Virus record (IMG/VR): IMGVR_UViG_3300010885_012601
Location: 1 to 50,511 of that record
Source of the DNA: a virus
Direction: 5' to 3' (one strand)
DNA length: 50,511 nt
In this document: positions 1 through 50,511 of the stretch, piece after piece
How positions within the stretch are numbered: position 1 is the stretch's first letter
How the letters are laid out: every line of letters starts with the position of its first letter
Program-made: the position numbers and the translations under genes
Notes under the pieces: generated by a model
What the model was told of the DNA's origin: nothing
Databases searched by the model: none
Seen by the model: only the letters and a program-made list of their open reading frames with translations

Positions 1-1
1 T

Positions 2-676
2 GGTGCAACTACAATCAGTATGGCAGCGGCAACAGCCAGTGCAAACGGTTATATGACAAGCACATACGCTAGTAAGTTAGACGGTATTGCCGCAGGTGCT
101 ACTAACGTAACTAACACTAACCAGTTAACTAACGGTGCTGGCTATATCACTGGTATTACAAGTGGTAACGTAACAACAGCATTGGGCTTTACACCATATA
201 ACAGTACTAACCCAAGTGGATATGTAACATCATCTATCTTGTCTAGTACACACACTGGTGCATTGTCAACAAGTAGTGCTTGCTCAACAGGTGGCTTAAC
301 AGTTACTGGTGGTATTACAGCAACTGGTGAAGTTACAGCTTACTACTCAGACGCACGTTTGAAGAAAGATGTTGCTCCAATTCATGATCCGATTGGTAAG
401 GTTAAAGCACTTAGCGGTGTTACATTCCGTCCGAATGATGCTGCCTTAGAACTAGGCATTGTCGATCGTGAAGAAGTTGGTGTAATTGCTCAAGATGTTG
501 AAGCAGTATTACCACAGTTGGTAGTTCCAAGTGCATTTGCTGGTTACAAAACTGTTCGATATGATAAGCTAACAGCTTTATTACTAGAAGCGGTCAAAGT
601 ACAGCAAATAATGATTGAGAATCTACAAGCTGAAGTAACAGCTATGAAGATCACAGCGGCTAACGATAGCCTATAA
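2..676 (+). CDS. Tail fibre protein, C-terminal part with S74 chaperone domain (5' partial)
   Basis: The reading frame is open to the left edge, so this is the C-terminal part of a longer fibre or spike gene; the first in-window ATG (20) is probably internal. The N-terminal 90 residues are Gly/Thr/Ser/Asn-rich, with GYIT, ALGFTPYN and GYVT motifs typical of beta-helical phage fibre shafts. From about residue 108 (SDARLKKDV) to the end lies a peptidase S74 intramolecular chaperone domain, which trimerises the fibre and is usually cut off by itself; the IAQDVEAVLPQLV stretch is characteristic. The helical end (KLTALLLEAVKVQQ) fits the trimeric coiled coil of that domain. It should bind the host surface. 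Whether autocleavage occurs cannot be proved here. Confidence 0.9.
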   Translation, partial: GATTISMAAATASANGYMTSTYASKLDGIAAGATNVTNTNQLTNGAGYITGITSGNVTTALGFTPYNSTNPSGYVTSSILSSTHTGALSTSSACSTGGLTVTGGITATGEVTAYYSDARLKKDVAPIHDPIGKVKALSGVTFRPNDAALELGIVDREEVGVIAQDVEAVLPQLVVPSAFAGYKTVRYDKLTALLLEAVKVQQIMIENLQAEVTAMKITAANDSL

Positions 677-703
677 TCCGCAAACTGAAGGAGGAGACAA
701 AAA

Positions 704-898
704 ATGGCAATTCTTCCAGCAACCGGATCGGCTATTGTTATGGGTGGAGTTTATAGAGCATACTATAACTCCGTAGCTGGCGCTGGTACTAACGTGGCTC
801 TTCGTAGCACACTTGGTAGCAGAATCAGTATCAGTACTGGTGCAATCAGTCTAAGTTCAAACTTTGGCGGACGCACTACACCATACACATATCCATAA
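704..898 (+). CDS. Small structural-type protein, 64 aa
   Basis: A short ORF behind a strong ribosome site (AAGGAGGAG, 9 nt before the ATG) in the same direction as the fibre gene, and followed by a good terminator. The protein is rich in Ser, Gly, Ala and Thr with alternating polar and hydrophobic residues (SISTGAISLSSNF), so it is probably beta-structured. Its place just after a tail-fibre gene suggests a virion part or fibre accessory expressed late. I recognise no domain. The function is inferred from context only. Confidence 0.65.
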   Translation: MAILPATGSAIVMGGVYRAYYNSVAGAGTNVALRSTLGSRISISTGAISLSSNFGGRTTPYTYP

Positions 899-920
899 TA
901 GGGATTGATGTAAGTCAGGG

Positions 921-950
921 AAAGGGTGGATTATTCCACCCTTTCTTTTT
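921..950 (+). terminator. Rho-independent terminator after the fibre operon
   Basis: A perfect 10-bp stem (AAAGGGTGGA with TCCACCCTTT) closes a TTAT loop and is followed by C and five Ts. It lies 22 nt after the 64-aa gene and should end the tail-fibre transcript. Confidence 0.9.
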
Positions 951-1005
951 GGTTAAATTTTCTACTAGTCCGGTGATATATAGTGCATTAAAGGAGAGAT
1001 ATCTC

Positions 1006-1512
1006 ATGCCATCACAGAGTGAAATTTTAGCTAAAACAACAAACTTGCTAAAGCAGGTTCCTTATCGTACTACATTTGAACGAGACAATTTTTTACTTGG
1101 TACCTTAAGTGGTCCAAGATTACTTGTTGAACTTTGCCACGAAATTGAAAAATTAACAGTAGAGTACAACAGCAATACACAGGATTGGAAGAAAGAAATT
1201 GTGCTTGAAGAAATGAATATCATTAATGCTAAAATTGATGATATATTAACTGAAATTGGTACTACGGATATTCGTAAAGCATTAGAAGACGCAGAACCAG
1301 ATCACTGGGTTGAATTGTTGGCACGCCGAGCTTCAATTGAGGCATTATGTCAAGAAGTTACACCACAGAATATGTCTGACATGCTAAAGCTTCCTGCAGA
1401 ACTATACGAATCGTCTATTACAAAAACTCAGCAATTCTTAAATATTATCAACAAAACAACTAGAATTGCAGAACGAAAAGCAAACATCAGTAACATTCAG
1501 GATGATGAATAA
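1006..1512 (+). CDS. Hypothetical helical protein, 168 aa
   Basis: No recognised family. The start at 1006 is chosen because AAGGAG lies 10 nt upstream; an in-frame TTG at 949 overlaps the preceding terminator and is unlikely. The protein is almost all alpha-helical by composition, with many Glu/Lys/Leu heptad-like stretches (around residues 40-75 and 130-155), and has no signal peptide or membrane segment. It overlaps the start of the downstream glycosyltransferase-like gene, so the two are probably translationally coupled. A role in the tail-fibre/glycan module is possible from position only. Confidence 0.6.
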   Translation: MPSQSEILAKTTNLLKQVPYRTTFERDNFLLGTLSGPRLLVELCHEIEKLTVEYNSNTQDWKKEIVLEEMNIINAKIDDILTEIGTTDIRKALEDAEPDHWVELLARRASIEALCQEVTPQNMSDMLKLPAELYESSITKTQQFLNIINKTTRIAERKANISNIQDDE

Positions 1513-2152
1513 TATTCGTCGCAATAGTATATTTGATAAAACACTACCTACCAGTTCAATGGTAGTGGTGTGTGTGCCAACAAACGGACTAGTACACGCT
1601 CGGTTTACCTATTGCTTAACAGCACTAATGGATTATACACGTACTCAAGGAGTTCCAATTATTTTAGAAATGGATGAAGGTACAGTATTAAGCAATCAAC
1701 GTCAAGTCTTACAGGACAGAGCTATTAAAGAGTACAATGCAAACCATATCATGTGGCTTGATAGTGACATGACATTCCCTCCACAAACTGTTATCAAACT
1801 ATTATCTCATAATAAACAAGCAGTTTGTGCCACTTACTCCAAACGAGTTCCGCCATTTCATTCAACTGCATTTGAAAGTATTGATCCAGTAGTTCCGGTT
1901 GATGTTTCCCCAGGCGGCCTAATCAGTACCAGGTACGCCGGGATGGGGTGTATGCTAATTAATTCAAATGTGGTATCTCAAATACCTCGCCCACACTTTC
2001 CATTGAAGTGGCATGAGCAATCATCAACCTGGCACGGTGAAGATATGGGCTTTTGCGATTTACTGCAAAAGGCAAATATTAATTTGTATTGTGACTTGGA
2101 TCTTAGTAAGAAGTTGGGTCATTTAGGTCTACAAGAACATCGATTGAATTAG
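1502..2152 (+). CDS. Glycosyltransferase-like protein (GT-A fold)
   Basis: The sequence looks like a small GT-A nucleotide-sugar glycosyltransferase. It starts with a beta strand and loop (VVVCVPTNG), has a helix ending in a strand with NHIMWLDSDMTFP, where DSD is the DxD metal-binding motif, and a late HGEDMGFCDLLQ segment like the acceptor/base region of family-2-type enzymes. At about 216 residues it is a compact catalytic domain with no membrane anchor. It may modify the virion, phage DNA or a host glycan. The start is uncertain: ATG at 1502 or 1505, both overlapping the previous gene and with a weak ribosome site. Substrate unknown. Confidence 0.65.
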   Translation: MMNNIRRNSIFDKTLPTSSMVVVCVPTNGLVHARFTYCLTALMDYTRTQGVPIILEMDEGTVLSNQRQVLQDRAIKEYNANHIMWLDSDMTFPPQTVIKLLSHNKQAVCATYSKRVPPFHSTAFESIDPVVPVDVSPGGLISTRYAGMGCMLINSNVVSQIPRPHFPLKWHEQSSTWHGEDMGFCDLLQKANINLYCDLDLSKKLGHLGLQEHRLN

Positions 2153-2534
2153 GTAAGCTTGTAAAGAATGCACACCATTTAGTAGTCTTCTTTAAATTGA
2201 CACTTGCAGATATTTGATATTGTGGAAATTCATTTGTAGTAAGTACACTACGCATCAAAGCACCATCAATGATGGTGCTTTTTACTAATTCTGTTTTTAA
2301 CTTAGAATCATATATTATACTTTGTAGTAGCGGATGATGCCAGTTGCCTTTGTTAATAATACTACGAACTTCTAAGTACCAACGTTCAGTGAAACAAATT
2401 GATTCTTTATATAATTTATTAAGCAACGGGTTATTCAACGGCGGGTGCCAACATGCTTGGAATGAAAGTTGATGATGCGGTCCCAAGTAACAGTTATATT
2501 CTAGATTACTTTGATTTTTAATTACTCTTAACAT
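2103..2534 (-). CDS. Hypothetical protein, 143 aa
   Basis: A minus-strand ORF that overlaps the end of the Nudix gene by 17 nt at its start and the end of the opposing glycosyltransferase-like gene by 50 nt at its stop. No family is recognised. It is rich in Leu, Ser, Asn and Trp/Cys with no clear membrane segment. It is the last gene of the leftward gp14-gp15-Nudix operon. A strong plus-strand terminator hairpin lies inside its coding sequence, encoding residues near STIIDGALM. The ORF is intact and fills the space well, but the double overlap leaves some doubt. Confidence 0.55.
   Translation of the reverse strand: MLRVIKNQSNLEYNCYLGPHHQLSFQACWHPPLNNPLLNKLYKESICFTERWYLEVRSIINKGNWHHPLLQSIIYDSKLKTELVKSTIIDGALMRSVLTTNEFPQYQISASVNLKKTTKWCAFFTSLPNSIDVLVDLNDPTSY
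2257..2283 (+). terminator. Terminator for plus-strand transcription, inside an opposing gene
   Basis: A perfect 11-bp stem (AAAGCACCATC with GATGGTGCTTT) has an AAT loop and runs into five Ts on the plus strand. It lies about 105 nt past the glycosyltransferase stop and entirely inside the minus-strand ORF 2103-2534. Read on the minus strand the T-run is short, so it should stop mainly rightward transcription. Confidence 0.75.
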
Positions 2535-2949
2535 TACCTAATAGACCCTCTAACGCCAAGCGAAATCCTTTACTTCCAAACATCTTAGCTGTATTTGTAT
2601 GTAATGGTTGCGGCCAACATCCAATATCTACCCAACAATACCCTGCACTTTCGTTATCTAAGGTTGGAACAAATTCATCTTCGCATAAAATTAGATAGCT
2701 TACATGTCTAAATCTTTTATCTCTGGTAATAAAAGTATAAACATGACTAATTGCAATAGTATTGGGTACGCCTGGATATCCTAATTCTTCACATAACTCA
2801 CGCTGTAACCCATTAAGATCACCTTCTTCGCGTTCTAGTTTTCCTCCCCAAGTTCCCCATGATAACCCATGTGTTTCCTCAGGACTACGTAACTGCATCA
2901 TAGCCCTTCCAGTACGTTTACTAACAATTAATGCGCCAACTGCTCTCAT
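2518..2949 (-). CDS. Nudix (MutT-type) hydrolase
   Basis: A 143-residue protein with a complete Nudix box: G, five residues, E, seven residues, REL-C-EELGY (about residues 36-58). The two glutamates of the EE pair and the upstream E bind the Mg2+ for hydrolysis of a nucleoside diphosphate linked to a group X. Upstream GTWGGKLE and the strand order match the Nudix fold. It starts 8 nt after the gp15 stop, so it is co-transcribed with late tail genes, which is an odd partner for an enzyme. T4 also encodes a Nudix enzyme (NudE). Possible substrates are oxidised dNTPs, ADP-ribose, Ap4A or RNA caps; the sequence does not decide between them. Confidence 0.9.
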   Translation of the reverse strand: MRAVGALIVSKRTGRAMMQLRSPEETHGLSWGTWGGKLEREEGDLNGLQRELCEELGYPGVPNTIAISHVYTFITRDKRFRHVSYLILCEDEFVPTLDNESAGYCWVDIGCWPQPLHTNTAKMFGSKGFRLALEGLLGNVKSN

Positions 2950-2957
2950 ATATTAAT

Positions 2958-4316
2958 TTAGTTCACAATACGCCATGAACCTTGCTCATAAATGCCTTCA
3001 ATTGCAAGTATCCAATCGTTGCCATTGAAAAATAATTTTTTCATGGTATTTGCATTGGTAGTATATGCAGTAGCATTTACTGATTGTGCATTAAAGCTAA
3101 CAATCCAATTACTGCCATTATATTCAATAATATCATTTGCATAGGCAACAAGTGTGCCCCACAGTCCATTTTGTACAACTTCACTAGTGATCAAATATCG
3201 TTGACCCAGTGCCGCAGTTGGAATATTGCCAACTCCCGGTGCACCTCTACTTGGATCTATTATACCATTGATCATCTGAATTGTATCTGCTGGCAATGTT
3301 GAATTGTCAATTGAGTATTGGAGTACGTTTTCATTTCCAGTTACTTCGCTTACACGTAAAATAACTTCATGCGGGTCTAATAGATCGCCTAGTTTTAATC
3401 TAATCTCTGTAATGCCATTGTTTAACCCACCGTAATGAGCCATATGCTTGATCCAGCTTAATGTGCCACCACCTTCAATACTACTGGCATCAACAGTTCC
3501 ATTAGAACGATTTAATAACTGAATAAAATCAGAATTGACCTTTATATGCCTATCTTCAAATGTAATAAATTTTCTATTTTGATAATTACTACCAATAACA
3601 ATGTCATCGATAAATCCTACATCGCCATCATTACCGCTTAGACTATTAATGATTGTATGAATCAAGACTTGGCGTTTAACCTTTGCAGGCGGAGTTAAGA
3701 AAATTGGTAAAGAAAATATTAAACTAGACACATCAATGATATCATCTGTGCCTTGTGGAATACTACGTGCAGTCCATGTACTGTTTACCAGTTCAACAAC
3801 TGCCAAACTGGTCCAGTCATAAGGATTTTGACTACTTTGCAAGTTAACACTTGGATTGAATAAAATTAAAATTTGTTCAAGTAATTGTAGCTTTTGCTCG
3901 GTATTACTGGTCCAAATATCTACGTTAATAGTAAGATCAAATGGAATTGGACTAGTTCTTTCCAGTGTATAAGTCTCCCCAACTGCATCCTGTCTGGTCC
4001 CAGCAGTTGGATCAAATGCTTTTTCGTAAATTTGTACACTGTCTTGAAAAGTTGGAGTCATTCTTCTATCTGAACTTGGCACAAGTTCTGCAATATAACA
4101 ACTAATTGCAGGCACACTTAAAATAGTATTTTCACTGTTCTGTCTTAGAATGTGTTGACTCATACGAGTAGTATCGCCATAACGAACAGGAACCTGATGA
4201 TAGTGATCATTACCTGCATTATCCTTGCCCATTTTAACACTAAATCCCCCAAACAAGCGCATGAACTGCAATAGCCATCGTCTTATTTGTTGGTCATAAA
4301 AATATTGTTGACTCAT
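2958..4316 (-). CDS. gp15: Tail sheath stabiliser/completion protein, T4 gp15-like, with C-terminal extension
   Basis: The N-terminal ~225 residues follow the T4 gp15 pattern: YFYDQQIRRW start, VPVRYGD, a VPAISCYIAEL strand, then DLTINVDIWTS and EQILILFNPSVNL. gp15 forms the hexamer that caps the tail tube and sheath and joins the tail to the neck. T4 gp15 is 272 residues; this one is 452. The extra 225 residues are beta-rich and contain two EYNGSNW/FNGNDW-type segments (about 396-404 and 428-435), which also occur in the sheath insert. It overlaps the gp14 gene by one base at its ATG (shared A of the TAATG type), so translation is coupled. Confidence 0.8.
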   Translation of the reverse strand: MSQQYFYDQQIRRWLLQFMRLFGGFSVKMGKDNAGNDHYHQVPVRYGDTTRMSQHILRQNSENTILSVPAISCYIAELVPSSDRRMTPTFQDSVQIYEKAFDPTAGTRQDAVGETYTLERTSPIPFDLTINVDIWTSNTEQKLQLLEQILILFNPSVNLQSSQNPYDWTSLAVVELVNSTWTARSIPQGTDDIIDVSSLIFSLPIFLTPPAKVKRQVLIHTIINSLSGNDGDVGFIDDIVIGSNYQNRKFITFEDRHIKVNSDFIQLLNRSNGTVDASSIEGGGTLSWIKHMAHYGGLNNGITEIRLKLGDLLDPHEVILRVSEVTGNENVLQYSIDNSTLPADTIQMINGIIDPSRGAPGVGNIPTAALGQRYLITSEVVQNGLWGTLVAYANDIIEYNGSNWIVSFNAQSVNATAYTTNANTMKKLFFNGNDWILAIEGIYEQGSWRIVN

Positions 4317-5419
4317 TAATTATCTGCCTTAGGTTTTGTAAACACTTTGCTCAATGGTTGTTGTTCAGGCATTGGCTTTGCATTGGGAGTTTGATTGTTT
4401 GATGATACAAAAAGTGTATTGTTAATAAATGAACCTGCATTAACTGTGGCTGTTTTCCAACCAAGCTCATTGACACTATCCATAATTCGTTGCCAACGTT
4501 TACCTCGATAAACAAAAAGACGATTTGGTTGAAAATCCATTCTTAGGAAATAGTCACCAGGCTCTGGGCTTTGTGGAAAACTTAATCCACTTTGCACATT
4601 ACTAACATCACCTTGTGACACTGCATGTTCGGTTGTATTAACAACAATATCAGAACTTCCACTTCCGTCAAACCCATTGATAGTTGGAGTAAATGATGTT
4701 GCATTTACTATTGGATTATTGTATCCAGCCGCAGGCGTAACAATTTCTGCACTGGCAAGAATGGCGTTAGAAATTTCCATTTCTTTATTATATGTGCTAA
4801 GTGCATTTTTTAAACTATCTTCATCTTCGGGGTTACCAAGTAATCCTCGATATTCTTGTGCGTCGTTGATAGGGCTTACTTTTACACGCCATAAATGTGG
4901 CCACCATGTTGGACCAAAACCCTCTGCGGCCCTTGACGCATCTTGTACTGCATAAAATTTATTAATGCTTTTTGCGGTAGCATCAAGTAATAAATCATCA
5001 TTCAAATGCGGCAACTCAATTACATCACCGGGCATAAGTTTACGGCCAATGTGATTAACCATATTGTTGGTATGAAATGTAATAAACAGTGTGTCTGCAT
5101 TTAAAAATAAACCAAATTGACTTAGATCAAAGTCTTGGTCAGTTACATTATATGTGCCTCGTAGTTCGTAAATATCAGTGTCATATACGCGGTCACGATT
5201 TTCCATAAACAAGATATCTTGAATGTCTAATTCAGTAATTTGGTCCTTTGCACCTAAATTGGGCTTTGCAGGATCACTTCCATCCTCAACTGCGGCTGGG
5301 CCAAGATATTTGTGGACCAACATGGTAGTACCGCCAGCGTCAATTGCTTCGCGAATGATTCGGTCCTGAAAATGGTAATCCTTAGTCTTTGCGTTTTTCC
5401 AAAGCGATATTTTTGGCAT
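4316..5419 (-). CDS. gp14: Neck protein, T4 gp14-like
   Basis: Assigned by its place directly upstream of gp15 and by gp14-like features: an N-terminal segment naming a partner-binding strand (TTMLVHKYLGP), then ELDIQDILFMENRDRVYD, SQFGLFLNADTLFITFH, and GDVIELPHLNDDLLLDATAKSINKFYAV, compare the GDLIYFP and FEI-V-PFYQVG pattern of T4 gp14. gp13 and gp14 build the neck that seals the DNA-filled head before tail joining. At 367 residues it is longer than T4 gp14 (256). The extra C-terminal part has a GDYFLRMD...VYRGKRW module (about 287-310) like that repeated in the sheath. AAGGA lies 13 nt before the ATG. Confidence 0.72.
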   Translation of the reverse strand: MPKISLWKNAKTKDYHFQDRIIREAIDAGGTTMLVHKYLGPAAVEDGSDPAKPNLGAKDQITELDIQDILFMENRDRVYDTDIYELRGTYNVTDQDFDLSQFGLFLNADTLFITFHTNNMVNHIGRKLMPGDVIELPHLNDDLLLDATAKSINKFYAVQDASRAAEGFGPTWWPHLWRVKVSPINDAQEYRGLLGNPEDEDSLKNALSTYNKEMEISNAILASAEIVTPAAGYNNPIVNATSFTPTINGFDGSGSSDIVVNTTEHAVSQGDVSNVQSGLSFPQSPEPGDYFLRMDFQPNRLFVYRGKRWQRIMDSVNELGWKTATVNAGSFINNTLFVSSNNQTPNAKPMPEQQPLSKVFTKPKADN

Positions 5420-5448
5420 AATTGTTAACTGGTCCTTGTTTACTAGCT

Positions 5449-5455
5449 TATTTAC
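5449..5455 (-). promoter_or_regulatory. Late-type promoter (GTAAATA) for gp14-gp15 operon
   Basis: On the minus strand the heptamer GTAAATA lies about 30 nt before the gp14 ATG, which resembles the T4/cyanophage late element (TATAAATA). A predicted start near 5442 leaves a short leader containing the AAGGA ribosome site. It sits just left of the -35 box of the divergent sigma70 promoter. Confidence 0.6.
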
Positions 5456-5458
5456 CGC

Positions 5459-5487
5459 TTGACAGGTTCTAAGAGATAAGTTATAAT
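5459..5487 (+). promoter_or_regulatory. Perfect consensus sigma70 promoter
   Basis: TTGACA (5459-5464), a 17-nt spacer and TATAAT (5482-5487) match the bacterial housekeeping consensus exactly. Transcription should start near 5494. The first ATG of the following ORF (5486) lies inside the -10 box, so it cannot be used; ATG 5519 with AGGAG upstream must be the start. Confidence 0.9.
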
Positions 5488-5518
5488 GTCCATGTTAGGT
5501 AAACTTTTAGGAGCAAAA

Positions 5519-6763
5519 ATGGCAACAGGAACAGCAACAAAATCACGTGCGATAAAAGCGCCAGCAAAACGCAAGCCAGTGCCGCGAGCCAGGGCCGTTC
5601 GTCAACCAGCAAAATTTGATGCGTCTGGTCAAATCAAACTAACACCAATTGCGGCTTCTGATACCAAACACTTAGGATTTGAGCCAACTTGGGAAAACAT
5701 TGCAGACCTCAGTGAGGAAGCTCGTAAAATAGCTAAGATTCGTGCATTTAATTGGTACAATTATAATTGTGATAGCAAACAATCACGTAGTTTCTTAGAA
5801 TTGTACTTTAGTACAAAAGAAGAATTTGCACATCTTCCGGCGAAATTTAAGCCTCTGTCTGATACCGCATTTAGTAGTACAGCTGGATGGCTGGCTCGAA
5901 TGATTATGTCAGGCTTCACTACAACTGATTCCGAAGATGCATTTATCTTTAAGACAATTGATGCACTTGAAGCTCGGCTATCAAAAATTGAAGTTCCAAA
6001 AGAAACAGCGCCTACGCCAAAAAAAGAAACAATACAAGATCGTTTGGCTGAAAAGTTTAGCGAAGCAATGGGCGAAATTGAAGGGGCAATAGATGAGTTT
6101 GTATTAAACAAGACCGAATTTTCCACTTACCGATTCTTACAAGAGCAAAATATTGCAGTACAGTACATAAGCAAGATTCCTGAACTTATTAAGCCACGTA
6201 TTGATGAACTAAACGAACTGCTAGAAGGCAAAGATGCCCAGCTTCTTGAGGGTTATAGACTCTACAGCAAGCGCGACATTAAGGCTCATATTAAATTTTA
6301 CGAGTCAATTATCAACGATGCAATGGCTTATAAGACCAGTAAGATTGCCACTCGTGCCAAGCCAAAACGCAAACCAGTGCCACCTGAGCGTCAAGTTAGA
6401 GGCCTTAAATATCTTAAAGAGTTTGCAGAACTTGGGCTTAAAAGCATTAACCCGACTGAGATTTTAGGCATGAGCGAGCTATGGACCTACAACACAAAAA
6501 CTCGCAAACTAGGACGGTTCGTAGTGTCAATGCATGGCGAAATGACAATCAGTTTGCTTGGTGTTAAGGGTAGTGCAATTACCGGATTTGACGAGCTTAA
6601 GAGTACTTGCAAAACACTTCGTAAGCCGTCGGAAAAGCTTGCAGAATTCAAGACTCAAGGCAAACCAGGATTGCGTAAATTCATGGACACTATTAAATCG
6701 GTTGAAACCAAGCTTAAAGGACGCATTTCTCCTGAGACAATACTGCTTCGGGCAATCAAATAA
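5519..6763 (+). CDS. Hypothetical protein with basic N-terminus, 414 aa, strong early promoter
   Basis: No family recognised. The start at 5519 has AGGAG 5 nt upstream and follows the transcription start of a perfect sigma70 promoter. The first ~40 residues are basic and low-complexity (Lys/Arg/Ala/Pro, with RKPVPRARAVRQP), and a related basic patch (RAKPKRKPVPPERQVRG) recurs at about residues 280-295, so nucleic-acid binding is plausible. The middle is helical and charged; the C-terminal ~110 residues are mixed alpha/beta. No transmembrane segment or signal peptide. The strong host-type promoter beside late neck genes suggests abundant early expression, perhaps a host-takeover or DNA-binding protein; this is inference. 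Confidence 0.8.
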   Translation: MATGTATKSRAIKAPAKRKPVPRARAVRQPAKFDASGQIKLTPIAASDTKHLGFEPTWENIADLSEEARKIAKIRAFNWYNYNCDSKQSRSFLELYFSTKEEFAHLPAKFKPLSDTAFSSTAGWLARMIMSGFTTTDSEDAFIFKTIDALEARLSKIEVPKETAPTPKKETIQDRLAEKFSEAMGEIEGAIDEFVLNKTEFSTYRFLQEQNIAVQYISKIPELIKPRIDELNELLEGKDAQLLEGYRLYSKRDIKAHIKFYESIINDAMAYKTSKIATRAKPKRKPVPPERQVRGLKYLKEFAELGLKSINPTEILGMSELWTYNTKTRKLGRFVVSMHGEMTISLLGVKGSAITGFDELKSTCKTLRKPSEKLAEFKTQGKPGLRKFMDTIKSVETKLKGRISPETILLRAIK

Positions 6764-6787
6764 ACTTTGCATAGGTATCTCCATTAG

Positions 6788-6794
6788 ATAAATA
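6788..6794 (+). promoter_or_regulatory. Late-type promoter (ATAAATA) for gp13
   Basis: ATAAATA lies 15 nt before the gp13 ATG, matching the core of the T4 late promoter TATAAATA. A start near 6800 would leave a very short leader. An AGGAG ribosome site (6799-6803) follows directly. Confidence 0.6.
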
Positions 6795-6809
6795 ATACAG
6801 GAGATACCT

Positions 6810-7559
6810 ATGGCAGACCTTACTACACAACGTTCTAAAGCAATCAAGTACATCGAGTTACAACTTGGTGGAGGCATGGTTGATGTTGAATTAGACAGAG
6901 AACACTACGACATGGCAATTGATAAAGCCATTGCAAAATTTCGTCAACGTTCAAGTAGAGCGTTCGAAGAAAGTTTTATGGTATTAAATTTAACAGTTGG
7001 TGAGAGTGTGTATATATTACCACAGGAAGTCATTGATGTTAAGGTAATTTATCGACAAAGTGCAGGTGGTGTTAGTACAACAGCCACAAACTTTGAACCG
7101 TTTGAAGCCGGTTACTTAAACATGTACATGTTAAACGCCGCACGTGGGCAGGGTCTAGCTACATTTGAAATGTGGATGGGACAACGAGAATTACTTGGTA
7201 AAATGTTTGGAGCCTATGTAACTTTCCAATGGTCAAACACCAGCAAGCGTTTGCACATTGATCGATATGTAAAAGCTGGCGAACCAGTAATTCTTCATAC
7301 CTATAACTATCGTCCAGATGAGGATCTGTTGTCAGATATAAGTGCTGGGATTTGGTTAAAAGATTATGCACTTGCTAACTCTAAGTTAATGCTAGGCCAG
7401 GCCAGAAGTAAGTTTGCTTCTTTAGCAGGCCCCCAGGGAGGAGTTACCTTAAACGGTGCCGAACTAATTAACCAGGCAACAGCAGAGATTGAGCGACTTG
7501 AAGAAGAATTAAAAACTTATGTTGATGGTGGTACGCCACTTGGTTTTATTATTGGTTAA
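6810..7559 (+). CDS. gp13: Neck protein / head completion, T4 gp13-like
   Basis: A 249-residue protein whose start resembles gp13 of marine T4-like phages: RSKAIKYIELQLGGGMVDVELDREHYDMAIDKAIAKFRQRS, here split as IKYIELQLGGGMVDVELD followed by AIDKAIAKFRQRSSRA. A strand-rich middle (ESVYILPQEVIDVKVIYRQ) and a helical C-terminal segment (GAELINQATAEIERLEEEL) follow. gp13 joins gp14 in the head-tail connector ring. T4 gp13 is 309 residues, so this is somewhat shorter. It has its own late-type promoter and lies divergent from gp14, unlike the gp13-gp14-gp15 order of T4. The match is from memory of the family, so moderate certainty. Confidence 0.72.
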   Translation: MADLTTQRSKAIKYIELQLGGGMVDVELDREHYDMAIDKAIAKFRQRSSRAFEESFMVLNLTVGESVYILPQEVIDVKVIYRQSAGGVSTTATNFEPFEAGYLNMYMLNAARGQGLATFEMWMGQRELLGKMFGAYVTFQWSNTSKRLHIDRYVKAGEPVILHTYNYRPDEDLLSDISAGIWLKDYALANSKLMLGQARSKFASLAGPQGGVTLNGAELINQATAEIERLEEELKTYVDGGTPLGFIIG

Positions 7560-7567
7560 ATTTCTTC

Positions 7568-7596
7568 TTGCTTTTTCTGTCATATTTTGTTAATAT
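7568..7596 (+). promoter_or_regulatory. Sigma70-like promoter for the dNMP kinase gene
   Basis: TTGCTT (7568-7573), a 17-nt spacer and TAATAT (7591-7596). The -10 box ends 6 nt before the ATG at 7603, so the mRNA should begin at or next to the start codon (leaderless). No ribosome site is visible. Confidence 0.6.
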
Positions 7597-7602
7597 CAAC
7601 TT

Positions 7603-8226
7603 ATGAACACACAAATTATTGGCGTATGCGGTTTTATTGGTAGCGGCAAAGACACTGTCGCAGATTACCTGGTCAACTTTCACGAATTTCGACGAGATTC
7701 GTTTGCGGCAACTCTTAAAGATGCTGTATCCTCAGTATTCAATTGGGATCGGGAACTCTTAGAAGGCCGCACAAAACAAGCCCGTGAATGGCGCGAACAA
7801 GTAGATTCTTGGTGGGCCGAGCGGTTGAATATGCCCAATTTAACACCTCGACTAATTTTACAATTATGGGGTACAGAAGTTTGCCGTCGCGGATTTCATG
7901 ATGATATTTGGATTGCCAGCGTAGAAAATAAAATTAGAAATTCTAAAGATAATATTGTAATCAGTGATTGCCGTTTTCCAAACGAAATTAAATCTATTAA
8001 AAATGCAGGCGGGAAAGTAATATGGGTACAACGAGGTGTATTGCCGCATTGGTATGATATTGCTTGTCAGGCAAACAAAGGATTACCAAGCGCGGCAACC
8101 TGGCTTAAAAACGAAGGAATCCATGCAAGTGAAACTGCCTGGGCCGGTACCGATTTTGATGTTGTTATTAACAATAATGGGACAATTGAAGAACTATACA
8201 ATCAACTTAAAACGATTGTCCTGTAA
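7603..8226 (+). CDS. gp1: Deoxynucleoside monophosphate kinase (T4 gp1-like)
   Basis: A P-loop kinase of 207 residues. It begins with IIGVCGFIGSGKDTVADYL, whose GFIGSGKDT is the Walker A loop with the Lys-Asp-Thr variant seen in T4 gp1 and related dNMP kinases. Further features are FAATLKDAVSSVF (nucleotide-binding region), RLILQLWGTEVCRR and NIVISDCRFPNEI, all typical of the deoxynucleotide monophosphate kinase family. It phosphorylates dNMPs to dNDPs for phage DNA synthesis and works with the NrdA/NrdB reductase encoded further right. It has its own sigma70-like promoter within a run of late structural genes, which fits early expression of a metabolic gene. Confidence 0.88.
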   Translation: MNTQIIGVCGFIGSGKDTVADYLVNFHEFRRDSFAATLKDAVSSVFNWDRELLEGRTKQAREWREQVDSWWAERLNMPNLTPRLILQLWGTEVCRRGFHDDIWIASVENKIRNSKDNIVISDCRFPNEIKSIKNAGGKVIWVQRGVLPHWYDIACQANKGLPSAATWLKNEGIHASETAWAGTDFDVVINNNGTIEELYNQLKTIVL

Positions 8227-8247
8227 AATTAAAATAATAAGTTTCCG

Positions 8248-8282
8248 CTAAATAGGTTCAAAAAAATAATTTAAGCTAAATA
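8248..8282 (+). promoter_or_regulatory. Tandem late-type promoters (two CTAAATA boxes) before the sheath gene
   Basis: CTAAATA occurs twice (8248-8254 and 8276-8282) in the 105-nt gap before gp18. The gap also holds a small hairpin (AGGGA/TCCCT at about 8294-8311) and an ACGGAG ribosome site. Two boxes fit the very high expression needed for sheath protein. Confidence 0.65.
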
Positions 8283-8331
8283 TTTCTGTTATAGGGAATG
8301 AACACTCCCTTTAGTTTACGGAGATATTATA

Positions 8332-10710
8332 ATGGCTCAGCTAGTTTCCCCAGGCGTAAGCGTATCAATTATTGATGAAAGCGCATACGCATCTGCAGGT
8401 AACGGTACTGTACCTGTTATTGTTTTAGCTTCTCGCTCAAACAAGAAAGCGCCGGACGGAACAGCCGCGCTATACACTACAGCACCTTACGCCACGCGAC
8501 CACTAATCGTTACAAGTCAACGAGAGTTGGTACAATTATATGGCGAACCAAAATTCACTATTGTTGACGGTACACCAGTACACGGGCATGAATTAAACGA
8601 ATACGGCTTATTGGCCGCGTATTACTATTTAGGTGTTGCTAATCGTGCAATTTTAGTACGTGCAGACTTAGATTTAGCTCAATTAGAGCCACAAGCAACA
8701 GAACCAGTGGGCCCAGCAACCAATGGACAATATTGGTTAGATACAAATGATAGCGTATGGGGGCTTTTTGAAGCCGACGGTACTAAATGGAATGCAGTAT
8801 CAGTGACACCATTTGATGGTGTGCCAGGCGCCGGCGTAGGAGCCAATGGGGACTATGCAGTTGACGCAAGTTCATCAGTTAAGAAATTCTATAAGAAAGT
8901 TGCAGGTGTGTGGTTACCAGTAACTTCATCGGCACTTAGTAAAACAGTTACAGTTGCACCTCACTATAATGTGCCTACTCCAACATCTGGTACAGTTTGG
9001 TTTAAAACTACAAGTCCAAATGCTGGTTTTAGTCTAAAGCTAAAAAAGTACAATAGTAAGACACAAAGCTGGTCATTACAAACTGTTGGCGCAGGTAAGA
9101 AGCATGGCAATGTTGTTTATGTAGATAATGCAACAGCAATAGCTGATTTTGGTTCCGAGTTAACAACCAATGATGTTTACATTAAAGTCAGTGACAACAC
9201 TAAAGCTGAATTCCAAGTTATGCGTTGGGACGGTGCCCAGTGGTCTGCAATAACTCCAAGTGCCAGCAATGACGCACCTACAGGTGCAACACCAAATGGT
9301 ACATTATGGTATGATGCTGGTAACATGGTTGACATTTATATTAAAGACACTGTTGGGCCTAATGCAATTTGGCAACCTGTTGAAAATGTAACAGTAAACA
9401 CAGAAGAGCCAAGCGGACCAAGCAATGGCGATGTATGGGTTGATACTAACGATATGGTAAACTATCCACTGATTAAAGTATACGACGGCAGTGATTGGAT
9501 TGCACGTGATAATGCAGACCAAACTACACAAACTGGTGCATTATTTGCTGATCTAACTGCAACTCCTGGTGATACAAGCGGAACAGGTGGCGGCGCAACA
9601 GCAATGGACAGTGAAGCCCCTAATCCAGCTTTTTATCCAGAAGGAATGATTTTATGGAATTCAGCAGTAAGTTCTGGAAACGTTAAAATGTATAACGCTA
9701 CAGCAGGACACTGGCAAACTGAATCAGGTAACATTGATAGTGGACCAAAAGCAGGCGCTCCATACATGTTTGACAAAGCACAACGTCGTGTTGTTGTTAA
9801 GCGTTTACAGGCTGCATTATCAAGTAACGAAGATTTACGTGCAGAAACATTGACATTTAATATTATTTCTACACCAGGCTACGTCGAATGTATTGATGAG
9901 ATGGTTACATTAAACTCAGACCGTAAAGATACCGCATTTGTGATTGCTGACACTCCAATGAAGTTATCAGACAAAACTACTGATGTTGTAAATTGGGCAC
10001 TGGGCGCAGATGCTGGCACAAACGGTGCCGATGGTCTAGTAACACGCTCTGGTAGTGCCGCAATTTATTACCCAAGTGGTTTATCAACTGACTTGAGTGG
10101 AAACGATGTAGCAGTACCAGCAAGTCACTCAGTTCTACGTGGCATTGCATACAATGACCAAATTGCTTATCCATGGTTTGCCCCAGCTGGTTTAACTCGT
10201 GGTGCATTAAGCGGTATTAGTAATCTTGGTGTTGTAACTAGCGAAAATGAATTTAAATCATTGGCATTGAATCAAGGTCAACGTGATGCTTTATATTTGA
10301 AGAACATTAATCCACTAGTAAACTTCCCAGGACAAGGTTTGTATATTTGGGGTCAGAAGACATTATATCCATATGATTCTGCACTAGATCGAGTTAACGT
10401 TGGTCGTTTATTGGCTTACTTGCGTGAACGTTTTGATGTAATTGCTCGTCCGTTTATCTTTGAACCAAATGATCAAAAGACACGTGATCGTGTTTTAGCA
10501 GTGTTCAATAACTTCTTAGCTGACATGTATTCAAAACGTGCAGTATACGACTTCTTGGTTGTATGCGACAAGTCAAATAATACACCAGCACGTATTGATA
10601 AAAATGAATTGTATATTGACGTGGCAATTGAGCCAGTTAAGGCAGCAGAATTCGTTTACATTCCAATCCGAGTTGTTAATACTGGCGCAATTGCCAACAA
10701 CACTAAATAA
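8332..10710 (+). CDS. gp18: Tail sheath protein, T4 gp18-like, with large repeat insertion
   Basis: The contractile sheath subunit. The N-terminus (LVSPGVSVSIIDES) is the classic start of phage sheath proteins, and the C-terminal ~300 residues carry the conserved sheath core (NLGVVTSENEFKSLALNQGQRDALYLKNINPLV, here NLGVV and LNQGQRDALYLKNINPL; then GLYIWGQKTLY, RVNVGRLLAYLRE and the DVAIEPVKAAEFVYIPIRV end strand). At 792 residues it is longer than T4 gp18 (659). Residues ~125-470 are an insertion made of about seven loosely repeated units with a G-x-x-W-x-D/T...Y-x-G-x-x-W pattern, probably displayed on the outside of the tail. Followed at once by the tube gene. Confidence 0.93.
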   Translation: MAQLVSPGVSVSIIDESAYASAGNGTVPVIVLASRSNKKAPDGTAALYTTAPYATRPLIVTSQRELVQLYGEPKFTIVDGTPVHGHELNEYGLLAAYYYLGVANRAILVRADLDLAQLEPQATEPVGPATNGQYWLDTNDSVWGLFEADGTKWNAVSVTPFDGVPGAGVGANGDYAVDASSSVKKFYKKVAGVWLPVTSSALSKTVTVAPHYNVPTPTSGTVWFKTTSPNAGFSLKLKKYNSKTQSWSLQTVGAGKKHGNVVYVDNATAIADFGSELTTNDVYIKVSDNTKAEFQVMRWDGAQWSAITPSASNDAPTGATPNGTLWYDAGNMVDIYIKDTVGPNAIWQPVENVTVNTEEPSGPSNGDVWVDTNDMVNYPLIKVYDGSDWIARDNADQTTQTGALFADLTATPGDTSGTGGGATAMDSEAPNPAFYPEGMILWNSAVSSGNVKMYNATAGHWQTESGNIDSGPKAGAPYMFDKAQRRVVVKRLQAALSSNEDLRAETLTFNIISTPGYVECIDEMVTLNSDRKDTAFVIADTPMKLSDKTTDVVNWALGADAGTNGADGLVTRSGSAAIYYPSGLSTDLSGNDVAVPASHSVLRGIAYNDQIAYPWFAPAGLTRGALSGISNLGVVTSENEFKSLALNQGQRDALYLKNINPLVNFPGQGLYIWGQKTLYPYDSALDRVNVGRLLAYLRERFDVIARPFIFEPNDQKTRDRVLAVFNNFLADMYSKRAVYDFLVVCDKSNNTPARIDKNELYIDVAIEPVKAAEFVYIPIRVVNTGAIANNTK
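8704..9741 (+). repeat. Array of Trp/Asp-rich protein modules inside gp18
   Basis: In gp18 residues ~125-470, degenerate units start near residues 131, 172, 219, 279, 322, 365 and 438. Examples are NGQYWLDTND...GTKW, NGTLWYDAGN...AIW and NGDVWVDTND...GSDW. Each is 25-35 residues, with a Trp/Asp strand, a linker and a closing GxxW. They are diverged at DNA level, so this is an old protein repeat rather than a recent DNA duplication. Confidence 0.7.
10703..10709 (+). promoter_or_regulatory. Possible late-type promoter (CTAAATA) before gp19
   Basis: CTAAATA overlaps the gp18 stop codon and lies 18 nt before the gp19 ATG, followed by a TAAGGAG ribosome site. It would allow the tube gene to be expressed separately from the sheath gene. 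The overlap with a stop codon makes a chance match possible. Confidence 0.45.
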
Positions 10711-10727
10711 GGGTAAGGAGAAATAAA

Positions 10728-11345
10728 ATGGCAGTCAATTTAGACAAATTTAATGTACCAAACCCAGATGGTGGCTTTGGTGTTTTGGTTCAGCCAAAAC
10801 TAAGCTATCGTTTCCGTGTTAGAATGGCTGACTTTGGTGACGGCGATACTATTGAACTAACAAGTCAAGTTGTTAGTGTTACTCGTCCAAGTTTAACACA
10901 TGATGATATCACTCTTGATGTTTATAACTCAAGAATTTATCTAGCAGGTAAACATACTTGGGACCCAATTACCATTACAGTACGTGATGATATTACAAGC
11001 AGAGTAGCTAGATCAATTGCGGCTCAGTTACAACGCCAAGTCGATCATGCTGATCAAGCATCGGCAAATTCAGGAAGTGGATATAAGTTTGCAATGTCGA
11101 TTGAAAACTTAGACGGCGGCAATAGTAATCCAACAGTGTTGGATTCGTGGCAATTGGCTGGTTGTTATATCCAAAATGTAAACTACGGTGAAAACAACTA
11201 TTCAACCAGTGATGCATTGACAATCACTATTGCTATCAAGTATGATAATGCTAACCACATGATTGACGGTACGGCTGCATTAGAAGGCGGCCTAGGCGGC
11301 AATGGTGATTCACCAAGTTCAGGCGGTACAGCACCAGAAGCTTAA
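10728..11345 (+). CDS. gp19: Tail tube protein, T4 gp19-like
   Basis: The inner tail tube subunit. The 205-residue protein has the tube hallmarks: RFRVRMADFG at the start of the beta-barrel, then LTSQVVSVTRPSLTHDDITLDVYNSRIYLAGKHTWDPITITVRDD, here read as VVSVTRPSL, DVYNSRIYLAGKHTW and ITITVRDDI, and a final YSTSDALTITIAIKYDNA strand pair. T4 gp19 is 163 residues; the C-terminal ~25 residues here are a Gly/Ser/Pro-rich tail. The ribosome site TAAGGAG is strong. It lies directly after the sheath gene, as in T4, and is followed by a strong terminator. Confidence 0.92.
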   Translation: MAVNLDKFNVPNPDGGFGVLVQPKLSYRFRVRMADFGDGDTIELTSQVVSVTRPSLTHDDITLDVYNSRIYLAGKHTWDPITITVRDDITSRVARSIAAQLQRQVDHADQASANSGSGYKFAMSIENLDGGNSNPTVLDSWQLAGCYIQNVNYGENNYSTSDALTITIAIKYDNANHMIDGTAALEGGLGGNGDSPSSGGTAPEA

Positions 11346-11408
11346 TATACAGCTTTAATTTAAAGTGATAAGTAAGTGCAAGCAGAGATGCTTGCCCTAA
11401 CATAGAAG

Positions 11409-11438
11409 ATAAAGGGCGAGAAATCGCCCTTTATTATT
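11409..11438 (+). terminator. Rho-independent terminator after gp19
   Basis: An 11-bp stem (ATAAAGGGCGA with TCGCCCTTTAT) closes a GAAA tetraloop, followed by TATT. A second small hairpin (GCAAGC/GCTTGC, 11378-11395) precedes it, and a late-like box GATAAGTA occurs at 11367-11374. The 99-nt gap thus holds both structure and a possible promoter for the next gene. Confidence 0.85.
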
Positions 11439-11444
11439 GGACAC

Positions 11445-12785
11445 ATGTATACTAACCTTGCAACAAAGTTATTTTTAAACGGAAAAGATTCACATGCAGA
11501 GAACTCACCTCTGGAAGATGGGATGATTTTTGTAAAGTATGCATGGGAAGTTAAAATAACTGGCGATGGAGAATCAGGACTGGCAAGTGCACCTCCAATG
11601 GTTGCCAAGACATGTGATTTACCAAAATGGCAAATTGATACCCAATTGGTAAATGTGTACAATCATAAGACTATTGTACAAACAAAAATGACATATGATC
11701 CGTTGACCATGACTTTTTATGATCAAGCGGGCGGGGAAGCAGAAGCATTAATAATGAATTTTATTAAGGCTCAATTTGATTCCACAGATGCAAGTAAAGC
11801 ACCAACACAAAGTCCATTAACTATTGAGATTAAAATGAAAAATCTCAGTGGTCCTGGCGCAACTGATAAAGTTTATACATTAAACAATGCTTACATCACT
11901 GATGTTCAACATGATACATTAGATTATTCAGCAAGCGATGCGGTTATGTGGACTATTACTGTTCGTTATGAAGATTTAGTAACTGCTGGATTTGATACAC
12001 CACCACCTAAGGTAGGAACTGGTATTGCGTCAAAGCCAAAACCACCAAAGCCAAAACCACCTGTTACAGTAACTCCAGTGGTTAAACCACCTCCTGCTGA
12101 TGCAGTTAATAACGAAATACCCTACGGTAATCCAATGGGCGATAATATTGGTGGAGGTTACGATGGACAAGGGTTAGGTATAGGTGATGCAATTATGTCT
12201 AATAGGAATAATGCTCCTGTAAAATCTACCCCAGCTAAAGAATGGCCAACTCCCGCAGTTACTGGAAACAGTACATATCCTGCAAATGCAAGTGCTCCAG
12301 TTGCGGCCCGTCCAACAGAAGGATGGAAAGCTCAGCAGGTGTGGGATTCAAAATATGCAAGTGGATGGAATGCCGACGGTTCGTCAAAGATTGGAACAGC
12401 GGCAACACCAAGCACCGGAGCTCCAACAGCAAATACGCCAAAGACATTGCCTGACAGTTATACAAATTCTCCTTCGGGATTTAACCCAGAGTGGCAAAAA
12501 GCCAGGGATGATTATTTGAAAGCACATCCACCGTTGACCAATTCTCCACAATCAAAACTGGCAGCAGAGCATGTTGCGGATGCGGCAGCACTAAGAGTTG
12601 CACCTAGATATGCCGCTCAAACAAGAACTGTACAATCAGACGGCACCATCGTAGATCGTGCAAATCTTTCACCAGGTGGAATGAATTCGACCACGACATC
12701 ACAGGGGCAGTCAATTGCCAACACACAGGCACAGCGTGAGCAATTGGCTCAACAACAAAAAGCAGGTCGAGGCAAAGATTATTAA
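11445..12785 (+). CDS. Tail-tube-like protein with long Pro/Ala/Ser/Thr-rich C-terminal extension
   Basis: The first ~190 residues resemble a second gp19-type tube barrel: WEVKITGDG, then PPMVAKTCDLPKWQIDTQLVNVYNHKTIVQTKMTYDPLTMTFYDQ, here cited as KTCDLPKW, VNVYNHKTIVQTKMTYDPL and LTMTFYDQ, and a last strand DYSASDAVMWTITVRYEDL. That matches the tube order (VxRP, YNxxxY, TWDPITIT, SDALTITIAIKY). The remaining ~250 residues are low-complexity, with a PKPPKPKPPV segment near 197-210 and many Asn/Ser/Thr/Pro repeats; they look disordered. By analogy with T4 gp48/gp54 (tube-like baseplate caps) it may start or end the tube or measure it. The precise role is unproved. Confidence 0.65.
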   Translation: MYTNLATKLFLNGKDSHAENSPLEDGMIFVKYAWEVKITGDGESGLASAPPMVAKTCDLPKWQIDTQLVNVYNHKTIVQTKMTYDPLTMTFYDQAGGEAEALIMNFIKAQFDSTDASKAPTQSPLTIEIKMKNLSGPGATDKVYTLNNAYITDVQHDTLDYSASDAVMWTITVRYEDLVTAGFDTPPPKVGTGIASKPKPPKPKPPVTVTPVVKPPPADAVNNEIPYGNPMGDNIGGGYDGQGLGIGDAIMSNRNNAPVKSTPAKEWPTPAVTGNSTYPANASAPVAARPTEGWKAQQVWDSKYASGWNADGSSKIGTAATPSTGAPTANTPKTLPDSYTNSPSGFNPEWQKARDDYLKAHPPLTNSPQSKLAAEHVADAAALRVAPRYAAQTRTVQSDGTIVDRANLSPGGMNSTTTSQGQSIANTQAQREQLAQQQKAGRGKDY

Positions 12786-12787
12786 TT

Positions 12788-13075
12788 ATGGCATATAAAG
12801 TAATTCCCCAAATTGAGTTTGACAAAGCAGTACAGCAGGTACTAATAACCGGTATAGCTAGAACTCCAGCTGAGAATATTGTTATTGCTTTTTGGAAAGC
12901 CAGCATTGACTTAAACAAGAATTTTAAAATTCTAATAGAAAAAGCAACAGCATCAGGTAAGCTTAATGTTGATCAGGACGTACTAGATCATATCAATACT
13001 ACGTTACCTAATACAATCTCTTATCATGTAAAAACATTAACAACTGTTCCTCCTATTGCTAGACGTGAATTATAA
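12788..13075 (+). CDS. Hypothetical protein, 95 aa
   Basis: A small ORF that starts 2 nt after the tube-like gene and ends on the first base of the next ATG, so it sits in a tight late operon. No family recognised. It is mainly helical with alternating charge (NFKILIEKATASGKLNVDQDV) and no membrane segment. Its position between a tube-like protein and the gp4-like head completion protein suggests an assembly or structural role. Confidence in the gene is good because of the tight packing; function unknown. Confidence 0.65.
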   Translation: MAYKVIPQIEFDKAVQQVLITGIARTPAENIVIAFWKASIDLNKNFKILIEKATASGKLNVDQDVLDHINTTLPNTISYHVKTLTTVPPIARREL

Positions 13076-13524
13076 TGGCAAACAACTATTCGCAAGGTTT
13101 TTACACAGTACTTCATCCTGAAAAATATGTAGGAAAAGGCGCCCCTAAATATCGCAGTGGATGGGAACTTACATTTATGAGATTCTGTGATAATCATCCA
13201 AGTGTGGTAAGCTGGGCAAGTGAAGGCGTAAGAATTCCTTATCGTAATCCTTTTACTGGTAAAGATACTTTTTATGTGCCTGACTTTTTTGTAACATATC
13301 AAGTTAACGGTGTCAGGAGAGCAGAGCTAATCGAAATTAAACCCAAAGCACAGGCAGTTATGGAACTGGCTCGAAGTCAACAAGAAAAAGCCGCTGTGGC
13401 ACTTAATATGTGTAAATGGGCCGCAGCCAAAATTTGGTGTAAACGAATGGGTGCAACTTTTCGCATTTTAACTGAAGAAGACATCTTTAATAACACCAAT
13501 CCGACACGTAAACGACGCAAATAG
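13075..13524 (+). CDS. gp4: Head completion protein, T4 gp4-like, TnsA-type nuclease fold
   Basis: A 149-residue protein with the length and pattern of T4 gp4 (150 residues). It has the PD-(D/E)XK/TnsA-like arrangement: E31 in SGWELTFMRF, D70 in YVPDFFV, and E87-x-K89 in LIEIKPK. The SVVSWASEGVRIPYRNP stretch is typical of this family. In T4, gp4 (with gp50) is needed to finish the DNA-filled head so that tails can join. Neighbouring terminase genes fit this. The catalytic residues are intact, so it may trim DNA ends at the portal; this activity is inferred from the fold. Confidence 0.8.
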   Translation: MANNYSQGFYTVLHPEKYVGKGAPKYRSGWELTFMRFCDNHPSVVSWASEGVRIPYRNPFTGKDTFYVPDFFVTYQVNGVRRAELIEIKPKAQAVMELARSQQEKAAVALNMCKWAAAKIWCKRMGATFRILTEEDIFNNTNPTRKRRK

Positions 13525-13526
13525 TC

Positions 13527-13533
13527 ATAAGTA
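13527..13533 (+). promoter_or_regulatory. Late-like box ATAAGTA, 5 nt before the terminase small subunit ATG
   Basis: ATAAGTA, then AATAC, then ATG at 13539. The same geometry (heptamer, 5 nt, start codon) recurs before at least four other genes. A T4-type late promoter would start transcription at the ATG, giving a leaderless mRNA; no ribosome site is visible. Confidence 0.5.
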
Positions 13534-13538
13534 AATAC

Positions 13539-14048
13539 ATGACTAAGAAATTAGAGGAAGTCTTTGGTTTTCCGCCTATTGAGGAAATTACAGCTTCCGT
13601 TGACACACAAGAAGATATTCAGATTCCCGTAGAAATACAGGAAGAGTTAACCATGGCTAACGCTACTATTGACATGGCAAATCGTGTCGATATTGCATTG
13701 CCAACTGTTACCGACATGGCAAGTGCAGAGCGTGAATTAGACAAGTTAGCAAATACAGCGCAAGAACAAAGCGAGCGTTTGATGGACTTGGGATTTAACG
13801 TTGATGATAGAAATGCAGGTAAAATTTTTGAAGTTGCCGCACAGTTATTAAAAACTGCGGTAGATGCCAAAACAGCCAAGCTTGATAAAAAGCTAAAAAT
13901 GGTTGAATTGCAACTTAGAAAAGCCAGGCTTGATAAGGATGCAGTTAACGATTCAAGCAATGTTATAGATGCAACTGAATCTGGTATTACTGGCAACAGA
14001 AATGATATACTCAAAGCTATCCTGAATAGTGTGGGTCAGAATAAATAA
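13539..14048 (+). CDS. gp16: Terminase small subunit, T4 gp16-like
   Basis: A 169-residue, very helical protein close in length to T4 gp16 (164). The central AERELDKLANTAQEQ, GKIFEVAAQLLKTAVDAKTAKLDKKLK (cited in part as FEVAAQLLKTAVDA) resembles the conserved helices of T4-like small terminases, with a long coiled-coil region from about 65 to 130. The small subunit forms a ring that selects DNA and stimulates the gp17 motor. It lies two genes upstream of gp17, unlike T4 where they touch. The acidic N-terminus (about residues 5-40) fits the family. Confidence 0.78.
   Translation: MTKKLEEVFGFPPIEEITASVDTQEDIQIPVEIQEELTMANATIDMANRVDIALPTVTDMASAERELDKLANTAQEQSERLMDLGFNVDDRNAGKIFEVAAQLLKTAVDAKTAKLDKKLKMVELQLRKARLDKDAVNDSSNVIDATESGITGNRNDILKAILNSVGQNK
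14041..14047 (+). promoter_or_regulatory. Late-type promoter (ATAAATA) before gene 14070
   Basis: ATAAATA overlaps the gp16 stop codon and lies 22 nt before the next ATG, with a GAGAGG ribosome site in between. The spacing suits a late promoter with a short leader. The overlap with the stop codon weakens the call. Confidence 0.5.
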
Positions 14049-14069
14049 GTCATATGAGAGGATTTAATC

Positions 14070-14699
14070 ATGCCCACTTTATTAGAATATATTAATCAAT
14101 TACAACAAGAACATCGCTATCGCATTAAGATGGCATTTTCACCAACTGAGCGTCAACTTGAAAGCCTAGAGCGTCATATGAAAAAATATGATGCCCTTGA
14201 AGTTGGTCGTCCAGAAAAACTAATGTTACAAGCACAACCAATGGATTTCCCGCAATTGGGCGGCCATGAAATTGTTATTGTTGATGTTGTTACACGTTTA
14301 CCAGTTAGTACTCCAATGCTAGAAGCTGAACTTCGTTCTTTGCTATTTGTGACTGAAAGTGTTTTAAAGGTGTTTGGAAGAGACACACCATTGGAGCAAC
14401 AAATTGAAGACGACAAAGAGCCAAATACAGAAGCAAAGCTAGGAACAGAATACACTGAAAACGAAGCTAATCCAGTAAAGGCAGATGATGCCGCTGGTGA
14501 CAAGTATGTGCAAAACATTTTAAAAGATTTAGATAAAAGCCGCGCCGACGCAAAAGCTAATATTGTTAAATCTGCAACTAAGTCTGATGCTAAAATGAGC
14601 GACCCTACATGGGAAGTTCCAGCTGATGGCAAAACAAGTCCAGTTGGAACCAAACAACAAAAGGTTCCTTATCCAACAAAGACAGGAGCCAAAAAATGA
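14070..14699 (+). CDS. Hypothetical protein between terminase genes, 209 aa
   Basis: The N-terminal ~110 residues look like a folded alpha/beta domain (HRYRIKMAFSP, then a helix LERHMKKYD, then strands HEIVIVDVVTRLPVS and a helix). The rest is Lys/Asp/Glu/Ala-rich, low-complexity and probably disordered. No family assigned. A GAGAGG ribosome site precedes the ATG, and the stop overlaps the next ATG (ATGA), so it is coupled to the acidic protein downstream. The place between gp16 and gp17 and the late-type promoter suggest a virion or head-assembly part. Confidence 0.7.
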   Translation: MPTLLEYINQLQQEHRYRIKMAFSPTERQLESLERHMKKYDALEVGRPEKLMLQAQPMDFPQLGGHEIVIVDVVTRLPVSTPMLEAELRSLLFVTESVLKVFGRDTPLEQQIEDDKEPNTEAKLGTEYTENEANPVKADDAAGDKYVQNILKDLDKSRADAKANIVKSATKSDAKMSDPTWEVPADGKTSPVGTKQQKVPYPTKTGAKK

Positions 14700-16051
14700 A
14701 AAACAAAAAATTAAATGAAGGTATTCGAATTGCCAAAGAGGGCATCGACGAATGCTGGGATGACATGGACACCATGAATCAAACCACACAATCTGGCGAA
14801 CCAATGACAGTTACATTGTCAATGCCAGGCAAGAATATCAGTGTTACCACTGACAGCGCCGATGAAATTGCAAACGTATTACGTTTAGCAGGCATTGAAG
14901 TTGGTAATGCTACAAGTGTGCCAGGAGACGTTGACGGTGATGGCGACCATGATATTCATGATCACGAAGCTGAAGTAGCTTATGTTGGAGTAGGGTCAGA
15001 ATCTGAGCCTAGCGTACCCGAACAAGCAGAAGAACAAACTGAAGAAGCTGTTCAAACTCCTGCTACATGGACTGACAAACAAGGTAACACACATCCTGCT
15101 ACTCGTGTCCAGGGTGACCGTTACGGTAATCAAGAAGAAAAAGAAAAAGACAAAGAAGTTGACGAAGGTAACGAGTTCTCTGGTGCCAGAGCCGAAGCAA
15201 TTCGTAACGGTAAAGATACATTTACCGTTGACGGCAAAACATATGACGTCATTGAGGAAAATGAAACCGAAGAGGACAACGAAGATTACTATTCATTGCC
15301 TATGCCAAACGGAGACCGCGAAGACAAAGAAGTTGACGAAGCTATTAATACAGGTGCTTCTTTAAAAAGATTTAAAGACGATCCTAGAGGTAATGAAAAA
15401 TTACCAGCAAAAGAAGTTGATGAAAGTGCAATGACTGAAGACGACCATCCAGCAGTAGGCGCAATTACTAATCGCATTATTCGCCAACATCCAGATCTAT
15501 TAGCAAAATTTGGTCCAGTTAAAGTAATGGCAGCTATTGATAGTCTTGCTTCACACTTAGATGAGTTAGATGAAATTGGAACCAGTGATGTTAGTATATG
15601 GGTAAAGCGTGTAATTGAAGAATTAGAAGCTGGTGATTTTGATCATGTCGATGAAGCAACTCAAACCAATAAACCATGGACTGATATGAGTGGTAAGCAA
15701 CAACCGGGTACCGCTGTTAAAGGTAAGAGCTATGGTAATCAAGAAGAAGAAAAAGACAATAAGGATAAAGAAATGGATGAATCAGCTAGAATCATTGCAT
15801 TGTCTGGGGTAAACGAATGGGCAAATAGCCCAGAAGGTAAAGCCAAAGACAAAGGTACTGTGAGTAACAGTTTACCATCAGCTAAAGGTACAGGCAAAGG
15901 AAGTCCAGACTTTGGTGCAAATCGTGCCAACGGCCAAGGTGAAAATCCAATGGGCGATGGTTCGCACACAGTTAGTGTCGAAGAGCAGTTTGAAAGTGCA
16001 ATGGGTGAATATCGCAAGTTTGTTGCAGAAAACATTGCTCGTAAAAAGTAA
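14696..16051 (+). CDS. Acidic, repeat-containing structural-type protein with EF-hand-like motif
   Basis: A 451-residue, strongly acidic protein with no recognised family. Residues ~79-92 (GDVDGDGDHDIHDHE) are an Asp-rich DxDxDG calcium-binding-type loop. A segment with WTDKQGN...YGNQEEK...KEVDE near residue 124 recurs with changes near residue 323 (WTDMSGK...YGNQEEE...KEMDE), and shorter KEVDE units occur several times. A helical segment near 255-315 looks folded. Such acidic proteins may be head core/scaffold parts or internal head proteins. It starts by ATGA overlap and is followed by gp17. Confidence 0.7.
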   Translation: MKNKKLNEGIRIAKEGIDECWDDMDTMNQTTQSGEPMTVTLSMPGKNISVTTDSADEIANVLRLAGIEVGNATSVPGDVDGDGDHDIHDHEAEVAYVGVGSESEPSVPEQAEEQTEEAVQTPATWTDKQGNTHPATRVQGDRYGNQEEKEKDKEVDEGNEFSGARAEAIRNGKDTFTVDGKTYDVIEENETEEDNEDYYSLPMPNGDREDKEVDEAINTGASLKRFKDDPRGNEKLPAKEVDESAMTEDDHPAVGAITNRIIRQHPDLLAKFGPVKVMAAIDSLASHLDELDEIGTSDVSIWVKRVIEELEAGDFDHVDEATQTNKPWTDMSGKQQPGTAVKGKSYGNQEEEKDNKDKEMDESARIIALSGVNEWANSPEGKAKDKGTVSNSLPSAKGTGKGSPDFGANRANGQGENPMGDGSHTVSVEEQFESAMGEYRKFVAENIARKK

Positions 16052-16064
16052 ATAGGAGCCCTTT

Positions 16065-17615
16065 GTGGCTATTGAAAATACTTTTGTAAAATCACCATTT
16101 CAGGTAGAAAAGTTCACGGACGATAATGTCCGTGAACTTGCCATTTGTGCTCACGATCCTGTTTACTTCATTGACAACTATTGCTGGGTCCAACATCCAA
16201 CCAAGGGTAAAGTTAAATTTAAGTTATTTGATTATCAAATTGATTTAATTAACTGTTATCACAATAATCGTTACAGTATCAACATGCTGGGACGACAAAT
16301 GGGTAAGACAGCGTGTGCGGCAGCTTACTTGGTATGGCGAGCAATGTTTATGCCTGATCAAACAATTCTTATTGCCGCGCACAAGTTTGCCGGTGCTCAG
16401 GAAATTATGCAACGTGTTCGTTACACATACGAAACACTTCCTGAATTTTTAAAAGCAGGTGCTACAAGTTATAACAAAGGTAGCATTGACTTTGACAACG
16501 GCTCTCGCATTATTTCAACTACAACAACAGAAACAACTGCTCGTGGTATGTCATTGTCATTGATCTACTGTGACGAGTTTGCATTCGTTAAACCACGTAT
16601 TGCTAGTGAGTTTTGGACTTCTATCAGTCCTACACTATCAACTGGTGGTAAGTGTATTATTACTAGTACACCTAACCAAGACGATGACCAGTTTGCACGT
16701 ATTTGGAAAGACGCTACCAAGAACATTGACGAATACGGTAATCCGCAAAAGCTAGGACGCAATGGATTTGCAAGCATTAAATTTATTTGGAGTTCTCATC
16801 CTGACCGTGATGACACTTGGGCACAAACAGAACGCATTAAGATTGGCGAAGAGCGTTTCCTACGTGAACACGAATGTGAATTTGTTATTGCTGACGAAAC
16901 ACTAGTTAACTCAATGAAGTTGATTACTATGGAAAGCAAAGATCCAAATGGAAAAATGGGTCAGGTTAGAATTTACAAATATCCACAACGAGGGTCTACC
17001 TATGTGGTTGGATGGGACCCAAGTTTGGGAACAGGTGGAGACCCATCAGCTATACAGGTATTTAGATTGCCTGACCTAGAGCAAGTTGCTGAATGGCAAC
17101 ACAATAAAACTGATATACAAGGACAATTACGAACTCTTGTTTCTATTTTAAAGTGGCTCGAAGATGAAACAGGTAGTGCCAGTGAATTATACTGGTCTGT
17201 AGAAAATAACACAATTGGTGAAGCGGCACTAATTAGTATACGAGAATTTGGTGAAGAACGTATACCAGGAACGTTTGTACAAGAAATCAGACGTACAGGA
17301 CAAAGTCGTGGACGCAGGGGCTTTAATACCAGTCATAAGACAAAAATTACAGCATGTATGCGCCTTAAGAACTATGTGGAAAGTGATAAAATGACAATCT
17401 ACAGTCATAACTTGTTACGTGAGCTAAAGAACTTTATTGCACGTGGTGCAAGCTTTGCAGCCAAAGACGGCGAAACTGACGATTTAGTAATGGCAACAAT
17501 ACTTGTACTTCGAGTAGTTGAAGTAGTTATGACATGGGATACCAAAACGTATGATAGGTTAATTAGCGCAGAAGTCAATGAAGTCCTCAAGCCCATGCCT
17601 ATTGGCTTCTTTTAA
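16065..17615 (+). CDS. gp17: Terminase large subunit, T4 gp17-like
   Basis: The packaging motor ATPase and headful nuclease, 516 residues with a GTG start behind AGGAG. The ATPase domain has Walker A GRQMGKT (76-82) and Walker B LIYCDE (166-171) followed by the coupling motif STPN (201-204). The C-terminal RNase H-like nuclease has VVGWDPSLGTGGD (D318), WSVENN (E380) and TDDLVMA (D472/D473) as the metal-binding acids. T4 gp17 is 610 residues; this is a shorter but complete form, missing part of the N-terminal region. It binds the portal and gp16 during packaging of concatemeric DNA. Confidence 0.95.
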   Translation: MAIENTFVKSPFQVEKFTDDNVRELAICAHDPVYFIDNYCWVQHPTKGKVKFKLFDYQIDLINCYHNNRYSINMLGRQMGKTACAAAYLVWRAMFMPDQTILIAAHKFAGAQEIMQRVRYTYETLPEFLKAGATSYNKGSIDFDNGSRIISTTTTETTARGMSLSLIYCDEFAFVKPRIASEFWTSISPTLSTGGKCIITSTPNQDDDQFARIWKDATKNIDEYGNPQKLGRNGFASIKFIWSSHPDRDDTWAQTERIKIGEERFLREHECEFVIADETLVNSMKLITMESKDPNGKMGQVRIYKYPQRGSTYVVGWDPSLGTGGDPSAIQVFRLPDLEQVAEWQHNKTDIQGQLRTLVSILKWLEDETGSASELYWSVENNTIGEAALISIREFGEERIPGTFVQEIRRTGQSRGRRGFNTSHKTKITACMRLKNYVESDKMTIYSHNLLRELKNFIARGASFAAKDGETDDLVMATILVLRVVEVVMTWDTKTYDRLISAEVNEVLKPMPIGFF

Positions 17616-17622
17616 CTAAATA
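17616..17622 (+). promoter_or_regulatory. Late-type box CTAAATA, 5 nt before ATG
   Basis: CTAAATA, then TAACT, then ATG at 17628. The box does not overlap the gp17 stop codon. Transcription from it should start at the ATG (leaderless), in the same geometry as at 13527, 25284 and 30828. Confidence 0.55.
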
Positions 17623-17627
17623 TAACT

Positions 17628-18479
17628 ATGAGCACATTAGAAGAACTATCTAAAGAAATTGCCGCATCTATCGCAGGGTTAAGTCACGACGCTAACTTTA
17701 AAACAGTTGATGGAGAAGACACATTAGATCATGAAACTGCAATTTATCAGTACTTGCCAAAACAAAATGTAATGGTCATGATTAATGCTGAAAACCAAGA
17801 TGTAGAAATTTGGTATGATCCGCAAAAAACAAATAAGGATTGGTTTGAGAAATCTTTTAAATCTAGGATTAACAATATTGCTCGTCGATATCTATTTGGT
17901 ACAACTGTGCGTAGTTATGCAGGTGATATTGAACCAAAAAATATGGTTCATAGAACAGATTACGAGCTAAAAGAAAGTCGTAATACTACAAAGACTAGCT
18001 ACCATCCATTGGGCGGCACCAAAATTATTCTGCGTCATACCAAGCCAGTTACTGAAGAAAAGCCAGGGTCTCGTAGTCGTAACATTGGTTCATTGTTTAT
18101 TGAACATGCAGGAGAAAGATTTCGCTTTCCTTATAACCACTTGCTAGGTGCTAGAGTAATGGCGTTACATGTGGAATCTGGTGGCAAACCGTGGGATGAA
18201 AACGGAGAGAAGATTTTAGAAATTAGCAGACGTCGTAAAGATGTTATGGAATTACTTCGCTGGAGCAGACGTTTAGAAGAAACTGAACAAGTAACCGAAA
18301 TTCGTACTCGCGGCAAAAGCGAAGTAATTATGCTTAAACGTATGATGGAACGTGCGGCCCGCACAGGAGATCTAAGTAGCATTACATCATATATTCCATC
18401 TAAGGACGTTACCAACCAAACCATGGTAAGCGAGGCAGTGGCCAATTTAAGCACAGCGTTAGATCATCTATTAGATTAA
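17628..18479 (+). CDS. Conserved-type hypothetical protein downstream of gp17, 283 aa
   Basis: No function recognised. The N-terminal half is alpha/beta with YLPKQNVMVMINAENQDVEIWYD, cited as QNVMVMINAENQDVEIWYD, and many Arg-rich helices follow. A notable segment, FRFPYNHLLGARVMALHVESGG, with core YNHLLGARVMALHVE (about 183-197), looks like a conserved binding site. The C-terminal 80 residues are helical and highly charged (RRRKDVMELLRWSRRLEET). I recall similar proteins in marine T4-like phages, always unnamed. The leaderless late box and location after the terminase suggest late expression. A good terminator follows. Confidence 0.75.
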   Translation: MSTLEELSKEIAASIAGLSHDANFKTVDGEDTLDHETAIYQYLPKQNVMVMINAENQDVEIWYDPQKTNKDWFEKSFKSRINNIARRYLFGTTVRSYAGDIEPKNMVHRTDYELKESRNTTKTSYHPLGGTKIILRHTKPVTEEKPGSRSRNIGSLFIEHAGERFRFPYNHLLGARVMALHVESGGKPWDENGEKILEISRRRKDVMELLRWSRRLEETEQVTEIRTRGKSEVIMLKRMMERAARTGDLSSITSYIPSKDVTNQTMVSEAVANLSTALDHLLD

Positions 18480-18500
18480 TCAATCTTGTCAACTGCTACA

Positions 18501-18527
18501 AAGGTTCCATCTTGGAACCTTTTCATT
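18501..18527 (+). terminator. Rho-independent terminator closing the late cluster
   Basis: A 9-bp stem (AAGGTTCCA with TGGAACCTT) with a TCT loop and a following TTTCATTT run. It separates the late packaging genes from the gp32 promoter. Confidence 0.85.
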
Positions 18528-18562
18528 TGTCCAAATCTGGACAAATTAATCTATTTTGGCTA

Positions 18563-18592
18563 TTGCTTTTTACCTGCAGGTATAAGTATAAT
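18563..18592 (+). promoter_or_regulatory. Sigma70-like promoter for gp32
   Basis: TTGCTT (18563-18568), 18-nt spacer, TATAAT (18587-18592). Transcription should start near 18599, just inside the 5' arm of the leader hairpin. The leader is about 85 nt, much longer than at other promoters in the window. Confidence 0.7.
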
Positions 18593-18627
18593 ACAACACA
18601 TGCAAAGACAATCTAAGCATGTGTTGT
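18593..18627 (+). promoter_or_regulatory. Leader hairpin of gp32 mRNA, possible autoregulatory site
   Basis: A perfect 11-bp inverted repeat (ACAACACATGC with GCATGTGTTGT) closes a 13-nt loop. It lies at the very 5' end of the gp32 transcript and is followed by an unstructured, A-rich stretch up to an AAAGGA ribosome site. T4 gp32 represses its own translation by binding an mRNA leader nucleated by a 5' pseudoknot. This hairpin is in the right place for a similar control; no pseudoknot pairing is obvious by eye. Confidence 0.6.
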
Positions 18628-18682
18628 TTGGCTCACCAGAGACTAAAACACTAACATTGGCTAATACAAAGGAAAATTTATT

Positions 18683-19675
18683 ATGGCTTCTTTAGCAGAA
18701 ATTCGCGCTCGCTTAGCCGAGCAAGCACAAAAATCAGGTGGCACTAATGCTACCGGCACCGGTGATAATGCAATCTTTGCACACTGGAACATCCCAGAAG
18801 GTTCATCAGCAACAGTTCGTTTCTTACCAGATAGCGACGATACTAATACATTCTTTTGGCGTGAACGTCAGATGATTCGTATTCCATTCGCAGGCGTCAA
18901 AGGTCAAGATGAAAACAAGAAAGTTGTTGTTCAAGTACCTTGCATTGAAATGTGGGGAGAGACATGTCCAGTACATGCAACTATCCGTCCTTGGTTCAAA
19001 GACCCAAACATGGAATCACTAGGTCGCACCTATTGGAAGAAGCGTAGTTACGTATTCCAAGGCTTTGTTGTCAACAGTCCAGTTGACGAGCAAAGTCTTC
19101 CTGAGAATCCAGTGCGTCGCTTTATCATCAGCCCACAGATCTTTACCCTGATCAAACAAGCACTGATGGATCCAGAAATGGAAGAGTTGCCAACCGACTA
19201 TCAACGTGGTACAGATTTCCGTATCAACAAAACACAAAAAGGTGGCTATGCTGACTACTCTACAAGTGGTTGGGCACGTAAGGAACGTGGCTTAAATGAA
19301 ACAGAATTGCAAGCAATTGCTACACATGGTTTGTTTAACTTAAACGACTTTATGCCTAAGCGTCCTGGCATCGACGAAACTCGTGCTATTATGGAAATGT
19401 TTGAGGCGTCAGTTGCTGGCGAACTATACGATGCAGATCGTTGGGGCAAGATGTATCGTCCAAGTGGCGTACAAATCCAAGGCGCAACCGGCGCCGCGGC
19501 AGACGCAGATGAAGATACTTTGTCTGTTAAGGCTGTAGCTCGTGCAAGCGCACCAGCACCAGCCCCTAAAGCAGAAGTTACTGCAACCGCAAGCGTTGCT
19601 GATACAGCTACTCCAAGTGGTGAAAAGCCTAGCGTTGACGACATCTTGAAGATGATTCGTAACCGCCAGAAGTAA
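18683..19675 (+). CDS. gp32: Single-stranded DNA-binding protein, T4 gp32-like
   Basis: The replication and recombination ssDNA-binding protein, 330 residues (T4: 301). The N-terminal helix (LAEIRARLAEQAQ) resembles the cooperative B-domain, and the core has WNIPEGSSATVRFLPD, a zinc-site-like C87...C95-P-V-H98, and aromatic-rich strands (RTYWKKRSYVFQGFVV) that line the DNA groove. The C-terminal ~65 residues are Ala/Pro/Glu/Asp-rich and end with SVDDILKMIRNRQ, like the acidic partner-binding tail of gp32. UvsX, a UvsY-like gene, UvsW, primase and helicase are nearby. The fourth zinc ligand is not clear. Confidence 0.92.
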   Translation: MASLAEIRARLAEQAQKSGGTNATGTGDNAIFAHWNIPEGSSATVRFLPDSDDTNTFFWRERQMIRIPFAGVKGQDENKKVVVQVPCIEMWGETCPVHATIRPWFKDPNMESLGRTYWKKRSYVFQGFVVNSPVDEQSLPENPVRRFIISPQIFTLIKQALMDPEMEELPTDYQRGTDFRINKTQKGGYADYSTSGWARKERGLNETELQAIATHGLFNLNDFMPKRPGIDETRAIMEMFEASVAGELYDADRWGKMYRPSGVQIQGATGAAADADEDTLSVKAVARASAPAPAPKAEVTATASVADTATPSGEKPSVDDILKMIRNRQK

Positions 19676-19683
19676 TTTTCAAT

Positions 19684-19714
19684 AAGGGTGCGGAGTGAAT
19701 TCGCACCCTTTCAC
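19684..19714 (+). terminator. Terminator or attenuator between gp32 and uvsX
   Basis: A 9-bp stem (AAGGGTGCG with CGCACCCTT) with a 9-nt loop and a weak T-rich tail (TCACTTCTC). The poor T-run suggests partial readthrough, which would give more gp32 than UvsX. Confidence 0.7.
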
Positions 19715-19737
19715 TTCTCAACATTTTGGAGGCTAAT

Positions 19738-20832
19738 ATGGCAAAAGCATTTGACGTAAGTAAATTTAGAAAAAATATCACAAAAAGCATTGAAGGACTA
19801 AGCGTAGGCTTCAATGATCCAACCGACTGGGTATCTACAAATAACTATGCCCTAAACTATCTAATCAGTGGAGACTTTAGTAAAGGGATTCCTCTTGGTA
19901 AGGTAACAGTATTTGCTGGCGAATCTGGCGCAGGAAAAAGTTTTATCTGTTCAGGTAACATTGTAGCAAACGCACAAAAGCAAGGCATTTTTCCAATCTT
20001 GATTGATACTGAAAATGCGCTTGACGAAGCATGGTTACATGCACTAGATGTTGATACCAGTCCTGACAAGTTGTTAAAACTTAACATGGCAATGATTGAC
20101 GATGTGGCAAAAATGATTAGTGAGTTTGTTAAGGAATATAAAACATTGCCTGAAGGTGAACGTCCCAAGGTATTGTTTGTACTTGATTCATTGGGCATGT
20201 TATTGACACCAACAGACGTTAATCAGTTCCAAGCAGGTGACATGAAAGGTGACATGGGTCGTAAGCCTAAAGCACTGACCGCATTAGTTCGCAATTGCGT
20301 AAACATGTTTGGTAGCTTAAACTTAGGGTTAGTTGCAACTAACCATACCTACGCAAGCCAAGACATGTTTGATCCGGATGACAAGATCTCCGGCGGACAA
20401 GGCTTTATCTACGCTAGCTCTATTGTAGTTGCCATGCGTAAATTAAAGTTAAAGGAAGACGAAGACGGCAACAAGATTTCAGAAGTTAAAGGTATCCGTG
20501 CCGCATGTAAAATCATGAAGACACGTTACAACAAGCCTTTTGAAAGTGTGCAAATTAAAATTCCTTATGAAACAGGTATGAATCCCTACAGCGGCCTTAC
20601 TGACTTAATCGAGGGTAAGCAAATGCTTAAAAAGGAAGGAAATAGTCTTGTTTACACCACAATTGATGGCGAACTCATCAAGAAATTCCGCAAAGGATGG
20701 GAACGCAATGATGATGGATGCTTGGATAAAGTAATGGCAGACATTACTGCGAATCCTCATGTTGCACCGTCAACTCCATTAGGCGATGCCCCTGATGAGT
20801 TACTAGATGAATCTGCAGAATTAGCAGAGTAA
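19738..20832 (+). CDS. uvsX: RecA-like recombinase UvsX
   Basis: The phage strand-exchange recombinase, 364 residues (T4 UvsX 391). It has GESGAGKS (61-68) as Walker A, the catalytic-Glu region ILIDTENALDE, Walker B with KVLFVLDSLGML, and the GGQGFIYASSIVVAMRKLK segment near the DNA-binding loop L2. The C-terminal acidic tail fits the family. ATG 19738 is chosen because TTTGGAGG lies 6-8 nt before it; an in-frame TTG at 19726 lies within that ribosome site. It works with gp32 and UvsY in recombination-dependent replication and repair. It follows the gp32 gene directly. Confidence 0.93.
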   Translation: MAKAFDVSKFRKNITKSIEGLSVGFNDPTDWVSTNNYALNYLISGDFSKGIPLGKVTVFAGESGAGKSFICSGNIVANAQKQGIFPILIDTENALDEAWLHALDVDTSPDKLLKLNMAMIDDVAKMISEFVKEYKTLPEGERPKVLFVLDSLGMLLTPTDVNQFQAGDMKGDMGRKPKALTALVRNCVNMFGSLNLGLVATNHTYASQDMFDPDDKISGGQGFIYASSIVVAMRKLKLKEDEDGNKISEVKGIRAACKIMKTRYNKPFESVQIKIPYETGMNPYSGLTDLIEGKQMLKKEGNSLVYTTIDGELIKKFRKGWERNDDGCLDKVMADITANPHVAPSTPLGDAPDELLDESAELAE

Positions 20833-20833
20833 C

Positions 20834-21256
20834 ATGTCAACAGACCATGAACAATGGTTAAGGAAGCAGGGTGTAAAGATCACAGGTCGGCACACTCTGC
20901 GCCGCGCTTCTACTCCTAGTTTTATGAATTGGGCAAATGATCTAGAACATGATCGCATCGACTGGTCTGAACAATTCACCACAACAGAAGAACAAGTGTA
21001 CCAGGTTGAACTTGATGAACGCACAATTGGAAAGTTTGAACGTTTAGAATCAACTGTCCAGTACGCACTTGAGTATATGAATCGTAAACATGGAGGTCAA
21101 AGGCCTTCTGCCCCATCAAACGATGTTGCTGATTATTACTTTGACAACAAAGAACGTCATCTTAAATTACTACAAGAAAATTCAATGTACCGAGATGCAT
21201 GGAAAGAGTTTCAGACCATTCGAGTCTTACTTGGCGAAACTTCCCATTGGCCTTGA
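20834..21256 (+). CDS. Hypothetical protein downstream of uvsX, 140 aa
   Basis: The ATG lies one base after the uvsX stop, so the genes are co-transcribed and coupled. The 140-residue protein is mostly helical, acidic in the middle (DWSEQFTTTEEQVYQVELDE) and has a C-terminal helix-rich part with KERHLKLLQENSMYRDAWKEFQTIR, cited as LKLLQENSMYRDAWKEFQ. No family known to me. A role in recombination or replication is possible from the operon; nothing in the sequence proves it. Confidence 0.65.
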   Translation: MSTDHEQWLRKQGVKITGRHTLRRASTPSFMNWANDLEHDRIDWSEQFTTTEEQVYQVELDERTIGKFERLESTVQYALEYMNRKHGGQRPSAPSNDVADYYFDNKERHLKLLQENSMYRDAWKEFQTIRVLLGETSHWP

Positions 21257-21275
21257 TCAATTTTTCTGTTATACT
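21247..21275 (+). promoter_or_regulatory. Sigma70-like promoter, -10 close to ATG 21281
   Basis: TTGGCC (21247-21252), 17-nt spacer, TATACT (21270-21275), then 5 nt to the ATG. The -35 box is moderate. Transcription should begin at about the start codon. Confidence 0.5.
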
Positions 21276-21280
21276 GAATT

Positions 21281-21493
21281 ATGTTGATCAAAGATCTAAT
21301 AGAACAGCTTCAAACATTGTATGAAAAAGAAATGATTCATGCTGATGTTATGGGCGAGCCAGAGATAATGATTGACTGCTTTAAGAAAATTGAACAAGGC
21401 GTATTCCAATACGCAGGCTTTAGTAATCAAATAAAGATTGAAAGAAGCGCAGATGGAGTGTATCCTATAATAAGTGGGTTTACAGATGATTAA
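21281..21493 (+). CDS. Small hypothetical protein, 70 aa
   Basis: A short acidic ORF with a likely leaderless promoter in front and a coupled cupin gene behind (overlap 8 nt). The N-terminal helix (LIKDLIEQLQTLYEKEM) and two strands with a polar C-terminus suggest a small alpha/beta fold. No family recognised. It is probably expressed early with the replication genes. Confidence 0.55.
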   Translation: MLIKDLIEQLQTLYEKEMIHADVMGEPEIMIDCFKKIEQGVFQYAGFSNQIKIERSADGVYPIISGFTDD

Positions 21494-21953
21494 AAAACTT
21501 ATGCAACGACTAGGGCGTCACAGAATTATATTGGATCGCCAAAGTAATGAACCATTGCTCGAACGCTATTACATATTTCTAAAAGATCGTACAAAATTTC
21601 CTTTCAATGTCTTTGTGCATAAGTTTTGTAAAAGCGACCCTGATGATTTGCATGATCATCCTTGGCCGTATGCTACATTAATTTTAAAAGGTGGATATTA
21701 TGAATGGGTTCCAGAATTTGATTCTACAGGTAAAATATTTTGTGAGAAGCGTCACTGGCGTGGGCCCGGACATTTTAGGATATGCGGCGCTACTAGCTAT
21801 CATCGCATTGAATTGGATCCTAGCGTAACTGCATGGACATTATTCATGCCAGGGCCGCAAACACGTGAATGGGGTTTCATGAGTAACGGTACATGGATTC
21901 ACAACGACACCTATTTGTCAAATATGGCAAAACAAAACAATATGACTGACTAA
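21486..21953 (+). CDS. Cupin-like protein
   Basis: A 155-residue protein with a cupin-type pattern: DDLHDHPWPYATLILKGGYYEWV carries the HxH-P and glycine-turn features of motif 1 (H-D-H near residue 54), and SYHRIELDPSVTAWTLFMPGP (cited as SYHRIELDPSVTAW) resembles motif 2 with its later His. Such folds bind a metal for oxygenase, epimerase or storage roles. The start at 21486 overlaps the previous gene; an in-frame GTG at 21474 is less likely. Substrate unknown. A terminator follows, so it ends an early operon. Similar small cupins occur in marine T4-like phages, as I recall. Confidence 0.6.
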   Translation: MIKKLMQRLGRHRIILDRQSNEPLLERYYIFLKDRTKFPFNVFVHKFCKSDPDDLHDHPWPYATLILKGGYYEWVPEFDSTGKIFCEKRHWRGPGHFRICGATSYHRIELDPSVTAWTLFMPGPQTREWGFMSNGTWIHNDTYLSNMAKQNNMTD

Positions 21954-21981
21954 GTATCAAAGTTATCTTTTGATACCTTTT
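21954..21981 (+). terminator. Rho-independent terminator
   Basis: An 8-bp stem (GTATCAAA with TTTGATAC), a short loop and a CTTTT tail, beginning right after the cupin stop codon. Confidence 0.75.
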
Positions 21982-21997
21982 ACTATGGAGATTAATT

Positions 21998-22243
21998 ATG
22001 AATGATGATGGTGAAATGTTGGTGGAATTGTGGTTAGCACTAAAACCATACATTGATAAAAAAGAACGTAACGATGCCGCACTAGGATTTCTGCGAGCGG
22101 CAGAGAATTATGTTGATCTTGAAAAAGCTCGTGAAGACGCAGACGGATCTGATAATTCACTTGATTTTGCATTTGATGAAGTCCTTGGTGGAATTGAGTC
22201 AGATGAAGAAGATATTTTTGGCGATGAAGAGGACGACTATTAA
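21998..22243 (+). CDS. Small acidic protein, 81 aa, coupled to uvsY-like gene
   Basis: An acidic 81-residue protein with an Asp/Glu-rich C-terminus (SDEEDIFGDEEDDY). Such tails often mimic DNA or bind ssDNA-binding or recombination proteins. A TGGAG ribosome site is in place. Its last base is the first base of the UvsY-like ATG (TAATG), so the two are translated together. No family recognised. Partnership with the recombination mediator is suggested by coupling only. Confidence 0.65.
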   Translation: MNDDGEMLVELWLALKPYIDKKERNDAALGFLRAAENYVDLEKAREDADGSDNSLDFAFDEVLGGIESDEEDIFGDEEDDY

Positions 22244-22704
22244 TGAGTTTATGGTTTGGTAAGGTCAAGGCTGATTTAAGCCACCTACCTGATTGTATAG
22301 CTTTTTATGAAAACGAGCTTTACGATGCCAGGCGCGAGTTAAAACTTGAAGGCAATCTTGAAAAAGCTAGCCGAGAAATGCCTGGCATCGTAGAGTATCG
22401 TTTTAACCAGCTTCAGGAAATTGAAGCAATCCTTCAGCATTTAAATATTAAACTACGAGAGCTTCGTAGCATTAAATTTAGACAATTTACCGAGCACTAC
22501 AACAGAACGTTGAGTAGCAGGGATGCTGAAAAGTATTCAGACGGTGACCCAGACGTAGTCAGTATGGATTACTTGGTTAATGAATTTGCACTTGTCCGTA
22601 ATAAATTCATTGGACTTACTAAAGCAATTGATAGCAAGCAATTTCAGATCAATAATGTTACAAAGTTGCGAGTTGCCGGTATGGAAGACGCAGATTTGTT
22701 CTAA
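22243..22704 (+). CDS. uvsY: Recombination mediator, UvsY-like
   Basis: A 153-residue helical protein (T4 UvsY 137) with the UvsY arrangement: an N-terminal helix pair, a long basic helix (LRELRSIKFRQFTEHY), a central D-rich loop (SRDAEKYSDGDPD), then VNEFALVRNKFIGLTKAIDSKQFQINNVTKLR, whose C-terminal part (KAIDSKQFQINNVTKLR) matches the DAIKSRGFAIKHIQDMR segment of T4 UvsY. UvsY loads UvsX on gp32-coated DNA. The gene lies near gp32 and uvsX. The identity is weak over the N-terminal half, so I rate it probable. Confidence 0.65.
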   Translation: MSLWFGKVKADLSHLPDCIAFYENELYDARRELKLEGNLEKASREMPGIVEYRFNQLQEIEAILQHLNIKLRELRSIKFRQFTEHYNRTLSSRDAEKYSDGDPDVVSMDYLVNEFALVRNKFIGLTKAIDSKQFQINNVTKLRVAGMEDADLF

Positions 22705-22730
22705 AACTGCTTAAAAACTAGACAATTTTA

Positions 22731-22762
22731 AAGGTGTTGTACAAATACAACACTTTTTTTTT
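22731..22762 (+). terminator. Strong Rho-independent terminator
   Basis: GTGTTGT pairs with ACAACAC around a 6-nt loop, extended by A-T and G-T pairs, and runs into nine Ts. Confidence 0.92.
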
Positions 22763-22782
22763 GGCAAAAATTTTAAAATCAG

Positions 22783-22811
22783 TTGACGTTTGGGCCTATT
22801 TGCCATATAAT
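22783..22811 (+). promoter_or_regulatory. Sigma70 promoter, near consensus
   Basis: TTGACG (22783-22788), 17-nt spacer, TATAAT (22806-22811): one mismatch from consensus. It follows a strong terminator, so it starts a fresh unit with the 59-aa ORF, the AAA+ ATPase and probably the RNA ligase. An AGGGAT site precedes the ATG at 22841. Confidence 0.85.
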
Positions 22812-22840
22812 AGTTACATACTAAGCAAACAGGGATAAAC

Positions 22841-23020
22841 ATGCAATACACACTGATTACAAAATCTGGTAAAGTAATGCAGTTTCACATTAAAGCGGTT
22901 GCTGAGTTGTATCAAACGCTCAATGGTGGTGTTGTAATTACGCCACAAGTGCTGAAAATACAGGAAATTTTACAAAAAGAGGCAGAAAACGGTTGCTCTT
23001 TGAGCCAAACCGCAGTATAA
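22841..23020 (+). CDS. Small hypothetical protein, 59 aa
   Basis: An ORF of 59 codons placed 29 nt after the -10 box of a near-consensus promoter, with an AGGGA ribosome site. The protein begins MQYTLITKSGKVMQF and has a KVLKIQEILQKE-like helical segment (read PQVLKIQEILQKEAENG) in the C-terminal half. The N-terminal two strands and helix could be a small alpha/beta domain. No family recognised. It is the first gene of an early unit with an AAA+ ATPase. Short early phage genes with strong promoters often act on host enzymes; this is only suggestion. Confidence 0.65.
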   Translation: MQYTLITKSGKVMQFHIKAVAELYQTLNGGVVITPQVLKIQEILQKEAENGCSLSQTAV

Positions 23021-23062
23021 TCAATACTGTAGCAAGTTAATTAATCCACGCAAAGGAAAACA

Positions 23063-24115
23063 ATGTCAGCTTACATCACTATCAAACGCGGTACATATCG
23101 CAATTTTAATATCAACAACCAAACATTCCAGCTTGTTGCCGACTACAAAGAAGGCACCAAAGGCGGATATGTTACTGTAATTGGTGACGCATCTCTTGGT
23201 GAATTTGAAGGCCGCGAAGTTCGCGTTAAAGTTTCTTCTATGCGCGATGTTGAACCCGCAAGTGCGGCAGATTGCGTTACTGGTGTTGAAGGTAACTATA
23301 ACACACCAACAAAGAAGGAGCCAAAGGTGGTTGAGTCTGATGAACAAGCAATTGAACGTATTCGTGAGCGATTCGACATTCTAGAAGAAATGACAGAAGG
23401 TTCTGTTGACGGCTCTGTTCGTGCAATGATTGTTGTTGGCCCTCCAGGCGTTGGCAAGAGCTTTGGCGTTGAGAAAGTGCTCAACAAGGCCGCTATGTTT
23501 GACAACATTGCTGGCAAACGTCCGCGTTACGAAGTTGTTAAAGGTGCAATGAGTGCAATTGGTTTGTATTGCAAATTGTATAACTTTAGCAATTCAGGTG
23601 ATGTACTAGTGTTTGACGACTGTGACAGCATTTTGCTTGACGACTTGAGCTTGAATATTTTGAAAGCCGCACTGGACAGTTCTAAGAAGCGTACTATCTC
23701 TTGGAACACTGACAGCCGTATGCTTCGTAGCGAAGGTGTGCCAGATAAGTTTGACTTCAAAGGTTCTTGCATCTTCATTACCAATATCAAGTTTGAGCAC
23801 GTCAAGAGTGCTAAGTTGAAAGACCACTTGGGTGCGCTGGAAAGCCGTTGCCACTATTTGGATTTGACACTGGATACCACTCGTGACAAGATGTTGCGTA
23901 TCAAACAAATTATGATGGATGGTATGCTTGACAGCTACGAATTTGAAGAAGGTGCCAAGCAAGAACTGTATGATTATGTTGACACAAACAAAGACAAGTT
24001 GCGCGAGCTGAGTCTGCGTACTGTTATCAAGATTGCAGACTTGAAGAAGATGTCAGGCCCAGGTGAGCGTTGGAAGCGCCTGGCAGAAACTACTGTTATG
24101 AAGCGAGCCGCCTAA
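23063..24115 (+). CDS. AAA+ ATPase with N-terminal beta domain
   Basis: A 350-residue ATPase. Residues 1-80 look like a small beta-rich domain (YITIKRGTYRNFNI, GREVRVKVSSMRD). The AAA+ core has Walker A GPPGVGKS (126-133), Walker B VLVFDDCD (181-188), a sensor-1-like FITNIKFEH region and conserved arginines near ALESRCHYLDL. The C-terminal helical lid follows (YVDTNKDKLRELSLRT). It has a good ribosome site (AAAGGAAAA). It resembles single-ring AAA+ remodelling proteins rather than clamp loaders or helicases. Target unknown; location with recombination and RNA repair genes suggests a DNA- or RNA-linked role. Confidence 0.85.
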   Translation: MSAYITIKRGTYRNFNINNQTFQLVADYKEGTKGGYVTVIGDASLGEFEGREVRVKVSSMRDVEPASAADCVTGVEGNYNTPTKKEPKVVESDEQAIERIRERFDILEEMTEGSVDGSVRAMIVVGPPGVGKSFGVEKVLNKAAMFDNIAGKRPRYEVVKGAMSAIGLYCKLYNFSNSGDVLVFDDCDSILLDDLSLNILKAALDSSKKRTISWNTDSRMLRSEGVPDKFDFKGSCIFITNIKFEHVKSAKLKDHLGALESRCHYLDLTLDTTRDKMLRIKQIMMDGMLDSYEFEEGAKQELYDYVDTNKDKLRELSLRTVIKIADLKKMSGPGERWKRLAETTVMKRAA

Positions 24116-24166
24116 GTTACCAACTACGGGCAGTGTCAATAAGACCCGTTTGTTAAGGAGTTATAA

Positions 24167-25201
24167 ATGCGTAAGATGGCAACCATTAGAAAGATTGATG
24201 CACTGCGACCCATTGAAGGTGCAGATACAATTGAGTGCGCTATTGTAGGTGGATGGACAGTGGTGGCCAAGAAGGGCGAATACACCGCAGGCGATCTGGC
24301 AGTGTATTGCGAAATTGACAGCTTCATACCTACTGCTATTGCACCGTTCTTGACCAAGGCTGGACAATACCCTAAGACTTTTGAGGGTGTTGAAGGCGAA
24401 CGTCTTCGCACTATGAAGTTGCGCGGCCAACTATCACAGGGACTGCTGTTACCGCTGTCTGTTTTGACCATGGTAGACTCGTTGTTATTTGAAGGACTTG
24501 ATGTATCAATTCCACTTGGTATTATCAAGTATGAAGCACCCGTCCCGGCACAATTGGCTGGCGAAGTGCGAGGTATGTTTCCTTCATTCATGCCAAAGAC
24601 TGACCAAGAGCGTATTCAGAATCTAAGTGCAGAATTTGCTCAATGGCAAACCAACAAGCTAACTTGGGAAGTTACCGAAAAGCTTGATGGTTCGTCAATG
24701 ACGGTTTATGTTAATGGCGATGACCATGGAGTATGTAGCCGCAATCTAAATCTAAAAGATACAGAAGGTAATTCACTTTGGAAGGTGGCTCATCGAGATC
24801 AAATTATTTCTGCTATCTTTGAAAGCGGTCGTAATCTTGCAGTACAAGGGGAGATCGTAGGAGAAGGTATCCAAGGTAATGCATACAAGATTAAAGGTCA
24901 AAGTTTTTATGTTTTTGACATTTATGACATTGATGCAGGCCGCTACCTTAATCCAGTTGAGCGCAAGGAGTTTTGTGACCTGTATGGCATAATGCATGTA
25001 CCAGTTCTTGCATACAAGGCAGAATTATATGACACCTTGGGTATTGCTACAATTGAACAAGTCTTAAAGTTTGCTGAAGCAAAATCAGTAATGGGAGACA
25101 TTACTGGTCCAGAACGTGAAGGTCTTGTGTTCAAGTGTCACGAACGTGAAGTATCGTTTAAGGCCATTAGCAATAAGTTTTTGCTAAAGACCAAGGACTA
25201 A
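24167..25201 (+). CDS. RNA ligase, DRB0094/Rnl5-type
   Basis: A 344-residue ATP-dependent RNA ligase of the Deinococcus DRB0094 type. An N-terminal OB-like domain comes first (MATIRKIDALRPIEGADTIE, then KKGEYTAGDLAVYCEIDSF), which is the mark of this family. The nucleotidyltransferase domain has motif I EKLDGSS (K172 takes AMP), VQGEIVGEGIQGN, SFYVFDIYDID, motif IV EGLVFKC and motif V SFKAISNKFLLK. The family seals 3'-OH/5'-PO4 nicks, preferring RNA at the 3' side. The ribosome site AAGGAG is strong. A second, unrelated RNA ligase of Rnl1 type is encoded at 49385. Confidence 0.92.
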   Translation: MRKMATIRKIDALRPIEGADTIECAIVGGWTVVAKKGEYTAGDLAVYCEIDSFIPTAIAPFLTKAGQYPKTFEGVEGERLRTMKLRGQLSQGLLLPLSVLTMVDSLLFEGLDVSIPLGIIKYEAPVPAQLAGEVRGMFPSFMPKTDQERIQNLSAEFAQWQTNKLTWEVTEKLDGSSMTVYVNGDDHGVCSRNLNLKDTEGNSLWKVAHRDQIISAIFESGRNLAVQGEIVGEGIQGNAYKIKGQSFYVFDIYDIDAGRYLNPVERKEFCDLYGIMHVPVLAYKAELYDTLGIATIEQVLKFAEAKSVMGDITGPEREGLVFKCHEREVSFKAISNKFLLKTKD

Positions 25202-25209
25202 AACTTTAA

Positions 25210-25282
25210 CATCGACAGCTGACTATTTGCGTGGAATGAAGTCGATGGGAAAAGCTCTTGTATAATGCAAGAGCTTTTTTTT
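25210..25282 (+). terminator. Tandem stem-loops ending in a strong terminator
   Basis: First, CATCGAC (25210-25216) pairs with GTCGATG (25241-25247) across 24 nt. Then a 10-bp stem (AAAGCTCTTG with CAAGAGCTTT, 25251-25277) closes a TATAATG loop and ends in eight Ts. The second stem is a clear terminator for the RNA ligase unit; the first could be part of a 3'-end or small RNA. Confidence 0.85.
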
Positions 25283-25283
25283 G

Positions 25284-25290
25284 ATAAGTA
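25284..25290 (+). promoter_or_regulatory. Late-like box ATAAGTA, 5 nt before the radical SAM ATG
   Basis: ATAAGTA directly follows the terminator T-run and is 5 nt from the ATG at 25296. No ribosome site is visible, so a leaderless late mRNA is likely. Confidence 0.5.
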
Positions 25291-25295
25291 TCAGT

Positions 25296-26432
25296 ATGAA
25301 AATTGTACCAAATTCAACAATTTGTGCCCATCCGTGGAACGAAGCCGCTGTCAAAGTCAACGGAGATGTAGTACCATGCTGTAAATATCTCAGCATAGAA
25401 GGAAGTACACTTTGGACCACTGATGTAAGGAACACACAACATTGGCATCAACTTAGGGAAAACATGCTGGCCGGAATTGAAACACCAAATTGTGTTTCGT
25501 GTTATAACCATGACAAGAATGGCCGACAAAGTATGCGTAGCACTTCATTGAAAAACTTTATTCCTATTGAAAATAAAGTTGAACCACTGACAAGATTAGA
25601 AGTTACATTCAGCAACCTTTGTAACCTTGCTTGCGTTAGCTGTAGTTATAAGTTATCCACTACATGGTATACAGAGGATGTAAAGGCCGGAAGAATTAAA
25701 AAAATTGGCATAATTGAACACAACTATGATTACAGTAAACTTGACCTGTCTGCTCTTACATTTTTAAAAGTAATTGGCGGCGAACCTTTTATGGAACAGC
25801 GTAGGATTGTTAATCTGATCAATGGCATTGATTATGAAAACAAACTATCGTTTATGGTAAACACAAATGGTACAATTATACCGTCTCCGGAAATGCGTAA
25901 CATAATAGAAAAGTGCAAGCAATCTACTATATTTGTTAGCCTTGACGGATTAGGTACTGTAAATGATTGGTATAGATGGCCAAGCAAATTTAATGAAGTC
26001 ATCGAGAATATGAAAGTATTTGATCAATGGTGGGGCAACAATCCTTCTATATTATTAAAGATGCATTGTGTTGTCAACATATTCAATGTGTTTGATTTAG
26101 AAGAAATTGTAAAATTTATGGCTACCAATTTTCCAAATTGGTATGTGGATTTCGAATGGATATACTCTCCACAATGGCAAGCTCTTGGATCATTGCATAG
26201 AACAGCCAAACAACATCTAATAGAAAAATTTAACGCAATTGAATTCAACGACGACAAGATGGTTCCTTCAAATCCTTTTAAATATTCGTTGACCTTCTTG
26301 GAAAGTGGTACTAGCATAATACCATGGTCTGAGATTAAACAAAAAATAACTGCGCTGGAAAGTGAACGCAAATTAAATTTCTTAGAAATGGTTCCAAACT
26401 TTAAACCATTCTGGGACCTGCCAGACGAATAA
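25296..26432 (+). CDS. Radical SAM protein with N-terminal twitch/auxiliary-cluster segment
   Basis: A 378-residue radical SAM enzyme. The core motif is CNLACVSC (C109, C113, C116), the CX3CX2C that holds the 4Fe-4S cluster cleaving S-adenosylmethionine; GGEPFM is the SAM-binding GGE motif, and later strands (SLDG) fit the TIM-barrel. Ahead of the core, C10, C28, C29, C66 and C69 (PCCKY and CVSCY) form a twitch-like auxiliary cluster site, which in this family precedes the barrel. Such genes occur in other marine T4-like phages with unknown substrate; peptide or nucleic-acid modification are options. The start is ATG 25296; an in-frame TTG at 25281 lies in the terminator. Confidence 0.88.
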   Translation: MKIVPNSTICAHPWNEAAVKVNGDVVPCCKYLSIEGSTLWTTDVRNTQHWHQLRENMLAGIETPNCVSCYNHDKNGRQSMRSTSLKNFIPIENKVEPLTRLEVTFSNLCNLACVSCSYKLSTTWYTEDVKAGRIKKIGIIEHNYDYSKLDLSALTFLKVIGGEPFMEQRRIVNLINGIDYENKLSFMVNTNGTIIPSPEMRNIIEKCKQSTIFVSLDGLGTVNDWYRWPSKFNEVIENMKVFDQWWGNNPSILLKMHCVVNIFNVFDLEEIVKFMATNFPNWYVDFEWIYSPQWQALGSLHRTAKQHLIEKFNAIEFNDDKMVPSNPFKYSLTFLESGTSIIPWSEIKQKITALESERKLNFLEMVPNFKPFWDLPDE

Positions 26433-26531
26433 AGTTTATATTCTGGCAAAATTGCTTTTAAAAACTGAGCATTTTATGATAAGTAGCTAGTCTACATAAA
26501 AACAAATGTAACCTGATTGGCAAATTAGTAT

Positions 26532-26560
26532 TAGACAAAGCCGATTGTTTATGCTATTAT
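26532..26560 (+). promoter_or_regulatory. Sigma70-like promoter for uvsW
   Basis: TAGACA (26532-26537), 17-nt spacer, TATTAT (26555-26560), then 6 nt to the ATG at 26567. No ribosome site. The rest of the 134-nt gap before it is A/T-rich with nothing recognisable. Confidence 0.55.
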
Positions 26561-26566
26561 ATAAAA

Positions 26567-28024
26567 ATGCCAGGAATAACTAAATTAGAAATACGCGACG
26601 AAGTCAACGTAAAGTTTCATGACCTTGATCCAAGTACAAGGCGACGTTGCGAAGCAAAACTCAAATACCAGTTACCATATGCATTTCATGTACCTGCTTA
26701 TCGCTTGGGTCGATGGGATGGCAAAGTTGGTTTCTTTACCACAGCCGGATCAACATATCTTAACTTGTTAGACCGAGTGCTACCTATCCTAGAAGAAGAA
26801 GGATGGCAAATTGAAATTGAAGACAAACGCCAAGAGCATAATCTTAGTTTTGATGAAGTTACCGAAAACGCATTTAGTCATATAAATTGGCCTGTTGGTC
26901 ATCCGGCAGCCGGACAGCCAGTTGTAATTCGTGACTACCAGGTAGAAATTATTAATAGATTTTTATCTAATGCACAATGCGTACAAGAAATTGCAACAGG
27001 TGCCGGCAAGACACTAATGACTGCGGCAATGAGTTTGTGTTGTGAAAAGTATGGCCGCACATTGGTCATTGTACCAAATAAAGATCTGGTAAGACAAACT
27101 CATGCAGATTATGTTAACTTAGGACTAGATGTTGGTGTATATTTTGGCGATGAAAAAGATCTAGGACATACACATACTATTGCTACATGGCAAAGTATTA
27201 ATACCTTACTTAAACGTTTTAAGGAAGGATTGTCAGCTGTAGGTCCAGACGTATTAACAGACGATCTGATTGCAGTTATTGTTGACGAGGTGCATATGGC
27301 CAAAGCAGATGTATTACGACAAATGCTAACTGGTATGTTTGCCAATGTACCAATACGATGGGGATTGACAGGTACTATTCCAAAAGAAGAACACGAGTAC
27401 ATCAGTCTCTTGGCAAGTTTAGGTCCTGTGATGCACAGACTGGCTGCTAGCGAACTTCAGGACATTGGGGTACTTGCTAATTGTCACGTGAAGGTGCTAC
27501 AATATGATGACCAAGTAGACTTTAAGAATTATCAAGAAGAACTTAGTTATCTTACTACTAACGAAAAAAGAATTAATAAACTTGCTCAAAAGATACTAGA
27601 AATTTCCGAATCTGGAAATACACTGGTGCTGGTTGACCGAGTAAAGTGCGGCCAAATGTTATCGGAACAAATAGCGGATAGTGTGTTTGTATCTGGTACA
27701 ATGAAATCCAAGGATAGGAAAGAAGAGTATGACGAAGTTTCAACTAGTGACAAGAAAGTTATTATCGCAACATATGGCGTCGCGGCTGTCGGTATTAATA
27801 TTCCTCGCATCTTTAACATGGTTCTTGTTGAGCCTGGTAAGTCGTTTGTTCGAGTTATTCAATCAATAGGACGAGGCATTAGAAAAGCTGAAGATAAAGA
27901 TTTTGTACAAATTTGGGATATAACCAGTACAGCAAAATTTGCCAAGCGACATTTAGCTAAACGAAAGAAATTTTACGATGATGCAAGCTATCCGCATAAA
28001 ACAGAAAAGGTAATTTATAAATGA
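26567..28024 (+). CDS. uvsW: Superfamily 2 helicase UvsW
   Basis: A 485-residue SF2 helicase like T4 UvsW (502). The N-terminal ~100 residues match the small UvsW DNA-binding domain, with RWDGKVGFF. RDYQ is the Q-like motif, EIATGAGKT (143-149) motif I, IVDEVH motif II, GLTGT motif III, and QSIGRGIRK motif VI with its arginines. UvsW unwinds branched DNA and R-loops and switches T4 from origin to recombination-dependent replication. It overlaps the next gene by ATGA. The leaderless sigma70-like promoter contrasts with T4, where uvsW is a late gene. Confidence 0.92.
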   Translation: MPGITKLEIRDEVNVKFHDLDPSTRRRCEAKLKYQLPYAFHVPAYRLGRWDGKVGFFTTAGSTYLNLLDRVLPILEEEGWQIEIEDKRQEHNLSFDEVTENAFSHINWPVGHPAAGQPVVIRDYQVEIINRFLSNAQCVQEIATGAGKTLMTAAMSLCCEKYGRTLVIVPNKDLVRQTHADYVNLGLDVGVYFGDEKDLGHTHTIATWQSINTLLKRFKEGLSAVGPDVLTDDLIAVIVDEVHMAKADVLRQMLTGMFANVPIRWGLTGTIPKEEHEYISLLASLGPVMHRLAASELQDIGVLANCHVKVLQYDDQVDFKNYQEELSYLTTNEKRINKLAQKILEISESGNTLVLVDRVKCGQMLSEQIADSVFVSGTMKSKDRKEEYDEVSTSDKKVIIATYGVAAVGINIPRIFNMVLVEPGKSFVRVIQSIGRGIRKAEDKDFVQIWDITSTAKFAKRHLAKRKKFYDDASYPHKTEKVIYK

Positions 28025-28527
28025 ACATATTAACAGTAGACAATGTCACCTATGACTTAGATAGGTTACCTGATGAAATTGGTGAGGATCTAAGATACGG
28101 AGTACTTGACTACAGTAATCCAGCTGATGTAGATTACATTTTTGTACCATTGGTATTTTTAGAAAGTTTTAGTTGTCCAGCCGCGGTACTGCGTATTGGT
28201 AATCGAGAACTTAAAGTACCACTGGACTGGTCGTTAATTATTGGAGAACCAGATCATGGAGACCCTGAGGTAATTAACGTTATGAGTATCAACGATAGAG
28301 GATTTAGTGCATTTGTTTTTAATCCTATTAATGGTTACAAGCCAGAGTGGCATAAAGTTGAAGTAGTAAACATTTATCAAGAAGTCAAATGGTATGTTCC
28401 TAAGTTAAAATTTGGACATGTATTAACTGTTCCATTAACAGCAGGTATGGACCCACCATGTGCATTTTTTCTTAAAGAGACAAATAAGATTCCTGAAGTA
28501 CTTGACCTAAACAAAATTTGGTTTTAA
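28021..28527 (+). CDS. Hypothetical protein, 168 aa, coupled to uvsW
   Basis: Starts inside the uvsW stop (ATGA). It is beta-rich and acidic, with hydrophobic strands (VDYIFVPLVFLESF, AAVLRIGNRELKVPLDWSLIIGEP and FGHVLTVPLTAG). No transmembrane helix; no metal motif. I recall similar proteins next to clamp-loader genes in marine T4-like phages but not their function. It could be a small beta-domain that binds a replisome partner. Confidence 0.65.
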   Translation: MNILTVDNVTYDLDRLPDEIGEDLRYGVLDYSNPADVDYIFVPLVFLESFSCPAAVLRIGNRELKVPLDWSLIIGEPDHGDPEVINVMSINDRGFSAFVFNPINGYKPEWHKVEVVNIYQEVKWYVPKLKFGHVLTVPLTAGMDPPCAFFLKETNKIPEVLDLNKIWF

Positions 28528-28535
28528 AATACTAC

Positions 28536-29027
28536 ATGGTCACTAAAAAGAAAACACCAGCATCTGCAACATACAAGCTACCCATTGAACAGGTGATGGC
28601 AGCCATAGATCTACGCAAGGGCGACTATTATAGCAATCTCAGCAACGAAGATGAAAAGTCATTAAGCACTTACATGTCGCAGAGATGGGCCAGTCAAGTA
28701 CAAGGTAGTAGAGATATACAAGAACATTATTTGGTTACAATTAACGAATTATCAAATATTGATTATATTGCAACAACAAGTAAACACGAAGAGATGCGCT
28801 GGCGTGTAATGGCGTTAGTAGGCCTGGGACAAAAATTAAGACATGAGTTCATACCACCCAAGGGTGCAAAAAAGGACAAGCTGGCATCGTGGTTAATAGA
28901 ACAATTTCCACAACTCAACGATGACGAGATTGAACTATTTCGAGAAGTCAATGGCATGGATGTGTTAGAAGAAATTGCTCAGGCTAAAAACATGGGTGAT
29001 AAACAAGTTAAGGATTTATTTAAATAG
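28536..29027 (+). CDS. Clamp loader small subunit, gp62-like (tentative)
   Basis: A 163-residue helical protein with a pattern like gp62 of T4-like marine phages: an N-terminal PIEQVMAAIDLRKGDYYSNLS, here AIDLRKGDYYSNLS, then SLSTYMSQRWASQVQG, EHYLVTINELSN, HEEMRWRVMALVGLG, and a C-terminal SWLIEQFPQLNDDEIELFRE. gp62 is the single subunit that completes the gp44/gp62 loader for the gp45 clamp. T4 gp62 is 187 residues. gp44 and gp45 are not in the window, so context only half supports this. Start ATG 28536 follows the previous stop; an in-frame TTG at 28518 overlaps it. Confidence 0.5.
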   Translation: MVTKKKTPASATYKLPIEQVMAAIDLRKGDYYSNLSNEDEKSLSTYMSQRWASQVQGSRDIQEHYLVTINELSNIDYIATTSKHEEMRWRVMALVGLGQKLRHEFIPPKGAKKDKLASWLIEQFPQLNDDEIELFREVNGMDVLEEIAQAKNMGDKQVKDLFK

Positions 29028-29028
29028 T

Positions 29029-29718
29029 ATGTTGGATTATCAATGTCGATTCTGCAACAAGAGTTTTACAAGAGAACGTACATTGAGTAGTCATATGTGT
29101 GAGCGAAAGCACAGATGGATGGCGAAAGATGATCCACCAAGCCGTATTGCTTTTAGTGTATGGATTGACTTTATGAAATATGTCAGCCCAAACTCAAAAA
29201 AAGAAAAAAGCTTGGATGATTTTATTAAAAGTCCAGACTATATTGGATTTTTAAAATTTGCTAATTATTTGATCGAACTTCGACCAGTTGACAGTGATAA
29301 ATTTGTACACTGGTTGTTTAAAATGGGAGTAAGATTGGGCGATTGGCAAAAACCTGGCACATACCAATTATATGTTCAGGAAGCTGCCAAAAAGGAGACA
29401 GCTGAAAGAGCGTTAGAAAAAACTATACTTACCATGCGAGAGTGGGGTGAGTCAACTGGAGAACCTTGGACTCAATTTTTTAATAAAATTGCACCTGCGT
29501 CAGCAATGAACATGGTAGTAATGGGCAGACTAAGTCCATGGATTATCTATTCAGCAGAGGCAGCGCAAGACTTATTAGATCGAATGGAACCGGGTCAAAT
29601 TGAAACAGTTGCTAAACATGTGGATACAGAATGGTGGATAAAAAAATTAAAAACAGCGTCAGTAGAGGCACAGTGGATAAACACGACAATGAAGCAGGTT
29701 TTAGATTTGCAGAATTAG
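29029..29718 (+). CDS. C2H2 zinc-finger protein, 229 aa
   Basis: Residues 4-27 form a single classical zinc finger: YQCRFCNKSF (C-x2-C) followed by TLSSHMCERKH (H-x5-H type). The remaining 200 residues are helical, with charged and Trp-rich segments (VHWLFKMGVRLGDWQKPGTY, cited as FKMGVRLGDWQ; then LSPWIIYSAEAAQDLLDRM). A lone C2H2 finger at the N-terminus is unusual in phage proteins and suggests nucleic-acid binding. The start at 29029 follows the previous stop by one base. It is located between the gp62-like gene and a DnaE-like gene, so a replication role is possible. Confidence 0.7.
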   Translation: MLDYQCRFCNKSFTRERTLSSHMCERKHRWMAKDDPPSRIAFSVWIDFMKYVSPNSKKEKSLDDFIKSPDYIGFLKFANYLIELRPVDSDKFVHWLFKMGVRLGDWQKPGTYQLYVQEAAKKETAERALEKTILTMREWGESTGEPWTQFFNKIAPASAMNMVVMGRLSPWIIYSAEAAQDLLDRMEPGQIETVAKHVDTEWWIKKLKTASVEAQWINTTMKQVLDLQN

Positions 29719-29831
29719 AAGAACGACTGAAACTGCTTATTACTCGGATGGAGGCTATGACCACAGCTATGGCCGAGATGAAAGCTGAACAAGATAATTT
29801 AGTTGAATTAATTAAAAGAAAGTTGCTTTAA
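29673..29831 (+). CDS. Small coiled-coil protein, 52 aa
   Basis: A short ORF overlapping the zinc-finger gene. The GTG at 29673 has AGAGG 4 nt upstream and gives 52 residues; ATG 29631 would overlap by 88 nt. The protein is one long heptad-rich helix (LEERLKLLITRMEAM, then AEMKAEQDNLVELIKRKLL), so it should form a coiled coil. Its last base is the first of the next ATG, so it is coupled to the DnaE-like gene. Function unknown; an oligomerising accessory for a neighbour is possible. Confidence 0.5.
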   Translation: MDKHDNEAGFRFAELEERLKLLITRMEAMTTAMAEMKAEQDNLVELIKRKLL

Positions 29832-30418
29832 TGAGCCAACCAGACATTGACATTGACTTTGCAAATAGAGAAGAGATTTTAAATCTATTAGACCATGTGC
29901 CTGCTATGCAATTGATGCAAAATGGTACAAAACAAAAACACAAAACTGGTGTGTATTTTCATCCGGTACCAATTAATCCATTCACTGGTTGGTGTGAAGT
30001 GGATTATCAAACAGCTGAAGAGCTTGGATTTTTTAAAGTAGATCTGTTAAACGTTAGCCTATACCAACAAGTAAAAAGCAAAGAACATTTAGATCAACTT
30101 GCAAGCCAGGAGCCATTATGGGACCTGTTACAGCAAGATGAGTTTGTAAATCTGTTATTTCATTTAAACGGACACGGAGATGTACTGAGAAAGACTTGCC
30201 CTACTTCTGTGGAACAATTAGCTGCCGTTCTTGGAATGATACGCCCGGCAAAACGTTATCTGATTGGAAAGCCATGGTCGACTATTATGAAAGAAGTCTG
30301 GATTAAACCAACATCTGATGATTATTTCTTTAAAAAGAGTCACGCCACTGCTTATGCAGTTGCTATTGTTGCACAAATGAATTTGATTTGTGAGCAAATA
30401 AGCTACGGTTATAGTTAA
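29831..30418 (+). CDS. Miniature DnaE/PolC-like protein (C-family DNA polymerase palm-fingers remnant)
   Basis: A 195-residue protein whose order of motifs follows bacterial DNA polymerase III alpha. PDIDIDFANR (residues 4-13) matches the PDFDVDF palm motif with two catalytic Asp; KHKTGVYFHP matches KHAGGVVIAP; VDYQTAEELGFFKVDLLNV matches the FDKSDVEYAGLVKFDFLGL strand that carries the third Asp (D71); PTSVEQLAAVLGMIRP matches PTSFEDLVALNALYRP; and FFKKSHATAYAVAIVAQ matches FNKSHSAAYALVSYQ. The PHP, thumb, clamp-binding and OB regions are missing (E. coli DnaE is 1160 residues). It may be a decoy, a replisome-binding protein or a minimal enzyme. It is an intact ORF, coupled to its neighbour by TAATG. 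Confidence 0.75.
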   Translation: MSQPDIDIDFANREEILNLLDHVPAMQLMQNGTKQKHKTGVYFHPVPINPFTGWCEVDYQTAEELGFFKVDLLNVSLYQQVKSKEHLDQLASQEPLWDLLQQDEFVNLLFHLNGHGDVLRKTCPTSVEQLAAVLGMIRPAKRYLIGKPWSTIMKEVWIKPTSDDYFFKKSHATAYAVAIVAQMNLICEQISYGYS

Positions 30419-30789
30419 TCCATTCTACGTACAAGGCTAATTTGCCGCCGCTTTGTACGCTTGGTAATAACATTTGTAAGACTAGTTTGATGGCCGTACA
30501 GTACTTCAAAGTCTTTAGTTGAATATGTCTTCAATGCGTATGAAAATCTTCGCATTGGTTCCTTTAGTACAATATTAATAGGAATTATTCGGTTTGACCC
30601 CCACCACCATTCTGCACCTACACTTAAAAATTCTGTTTTATCTAAGTCGTCCCGTAAAAGATTGTAAATATACATAGTAACAACAACAGCATCGCTGTTT
30701 TGAATAATGCCTACAAGTTCTTGGTCGCCATAACGAACCAAACTCATAAATGGGAATCTTTCTAAGAACTCTCTAATTTTATTGTCCAT
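30415..30789 (-). CDS. Conserved-type hypothetical protein, 124 aa
   Basis: A minus-strand gene converging with the DnaE-like gene (4-nt stop overlap). The protein begins MDNKIREFLERFPFMSLVRYG and has VVTMYIYNLL, WWWGSNRIIPINIVLKEP and a basic end (TKRTKRRQISLVRR). I recall very similar proteins in cyanophages and other marine T4-like phages, always without function. The compact alpha/beta pattern with a basic tail could bind RNA or DNA. It is the only leftward gene in this part and no promoter is clear. Confidence 0.7.
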   Translation of the reverse strand: MDNKIREFLERFPFMSLVRYGDQELVGIIQNSDAVVVTMYIYNLLRDDLDKTEFLSVGAEWWWGSNRIIPINIVLKEPMRRFSYALKTYSTKDFEVLYGHQTSLTNVITKRTKRRQISLVRRMD

Positions 30790-30827
30790 GGTATATTACT
30801 TAGTGTTTTGATCATAGGGGTGTCCGG

Positions 30828-30834
30828 CTAAATA
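30828..30834 (+). promoter_or_regulatory. Late-type box CTAAATA, 5 nt before ATG
   Basis: CTAAATA, then AACGT, then ATG at 30840. It does not overlap any stop codon. No ribosome site. The gene it drives is a structural-type gene inside an otherwise early region. Confidence 0.6.
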
Positions 30835-30839
30835 AACGT

Positions 30840-31652
30840 ATGGCAAATTTAAATACATCCATTCCAACAGCTTCTCTGAATTATTCCGGCGCTGGCACTG
30901 GCCCAAGTGCTACAAGACATGCACCAAGCTACACCGACCAACGCATTGTTTGGTTTAAAGGGGTTGACAACCTATTAGATTTAACTATTTCCGGAGGCGA
31001 TCGACGCCCGGTGAGCTTATTGCGTAGGGAAGTAACAATTACATTTTGGGATAGATCGTCAGGTACAACAATTTTCCGTCGTCGTGCAATGCCAACCGTT
31101 GCCGAAAATGGGCAAGCCAGATTAACAGTATATGCCAGAGATTTAATGATGCTAAGTTCGGGAATATACACTCTTAGTGCAACATTTGTTGATGGAAACG
31201 GATTAGAAACTGCTTTAACATGGAATCGCGCACAACAGGCTGGATTTGATGTAGAAGTAAAAGATGAAGTTATTCCAACTTCTAGAAGTACTCAGATCAT
31301 AACAAACTTCACTGAAGTTAGCACAGAAAATACCAATAGCCTTTTAGTATCAAGTGCAGTCAATGGACCTTTATTTTATCGTAAAGACACGGCGCTATTT
31401 ACAGTTGGTGTGTATGCTAGCAATTGGACAGGGACACTGATTGTACAAGGTACTTTTGATGAAGTAGTAACCGGGTTAACATTATGGGCAGACTTGAAGC
31501 CACAAGATACCAGCTCTGTATCGTTGACGCTTAATGGGTTTACTGGCATTGACCCATATAATTATTATGCCAGTATTCGATGGCTACGAGTTATTAAAAT
31601 TAACTCACGAAGTAACGCAGGAACACTTGACAAGATCTTAATAAGAGTGTAA
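30840..31652 (+). CDS. Virion structural-type protein, 270 aa
   Basis: A beta-rich protein with Ser/Thr/Gly-rich N-terminus (TSIPTASLNYSGAGTG) and a series of strands in an immunoglobulin-like style (REVTITFWDRSSGTTIFRR, GIYTLSATFVDGNG, VSLTLNGFTGIDPYNYYASIRW), with no enzyme motif. Its own late-type leaderless promoter, in the middle of replication genes, supports a virion role. I recall similar structural proteins in marine T4-like phages, probably baseplate or head decoration. Exact identity unknown. The following primase promoter lies in its last codons. Confidence 0.6.
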   Translation: MANLNTSIPTASLNYSGAGTGPSATRHAPSYTDQRIVWFKGVDNLLDLTISGGDRRPVSLLRREVTITFWDRSSGTTIFRRRAMPTVAENGQARLTVYARDLMMLSSGIYTLSATFVDGNGLETALTWNRAQQAGFDVEVKDEVIPTSRSTQIITNFTEVSTENTNSLLVSSAVNGPLFYRKDTALFTVGVYASNWTGTLIVQGTFDEVVTGLTLWADLKPQDTSSVSLTLNGFTGIDPYNYYASIRWLRVIKINSRSNAGTLDKILIRV

Positions 31653-31655
31653 TAT
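31627..31655 (+). promoter_or_regulatory. Sigma70 promoter for primase-helicase operon
   Basis: TTGACA (31627-31632), 17-nt spacer, TAATAT (31650-31655). The -35 box lies in the end of the structural gene and the -10 overlaps its stop. A palindrome (AGTGTA...TACACT, 31645-31661) covers the -10 region and could be an operator. The ATG is 11 nt past the -10 box. Confidence 0.75.
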
Positions 31656-31666
31656 ATACACTCAAC

Positions 31667-32635
31667 ATGAGTCTTATTGAATCCACTATTCGGGCACATC
31701 TGCCCATCGTAAAGTCAACAACTAACGGTTGGATGACTGTGAATTGCCCTATGTGTGTACAGAACGGGCAAGCCCGTCCTGATACCCGACACCGTGGCGG
31801 CTTTAGATTTGATAGTGGCAAGGTGGCATATCAATGTTTTAATTGCCACATGATAACCGGATGGCACCCTGGCAGTAGATTGGGATTTAAACTAACCAAA
31901 TTAATGCGGGCATTTGGCATTGACGATGGTGAGATACAACGATTAAAAATTCAACTGTGGGACCAAGTAGTTGAGGATGACACATTTGTTGAAGAGCCAT
32001 TTAAAAAACCAAACTGGGGAGAAATTGAGTTTCCGTGGGAGATACAAGACATAACACTAGCGGCAGCAGAGTATTTGGACAGTCGCGGAGTATTAGAATT
32101 AACTGATTGGTTTACTAGTACAAGTAGCATACAAGGAATGAACAATCGTGTTATACTTCCATATGTAAGCGATGGAAAGATTGTTGGTTATTCTGCCAGG
32201 TGGATTGGTGATGTGCCTGACAAGAAAACTGCAAAAATGATTGCAAGTAGACCATCAAACTTTGTTTTTAATCTTGATCATCAAAATACATCTCGCAAGT
32301 ATACATTAGTAGTCGAAGGCGAATACGATGCACTAACATTAGATGCAGTGGCCATAATGACTAATAATATTAGTCCAGAACAGGCCAAAATCATTGAAGA
32401 TATTGATAATGACCCAGTTATACTACCTGACCGAGATCGCGCAGGGCTACAATTAGCATTACAAGCGGCCGAATTGGGATGGTCGGTAAGTTTTCCAGAC
32501 TGGCCAGATGGAATTAAAGATGCCAATCAGGCTGCTCAAGAATTTGGCAGAGTGGCCACATTACAAAGTGTGTTAACGGCAATAGAGCACTCACCATTGA
32601 AGATTAAATTATTAGCAAGGCGGTGGTGTGTATAA
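31667..32635 (+). CDS. gp61: DNA primase, T4 gp61-like (DnaG-type)
   Basis: A 322-residue primase (T4 gp61 342). The N-terminal zinc-ribbon has C27-P-M-C30 and C57-F-N-C60. The TOPRIM catalytic core has YTLVVEGEYDAL (about 213-224, with the metal-binding Glu) and VILPDRDRAG (DxD region). GYSARWIGD fits the RNAP-like domain. It makes RNA primers on the lagging strand with the gp41 helicase, whose gene lies one small gene downstream in the same unit. Start at 31667 is 11 nt after the -10 box, so the leader is very short. Confidence 0.92.
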   Translation: MSLIESTIRAHLPIVKSTTNGWMTVNCPMCVQNGQARPDTRHRGGFRFDSGKVAYQCFNCHMITGWHPGSRLGFKLTKLMRAFGIDDGEIQRLKIQLWDQVVEDDTFVEEPFKKPNWGEIEFPWEIQDITLAAAEYLDSRGVLELTDWFTSTSSIQGMNNRVILPYVSDGKIVGYSARWIGDVPDKKTAKMIASRPSNFVFNLDHQNTSRKYTLVVEGEYDALTLDAVAIMTNNISPEQAKIIEDIDNDPVILPDRDRAGLQLALQAAELGWSVSFPDWPDGIKDANQAAQEFGRVATLQSVLTAIEHSPLKIKLLARRWCV

Positions 32636-32825
32636 AATTAAACTTGATTGGAAACTTGGCCAAGATACTGACGAATGGTGGAACCATGTATGTGCATGGG
32701 CAATTGAAGAATTTGGATTACCAGGTGACACGTACAAAACAGAACTAACAGAAGATTATATGATTTTTAATTTCAACAAAAAAGAAAATGCCGCACTAAT
32801 GGCCTTACGATGGGGGAATAACTAA
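32628..32825 (+). CDS. Small conserved-type protein between primase and helicase, 65 aa
   Basis: GTG start overlapping the primase end by 8 nt, and a TAATG overlap with gp41, so all three are coupled. The protein has WWNHVCAWAIEEFGLPGDTY and a C-terminal strand and helix (DYMIFNFNKKENAALMALRW). I recall homologues in cyanophages in the same place between primase and helicase. The function is unknown, but the fixed place suggests a primosome accessory. Confidence 0.65.
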   Translation: MYKIKLDWKLGQDTDEWWNHVCAWAIEEFGLPGDTYKTELTEDYMIFNFNKKENAALMALRWGNN

Positions 32826-34294
32826 TGGCAAATGATATAAAAGAATATGGCTATGAATTACAAAAACTATTTTTGGACTTCTTGGTCAGTAATAGAGACC
32901 TGGCTGCCAGATGCCAAAACGTATTAGATCCAGAACATTTTGATCGTAGGTTGCGTGCCGCGGCTGAATTTATTAAGACGTATGTAAGTGAACATGGCAA
33001 CATTCCAGATATTACACAAGTCAAAGCAACAACAAACACAGATCTTTCAAACCTAGAAACTCAGGCAATTGAACACAGCTCATGGTTCTTAACTGAGTTT
33101 GAAGGCTTTGCAAGACACAAGGCGTTAGAAAAAGCAATCTTACAAAGTGCAGATCTGCTAGATAAGAGTCAGTACGGATCAGTTGAAAAGCTTATTAAAG
33201 AAGCAGTACAAGTTGGGTTGCCAAAGACATTTGGTACAGATTACTTTGCAGATCCAAAGGCAAGATTAGAAGCACTCAAAGACAACAACGGACAATTGAC
33301 TACAGGTTGGAAGACACTTGATGACAAACTATACGGTGGGTTTAATAGAGGTGAGTTGAATATCTTTGCAGGTGCATCTGGTGCAGGTAAGAGTTTGTTC
33401 TTACAGAACTTGGGCTTGAATTGGGCAATGGCAGGACTGAATACTGTTTACTTTTCGTTAGAACTTTCAGAGGGGTTGTGCAGTATGCGTATGGATGCTA
33501 TGCTAACAGACACACCAACTCGTGAAGTATTTAAAAGATTAGATGATGTTGATCTTAAGGTTCGCATGAACGGAAAGAAGGCTGGCATATTACAAATTGT
33601 GCAGTTAACAAACGGTATTACTGCCAATGATATTTTAGCATGGGTACGAGAATTTCAAACTCAACGCAAGATTAAGGTAGATGCCATCTTGGTTGATTAC
33701 TTGGACCTAATGATGCCAGCAAGTCAAAAAATTAGCGTGAGTGACATGTTTGTCAAAGACAAGCTGGTAGCAGAAGAATTACGTAATCTTGTGGTCACAG
33801 AACAATTACTATTAGCAACAGCATCTCAGTTAAATCGTAGTGCAGTTGAAAGTGTTGAATTTGATCATTCAATGATTGCTGGTGGTTTAAGTAAAATCCA
33901 AACAGCTGACAACGTTTTTGGTATCTACAGTACTCCTGCAATGCGAGAGCGGGGAATGGTTCAGCTTCAGTTTATGAAAACACGTAGTTCAAGTGCAGTT
34001 GGGCAAAAGATTGATTTGAGTTTTAATCCTGATACTTTGCGTATCAGCGATTCTACAGAAGACACTGCCCCAAGCACCTACAGCGCCGCATCTACATACA
34101 ATAAAATCCAAAGAAAAACCAATGTTGGAACCACTGTCAATACTGCATCCACATCATGGGAAAAACCAACTGGTACTCATGCATGGGATAAACCCATGGT
34201 AACATCAGAAACAACAGCCAAATCTATGCCTGTTTCAACAGGTGTGTCAGACGCAAGGAAGCAATTAACAGCAATTGTAACTCGTGAAATCTAA
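32825..34294 (+). CDS. gp41: Replicative DNA helicase, T4 gp41-like (DnaB family)
   Basis: A 489-residue DnaB-type hexameric helicase (T4 gp41 475). The N-terminal domain (1-~150) is helical. The RecA-like domain has GASGAGKS (183-190) as Walker A, the catalytic ELSE...MRMDAM motif, VDAILVDYLDLMMP as Walker B, and SQLNRSAVESVEFDHSMIAGGLSKIQTADNVF, cited as SQLNRSA and GGLSKIQTADNV, for the sensor/arginine-finger region. The C-terminal ~80 residues are Ser/Thr-rich and probably flexible. It unwinds the fork ahead of the polymerase and binds primase. No helicase loader (gp59) is recognised in the window. Confidence 0.93.
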   Translation: MANDIKEYGYELQKLFLDFLVSNRDLAARCQNVLDPEHFDRRLRAAAEFIKTYVSEHGNIPDITQVKATTNTDLSNLETQAIEHSSWFLTEFEGFARHKALEKAILQSADLLDKSQYGSVEKLIKEAVQVGLPKTFGTDYFADPKARLEALKDNNGQLTTGWKTLDDKLYGGFNRGELNIFAGASGAGKSLFLQNLGLNWAMAGLNTVYFSLELSEGLCSMRMDAMLTDTPTREVFKRLDDVDLKVRMNGKKAGILQIVQLTNGITANDILAWVREFQTQRKIKVDAILVDYLDLMMPASQKISVSDMFVKDKLVAEELRNLVVTEQLLLATASQLNRSAVESVEFDHSMIAGGLSKIQTADNVFGIYSTPAMRERGMVQLQFMKTRSSSAVGQKIDLSFNPDTLRISDSTEDTAPSTYSAASTYNKIQRKTNVGTTVNTASTSWEKPTGTHAWDKPMVTSETTAKSMPVSTGVSDARKQLTAIVTREI

Positions 34295-34304
34295 ATTTAA
34301 TTGG

Positions 34305-34311
34305 ATAAATA
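34305..34311 (+). promoter_or_regulatory. Late-type box ATAAATA, 7 nt before ATG
   Basis: ATAAATA, then ACTTACT, then ATG at 34319. A very similar arrangement (ATAAGTA, ACGTACT, ATG) precedes the baseplate-type gene at 46123. The leader would be at most a few bases. Confidence 0.6.
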
Positions 34312-34318
34312 ACTTACT

Positions 34319-34570
34319 ATGCGTAAACAGACACGAAGTATTTTAGACGAAATTACCGGCTTGGTACCGAAGCAAGATAAACACCTATTGGTTGAAGGGC
34401 TAGCAACTCAGGCTATTGCACGAGTTATTAACTTAATGGAAGTTATACAACAAAACTATCCTCCTCATCAAGCAGAAGAGCTAGTTCGTCGATTGCAATT
34501 GGCCATTAAAAATGGTGATACTGCTAAGTTTACTCGCGGAGTAAGAGCTATAAAGGAAAGCGAGCAGTGA
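34319..34570 (+). CDS. Small helical protein, 83 aa
   Basis: A helical 83-residue protein (EGLATQAIARVINLMEVIQQNY, in parts LATQAIARVINLMEVIQ; then AEELVRRLQLAIKNGDTAKF). No domain known. First gene of a late unit with at least three more coupled genes (ATGA/GTGA overlaps). Could be a head-core or assembly part; unproved. Confidence 0.65.
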   Translation: MRKQTRSILDEITGLVPKQDKHLLVEGLATQAIARVINLMEVIQQNYPPHQAEELVRRLQLAIKNGDTAKFTRGVRAIKESEQ

Positions 34571-35772
34571 AAATTAAAGAACTACAAAAAGTAAGCCTAG
34601 AAGAAGGGTTCATTGACAATTTAATTGCCAAAGTCAAAAACATGGCTGGCGAAGATGGTCCAACTGGTGTAGTTAGGGCATTAATGGGTAACAACGCCGC
34701 TTTGAATAAATTTGCAGATACCATTGCAAATACAGCTACTCCTAAAATTACTCAGAGACTTGGTAATCAACTTAATGCTATAAAAAATGCCTCAACTCCA
34801 GTTCCATTGAGTATGATTTACAAGCAAGTAATGCAGGTAGGTATACAGCTTGCGGCCAAAGACAACAATGAAGTAACTGCAACTGAAATACAAGGCACTA
34901 TTAGAGCAAATAAAGATGCTGTATTAAAAATGTTGCTTAATGGCTCGGTTGCAGACGATAATAGAGTTCGAGATATATTCCAAGCTATCCTGACTAACTC
35001 TGCTACAATTGATGGCGACTTTGATGTTACTATTAAAACAGTCAGTTTAATTGTTGCTGGTACTATTATTTTTATTCAAACAGAAAAAGAAGATTCAGAT
35101 TCTGAAACATCATTGGATGCTGGGTTAAAAACTAAATTTGAGCAAGAAGGCGAGCAGTTTAATAAAGAAGTACTAGATCCAACTACTGGTATCTTTAAAA
35201 CATTGAACCCAAATGAAAAATTTAAAGACAATATGGAAACTGTGATAGTTCAGCTGGTCAAGACAATTCAAGACAAATACTTGCCAATGCCAACTGATAA
35301 GTTAACATCATTGACAACAGCCGTCCCGCCATTGTTTAGTCCAGTGCAATTAAAGACACTGATTGCATCACATGACAATGCCTTGGATGCAACTGCAATT
35401 GCAACAGCACAAGATAAAATTACAGCATTGCTACAGGCTCAGTTTACTACATGGCTAGCACTGGCAGCTAAAGAATCAACAAATGGGCGTAAAGCAGACC
35501 ATTCTTTTGATCTTTATAGAGAATGGGCAAAGAGTGCATTAGGCCTTATTGATAATATGAATATCAGCGGTACACAGTCATCGGCACCAGGAACAAAGCC
35601 AAGTGATCCAGCAGTTGAAGATGCCTTTGAAAAAGCACACGACGCAGGAGAAGCCGCTCGCCGACGAGTAGTTCCAAACACAGGTGAGAGCAACGAGGAC
35701 TTTATCAACAGAGCCAATGCTGAATATGAACAGGCAAGAGTTGATTATCTAAAGGCGCACACACCACCATGA
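34567..35772 (+). CDS. Hypothetical late protein, 401 aa
   Basis: GTG start overlapping the previous stop (GTGA) with AAGG upstream. The protein is Ala/Thr/Asp-rich and largely helical, with one hydrophobic stretch (VSLIVAGTIIFIQT, about residues 158-171) that may be a buried or membrane helix, and a charged C-terminal part (EAARRRVVPN; EYEQARVDYLKAH). No family is recognised. It ends on the ATGA of the next gene. In a late operon of unknown proteins a virion or internal head role is possible. Confidence 0.65.
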   Translation: MKIKELQKVSLEEGFIDNLIAKVKNMAGEDGPTGVVRALMGNNAALNKFADTIANTATPKITQRLGNQLNAIKNASTPVPLSMIYKQVMQVGIQLAAKDNNEVTATEIQGTIRANKDAVLKMLLNGSVADDNRVRDIFQAILTNSATIDGDFDVTIKTVSLIVAGTIIFIQTEKEDSDSETSLDAGLKTKFEQEGEQFNKEVLDPTTGIFKTLNPNEKFKDNMETVIVQLVKTIQDKYLPMPTDKLTSLTTAVPPLFSPVQLKTLIASHDNALDATAIATAQDKITALLQAQFTTWLALAAKESTNGRKADHSFDLYREWAKSALGLIDNMNISGTQSSAPGTKPSDPAVEDAFEKAHDAGEAARRRVVPNTGESNEDFINRANAEYEQARVDYLKAHTPP

Positions 35773-36953
35773 AGATTTTTGAAATAGCAACACCTAAGAA
35801 AACAATGGTAGTTGAGGCCAAGTCTCGCATTGACCATCCTGAAGATATTATGTTTGATGAAAATGGTCTGGCTGGGGCACAACGTGCGCTTTCTGCAATT
35901 GTACATTCTGCAACTGATCATGCAGGTACAACTACAATAAAATGGGACGGAAGTCCGGCAGTGATATTTGGTTGGGTTGATAAACAGAATTTCATTGTTA
36001 CAGATAAAGCAGGTATAGGGGCCAAAAAGTATAATGGGCGCCCAACCAATGCTGAGGAAGTTACAGCAATGATCTTTAATAGAAAACCTGACCAACCAGG
36101 GCGTGATGTATATGCACAGCGATTTGGGCAAGTTTATGATTTATTAAAGCGAGCAACACCAAATAGTTTAGTTGGCCAGATGATCCAAGGTGATATGTTA
36201 TGGATGGATAATTCAGATATTTCAACCACTAATGATGTTGTTAATTTTAAAGCGAACAAAATTCCATACAGCGTTGACAGCGGCATTGACCTTGGCAAGA
36301 AGATTGCCAGAAGTAAAGCAGGAATTGTTGTACATAGTGTGTTTCCCACGGTTGACGAAGCAGCCAGTGCAGAAGGAGAACCAGTACCTACAACACCAGT
36401 TCAATTAGGTCTTAAAGATGTACCTGGCCTTGTAGTTGTAGGACCAGAAACAAAAATTGCCAGCGATGTGAAAATTAAATTACCCAAGGCTGAGATAGAA
36501 AAAGTCAAGGCTTTAATTTCAAGCCCTGCGGCACAACGTATCAATGACATGCTAGATCCGTTTACAATTGGAAATTTAAAAATCTCCAATTTTCCAGATA
36601 TTTTTAAAAGTTTCATTAATTACAAGGCCGGACAAGGTCAAGAAATTACAAACGGTAATGCCATTGCAAATGAATTCATTAATTGGGTAAAAGGCCCAAG
36701 CGGCTTAACAGCAAACAAACAAGAAAATGTGTTAAAACATATTAATGAGTTCAACGATGCATTCCACACAGCCTGGGACATTGTTGCAGGGATTACAATA
36801 GTTAAACATAAAATTAAAGACCAATTGGATAAGCTATCAGGCCAAAGTCAAGATTCAATTCGAACAGCACAAGGCCACGAGGGGTTTGTATCTGCTACAC
36901 CACACGGTAAAATTAAATATGTTAACCGTCCAGTGTTCATGAAAAAAGGTTAA
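35769..36953 (+). CDS. Nucleotidyltransferase/ligase-like protein (KWDG motif), 394 aa
   Basis: A 394-residue protein with several marks of the covalent nucleotidyltransferase (ligase/capping) superfamily in the right order: IKWDGSPAVIFG (K58-x-D60-G61, motif I), QGDMLW (~141-145, motif III-like), GIVVHSVF (~185-192, motif IIIa-like), HEGFVSA (E371-G372, motif IV) and KIKYVNR (K381/K383, motif V). An insertion of about 170 residues separates IIIa and IV. I recall such proteins as unnamed conserved genes in marine T4-like phages. It may adenylate RNA, DNA or protein. The late operon is an unusual place for a ligase. ATGA overlap with the preceding gene. Confidence 0.6.
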   Translation: MKIFEIATPKKTMVVEAKSRIDHPEDIMFDENGLAGAQRALSAIVHSATDHAGTTTIKWDGSPAVIFGWVDKQNFIVTDKAGIGAKKYNGRPTNAEEVTAMIFNRKPDQPGRDVYAQRFGQVYDLLKRATPNSLVGQMIQGDMLWMDNSDISTTNDVVNFKANKIPYSVDSGIDLGKKIARSKAGIVVHSVFPTVDEAASAEGEPVPTTPVQLGLKDVPGLVVVGPETKIASDVKIKLPKAEIEKVKALISSPAAQRINDMLDPFTIGNLKISNFPDIFKSFINYKAGQGQEITNGNAIANEFINWVKGPSGLTANKQENVLKHINEFNDAFHTAWDIVAGITIVKHKIKDQLDKLSGQSQDSIRTAQGHEGFVSATPHGKIKYVNRPVFMKKG

Positions 36954-36955
36954 AC

Positions 36956-37705
36956 ATGGAAGATTTTAGTTTTATCAAAGAAAACTGCAATGAAAGCAAG
37001 ATGTTCCGCAATAATAGTTTAAGTCAACTTACATTGCGCGATGCGGCTGACAGTGTTTTTTTAAATTTATTAACATTATACTTGTTAAGTAAAGAATTTG
37101 AAACACGACCATTTGCACAAGATTATGCAACTAGAACGATTGGGTTTGGAAATTTTACAAGGCCTCGGGTAAGCGGAACTGACCTTTATCAAGGTTTGCA
37201 CATTATCACAAACCCCGGAAGCAACACCGCACAGATGCTAAAAGCAACAGAACAAAATTCAGTTTTGTCATCCCAGCTTCATACAAATGTTAAAATGGTA
37301 AAAGATTTTCTTCATGGTATATCATATGGCAACATTGATAGAACTACTGCAATTAGATTAATGTATAGGATAGAAGGACAAATGGGAGTTGATGTTAGTA
37401 ATTACAAAAGCCTGCGCCGATTAATTACAGATTGGGAAAACTTGTCATCGCACCAACGTCAGTTATGTGTAACTAGATTATTGCAATATTATAGAGTTCG
37501 TGGAAAACGAAGCGACTTATTACCAATGATTGAGAATCTTGCTAGAAACAAAAACTGGGAATTAGAAACATCACATAATGCTGAAGTGTCAGCATTTGGG
37601 GCTGGTGTAGTTTCTGGATCAAGAAGCAGTAACGGATTCTTGTCAAGTGTTGCCAAAGTGGGTGCCGCTGCCGCAATTGGATATGCAGTCGGTAGGCATA
37701 TTTAA
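36956..37705 (+). CDS. Hypothetical protein with hydrophobic C-terminus, 249 aa
   Basis: Starts 2 nt after the previous stop. Mostly helical, Arg-rich in the middle (RTTAIRLMYRIEGQMG, LVTRLLQYYRVRGKR-like segment read CVTRLLQYYRVRGKR). The last ~30 residues (VAKVGAAAAIGYAVGRHI) are glycine/alanine-rich and hydrophobic, which may be a membrane-interacting or packing helix. No family recognised. Part of the late operon with the KWDG protein. Possibly an internal virion protein. Confidence 0.65.
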   Translation: MEDFSFIKENCNESKMFRNNSLSQLTLRDAADSVFLNLLTLYLLSKEFETRPFAQDYATRTIGFGNFTRPRVSGTDLYQGLHIITNPGSNTAQMLKATEQNSVLSSQLHTNVKMVKDFLHGISYGNIDRTTAIRLMYRIEGQMGVDVSNYKSLRRLITDWENLSSHQRQLCVTRLLQYYRVRGKRSDLLPMIENLARNKNWELETSHNAEVSAFGAGVVSGSRSSNGFLSSVAKVGAAAAIGYAVGRHI

Positions 37706-37708
37706 TTT

Positions 37709-38128
37709 ATGTCAGAAAAAAAATCCTGGTCAGTTCCTGGGGCACATTTTGGATCCGATCCTGAATTCTTTACTGCTTGGACATTGTACGACATTGGACC
37801 ACTAAGCGAAGGCAGTAGAGAAAATCTTAATAATTTAATGCGAGTAATTAATAGCAGGGGACAACCATTGCTGGCTGGAATTGAGTGCATTGAGAATCAA
37901 GATATTGACAACAGTTTGTTTGGCGAAAATTTAAATGGTCTAAATCGAGTTTGGTGCTTCAAGTGGATTGCCAGTGCCATTGGTCAAATGTCTGAAGAAA
38001 CCCTTACATCCGAAGCCCATGGATTACAAATGGTTACTGGACTAAATGAAACGTTACCATTAAATGGTACCATTTTAACAAATGGACCAGACAAAAATAC
38101 GTTTTTTATCCGCCACGATTCTTTTTAA
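37709..38128 (+). CDS. Hypothetical protein, 139 aa
   Basis: An ORF starting 3 nt after the previous stop and closing the operon. The 139 residues are acidic, mixed alpha/beta, with FFTAWTLYDIGPLSEGSRENLNNL (in parts TAWTLYDIG, SEGSRENLNNLMRVI) and a C-terminal strand NTFFIRHDS. It looks like a compact globular protein without membrane segment or signal peptide. No family recognised. Confidence 0.6.
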   Translation: MSEKKSWSVPGAHFGSDPEFFTAWTLYDIGPLSEGSRENLNNLMRVINSRGQPLLAGIECIENQDIDNSLFGENLNGLNRVWCFKWIASAIGQMSEETLTSEAHGLQMVTGLNETLPLNGTILTNGPDKNTFFIRHDSF

Positions 38129-38133
38129 TTTAG

Positions 38134-38246
38134 CTAAATATAATTGAAACACAAACGTCACTTATAACTCACCTAGGCTCATTTTGTTAGATTTAACCAC
38201 AGTAAGCTAGAGCTTGGCTGTGATTTACCAATGATAGTAACCTGAA
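38134..38246 (+). promoter_or_regulatory. Late-type box CTAAATA and structured 100-nt leader
   Basis: CTAAATA (38134-38140) starts a 118-nt gap before the coiled-coil/TM gene. The gap also has a hairpin at 38198-38222 (CACAG/CTGTG, inner AAGCT/AGCTT). If the box is used the leader is about 100 nt, unlike the leaderless genes elsewhere, so the hairpin may delay or regulate translation of a possible lysis gene. Confidence 0.45.
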
Positions 38247-38540
38247 ATGAGCGACGTACCAATTACCGAAAACACAAGCCTTGAGATGCATGTTGAACTA
38301 TGTGCAGAGAGGTATAAACGATTAGAAGAAAAATTCGACCTAGTAGAGAGTAGAATTGACCACTTACATGTTGATTTCTCATCGTTTAAAGCAGAAAATC
38401 AAAAAAATCTGTCTGAAATTAAAACTATGTTAACCAATGCCAAAGATGAAAAATTTAAAATCATGGTTACATCAACAGCAACCGTTATTGTTGGACTGCT
38501 AGCTATGTTAGGATATGTTATTATTCATTTAACAAAATAA
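38247..38540 (+). CDS. Coiled-coil protein with C-terminal membrane anchor (holin/XhlA-like)
   Basis: A 97-residue protein. Residues ~10-65 are a charged coiled coil (ERYKRLEEKFDLVESRIDHL, in parts YKRLEEKFDLVESRI), and residues ~72-94 (VTSTATVIVGLLAMLGYVII) are one membrane helix with a short positive tail. This layout is that of XhlA/haemolysin-type holin accessory proteins and some spanins, which help lysis enzymes cross or attack the envelope. The late box upstream fits a lysis or tail role. No endolysin lies beside it, so the role is a guess. Confidence 0.6.
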   Translation: MSDVPITENTSLEMHVELCAERYKRLEEKFDLVESRIDHLHVDFSSFKAENQKNLSEIKTMLTNAKDEKFKIMVTSTATVIVGLLAMLGYVIIHLTK

Positions 38541-38567
38541 TTAAGAACAATAACACATCCTAAGGCA

Positions 38568-38574
38568 CTAAATA
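38568..38574 (+). promoter_or_regulatory. Late-type promoter (CTAAATA) before gene 38592
   Basis: CTAAATA lies 17 nt before the ATG at 38592 with CGGAG in between, so the transcript should keep a ribosome site. Confidence 0.6.
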
Positions 38575-38591
38575 ACATATCGGAGAACACT

Positions 38592-39209
38592 ATGAAATTT
38601 AACGACATTACAATTACAAAAACACCAGCACAAGCGGCCCGCCGCGCACTACGTAAAGAAAGCATCGTAGTAGAAAATATCAGTGGACGACGTCTACGTG
38701 AAGAATTAGCTAAAGTTAAAACTGAAATTGACACACTAGCAAGTCGAAGCGGCGTAAATTATGCTCGTGCTGTTTTACATAAAGAAATTTATGAAGAAAT
38801 GGCTCGTGTTAATCCTTTAACAGAAGCTGAAATTGAAGACGCAGATATTGAACAGGCTGAAGTTGTAATCGCCGCAAGAGGAATGAATAAGAAGTTCCAG
38901 GACATGATCGAAGATGTAGCAGATATGTTAGGAAGCGACATGATTGCATTAGTGGATCAAATTAAACAACGATTTGGCGATGGTGCAGGCGAGCAGTATG
39001 CTACCACAGTTAAAACAGCTCTCGAAGGTGCAATTGATACGTTGACACAAACTAAAGATTCTTTAGACAGTGCAATCAGTTCTTTACAGTCCGGTCAATC
39101 TGAAATCATGCCACCAGAAGGCGAAGAAAACAACGCTCCAATATTCCCAAGTAGCACAGGTCCTGAATCGGAGCCTACTGGCAGGGAGATTAAGAGTGAA
39201 GTTGAATGA
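38592..39209 (+). CDS. Prohead-core/structural-type protein, 205 aa
   Basis: A helical, acidic 205-residue protein with a late promoter and CGGAG ribosome site. The middle (EVVIAARGMNKKFQDMIEDVADMLGSDMIALVDQIKQRFG, in parts AARGMNKKFQDMIEDVADML and ALVDQIKQRFGDGAGEQY) and the following helix resemble, as I recall, cyanophage proteins annotated as prohead core or structural. The C-terminus is Pro/Glu/Ser-rich. It could be a scaffold or core part, but the usual neighbours gp20-gp23 are not in the window. Moderate support. Confidence 0.55.
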   Translation: MKFNDITITKTPAQAARRALRKESIVVENISGRRLREELAKVKTEIDTLASRSGVNYARAVLHKEIYEEMARVNPLTEAEIEDADIEQAEVVIAARGMNKKFQDMIEDVADMLGSDMIALVDQIKQRFGDGAGEQYATTVKTALEGAIDTLTQTKDSLDSAISSLQSGQSEIMPPEGEENNAPIFPSSTGPESEPTGREIKSEVE

Positions 39210-39537
39210 ATTAGCCGTAGCTGATAATAACTTTGCAAATGCAGTTAAGATGCTAGTTATTAAAGCACAAAGTGATGGCAAAGCTGAAATTCCCATGAAA
39301 GAGTTAGTTCAAAGTCTAAACAACATGGGATTTTCTGCTAGCGGTCAGGTTAATTCAATTCGCGGCCTTATTGCAACATTTAAGGCAAAAAACCCTAATC
39401 TTGTAGCGGATGTAAACAATGATAAAGTCATTATTACCAAGACACCAGGTGCCGACACTATGCAACAGGCACAATCAAACAAAGAAAAAGTTTCAAGTGA
39501 TGCAACTAAACAAGCTCGTAAGGATCTAGGACTATGA
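39196..39537 (+). CDS. Hypothetical protein, 113 aa
   Basis: The GTG at 39196 has GGGAG 7 nt upstream and overlaps the previous gene by 14 nt; longer in-frame starts back to 39070 would overlap by 140 nt. The first ~65 residues look like a folded winged-helix-like or small alpha/beta domain (VKMLVIKAQSDGKAEIPMKELV, in parts AVKMLVIKAQSDGKAEI; then GQVNSIRGLIATFKAKNP), followed by a Lys/Gln/Ala-rich tail. Coupled downstream by ATGA. Late operon with structural-type genes. Confidence 0.55.
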   Translation: MKLNELAVADNNFANAVKMLVIKAQSDGKAEIPMKELVQSLNNMGFSASGQVNSIRGLIATFKAKNPNLVADVNNDKVIITKTPGADTMQQAQSNKEKVSSDATKQARKDLGL

Positions 39538-39881
39538 GCCGTATAATGTTAACTGCTGCCGAAGCAAGAGTAAAGAGCCTACAAGATATTTTTGTTATTC
39601 GAGAAATACGCGACATCGAAGAAGAAATCTTAGTGGCAAGTTCAAATGGCGATGTTGAAGTTGTTATATCAAACACCAGCACAATGACAAAAAATTCCGT
39701 AAATACAGGATATGCATTGGCCGCAGAATATTATGATACATGGATTGGTGCCCGTGAGGACCGCCAAAAAAACTTACAAATGGAAAAGATCATCAAGTAC
39801 TTTTCTGATTTAGGCTATACAATTGACCGCCAAACTAACCCAACTACTCAAACTACCTTTCAATGGGTTGTAGCCTGGTAA
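39534..39881 (+). CDS. Hypothetical protein, 115 aa
   Basis: Starts in the ATGA overlap with the previous gene. An alpha/beta protein (KSLQDIFVIREIRDIEEEIL, in parts QDIFVIREIRDIEEEIL; VEVVISNTSTM; MEKIIKYFSDLGYTIDRQT) ending FQWVVAW. The pattern of long helix and late strand fits a small virion or assembly protein. No family recognised. It is the last gene of the late unit before a sigma70 promoter. Confidence 0.6.
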   Translation: MSRIMLTAAEARVKSLQDIFVIREIRDIEEEILVASSNGDVEVVISNTSTMTKNSVNTGYALAAEYYDTWIGAREDRQKNLQMEKIIKYFSDLGYTIDRQTNPTTQTTFQWVVAW

Positions 39882-39889
39882 AATAATAT

Positions 39890-39918
39890 TTGACAATATC
39901 GTTAAAGTTCGTTATACT
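39890..39918 (+). promoter_or_regulatory. Sigma70 promoter, near consensus, at a leaderless gene
   Basis: TTGACA (39890-39895), 17-nt spacer, TATACT (39913-39918), then 8 nt to the ATG at 39927. A start site 7 nt past the -10 box would be 1-2 nt from the ATG. No ribosome site. Confidence 0.8.
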
Positions 39919-39926
39919 GAACAACG

Positions 39927-40613
39927 ATGATAACGTTTAATTCAACTAAATTTAATTACAAACCGCTTACAAGAGTAGATGGACCATCAAGGTTATATGC
40001 TACTCCCGATGGACTTAGGTTACCCAGTGTTACAACAATTCTAGATCGAACCAAATCTGAAGAAAAGAAGCAGGCTTTGGCCAATTGGAAAAAGCGAGTC
40101 GGTGAAGTCAAGGCGCAAGAAATTGTAACCGAAGCAGCCGGCCGTGGCACACGTATGCACAAGTGGCTAGAGAACTATGTAAAAACGGGTGAAACAGGAG
40201 ACCCAGGTAGCAATCCTTATAGTATTCAAAGCCATCAAATGGCACATACCATTATTGAACAGGGATTAGTTAATTGCAGTGAAGCCTGGGGCACAGAAGT
40301 ACAACTGTATTTTCCAGGCTTATATGCAGGCACCACTGATCTAGTAGGAATCCATAATGGTGATGAAGCAATTATGGATCATAAGCAAACCAATAAACTT
40401 AAAAAGAAAGAATGGATTGAAGATTATTTTATCCAAACTACAGCCTATGCATTAGCGCACAATGAAGTTTGGGGCACAAATATTCGTAAAGGAGTTATCT
40501 TTATGTGTAGTGCAGACAACATTTATCAGGAATTTATCATTGAAGGGGCTGAGTTTGATCATTACCATGACCTATGGTTACAACGAGTAGAACAGTATTA
40601 TAAGTCGAGGTAA
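39927..40613 (+). CDS. PD-(D/E)XK nuclease, RecB/exonuclease-like
   Basis: A 228-residue nuclease with a RecB/Cas4-like layout: GRGTRMHKWLENYV (H78, N-terminal helix), AGTTDLVG (D138), IMDHKQT (D151-x-K153, motif III) and IQTTAYALA (Q170/Y174, motif QxxxY). These are the metal-binding and catalytic residues of this superfamily, so it should be active on DNA ends. Similar small exonucleases occur in cyanophages and other marine T4-like phages. No helicase fusion and no iron-sulphur cysteines. Likely roles are host DNA breakdown or recombination. Host-type leaderless promoter, thus early. Confidence 0.85.
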   Translation: MITFNSTKFNYKPLTRVDGPSRLYATPDGLRLPSVTTILDRTKSEEKKQALANWKKRVGEVKAQEIVTEAAGRGTRMHKWLENYVKTGETGDPGSNPYSIQSHQMAHTIIEQGLVNCSEAWGTEVQLYFPGLYAGTTDLVGIHNGDEAIMDHKQTNKLKKKEWIEDYFIQTTAYALAHNEVWGTNIRKGVIFMCSADNIYQEFIIEGAEFDHYHDLWLQRVEQYYKSR

Positions 40614-40616
40614 GTA
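40610..40616 (+). promoter_or_regulatory. Late-like box GTAAGTA, 5 nt before GTG
   Basis: GTAAGTA, then TTGCT, then GTG at 40622: the same spacing as at 13527, 17616, 25284 and 30828. It overlaps the previous stop codon, so a chance match is more likely here. Confidence 0.35.
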
Positions 40617-40621
40617 TTGCT

Positions 40622-41071
40622 GTGAATCGTACTACAGAACATTGGTTCCTTGACAGGCAAGGAAAATTATTGGCATGGAGAGATTGGCGTTCCCAACTTC
40701 TTAATATGTCACCTGAAGATGCTTATAAAGAAGTTGCTGAATGGTGGGGACTAGTTCCAATGATCAGCAGAGGTATTGATCCGTGGAATCACGATACTTG
40801 GCCAACTCCCTGGGAGTTAGTAGTTCGAGGACAATTTTGTCCAAGTGGACAAGGACTGGGTATGTACTACAGTTTAATCTTAGCCGGATTTGACTGCAAG
40901 CTAATTCTAGCAATATTAAACGAAGAAACACAACCACGATTGATGGTATTATTGCCCAATAATAAATTATTAAATTATTATCACAATCACATCGTTCCTC
41001 TCGACGAGGCAGATATACAACTTCTAAATTCTTGGACACCTGTTGATCTTCCAAATTTAATTAAAGTGTAA
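40622..41071 (+). CDS. Hypothetical protein, possible transglutaminase/cysteine-protease fold, 149 aa
   Basis: A 149-residue protein with GTG start. Residues ~60-95 (TPWELVVRGQFCPSGQGLGMYY and then LILAGFDCKLILAI) look like the helix that carries the catalytic Cys (C73) in transglutaminase-like or papain-like folds, followed by strands ending NYYHNHIVPLDEAD with a His-x-x-P-L-D pair that could complete a Cys-His-Asp triad. This is weak similarity only. It could modify or cut host proteins. No signal or membrane segment. Confidence 0.5.
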   Translation: MNRTTEHWFLDRQGKLLAWRDWRSQLLNMSPEDAYKEVAEWWGLVPMISRGIDPWNHDTWPTPWELVVRGQFCPSGQGLGMYYSLILAGFDCKLILAILNEETQPRLMVLLPNNKLLNYYHNHIVPLDEADIQLLNSWTPVDLPNLIKV

Positions 41072-41093
41072 ACATATTACGCCATGGTCTAAG

Positions 41094-41112
41094 GTTAAGT
41101 ATATGACTTAAC
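41094..41112 (+). promoter_or_regulatory. Hairpin in the nrdA leader
   Basis: GTTAAGT pairs with ACTTAAC around an ATATG loop, 18 nt before the nrdA ATG, followed by CTGTAGCAGG. A similar hairpin followed by CTGTAGCAAG lies before the AAA+ ATPase gene (23013-23035). It could be a control site or an mRNA-processing site. Confidence 0.4.
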
Positions 41113-41129
41113 TGTAGCAGGCAAACTAA

Positions 41130-43448
41130 ATGGATAATCAAAACAAAATGAGTAAAAGTTCAATTTATGTCGTAAAAAGAGATGGTCGTAAAGAGCCTCT
41201 AGACATTAATAAAATTCACCTAATGGCAGAGGAGGCCTGCGAAGGTCTAGCTGGTGTTAGTGTAAGTCAAATTGAGATGAATGCAGATTTACAATTTCGC
41301 GACGGAATCAGCTCAGCTGAAATTCAAGAAATTTTAATTCGTAGTGCAAGTGATCTAATTAGCTTAGACAAGCCTAACTATCAGTATGCTGCCGCTCGAC
41401 TACTACTTTACGGATTGCGTAAAGATGTATTTGGACAGTTTGATTATATTCCACTGTACGAGCTGGTAAACAATAATGTTAAACGTGGAGTATATGATGC
41501 AGAGTTATTGTCTTTGTATACTGAAGCTGAGTGGCGCCAACTTGATGTTTACATTAACCATGAGAGAGATCTTGATTTTACGTATGCAGGTATGCGTCAA
41601 GTGGTTGACAAGTATCTTGTTCAAGATCGTAGTAATGGGCATATCTACGAAACACCACAGTACATGTACATGATGATTGCCGCAACGCTGTTTGCGACAT
41701 ATCCAGCTGACAAGAGACTAAGTTTTATTCGTCGTTATTACGATGCTATCTCTACGTTCAAGATCAACATTCCTACTCCTGTTATGAGTGGTGTACGTAC
41801 ACCTATTCGTCAGTTTGCTAGTTGCGTATTGGTTGATGTTGACGACACACTACCTTCAATCTTTAACAGTAGTTCCGCCGTTGGTTATTACATTGCTCAA
41901 CGTGCTGGCATTGGCTTGAATGTTGGTCGTGTTCGTGCCATTAATTCTAAGATTCGCGGCGGCGAAGTTGCACACACTGGTGTTATTCCTTTCTTAAAAG
42001 TATTTGAATCTGTTGTGCGTAGTTGCACACAAAATGGTGTTCGCGGCGGTAGTGCTACAGTACACTTTCCAATCTGGCACAAAGAAATTGGCGATGTTGT
42101 TGTTCTTAAAAACAACAAAGGTACAGAAGACAATCGAGTACGACGTTTAGATTACTCAATACAGTTGAGCAAGCTCTTTTACGAACGTTTACTTTCTGAT
42201 GGTAATATTACATTGTTTTCCCCACACGATGTTCCTGGGCTGTATGAAGCATTTGGAAACAATGATGTATTTGATCCATTGTATGTCAAGTACGAAAATG
42301 ATGCAAGCATTAGCAAAAAAACAGTCAAGGCAATGGCCTTGTTCGGTGAGTTGCTAAAGGAACGTGCTGAGACTGGACGCATCTATATTATGAATATTGA
42401 TCATTGCAACAGTCATAGTAGTTTTCAAGACATGGTGCGTATGAGTAACTTGTGTCAAGAAATCACATTACCAACAGACCCTATTCAAACATTAGATGAT
42501 GAGAACGGTGAAATTGCTCTTTGTATTCTAAGTGCAATCAATGTAGGAAACTTACGCGAACTCGATGACTTAAAAAACTTAACAGATTTAGCAGTTCGTG
42601 CGCTAGATCAAATTATTGATTACCAACGTTATCCAGTTATTGCCGCAGAGATTAGTACCAAGGCTCGTCGTAGTCTTGGTATAGGTTACATTGGGTTGGC
42701 ACATTATCTTGCCAAACGTGGATTTAAATACAGCGATAGTGATGCCGCGCAAGCAGTAAATCGTTTAACAGAAGCATTCCAATTTTATCTAATTAGAGCA
42801 AGTGTACAATTGGCTAAGGAAAAAGGCCGTTGCGATTATTTTGATCGTACAAAATATGCACAGGGTATTTTACCTATTGATACCTACAAGCGCGATATTG
42901 ATGAATTCTTAGGAACAGAATTACATTATGACTGGGAAGCCCTGCGCCGAGAAATTGCAGAGCATGGCATGCGCCATAGTACACTATCTGCACAAATGCC
43001 AAGTGAGTCCAGCTCTGTAGTAAGCAATGAAACTAATGGTATTGAGCCTCCACGTGCGGCAATGAGTACAAAGAAATCTAAAAAAGGCCCATTGAAGCAA
43101 ATTGTTCCACAGTACAATAGTCTAAAGAATTTCTATTCTTATTTGTATGAAGAAGGTGTGCAAGATGGATATGTTCGTATTGTTGCCGCAATGCAGAAAT
43201 ATTTTGATCAGGCCATCTCAGGCAACTGGTCGTACAATCCAAAACATTATCCAAACAATGAAGTACCAATGAGCGTAATGTTCAAAGATCTTTTAACCAC
43301 ATACAAGTTGGGATGGAAGACCAGTTACTATCAGAATACATATGACATGAAAGGTGAAGATGAAGATGACATTTCCAATGTACAGGAATCTTTACAATTA
43401 TTACAACCACTTGATGACGCAGAAAACTGCGAAGCTTGTACAATTTAA
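41130..43448 (+). CDS. nrdA: Ribonucleoside-diphosphate reductase alpha subunit, NrdA
   Basis: The large subunit of class I aerobic ribonucleotide reductase, 772 residues. The ATP-cone (VVKRDGRKEPLDINKIH, residues ~9-90) is present, then TPVMSGVRTPIRQFASCVLVDVDDTLPSI (in parts TPVMSGVRTP and QFASCVLVDVDD) with the redox Cys, NLCQEITLPT (active site NxCxE), GIGYIGLAHYLAKRG, and the final CEACTI carries the C-terminal cysteine pair for reduction. SSESSVVSNETNGIEPPRA-type loop is read as SESSSVVSNETNGIEPP. No intein is visible. It supplies dNDPs; NrdB and a glutaredoxin follow directly. ATG 41130 or 41148 may be used. Confidence 0.95.
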   Translation: MDNQNKMSKSSIYVVKRDGRKEPLDINKIHLMAEEACEGLAGVSVSQIEMNADLQFRDGISSAEIQEILIRSASDLISLDKPNYQYAAARLLLYGLRKDVFGQFDYIPLYELVNNNVKRGVYDAELLSLYTEAEWRQLDVYINHERDLDFTYAGMRQVVDKYLVQDRSNGHIYETPQYMYMMIAATLFATYPADKRLSFIRRYYDAISTFKINIPTPVMSGVRTPIRQFASCVLVDVDDTLPSIFNSSSAVGYYIAQRAGIGLNVGRVRAINSKIRGGEVAHTGVIPFLKVFESVVRSCTQNGVRGGSATVHFPIWHKEIGDVVVLKNNKGTEDNRVRRLDYSIQLSKLFYERLLSDGNITLFSPHDVPGLYEAFGNNDVFDPLYVKYENDASISKKTVKAMALFGELLKERAETGRIYIMNIDHCNSHSSFQDMVRMSNLCQEITLPTDPIQTLDDENGEIALCILSAINVGNLRELDDLKNLTDLAVRALDQIIDYQRYPVIAAEISTKARRSLGIGYIGLAHYLAKRGFKYSDSDAAQAVNRLTEAFQFYLIRASVQLAKEKGRCDYFDRTKYAQGILPIDTYKRDIDEFLGTELHYDWEALRREIAEHGMRHSTLSAQMPSESSSVVSNETNGIEPPRAAMSTKKSKKGPLKQIVPQYNSLKNFYSYLYEEGVQDGYVRIVAAMQKYFDQAISGNWSYNPKHYPNNEVPMSVMFKDLLTTYKLGWKTSYYQNTYDMKGEDEDDISNVQESLQLLQPLDDAENCEACTI

Positions 43449-43456
43449 GGACAACT

Positions 43457-44557
43457 ATGTCAGCAACAGTTTTTAATCAAACCAAAGTGGATTTTACTAA
43501 ACAACCTATGTTTTTTGGTGAATCTCTTAATGCACAACGATTTGATACATTCAAATATCCTGTGTTTGATAAATTGACTCAAACACAATTGGGATATTTC
43601 TGGCGCCCAGAAGAAGTATCATTACAAAAAGACCGTAGTGACTATATGGACTTCCGCGATGAACAAAAGTTTATCTTTACCGCAAATTTAAAATATCAAA
43701 TCTTGCTTGATTCAGTACAAGGCCGTGCCCCAGCCATGGCATTTATGCCTTACTGTTCATTACCAGAGCTTGAAGGTTGTATGAATGCATGGCAGTTCTT
43801 TGAGAACATTCACAGTCGTAGCTATACACATATTATTAAGAACATCTACAGCAATCCAAGTGAAGTATTTGATACGTTGCTTGATGATGCCAAGATTATG
43901 GCTCGCGCAAAGTCTGTGACAAAAAGCTATGACGAATTCATTGATGCCGCTCAACAATTTACTGTAGCAGGTAAGGGAACAATGCATGATGTCAAGACAA
44001 AATTGTTCCTGGCAATGGTAAATGTTAATGCATTAGAAGCACTTAGATTTTATGTTTCATTTGCTTGCAGTTTTGCCTTTGGCGAATTAAAGAAGATGGA
44101 AGGCTCGGCAAAGATTATTAGTTTGATTGCTCGCGATGAAAGTCAGCATTTAAGTATCACAAGTCACATTATCAAGAATTGGTTTAAAGGTGATGATCCA
44201 GAAATGCAAGAAATTGCAAATGCAAATCTTGGTGCTATTGGAGACATTTATGACTTGGTTGTCGAAGAAGAGAAAGACTGGGCCAATTATTTGTTTAGTA
44301 AAGGCGCAATTGTTGGCCTAAACGGAAAACTATTACATCAGTATGTTGAATATATTGCAAATCGTCGACTAAAGGGATTAGGTGTAGAATCGCGATACGG
44401 TCGTAGTGCTAATGACAATCCATTACCATGGACAGAACACTGGACAAGTAGCAAAGGCCTACAGGTAGCTCCTCAGGAAACTGAAATTGAATCATATGTG
44501 ATTGGTGGAATTAAACAAGATGTCAGTAAAGATACCTTCGCTGGATTCAAACTCTGA
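43457..44557 (+). CDS. nrdB: Ribonucleoside-diphosphate reductase beta subunit, NrdB
   Basis: The small radical-generating subunit, 366 residues (E. coli NrdB 376). The di-iron ligands can be seen: the D-containing DRSDYMDF region, EGCMNAWQFFENIHSRSYTHI (E and E-x-x-H; cited as WQFFENIHSRSYTH), and LIARDESQHLSIT (E-x-x-H) with the second Glu in FAFGELK. The radical Tyr is likely in the SRSYTH region. ATG 43457 follows AAGGACA and the nrdA stop; an in-frame TTG at 43436 would overlap nrdA. It ends in FAGFKL, like the flexible C-terminal peptide that docks on NrdA. Confidence 0.95.
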   Translation: MSATVFNQTKVDFTKQPMFFGESLNAQRFDTFKYPVFDKLTQTQLGYFWRPEEVSLQKDRSDYMDFRDEQKFIFTANLKYQILLDSVQGRAPAMAFMPYCSLPELEGCMNAWQFFENIHSRSYTHIIKNIYSNPSEVFDTLLDDAKIMARAKSVTKSYDEFIDAAQQFTVAGKGTMHDVKTKLFLAMVNVNALEALRFYVSFACSFAFGELKKMEGSAKIISLIARDESQHLSITSHIIKNWFKGDDPEMQEIANANLGAIGDIYDLVVEEEKDWANYLFSKGAIVGLNGKLLHQYVEYIANRRLKGLGVESRYGRSANDNPLPWTEHWTSSKGLQVAPQETEIESYVIGGIKQDVSKDTFAGFKL

Positions 44558-44804
44558 CATTAACGAGCTCTATGTAATGGAATCATGCTCGGGTTGCAAA
44601 GACTCGGCCGCACGATTATTAGAAGCTGGTGTTGAGTTTGAAACATATGACATTGAACAAATTGGTATAGAAAAGGTATTTAAATTTTGGAAACATAGAC
44701 TAGGCGAATCGCCTAATTCAGTTCCTCAATTTTGGTACAAAGGCAAATACATTGGTAATAGTAAAAACATTGAAAATTTTGTAAAGGAAAAAAATGTTAC
44801 TTGA
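44520..44804 (+). CDS. Glutaredoxin (NrdC/GrxC-like)
   Basis: A 95-residue thioredoxin-fold protein. CSGC (in VMESCSGCKDSAARLLE) is the redox motif in place of the usual CPYC, SVPQFWYKGKYIGN contains the cis-Pro (VP) and glutathione-binding features. It sits directly after nrdB and overlaps it by 38 nt, so it likely reduces the phage ribonucleotide reductase. The start at 44520 keeps the first beta strand; a later ATG at 44577 would remove it. The CSGC motif lacks the Pro-Tyr pair, which may change its redox potential. Confidence 0.85.
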   Translation: MSVKIPSLDSNSDINELYVMESCSGCKDSAARLLEAGVEFETYDIEQIGIEKVFKFWKHRLGESPNSVPQFWYKGKYIGNSKNIENFVKEKNVT

Positions 44805-45108
44805 TATTAAAAAAGATGGCGATGTGGTTACACTGAAAATGAGTTCAGGTGAAGAGCTTATAGGCACTTATAAAGATGATGATGCTACATCATATACAAT
44901 TGATCGTCCGGTAACATTAAGTGTTGGCCCAAAAGGTGGCCCAGCACTTACACCATATCTTATGACAGTTAATCCTGCAAACACACGCAATTTAAAGATT
45001 AATAAAGCTCTGGTAGTGTGTATTGCAAATACAGATAAAGAGCTAGCTGGTCAGTACACGTCAGCAATGAGTGGAATTCAAGTTGCTCCAGCAGGATTTA
45101 AACTATAA
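44794..45108 (+). CDS. Sm-like (LSm/Hfq-fold) candidate protein, 104 aa
   Basis: A 104-residue protein with an Sm1-like pattern at the start: DVVTLKMSSGEELIGTYKDDDATSYTIDRPVTLSV, in parts VVTLKMSSGEELIGTYKDDD and YTIDRPVTLS, where V-x-L-x-x-G-x-E-x-x-G and the later P-x-x-L strand are typical of LSm folds. The C-terminal ~50 residues are hydrophobic and Gly/Ala-rich. AAAGG precedes the ATG, which lies inside the glutaredoxin end. I recall LSm-like small proteins in T4-like phages; RNA binding is possible but a virion role near PAAR and baseplate genes is equally open. Confidence 0.55.
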   Translation: MLLDIKKDGDVVTLKMSSGEELIGTYKDDDATSYTIDRPVTLSVGPKGGPALTPYLMTVNPANTRNLKINKALVVCIANTDKELAGQYTSAMSGIQVAPAGFKL

Positions 45109-45380
45109 TGCCGGCCGCACATAGATTAGACGATCCAGACGAAGCAGGCGCCTCAATTACTAGCATTCCTCAAGGTACTGTTTTTATCAACAATCAATTG
45201 GCCAGTATTGACGGAAGTGATGTAGCAGGTCACGCCCCGGGCGTACATAGCAGTCCGCAAACGGCAAACGGCAGTCCGACTGTGTTTATTACAAATATTC
45301 CAGCAAATAGACAAGGCGATGCTGATACATGCGGACATCCCAGGGCAGAAGGTAGCCCAGATGTATTCATAGGGCCATAA
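45108..45380 (+). CDS. PAAR-repeat protein, spike tip of the baseplate
   Basis: A 90-residue PAAR protein. Starting PAAHRLDD, it has the repeated VFINN and GSPTVFITNIPANRQGDADTCGH (in parts GSPTVFITNIP, NRQGDADTCGH) and the end GSPDVFIGP, the standard layout of phage PAAR tips, with His and Cys ligands for the metal at the apex. It caps the membrane-piercing spike (gp5 in T4). It overlaps the Sm-like gene by one base (TAATG) and precedes a peptidase gene. A small PAAR with its own gene is common in T4-like marine phages. Confidence 0.92.
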   Translation: MPAAHRLDDPDEAGASITSIPQGTVFINNQLASIDGSDVAGHAPGVHSSPQTANGSPTVFITNIPANRQGDADTCGHPRAEGSPDVFIGP

Positions 45381-45388
45381 TAATAGAA

Positions 45389-45418
45389 TCTCCCATAAAT
45401 AGCTGGGAGATTTTATTT
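45389..45418 (+). terminator. Terminator with a late promoter core in its loop
   Basis: A 9-bp stem (AATCTCCCA with TGGGAGATT, 45388-45413) followed by a TTATTTTA tail. The sequence CATAAATA (45394-45401), matching the late promoter core, lies across the 5' arm end and the loop. One 26-nt element could thus end the PAAR transcript and start the peptidase transcript. Confidence 0.7.
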
Positions 45419-45419
45419 T

Positions 45420-46112
45420 ATGTGTGTATCAAAACCAGTAGGTAGAGCAGGAAGACAAGTCACAGCCAGTGGCTTAGTTTATTACGAAGATACGCCTGCT
45501 GGCCATGCAGCCGCAGTTGAGGATATGCAGTCAAGTACAGGAACAGGTGCAGGGGAAAGTGCTCATCCAGGGCAACCCACTGAAAATCCAAACCCACCTG
45601 ATACCAAAGATTGCACAACATATACCGATTCATTATGGGACACTGCATGTAGCAAGTATTATAAATTTGCAAATATGAAAATGAAACCAGCACAGCAGAG
45701 CGGATTAACAGCGGCACAAATTGCTTGTAACTGGCAAAAGCTATGTCAAAATGTACTAGATCCAGTAGTAGCTGGTGGTAATAAAATAAACATAAATTCA
45801 GGATTCCGTACCGCGGCATTTAATGCAAGTTTAGGAAATTCAAGTAAAACATCTGATCACATGACTGGTTGTGCCACTGATATAAGTGCCGGCAGTCCAG
45901 AAGCCAATAAAGAACTGTTCAAATGGATAGGTAAAAATATCAATAATGTTTTTAGTCAATTAATTTTTGAAGGAAGATGGGTACATGTGGCCTATGCTGG
46001 CGCAAGTCCAGCTTCAGTAGCAGTGCTGGTTGCTAGAAATGGTTCAGCACCTTATGTAAATGGCGGTGGAAGAAGTGGCTCGGCTTTACCACCAGACCTC
46101 AAGTGGGCATAA
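45420..46112 (+). CDS. M15-type peptidase (D-Ala-D-Ala carboxypeptidase-like) tail protein
   Basis: A 230-residue protein. The C-terminal half has the M15 zinc-peptidase pattern: NSGFRTAAFNASLG, then TSDHMTGCATDI with H147 and D154 as zinc ligands, and WVHVAY with H189 as third ligand, plus a catalytic-type Glu in LIFEGRW. The first ~65 residues are Ser/Gly/Pro-rich and may be a linker or attachment part. M15 enzymes cut peptidoglycan peptide cross-links. Placed between PAAR and a baseplate-type gene, it likely opens the cell wall during infection, though a lysis role is possible. No signal peptide or membrane segment. Confidence 0.85.
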   Translation: MCVSKPVGRAGRQVTASGLVYYEDTPAGHAAAVEDMQSSTGTGAGESAHPGQPTENPNPPDTKDCTTYTDSLWDTACSKYYKFANMKMKPAQQSGLTAAQIACNWQKLCQNVLDPVVAGGNKININSGFRTAAFNASLGNSSKTSDHMTGCATDISAGSPEANKELFKWIGKNINNVFSQLIFEGRWVHVAYAGASPASVAVLVARNGSAPYVNGGGRSGSALPPDLKWA

Positions 46113-46115
46113 GTA
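46109..46115 (+). promoter_or_regulatory. Late-like box ATAAGTA, 7 nt before ATG
   Basis: ATAAGTA, then ACGTACT, then ATG at 46123. It overlaps the previous stop codon but its geometry and the spacer sequence match those at 34305. Confidence 0.45.
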
Positions 46116-46122
46116 ACGTACT

Positions 46123-48033
46123 ATGGCAGACATTCCAATTATTCCAGGCATTAGTGTTGCAACTAAAGGCATCTTAAACAAACCCTTAAAAGATATTATC
46201 TGTGCGCTATTATTTGGTGGCCTTGACAATATGCTTAAGGGTCCTTTGCTTTGCGTTAATGCAGATCTTGATAAGTTACTTACTGACAATTTTCCTGGTG
46301 TACCCAGTATTGCAGATTTAAAAAATGAACTAAAAGATCTTAAAGATCAGATAACAGCATTTGAACAACATTCTGGTATCAAAGATATGTTAGGACGAGT
46401 TAATGGAGCAATTGCTGAAGTACAAAGTTTGTTAGCATTGGATGGTATGTGTAAAATTCCATTAAAGGCTCCATTGATTCCTGATATTATGAAACAGATA
46501 ATTGATGCAGAATTTGCAAATGCCAATGCTATTTTGAATGACCTGGGTAGATTAACTAAGCCGCAATTGTGTTTGAACGGAGACGGCGGCATCGGTACAG
46601 GATCTTACAATCCTGAAAGTATTTTGGGACAACTCCAAGGTCATATCAAGAGGGGTGCAGATATTCCTGGACAGCAATTAGATATCTTAAAGAATAGATT
46701 ATCTGGTGTTAGTAAGGCATTGAAAGCATCTATTAACAGAGAATTATTTCCTGACTTTAGGCACAAACATAATTTATTAACAGGGGCACCTTATGCAGGA
46801 GAGGCAGCAGTGGTAACATTAGCGGCAGCACCTGCACTTGCTAATCAATGGAATCCTCCATATCCACCAGGTACCGCACCAAACTTTAAAGACACAATGA
46901 ATACAGCACAAAGTCTTGTTGCCAATGTTAAACAAACAGGAAGTTATCCTGCAGATGTCAATGGCATCAGGAGTATGAACATTTGGCCTGGATTATTAGG
47001 TCCTGGCTTGTATGGATTGGCTGTTAATGCCCTTACACCACAAGACCCTTTATTTGCACAACAAGAGCCAGTATATGACTATTGCGGTAAGCTGGTCGGA
47101 TACACTTCTACAATTATAACAGGCAGTGCCGACGATGTCGGCGGAAATCCATTGGTAGATGTTGATCCTAATCCTCCTAAAACTACATTTGATTTAATTT
47201 GGATTGCTGAACGCAAGTGCTGGGCAGTCACTGGTGTACAAAGCGAACAGGTTATCAATGGCAGAAAAGATATGTACCTTGATGCAAATCCTACAATAGA
47301 ACTGCACCGCAGTTATAATCATATTTTAAGTATTCCTTCTATTGATTCAATGGGCAATGACTTGGCCCCAGAATTTTACATTTATAAAGTCAAAGAAGAC
47401 TTGACACCGGATGTAGGAAACAGATTCAATTTAGGTCTAAGTAGACTAGAGACTTATGAATTATTAGAAGATGCAAATGGTCTTGACGGTGATGCAGGTA
47501 TACAAAGAAGAACCAGTTTTCCAACAGGTACAACAATGTATTTTGCTGCCGGTAAACAAATATATTCAAGTCCCACTGAACCTGCTTTCCCTAATGCTGA
47601 TGTATGGTGGTATAATACTAATACAGCAGAAATAAAAAAATATATTCCAGGCTCCGATACATCTGGTGGCGGGGGCGGGGGTGGTGGAGGTGGAGGTGGA
47701 GGTGGAGGTGGCGGCGGAAGCCACGATGTTTGGTATTTTAATGGAACAGATTGTATTTTTTCACCGGGCGGATTTGTACCCGGTCCAGTAGAAACATACG
47801 CTACGCAAGAAGCCTGCCTGGCAGCCAATCCACCGTTTGTTGCTCAACTTGCAGTAGAAACTGAACCAATGTTATTATCAGAAACTTTAGCAACAGGATG
47901 GGTTGCTATAACTGAGCAAGATCAAATTGATAACTGGATTGGGTCTACTTCAATCTATAATGCGTCTAACACAAACTATCTATGCTATAGCAATCAAGAT
48001 GGTTCTGTGTTTGGACTAATCAAGTTAGTATAA
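46123..48033 (+). CDS. Baseplate/virion structural protein with poly-glycine linker, 636 aa
   Basis: A large late protein. The N-terminal ~230 residues are helical (LKNELKDLKDQITAFEQHSG, in parts DLKNELKDLKDQITAFEQ) and Leu/Ile-rich. The middle is beta-rich, with YNHILSIPSIDSMG and PNADVWWYNTNTAEIKKY, which resembles the Trp/Asp module of gp18. Residues 515-532 are 18 consecutive glycines, probably a flexible linker, joining a C-terminal ~100-residue domain (VWYFNGTDCIFSPGGF...) that repeats the same theme. The place after PAAR and a peptidase suggests a baseplate part. Not matched to a T4 gene by me. Confidence 0.7.
   Translation: MADIPIIPGISVATKGILNKPLKDIICALLFGGLDNMLKGPLLCVNADLDKLLTDNFPGVPSIADLKNELKDLKDQITAFEQHSGIKDMLGRVNGAIAEVQSLLALDGMCKIPLKAPLIPDIMKQIIDAEFANANAILNDLGRLTKPQLCLNGDGGIGTGSYNPESILGQLQGHIKRGADIPGQQLDILKNRLSGVSKALKASINRELFPDFRHKHNLLTGAPYAGEAAVVTLAAAPALANQWNPPYPPGTAPNFKDTMNTAQSLVANVKQTGSYPADVNGIRSMNIWPGLLGPGLYGLAVNALTPQDPLFAQQEPVYDYCGKLVGYTSTIITGSADDVGGNPLVDVDPNPPKTTFDLIWIAERKCWAVTGVQSEQVINGRKDMYLDANPTIELHRSYNHILSIPSIDSMGNDLAPEFYIYKVKEDLTPDVGNRFNLGLSRLETYELLEDANGLDGDAGIQRRTSFPTGTTMYFAAGKQIYSSPTEPAFPNADVWWYNTNTAEIKKYIPGSDTSGGGGGGGGGGGGGGGGGGSHDVWYFNGTDCIFSPGGFVPGPVETYATQEACLAANPPFVAQLAVETEPMLLSETLATGWVAITEQDQIDNWIGSTSIYNASNTNYLCYSNQDGSVFGLIKLV
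47665..47718 (+). repeat. Poly-glycine tract with GGTGGA hexanucleotide repeat
   Basis: Fifty-four bases coding for 18 glycines, made of GGN codons with an alternating GGT-GGA core (about five units). Such a tract is prone to slippage, which would change linker length by three bases at a time without breaking the frame. Confidence 0.85.
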
Positions 48034-48094
48034 CTGTAACAATTGGGCAAACTGCAATAACATTCTTATATAATTAATTAGACACAATACACCT

Positions 48095-48340
48095 ATGTAT
48101 GTGTTTAATAATTCGGAATGTATGATATCTATACTCAAAACGGCAAATTATTGCAACTTAGCTCAGGCCAGGGCAATGCTTTGGCTTTCACTTAAGGCTG
48201 AAAAAAGTTTGTGGTGGGCACTGGTATTAACAGTATTTGCCGTATATCAAATAGCTGAACATGTTGTGTTTCCTTTGATTTCTGTGGTTGAATTATACAT
48301 ACATCATACAGGTGTTATCCGCCTGGCCTGGCCCTTTTGA
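48095..48340 (+). CDS. Possible small membrane protein, 81 aa
   Basis: In the 366-nt gap between 48033 and 48400 this is the only long ORF. It has a weak promoter-like pair in front (TTGGGC, 18 nt, TATATA, at 48043-48072). Residues ~39-69 (SLWWALVLTVFAVYQIAEHVV and onwards) are hydrophobic and could cross the membrane once or twice, with charged flanks. There is no clear ribosome site and a different 25-codon frame starts at 48118, so the gene is uncertain. If real, it may be a holin or superinfection protein; nothing proves it. Confidence 0.4.
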   Translation: MYVFNNSECMISILKTANYCNLAQARAMLWLSLKAEKSLWWALVLTVFAVYQIAEHVVFPLISVVELYIHHTGVIRLAWPF

Positions 48341-48364
48341 TCCTGAAATTCTAATTATTTCTGG

Positions 48365-48393
48365 TTGACAATCCGGACTATCGATGCTATACT
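48365..48393 (+). promoter_or_regulatory. Sigma70 promoter, near consensus, for the HD hydrolase operon
   Basis: TTGACA (48365-48370), 17-nt spacer, TATACT (48388-48393). Transcription should start near 48400, which is an ATG in frame with the gene, but GGAGAG lies before the ATG at 48424. Either a leaderless 48400 start or the 48424 start may be used. Confidence 0.85.
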
Positions 48394-48423
48394 ACTAGCA
48401 TGAATAAAAGTCCGGAGAGTAAT

Positions 48424-48930
48424 ATGCATATTGTTGAAAAAGCTAGAATATTTGCCACAGCGGCCCATGCGGCCGTGGCCCAATTACGCAAATATACCAA
48501 CGAGCCTTACATTGTACACCCTGCAGAAGTTGCAGGCATTGTTGACAGTGTCGAAGGAGCAACATTTGAAATGGTTGCTGCCGCATGGTTGCACGATGTT
48601 GTAGAAGACACTGGTGTTACATTAGAAGTCGTTCGTGCTGAATTTGGTGATGAGGTTGCTACCATAGTTGGATGGTTAACGGATGTAAGCCGTCCCGAGC
48701 AAGGCAACCGTGCTATTCGTAAAGCAATTGACCGAGCACACACTGCGTCGGCTCCTGCTGAAGCTCAGACAATTAAATTGGCCGATTTGATATCAAACAC
48801 TCGAAGCATTGTTGAGCATGATGAAAAATTTGCCAAGACATACTTGGAGGAAAAGAGAATGTTGTTGGCAGTTATGACTCGTGGCGATGCTGGACTGATG
48901 GCTATTGCCAAAGCTCAAATTGGAGTTTAA
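48424..48930 (+). CDS. Small alarmone hydrolase-like HD protein (SpoT/MESH1 type)
   Basis: A 168-residue HD-domain protein with the (p)ppGpp hydrolase layout: LRKYTNEPYIVHPAEVA (R22, H32), WLHDVVEDT (H57-D58, E61-D62) and IKLADLISNT (D121). These are the Mn2+-binding HD, ED and final Asp of SpoT and MESH1-like enzymes; length fits stand-alone hydrolases. No synthetase or regulatory domain is present. It may degrade host ppGpp and lift the stringent response during infection, or act on NADPH or other nucleotides as MESH1 does. ATG 48424 follows GGAGAG; in-frame ATG 48400 would add 8 residues. Confidence 0.85.
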   Translation: MHIVEKARIFATAAHAAVAQLRKYTNEPYIVHPAEVAGIVDSVEGATFEMVAAAWLHDVVEDTGVTLEVVRAEFGDEVATIVGWLTDVSRPEQGNRAIRKAIDRAHTASAPAEAQTIKLADLISNTRSIVEHDEKFAKTYLEEKRMLLAVMTRGDAGLMAIAKAQIGV

Positions 48931-49392
48931 ATGAGTACGTGTTATCAGTTGATTGGTGTCCCGGGTAGTGGAAAATCTACCTGGGCCATTAATCAAGATT
49001 GGATAATAGATTGTGTAGTAGTATCCACTGATGAGTTTGTTGAGGACTATGCCAAAGAGTGTGGTTCAACTTATTCTGAAGTTTTTGATGACTACATGCC
49101 TGCCGCAGTTAAATTAATGACCAATAAAGTTATTCATGCTCGTAATGCAGGTAAGGATATTGTCTGGGACCAAACCAGTACAACAATTAAAAGCCGCGCT
49201 CGCAAGTTTAATATGTTACGAGATTATGAGCATATTGCTGTGGTTTTTCGAACACCACCAGAAGATGAATTGACTCGCCGCTTGGCCAGTCGTCCAGGTA
49301 AGAACATTCCGGAACATGTTATGCGTAGCATGATCGCAGGATGGGACGAGCCAATCAAAGAAGAAGGCTTTAAGGAAATTTGGTATGTTTAA
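48931..49392 (+). CDS. Polynucleotide kinase-like P-loop kinase (T4 Pnk N-domain type)
   Basis: A 153-residue P-loop kinase. GVPGSGKST (9-17) is Walker A, STDEFVEDYA contains the DxF-type acceptor-binding site, DIVWDQTSTTIKSRARKF gives the WD-T and R-x-R-x motif seen in T4 Pnk, and ELTRRLASRPGKNIPEHV is the lid with arginines. T4 Pnk also has a C-terminal 3'-phosphatase domain, which is missing here. The gene is coupled upstream (TAAATG) and downstream with an Rnl1-type ligase, so it should phosphorylate 5'-OH ends of cleaved tRNA for repair. Confidence 0.85.
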   Translation: MSTCYQLIGVPGSGKSTWAINQDWIIDCVVVSTDEFVEDYAKECGSTYSEVFDDYMPAAVKLMTNKVIHARNAGKDIVWDQTSTTIKSRARKFNMLRDYEHIAVVFRTPPEDELTRRLASRPGKNIPEHVMRSMIAGWDEPIKEEGFKEIWYV

Positions 49393-50290
49393 GGATGAAT
49401 TAAAAAAGTTTGTACTAGATAATCCACAGTTGGTGAACATGCGTTCTGCTGGCGAAGGTATCTACGTGCTCAAGTATTCCAAGCGTGTGTTCTACGACAA
49501 CTTATGGAATGACTTTTTAGAAGAATGCCGCGGTACCATTGTGGACTCAGAATTCAATGTGGTATCACGTCCATTTACAAAGATCTATAACTACGGCGTA
49601 GAATCCAAGGCTCCTGTGCTTGCTGACAATGTAAAGGTGACTGCGTACCGCAAGGCCAATGGCTTCATGGCGGCAATAACTTGGTACAATAACGATATCC
49701 TAGTATCCACTACTGGAAGCACTGCCAACGACTATGTTGACTATGCTAAGGAAATGATGCTGAAGCACGCCTGCTGGGCTGACTGGCAAATGGCTGTGCT
49801 GGGTGCTCGTGGTTATACTTTGATGTTTGAATGTGTGCATCCAAGCGACCCGCACATTGTTGTAGAAACTGCTGGAATGTATTTTCTTGGATGGCGTGAA
49901 AACTCATGGGACTCAAAAGTTAACGGCTTTGGATCTGAACTAGTGTGGAAGATATTTGCCGAAGATACCCTAAAGTGTCACGCTGTAGAATCTTATCACA
50001 TGACTGTGGATGAATTGGTAGCAGAGTCTAAAAAGGTTCGGCACGAAGGTTTTGTATTCTACACAGAAGATGGTGTATCTGCAAAGATCAAAAGTCCCTA
50101 CTACCTCACTGCCAAGTGGGTGGCACGTAACCCACGCACTGACAAGCTGTTGACCAAAGAGTTTCGGGAACTGATTGACGAAGAGTACTATCCGTTGTTG
50201 GATCACATACGTGCTAATATCGTTGAATACACTGAATTAGATGAACAAGCACGTCTGGCCTGGGTGCGTAACTATTTGGAGACAACATGA
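49385..50290 (+). CDS. RNA ligase, T4 Rnl1-type
   Basis: A 301-residue RNA ligase of the T4 Rnl1 type. ECRGTIVDSEFNVVSRPFTKIYNYG (in parts ECRGTIVD, VVSRPFTKIYNYG) is the N-terminal signature, then motif I YRKANGF (K90-A-N-G), motif III LMFECVHP, motif IV HEGFVFYTEDG and motif V AKIKSPYYLTAKW. T4 Rnl1 is 374 residues with a C-terminal tRNA-binding domain; here about 70 residues are missing, so the tRNA part is reduced. Motif I reads KxNG, not the usual KxDG. With the kinase upstream it forms a Pnk-Rnl1 tRNA repair pair. Confidence 0.92.
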   Translation: MFKDELKKFVLDNPQLVNMRSAGEGIYVLKYSKRVFYDNLWNDFLEECRGTIVDSEFNVVSRPFTKIYNYGVESKAPVLADNVKVTAYRKANGFMAAITWYNNDILVSTTGSTANDYVDYAKEMMLKHACWADWQMAVLGARGYTLMFECVHPSDPHIVVETAGMYFLGWRENSWDSKVNGFGSELVWKIFAEDTLKCHAVESYHMTVDELVAESKKVRHEGFVFYTEDGVSAKIKSPYYLTAKWVARNPRTDKLLTKEFRELIDEEYYPLLDHIRANIVEYTELDEQARLAWVRNYLETT

Positions 50291-50502
50291 TTGATGAAAG
50301 TCATCTGCCTGTAAGCGAACAAAGTCTGGTCTTTCGTTTGAGAAAACGGGCAGAGATTAGGCGACAGATTAAAGATCGTAAAAGTGTGCAAGAAGGTATT
50401 GCTGATAGGATAGCAGATTTACTTGAAGAAGCCGCAAATGAAATTGAACAATTAAGAAAGAAATTAAATGAAAACTTGGATAACAGCGGACATACATTTT
50501 AG
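50287..50502 (+). CDS. Small helical protein, 71 aa
   Basis: Begins in the ligase stop (ATGA) and overlaps the next gene start by 35 nt. A charged, helical protein (LRKRAEIRRQIKDRKSVQEG, in parts FRLRKRAEIRRQIKD; LLEEAANEIEQLRKKLNEN) that may form a coiled coil. No family recognised. It belongs to the RNA-repair operon by overlap on both sides. Confidence 0.6.
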   Translation: MIDESHLPVSEQSLVFRLRKRAEIRRQIKDRKSVQEGIADRIADLLEEAANEIEQLRKKLNENLDNSGHTF

Positions 50503-50511
50503 TCACAAAAA
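50468..50511 (+). CDS. Start of a metallophosphoesterase gene (3' partial)
   Basis: The frame from ATG 50468 reads MKTWITADIHFSHK, ending at the window edge. D-x-H-x-x-H after a short first strand is the first metal-binding motif of calcineurin-like phosphoesterases, usually in this position. The gene continues beyond the window. In an RNA-repair operon it may be a phosphatase or 2',3'-cyclic phosphodiesterase that replaces the missing Pnk phosphatase domain; that is inference from place. Confidence 0.7.
   Translation, partial: MKTWITADIHFSHK

What the first reader, a model, noticed from the sequence alone, without database searches (positions are those of the whole stretch)
48424..50511. 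Alarmone hydrolase, polynucleotide kinase, Rnl1-type ligase and phosphoesterase in one operon
Four overlapping genes start from a near-consensus early promoter. Pnk and Rnl1 together undo anticodon-nuclease damage in T4; here the Pnk lacks its phosphatase domain and a metallophosphoesterase gene lies just downstream, as if the domains had been split. The first gene is a stand-alone ppGpp-hydrolase-like HD protein. One operon could thus counter both stringent/toxic nucleotide signalling and tRNA-cleaving defences.
Basis: partly seen in the sequence, partly recalled or inferred. Interest (0 to 1): 0.7.

Follow-up and report, generated by a model that had tools for sequence, protein, structure and literature searches.

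The report
Phage tRNA-repair island with alarmone hydrolase
The end of this phage contig carries a compact operon whose enzymes look able to mend host-damaged tRNAs at the broken anticodon loop (kinase, ligase, phosphatase) and, probably, at the poisoned 3' end (small alarmone hydrolase), and the same genes recur together in shuffled order in several groups of phages.

Summary
An 11/12 sigma-70 promoter precedes a small alarmone hydrolase (SAH, 48424-48930), a kinase-only Pnk-like protein (48931-49392), an Rnl1-type RNA ligase (49385-50290), an unknown 71-aa gene (50287-50502) and the first 14 codons of a metallophosphoesterase (MPE, from 50468), cut by the contig end. In 105 non-redundant environmental loci, SAH, kinase, ligase, MPE and a PTP/DSP-like phosphatase recur in 30 gene orders, often near large tRNA arrays. 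Isolated phages ACP17, V45v66, VCM and JSF12 carry SAH, MPE and Rnl1 close together; phiN3 carries SAH, kinase and MPE. I conclude it is an RNA-repair island. The kinase is closest to bacterial Pnkp, not T4 Pnkp, so 'split T4 Pnkp' is not supported. The SAH is 49% identical to PaSpo of phage SSU5, reported to strip the pyrophosphate that toxSAS toxins add to tRNA 3' ends; the most coherent reading is one operon repairing tRNA at anticodon and CCA end. The SAH's substrate is inferred, not shown. RNA repair in jumbo phages, with HD-like and calcineurin-like phosphatases, is already described (Iyer 2021); the SAH as a tRNA-3'-end repair member was not found in the papers searched.

The parts
48365..48393 (+). 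sigma-70-like promoter TTGACA-17-TATACT, extended -10 (TG)
   Evidence: best site in 6 kb, 11/12; 35% (19/55) of homologous SAH genes have such a site within 90 bp upstream against 13% (197/1545) of all genes
48424..48930 (+). small alarmone hydrolase (SAH), 168 aa, HD_4 domain only, no synthetase domain
   Evidence: catalytic set R, H, HD, ED, D, N conserved in the family of 56; 49% identity to PaSpo of phage SSU5
48931..49392 (+). kinase-only Pnk-like P-loop kinase, 153 aa
49385..50290 (+). Rnl1-type ATP-dependent RNA ligase, 301 aa, motif I K90-A-N-G93
50287..50502 (+). conserved 71-aa protein of unknown function
   Evidence: no convincing family match
50468..50511 (+). first 14 codons of a calcineurin-like metallophosphoesterase gene cut by the contig end
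   Evidence: complete homologues in 81 loci match phrog_547 phosphoesterase, E 6.9e-51

Best explanation
The genes are the left part of a tRNA-repair island of a large T4-related phage. When host defences cut tRNA anticodon loops, the MPE (or another phosphatase of the island) clears the 2',3'-cyclic or 3'-phosphate end, the kinase phosphorylates the 5'-OH end, and the Rnl1-type ligase seals the break. When toxSAS-type defences block tRNA by adding pyrophosphate to the 3'-CCA end, the SAH removes it. Shown by computation: gene identities, conserved active-site residues in SAH and ligase, recurrent clustering in several phage groups, neighbouring tRNA arrays. Inferred: all substrates, that the MPE is the 3'-end phosphatase, that the SAH acts on tRNA rather than on free (p)ppGpp or (p)ppApp, and early expression.
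For: Ligase: T4 Rnl1 is the best fold match (E 9.9e-14), followed by fungal tRNA ligases. Kinase: bacterial polynucleotide kinase is the best fold match and the best profile match (Pnkp1 2.3e-10). [quoted passage not shown] Linkage: of 27 non-redundant SAH loci with full flanks, 23 have the kinase, 21 the MPE, 17 the DSP-like phosphatase and 13 the ligase within 3.5 kb; 30 different gene orders among 84 loci, so proximity persists although order is shuffled. In 10 of 11 records of 100 kb or more with a stand-alone SAH, the MPE lies 0.5-4.7 kb from it; the eleventh record begins 0.4 kb before the SAH. Isolates: VCM has SAH, MPE, a small gene and Rnl1 in 2.2 kb; ACP17 has SAH and MPE overlapping with Rnl1 about 2 kb away; JSF12 and V45v66 have all three within 8 kb; phiN3 has SAH, kinase and MPE within 4 kb. 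Random placement, SAH to MPE: Fisher p 1.4e-4 for six isolates, the unlinked one included. tRNA arrays: 55 of 105 loci hold tRNAs, 313 in 1.05 Mb; most long records have 28-42 tRNAs, several directly beside the module.
Against: SAHs occur in many phages without any of these genes (SSU5, phiKZ and others), and in BcepSaruman SAH, MPE and ligase are far apart, so the SAH can work alone. PaSpo itself is in a phage without the module. The kinase lacks the Arg that in T4 Pnk (R38) and CthPnkp (R41) contacts the acceptor phosphate (V/I37, E/D38 instead), so 5'-OH RNA may not be its substrate. ACP17, V45v66, VCM and JSF12 lack a recognisable relative of this kinase. The environmental loci belong largely to related phages and are not independent. 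The window itself has no tRNA gene.
Confidence: 0.55

Rival explanations
1. RNA-repair module and SAH are functionally separate early genes: kinase, ligase and MPE repair RNA, while the SAH lowers host (p)ppGpp or (p)ppApp to keep metabolism running; they lie together only because both belong to an early host-takeover region.
For: All residues of the RSH hydrolase site are kept; SAHs are common in phages without RNA-repair genes; the phage Adele paper reads its SAH as a (p)ppGpp/(p)ppApp hydrolase (PMC12846349).
Against: The linkage is to specific genes (kinase, MPE, DSP) across shuffled orders and in different phage groups, with SAHs of two clades; a random early-region neighbour would not be expected to track them so closely.
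Confidence: 0.3
2. The HD protein serves as an RNA-end phosphatase in the same repair pathway (removing 3' phosphates after anticodon cleavage), as Iyer et al. 2021 suggested for HD-like domains in some jumbo phages.
For: Iyer et al. [quoted passage not shown] the linkage found here fits.
Against: The MPE, and the DSP-like phosphatase in relatives, already supply phosphatases; the protein keeps the ED pair and motif spacing of pyrophosphohydrolases and is nearest to PaSpo.
Confidence: 0.1
3. Kinase and ligase are not for RNA: they modify DNA ends, another small molecule or tail fibres, and the cluster is a loose accessory region.
For: The kinase acceptor Arg is missing; the PHROG that holds the ligase is named for the T4 tail-fibre attachment activity.
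Against: Ligase fold and motifs are those of Rnl1 and of tRNA ligases, not DNA ligases; tRNA arrays lie alongside; RF-1-domain genes recur nearby.
Confidence: 0.05

Closest known systems
T4 Pnkp-Rnl1 (pseT/rnlA) tRNA repair
   Same: kinase plus Rnl1-type ligase in a T4-related phage; ligase fold nearest T4 Rnl1
   Different: kinase stands alone, is closer to bacterial Pnkp and lacks the fused HAD phosphatase; ligase about 75 aa shorter; SAH and MPE in the same operon
Bacterial Pnkp (Clostridium thermocellum Pnkp, Pnkp1)
   Same: closest solved relatives of the kinase; that enzyme combines kinase, metallophosphoesterase-type phosphatase and ligase in one chain (general knowledge; the PDB molecule name is 'Metallophosphoesterase')
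   Different: separate proteins here; ligase is Rnl1-type; the MPE profile does not find a Pnkp phosphatase domain
PaSpo SAH of Salmonella phage SSU5
   Same: full-length colinear homologue, 49% identity, same C-terminal motif; reported to undo toxSAS tRNA modification (PMC11559606; also used against CapRel, PMC9712102)
   Different: SSU5 lacks ligase, kinase and MPE relatives
RNA repair systems of jumbo phages (Iyer et al. 2021, PMC7824862)
   Same: ligases with Pnk and phosphatases, tRNA arrays, calcineurin-like and HD-like phosphatases already proposed
   Different: that section gives the SAH no role at the tRNA 3' end and does not describe a SAH-MPE-kinase-Rnl1 island in shuffled order

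Membership tests
Small alarmone hydrolase (RSH superfamily) | HD_4 hydrolase domain without a synthetase domain | tested here: met
   168 aa; PF13328 3.7e-16 is the only family above its cut-off
Small alarmone hydrolase (RSH superfamily) | metal ligands H, HD, D and catalytic ED pair, with the conserved Arg and Asn of the RSH hydrolase site | tested here: met
   aligned to Rel sequences of solved structures and conserved in the family
Small alarmone hydrolase (RSH superfamily) | hydrolysis of (p)ppGpp/(p)ppApp or tRNA-CCA-pp | not testable with these tools
   needs enzyme assay; near homologue PaSpo reported active on modified tRNA (PMC11559606)
T4 RNA ligase 1 (Rnl1) | nucleotidyltransferase motifs I (KxxG), III, IV, V and Rnl1 fold | tested here: met
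   K90-x-x-G93, F148-E149, E221-G222, K234 invariant; T4 Rnl1 best fold hit
T4 RNA ligase 1 (Rnl1) | full C-terminal tRNA-specificity domain | tested here: inconclusive
   only about 60 residues follow motif V; helical tail predicted; NCBIfam equivalog TIGR02308 far below cut-off (38.6 against 242 bits)
T4-type Pnkp | P-loop, general-base Asp and lid Arg residues of the kinase | tested here: met
   G14-K15-S16-T17, D34, R117, R121 invariant
T4-type Pnkp | acceptor-phosphate Arg (T4 R38 / CthPnkp R41) | tested here: not met
   V or I at 37 and E or D at 38 in all 16 aligned sequences; register against Pnkp1 and CthPnkp; role of the Arg from general knowledge
T4-type Pnkp | fused C-terminal HAD phosphatase | tested here: not met
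   ORF ends after the kinase domain, 153 aa
Calcineurin-like metallophosphoesterase | DxH, GD, GNHD, H, GHxH metal motifs | tested here: met
   in complete homologues; only DxH lies inside the window
Anticodon-nuclease countermeasure (as T4 against PrrC) | restores plaque formation on a PrrC host | not testable with these tools
   experiment needed

The most novel reading that the evidence does not exclude
A modular phage tRNA-repair island in which one SAH-containing operon reverses both kinds of tRNA-directed immunity, anticodon cleavage (kinase, Rnl1, MPE) and 3'-CCA pyrophosphorylation (SAH), with a PTP/DSP-like phosphatase and a truncated RF1-type GGQ protein as further, so far unassigned, parts. 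In this reading phage 'alarmone hydrolases' in such islands are tRNA-repair enzymes rather than stringent-response modulators.
Probability: 0.4. Interest if true: 0.75.

Novelty: new variant of a known kind. Interest (0 to 1): 0.55.

Why it matters
tRNA is a common target of phage defence (anticodon nucleases, PARIS, retrons, toxSAS/CapRel). A conserved island that pairs cleaved-tRNA repair with a homologue of a phage enzyme reported to reverse tRNA pyrophosphorylation would mean that phages carry a general tRNA-repair kit. It would also give a testable role to the SAH genes found in about 290 records of the phage collection, many now labelled '(p)ppGpp synthetase' or 'phosphohydrolase'.

Tried and rejected
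Start of the SAH at ATG 48400: rejected, it would lie at or before the predicted transcription start; 48424 has GGAGAG upstream. The 71-aa ORF as the phosphoesterase: rejected, no family match, and the MPE start is in another frame. 'T4 Pnkp split in two': rejected on kinase and MPE affinities. MPE as a descendant of the CthPnkp phosphatase domain: not supported, the profile found only aq_1665 above noise. A first coordinate for the MPE start (50475) was wrong and was corrected to 50468. RF-1-domain neighbour as PrfH: it scores better as RF1 (158 bits) than as PrfH (42 bits), so I call it truncated RF1-like. Pfam gave no hit for the ligase and no relevant hit for the MPE; PHROGs and structure were needed. 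A fetched T4 region missed the pnk gene and was not used. The bacterial genome scan with the SAH gave mostly hits at 34-45% identity and was not pursued. The tree of SAHs has long branches; only the separation of JSF12, VCM and phiN3 from the window's group is used, with caution.

Full report
What is there. The window is a 50,511-base virus record from a T4-related phage: its terminase is 53% identical to those of Pseudomonas jumbo phages of the PA5oct type. At its right end, after a promoter TTGACA-17-TATACT with an extended -10, five reading frames follow in one direction: SAH 48424-48930, kinase 48931-49392, ligase 49385-50290, a 71-aa protein 50287-50502, and from 50468 the first 14 codons of a metallophosphoesterase, cut by the contig end. 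SAH and kinase abut; the next junctions overlap by 8, 4 and 35 nt. In relatives 82 of 126 adjacent pairs of module genes overlap or are at most 10 bp apart.

Is it more than chance? Promoter: about 1.3 sites of at least 11/12 are expected per strand of the window, so a single site is weak evidence; its position, the Shine-Dalgarno and the enrichment of such sites before homologous SAH genes (19/55 against 197/1545 of all genes) support it. Gene content: the protein matches are far above chance.

What the proteins are. SAH: HD_4 only, with the residues of the RSH hydrolase site kept in the family. The best characterised near homologue is PaSpo of Salmonella phage SSU5, 49% identity, 135 bits, against 62 bits for the best solved structure. 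PaSpo is reported to counteract FaRel2 by removing the modification from tRNA (PMC11559606) and is described as neutralising other toxSAS (PMC9712102). Kinase: confident model (pLDDT 90.6); best fold matches are bacterial Pnkp kinase domains (E 4.8e-9), with mammalian PNKP, tRNA(Sec) kinase and T4 Pnk behind; profile order is Pnkp1, CthPnkp, then others, T4 Pnk last. The Arg used by T4 (R38) and CthPnkp (R41) for the acceptor is V/I or E/D here, a warning about the substrate. Ligase: pLDDT 89.2; T4 Rnl1 is the best fold match, fungal tRNA ligase next; key residues of motifs I, III, IV and V are invariant; the tail after motif V is short. MPE: complete homologues carry DxH, GD, GNHD, H and GHxH motifs and match phrog_547.

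The neighbourhood across phages. Two scans gave 156 viral loci, 105 after removal of near copies. The commonest families are MPE (81 loci), ligase (80), a PTP/DSP-like phosphatase with HCx5R loop (75; PF00782 6.6e-7 but below its cut-off; alignment), kinase (70), SAH (56) and the 71-aa protein (54); the counts for ligase, kinase, SAH and the 71-aa protein include the window. Less often there are a DUF2828/phrog_850 RNA-binding vWA protein (22) and a truncated RF1-like GGQ protein (19). Twenty-one loci hold SAH, kinase, ligase and MPE together, and 30 orders of SAH, kinase, ligase, MPE and DSP occur among 84 loci with at least three of them. In the five long records that have all four, they sit within 2.6-10.3 kb of 101-252 kb. 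Three of the sixteen long records have no SAH, and two have only a long RSH-like frame, so the SAH is an optional member.

Other phage groups. Among 19 SAH-bearing isolates examined, four have a strong Rnl1 relative, and in all four SAH, MPE and ligase are within 8 kb: ACP17, V45v66, VCM and JSF12. phiN3 has SAH, kinase and MPE within about 4 kb. BcepSaruman has MPE, ligase and SAH unlinked, and thirteen others have none of the partners. The SAHs of JSF12, VCM and phiN3 group apart from the window's group (long branches), so the association may have arisen more than once. A random-placement test for SAH-MPE distance gives p 1.4e-4 for the six isolates; for the environmental records 1.4e-10, but these are not independent.

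tRNA context. 55 of 105 loci carry tRNA genes, 313 in 1.05 Mb; in L079 the SAH-ligase pair lies inside an array of 34 tRNAs. Long records carry mostly 28-42 tRNAs, in several cases ending 1-6 kb from the module (G001, G008, G010, G014, G017), although 16-20 kb away in G013 and G015, two only in G003 and none in G016. The window has none.

How it most likely works. MPE (possibly with the DSP-like enzyme) clears 3' phosphates, the kinase restores the 5' phosphate, Rnl1 seals, and the SAH strips pyrophosphate from the CCA end. The first three follow the T4 and bacterial Pnkp logic (established knowledge; Iyer et al. 2021). The last is inferred from PaSpo and from linkage. The main rival is that the SAH lowers alarmones independently.

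Known or new. RNA-repair sets in jumbo phages, with calcineurin-like and HD-like phosphatases, are described (PMC7824862). A full-text search for 'alarmone hydrolase', 'RNA ligase' and 'phage' returned two papers: the phage Adele genome paper, read only at its SAH passages, which discuss alarmones, and the FaRel2 paper. Only an open-access library was searched, so this is weak evidence of novelty.

Noticed in passing
window 24167-25201 (+): A second RNA ligase, of the DRB0094/Rnl5 type (TIGR02306, E 4.5e-62, above its cut-off), so the phage has at least two RNA ligases.
   Followed up: partly
window 35769-36953 (+): DUF6267 protein (8.1e-32) with a KWDG motif reminiscent of a nucleotidyltransferase/ligase motif I; not tested further.
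   Followed up: no
window 46123-48033 (+): 636-aa protein without family matches, with a run of about 20 glycines.
   Followed up: no
L071:1717-2229 and 74 other loci: PTP/DSP-like phosphatase family (HCx5R), often directly upstream of the kinase; in the isolate phage collection only one relative was found. A candidate further part of the repair island.
   Followed up: partly
L043:2238-2726, L102:7048-7422 and others: Truncated RF1-like GGQ proteins near the module (19 loci), possibly for ribosomes stalled by damaged tRNA.
   Followed up: partly
L046:1835-3253 and 21 other loci: DUF2828/DUF7788 vWA protein, phrog_850 'RNA-binding protein' (1.6e-145), near the module.
   Followed up: partly
L003:2276-2653: ARAGORN calls a tmRNA (tag ANDESYALAA) in a virus contig about 3.3 kb from the ligase.
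   Followed up: no
G007:189564-189935 and G009:253097-253468 (records of L049 and L074): Long RSH-like frames (791 and 853 aa) instead of a small SAH in two large virus records.
   Followed up: no
L160:3340-4519: In phage phiKM1 the closest isolate SAH (58%) follows HicA/HicB-like genes near the integrase, a different, toxin-antitoxin-like context.
   Followed up: no
window 50287-50502 (+): Conserved 71-aa protein of unknown function that travels with the module, often directly after the ligase.
   Followed up: partly
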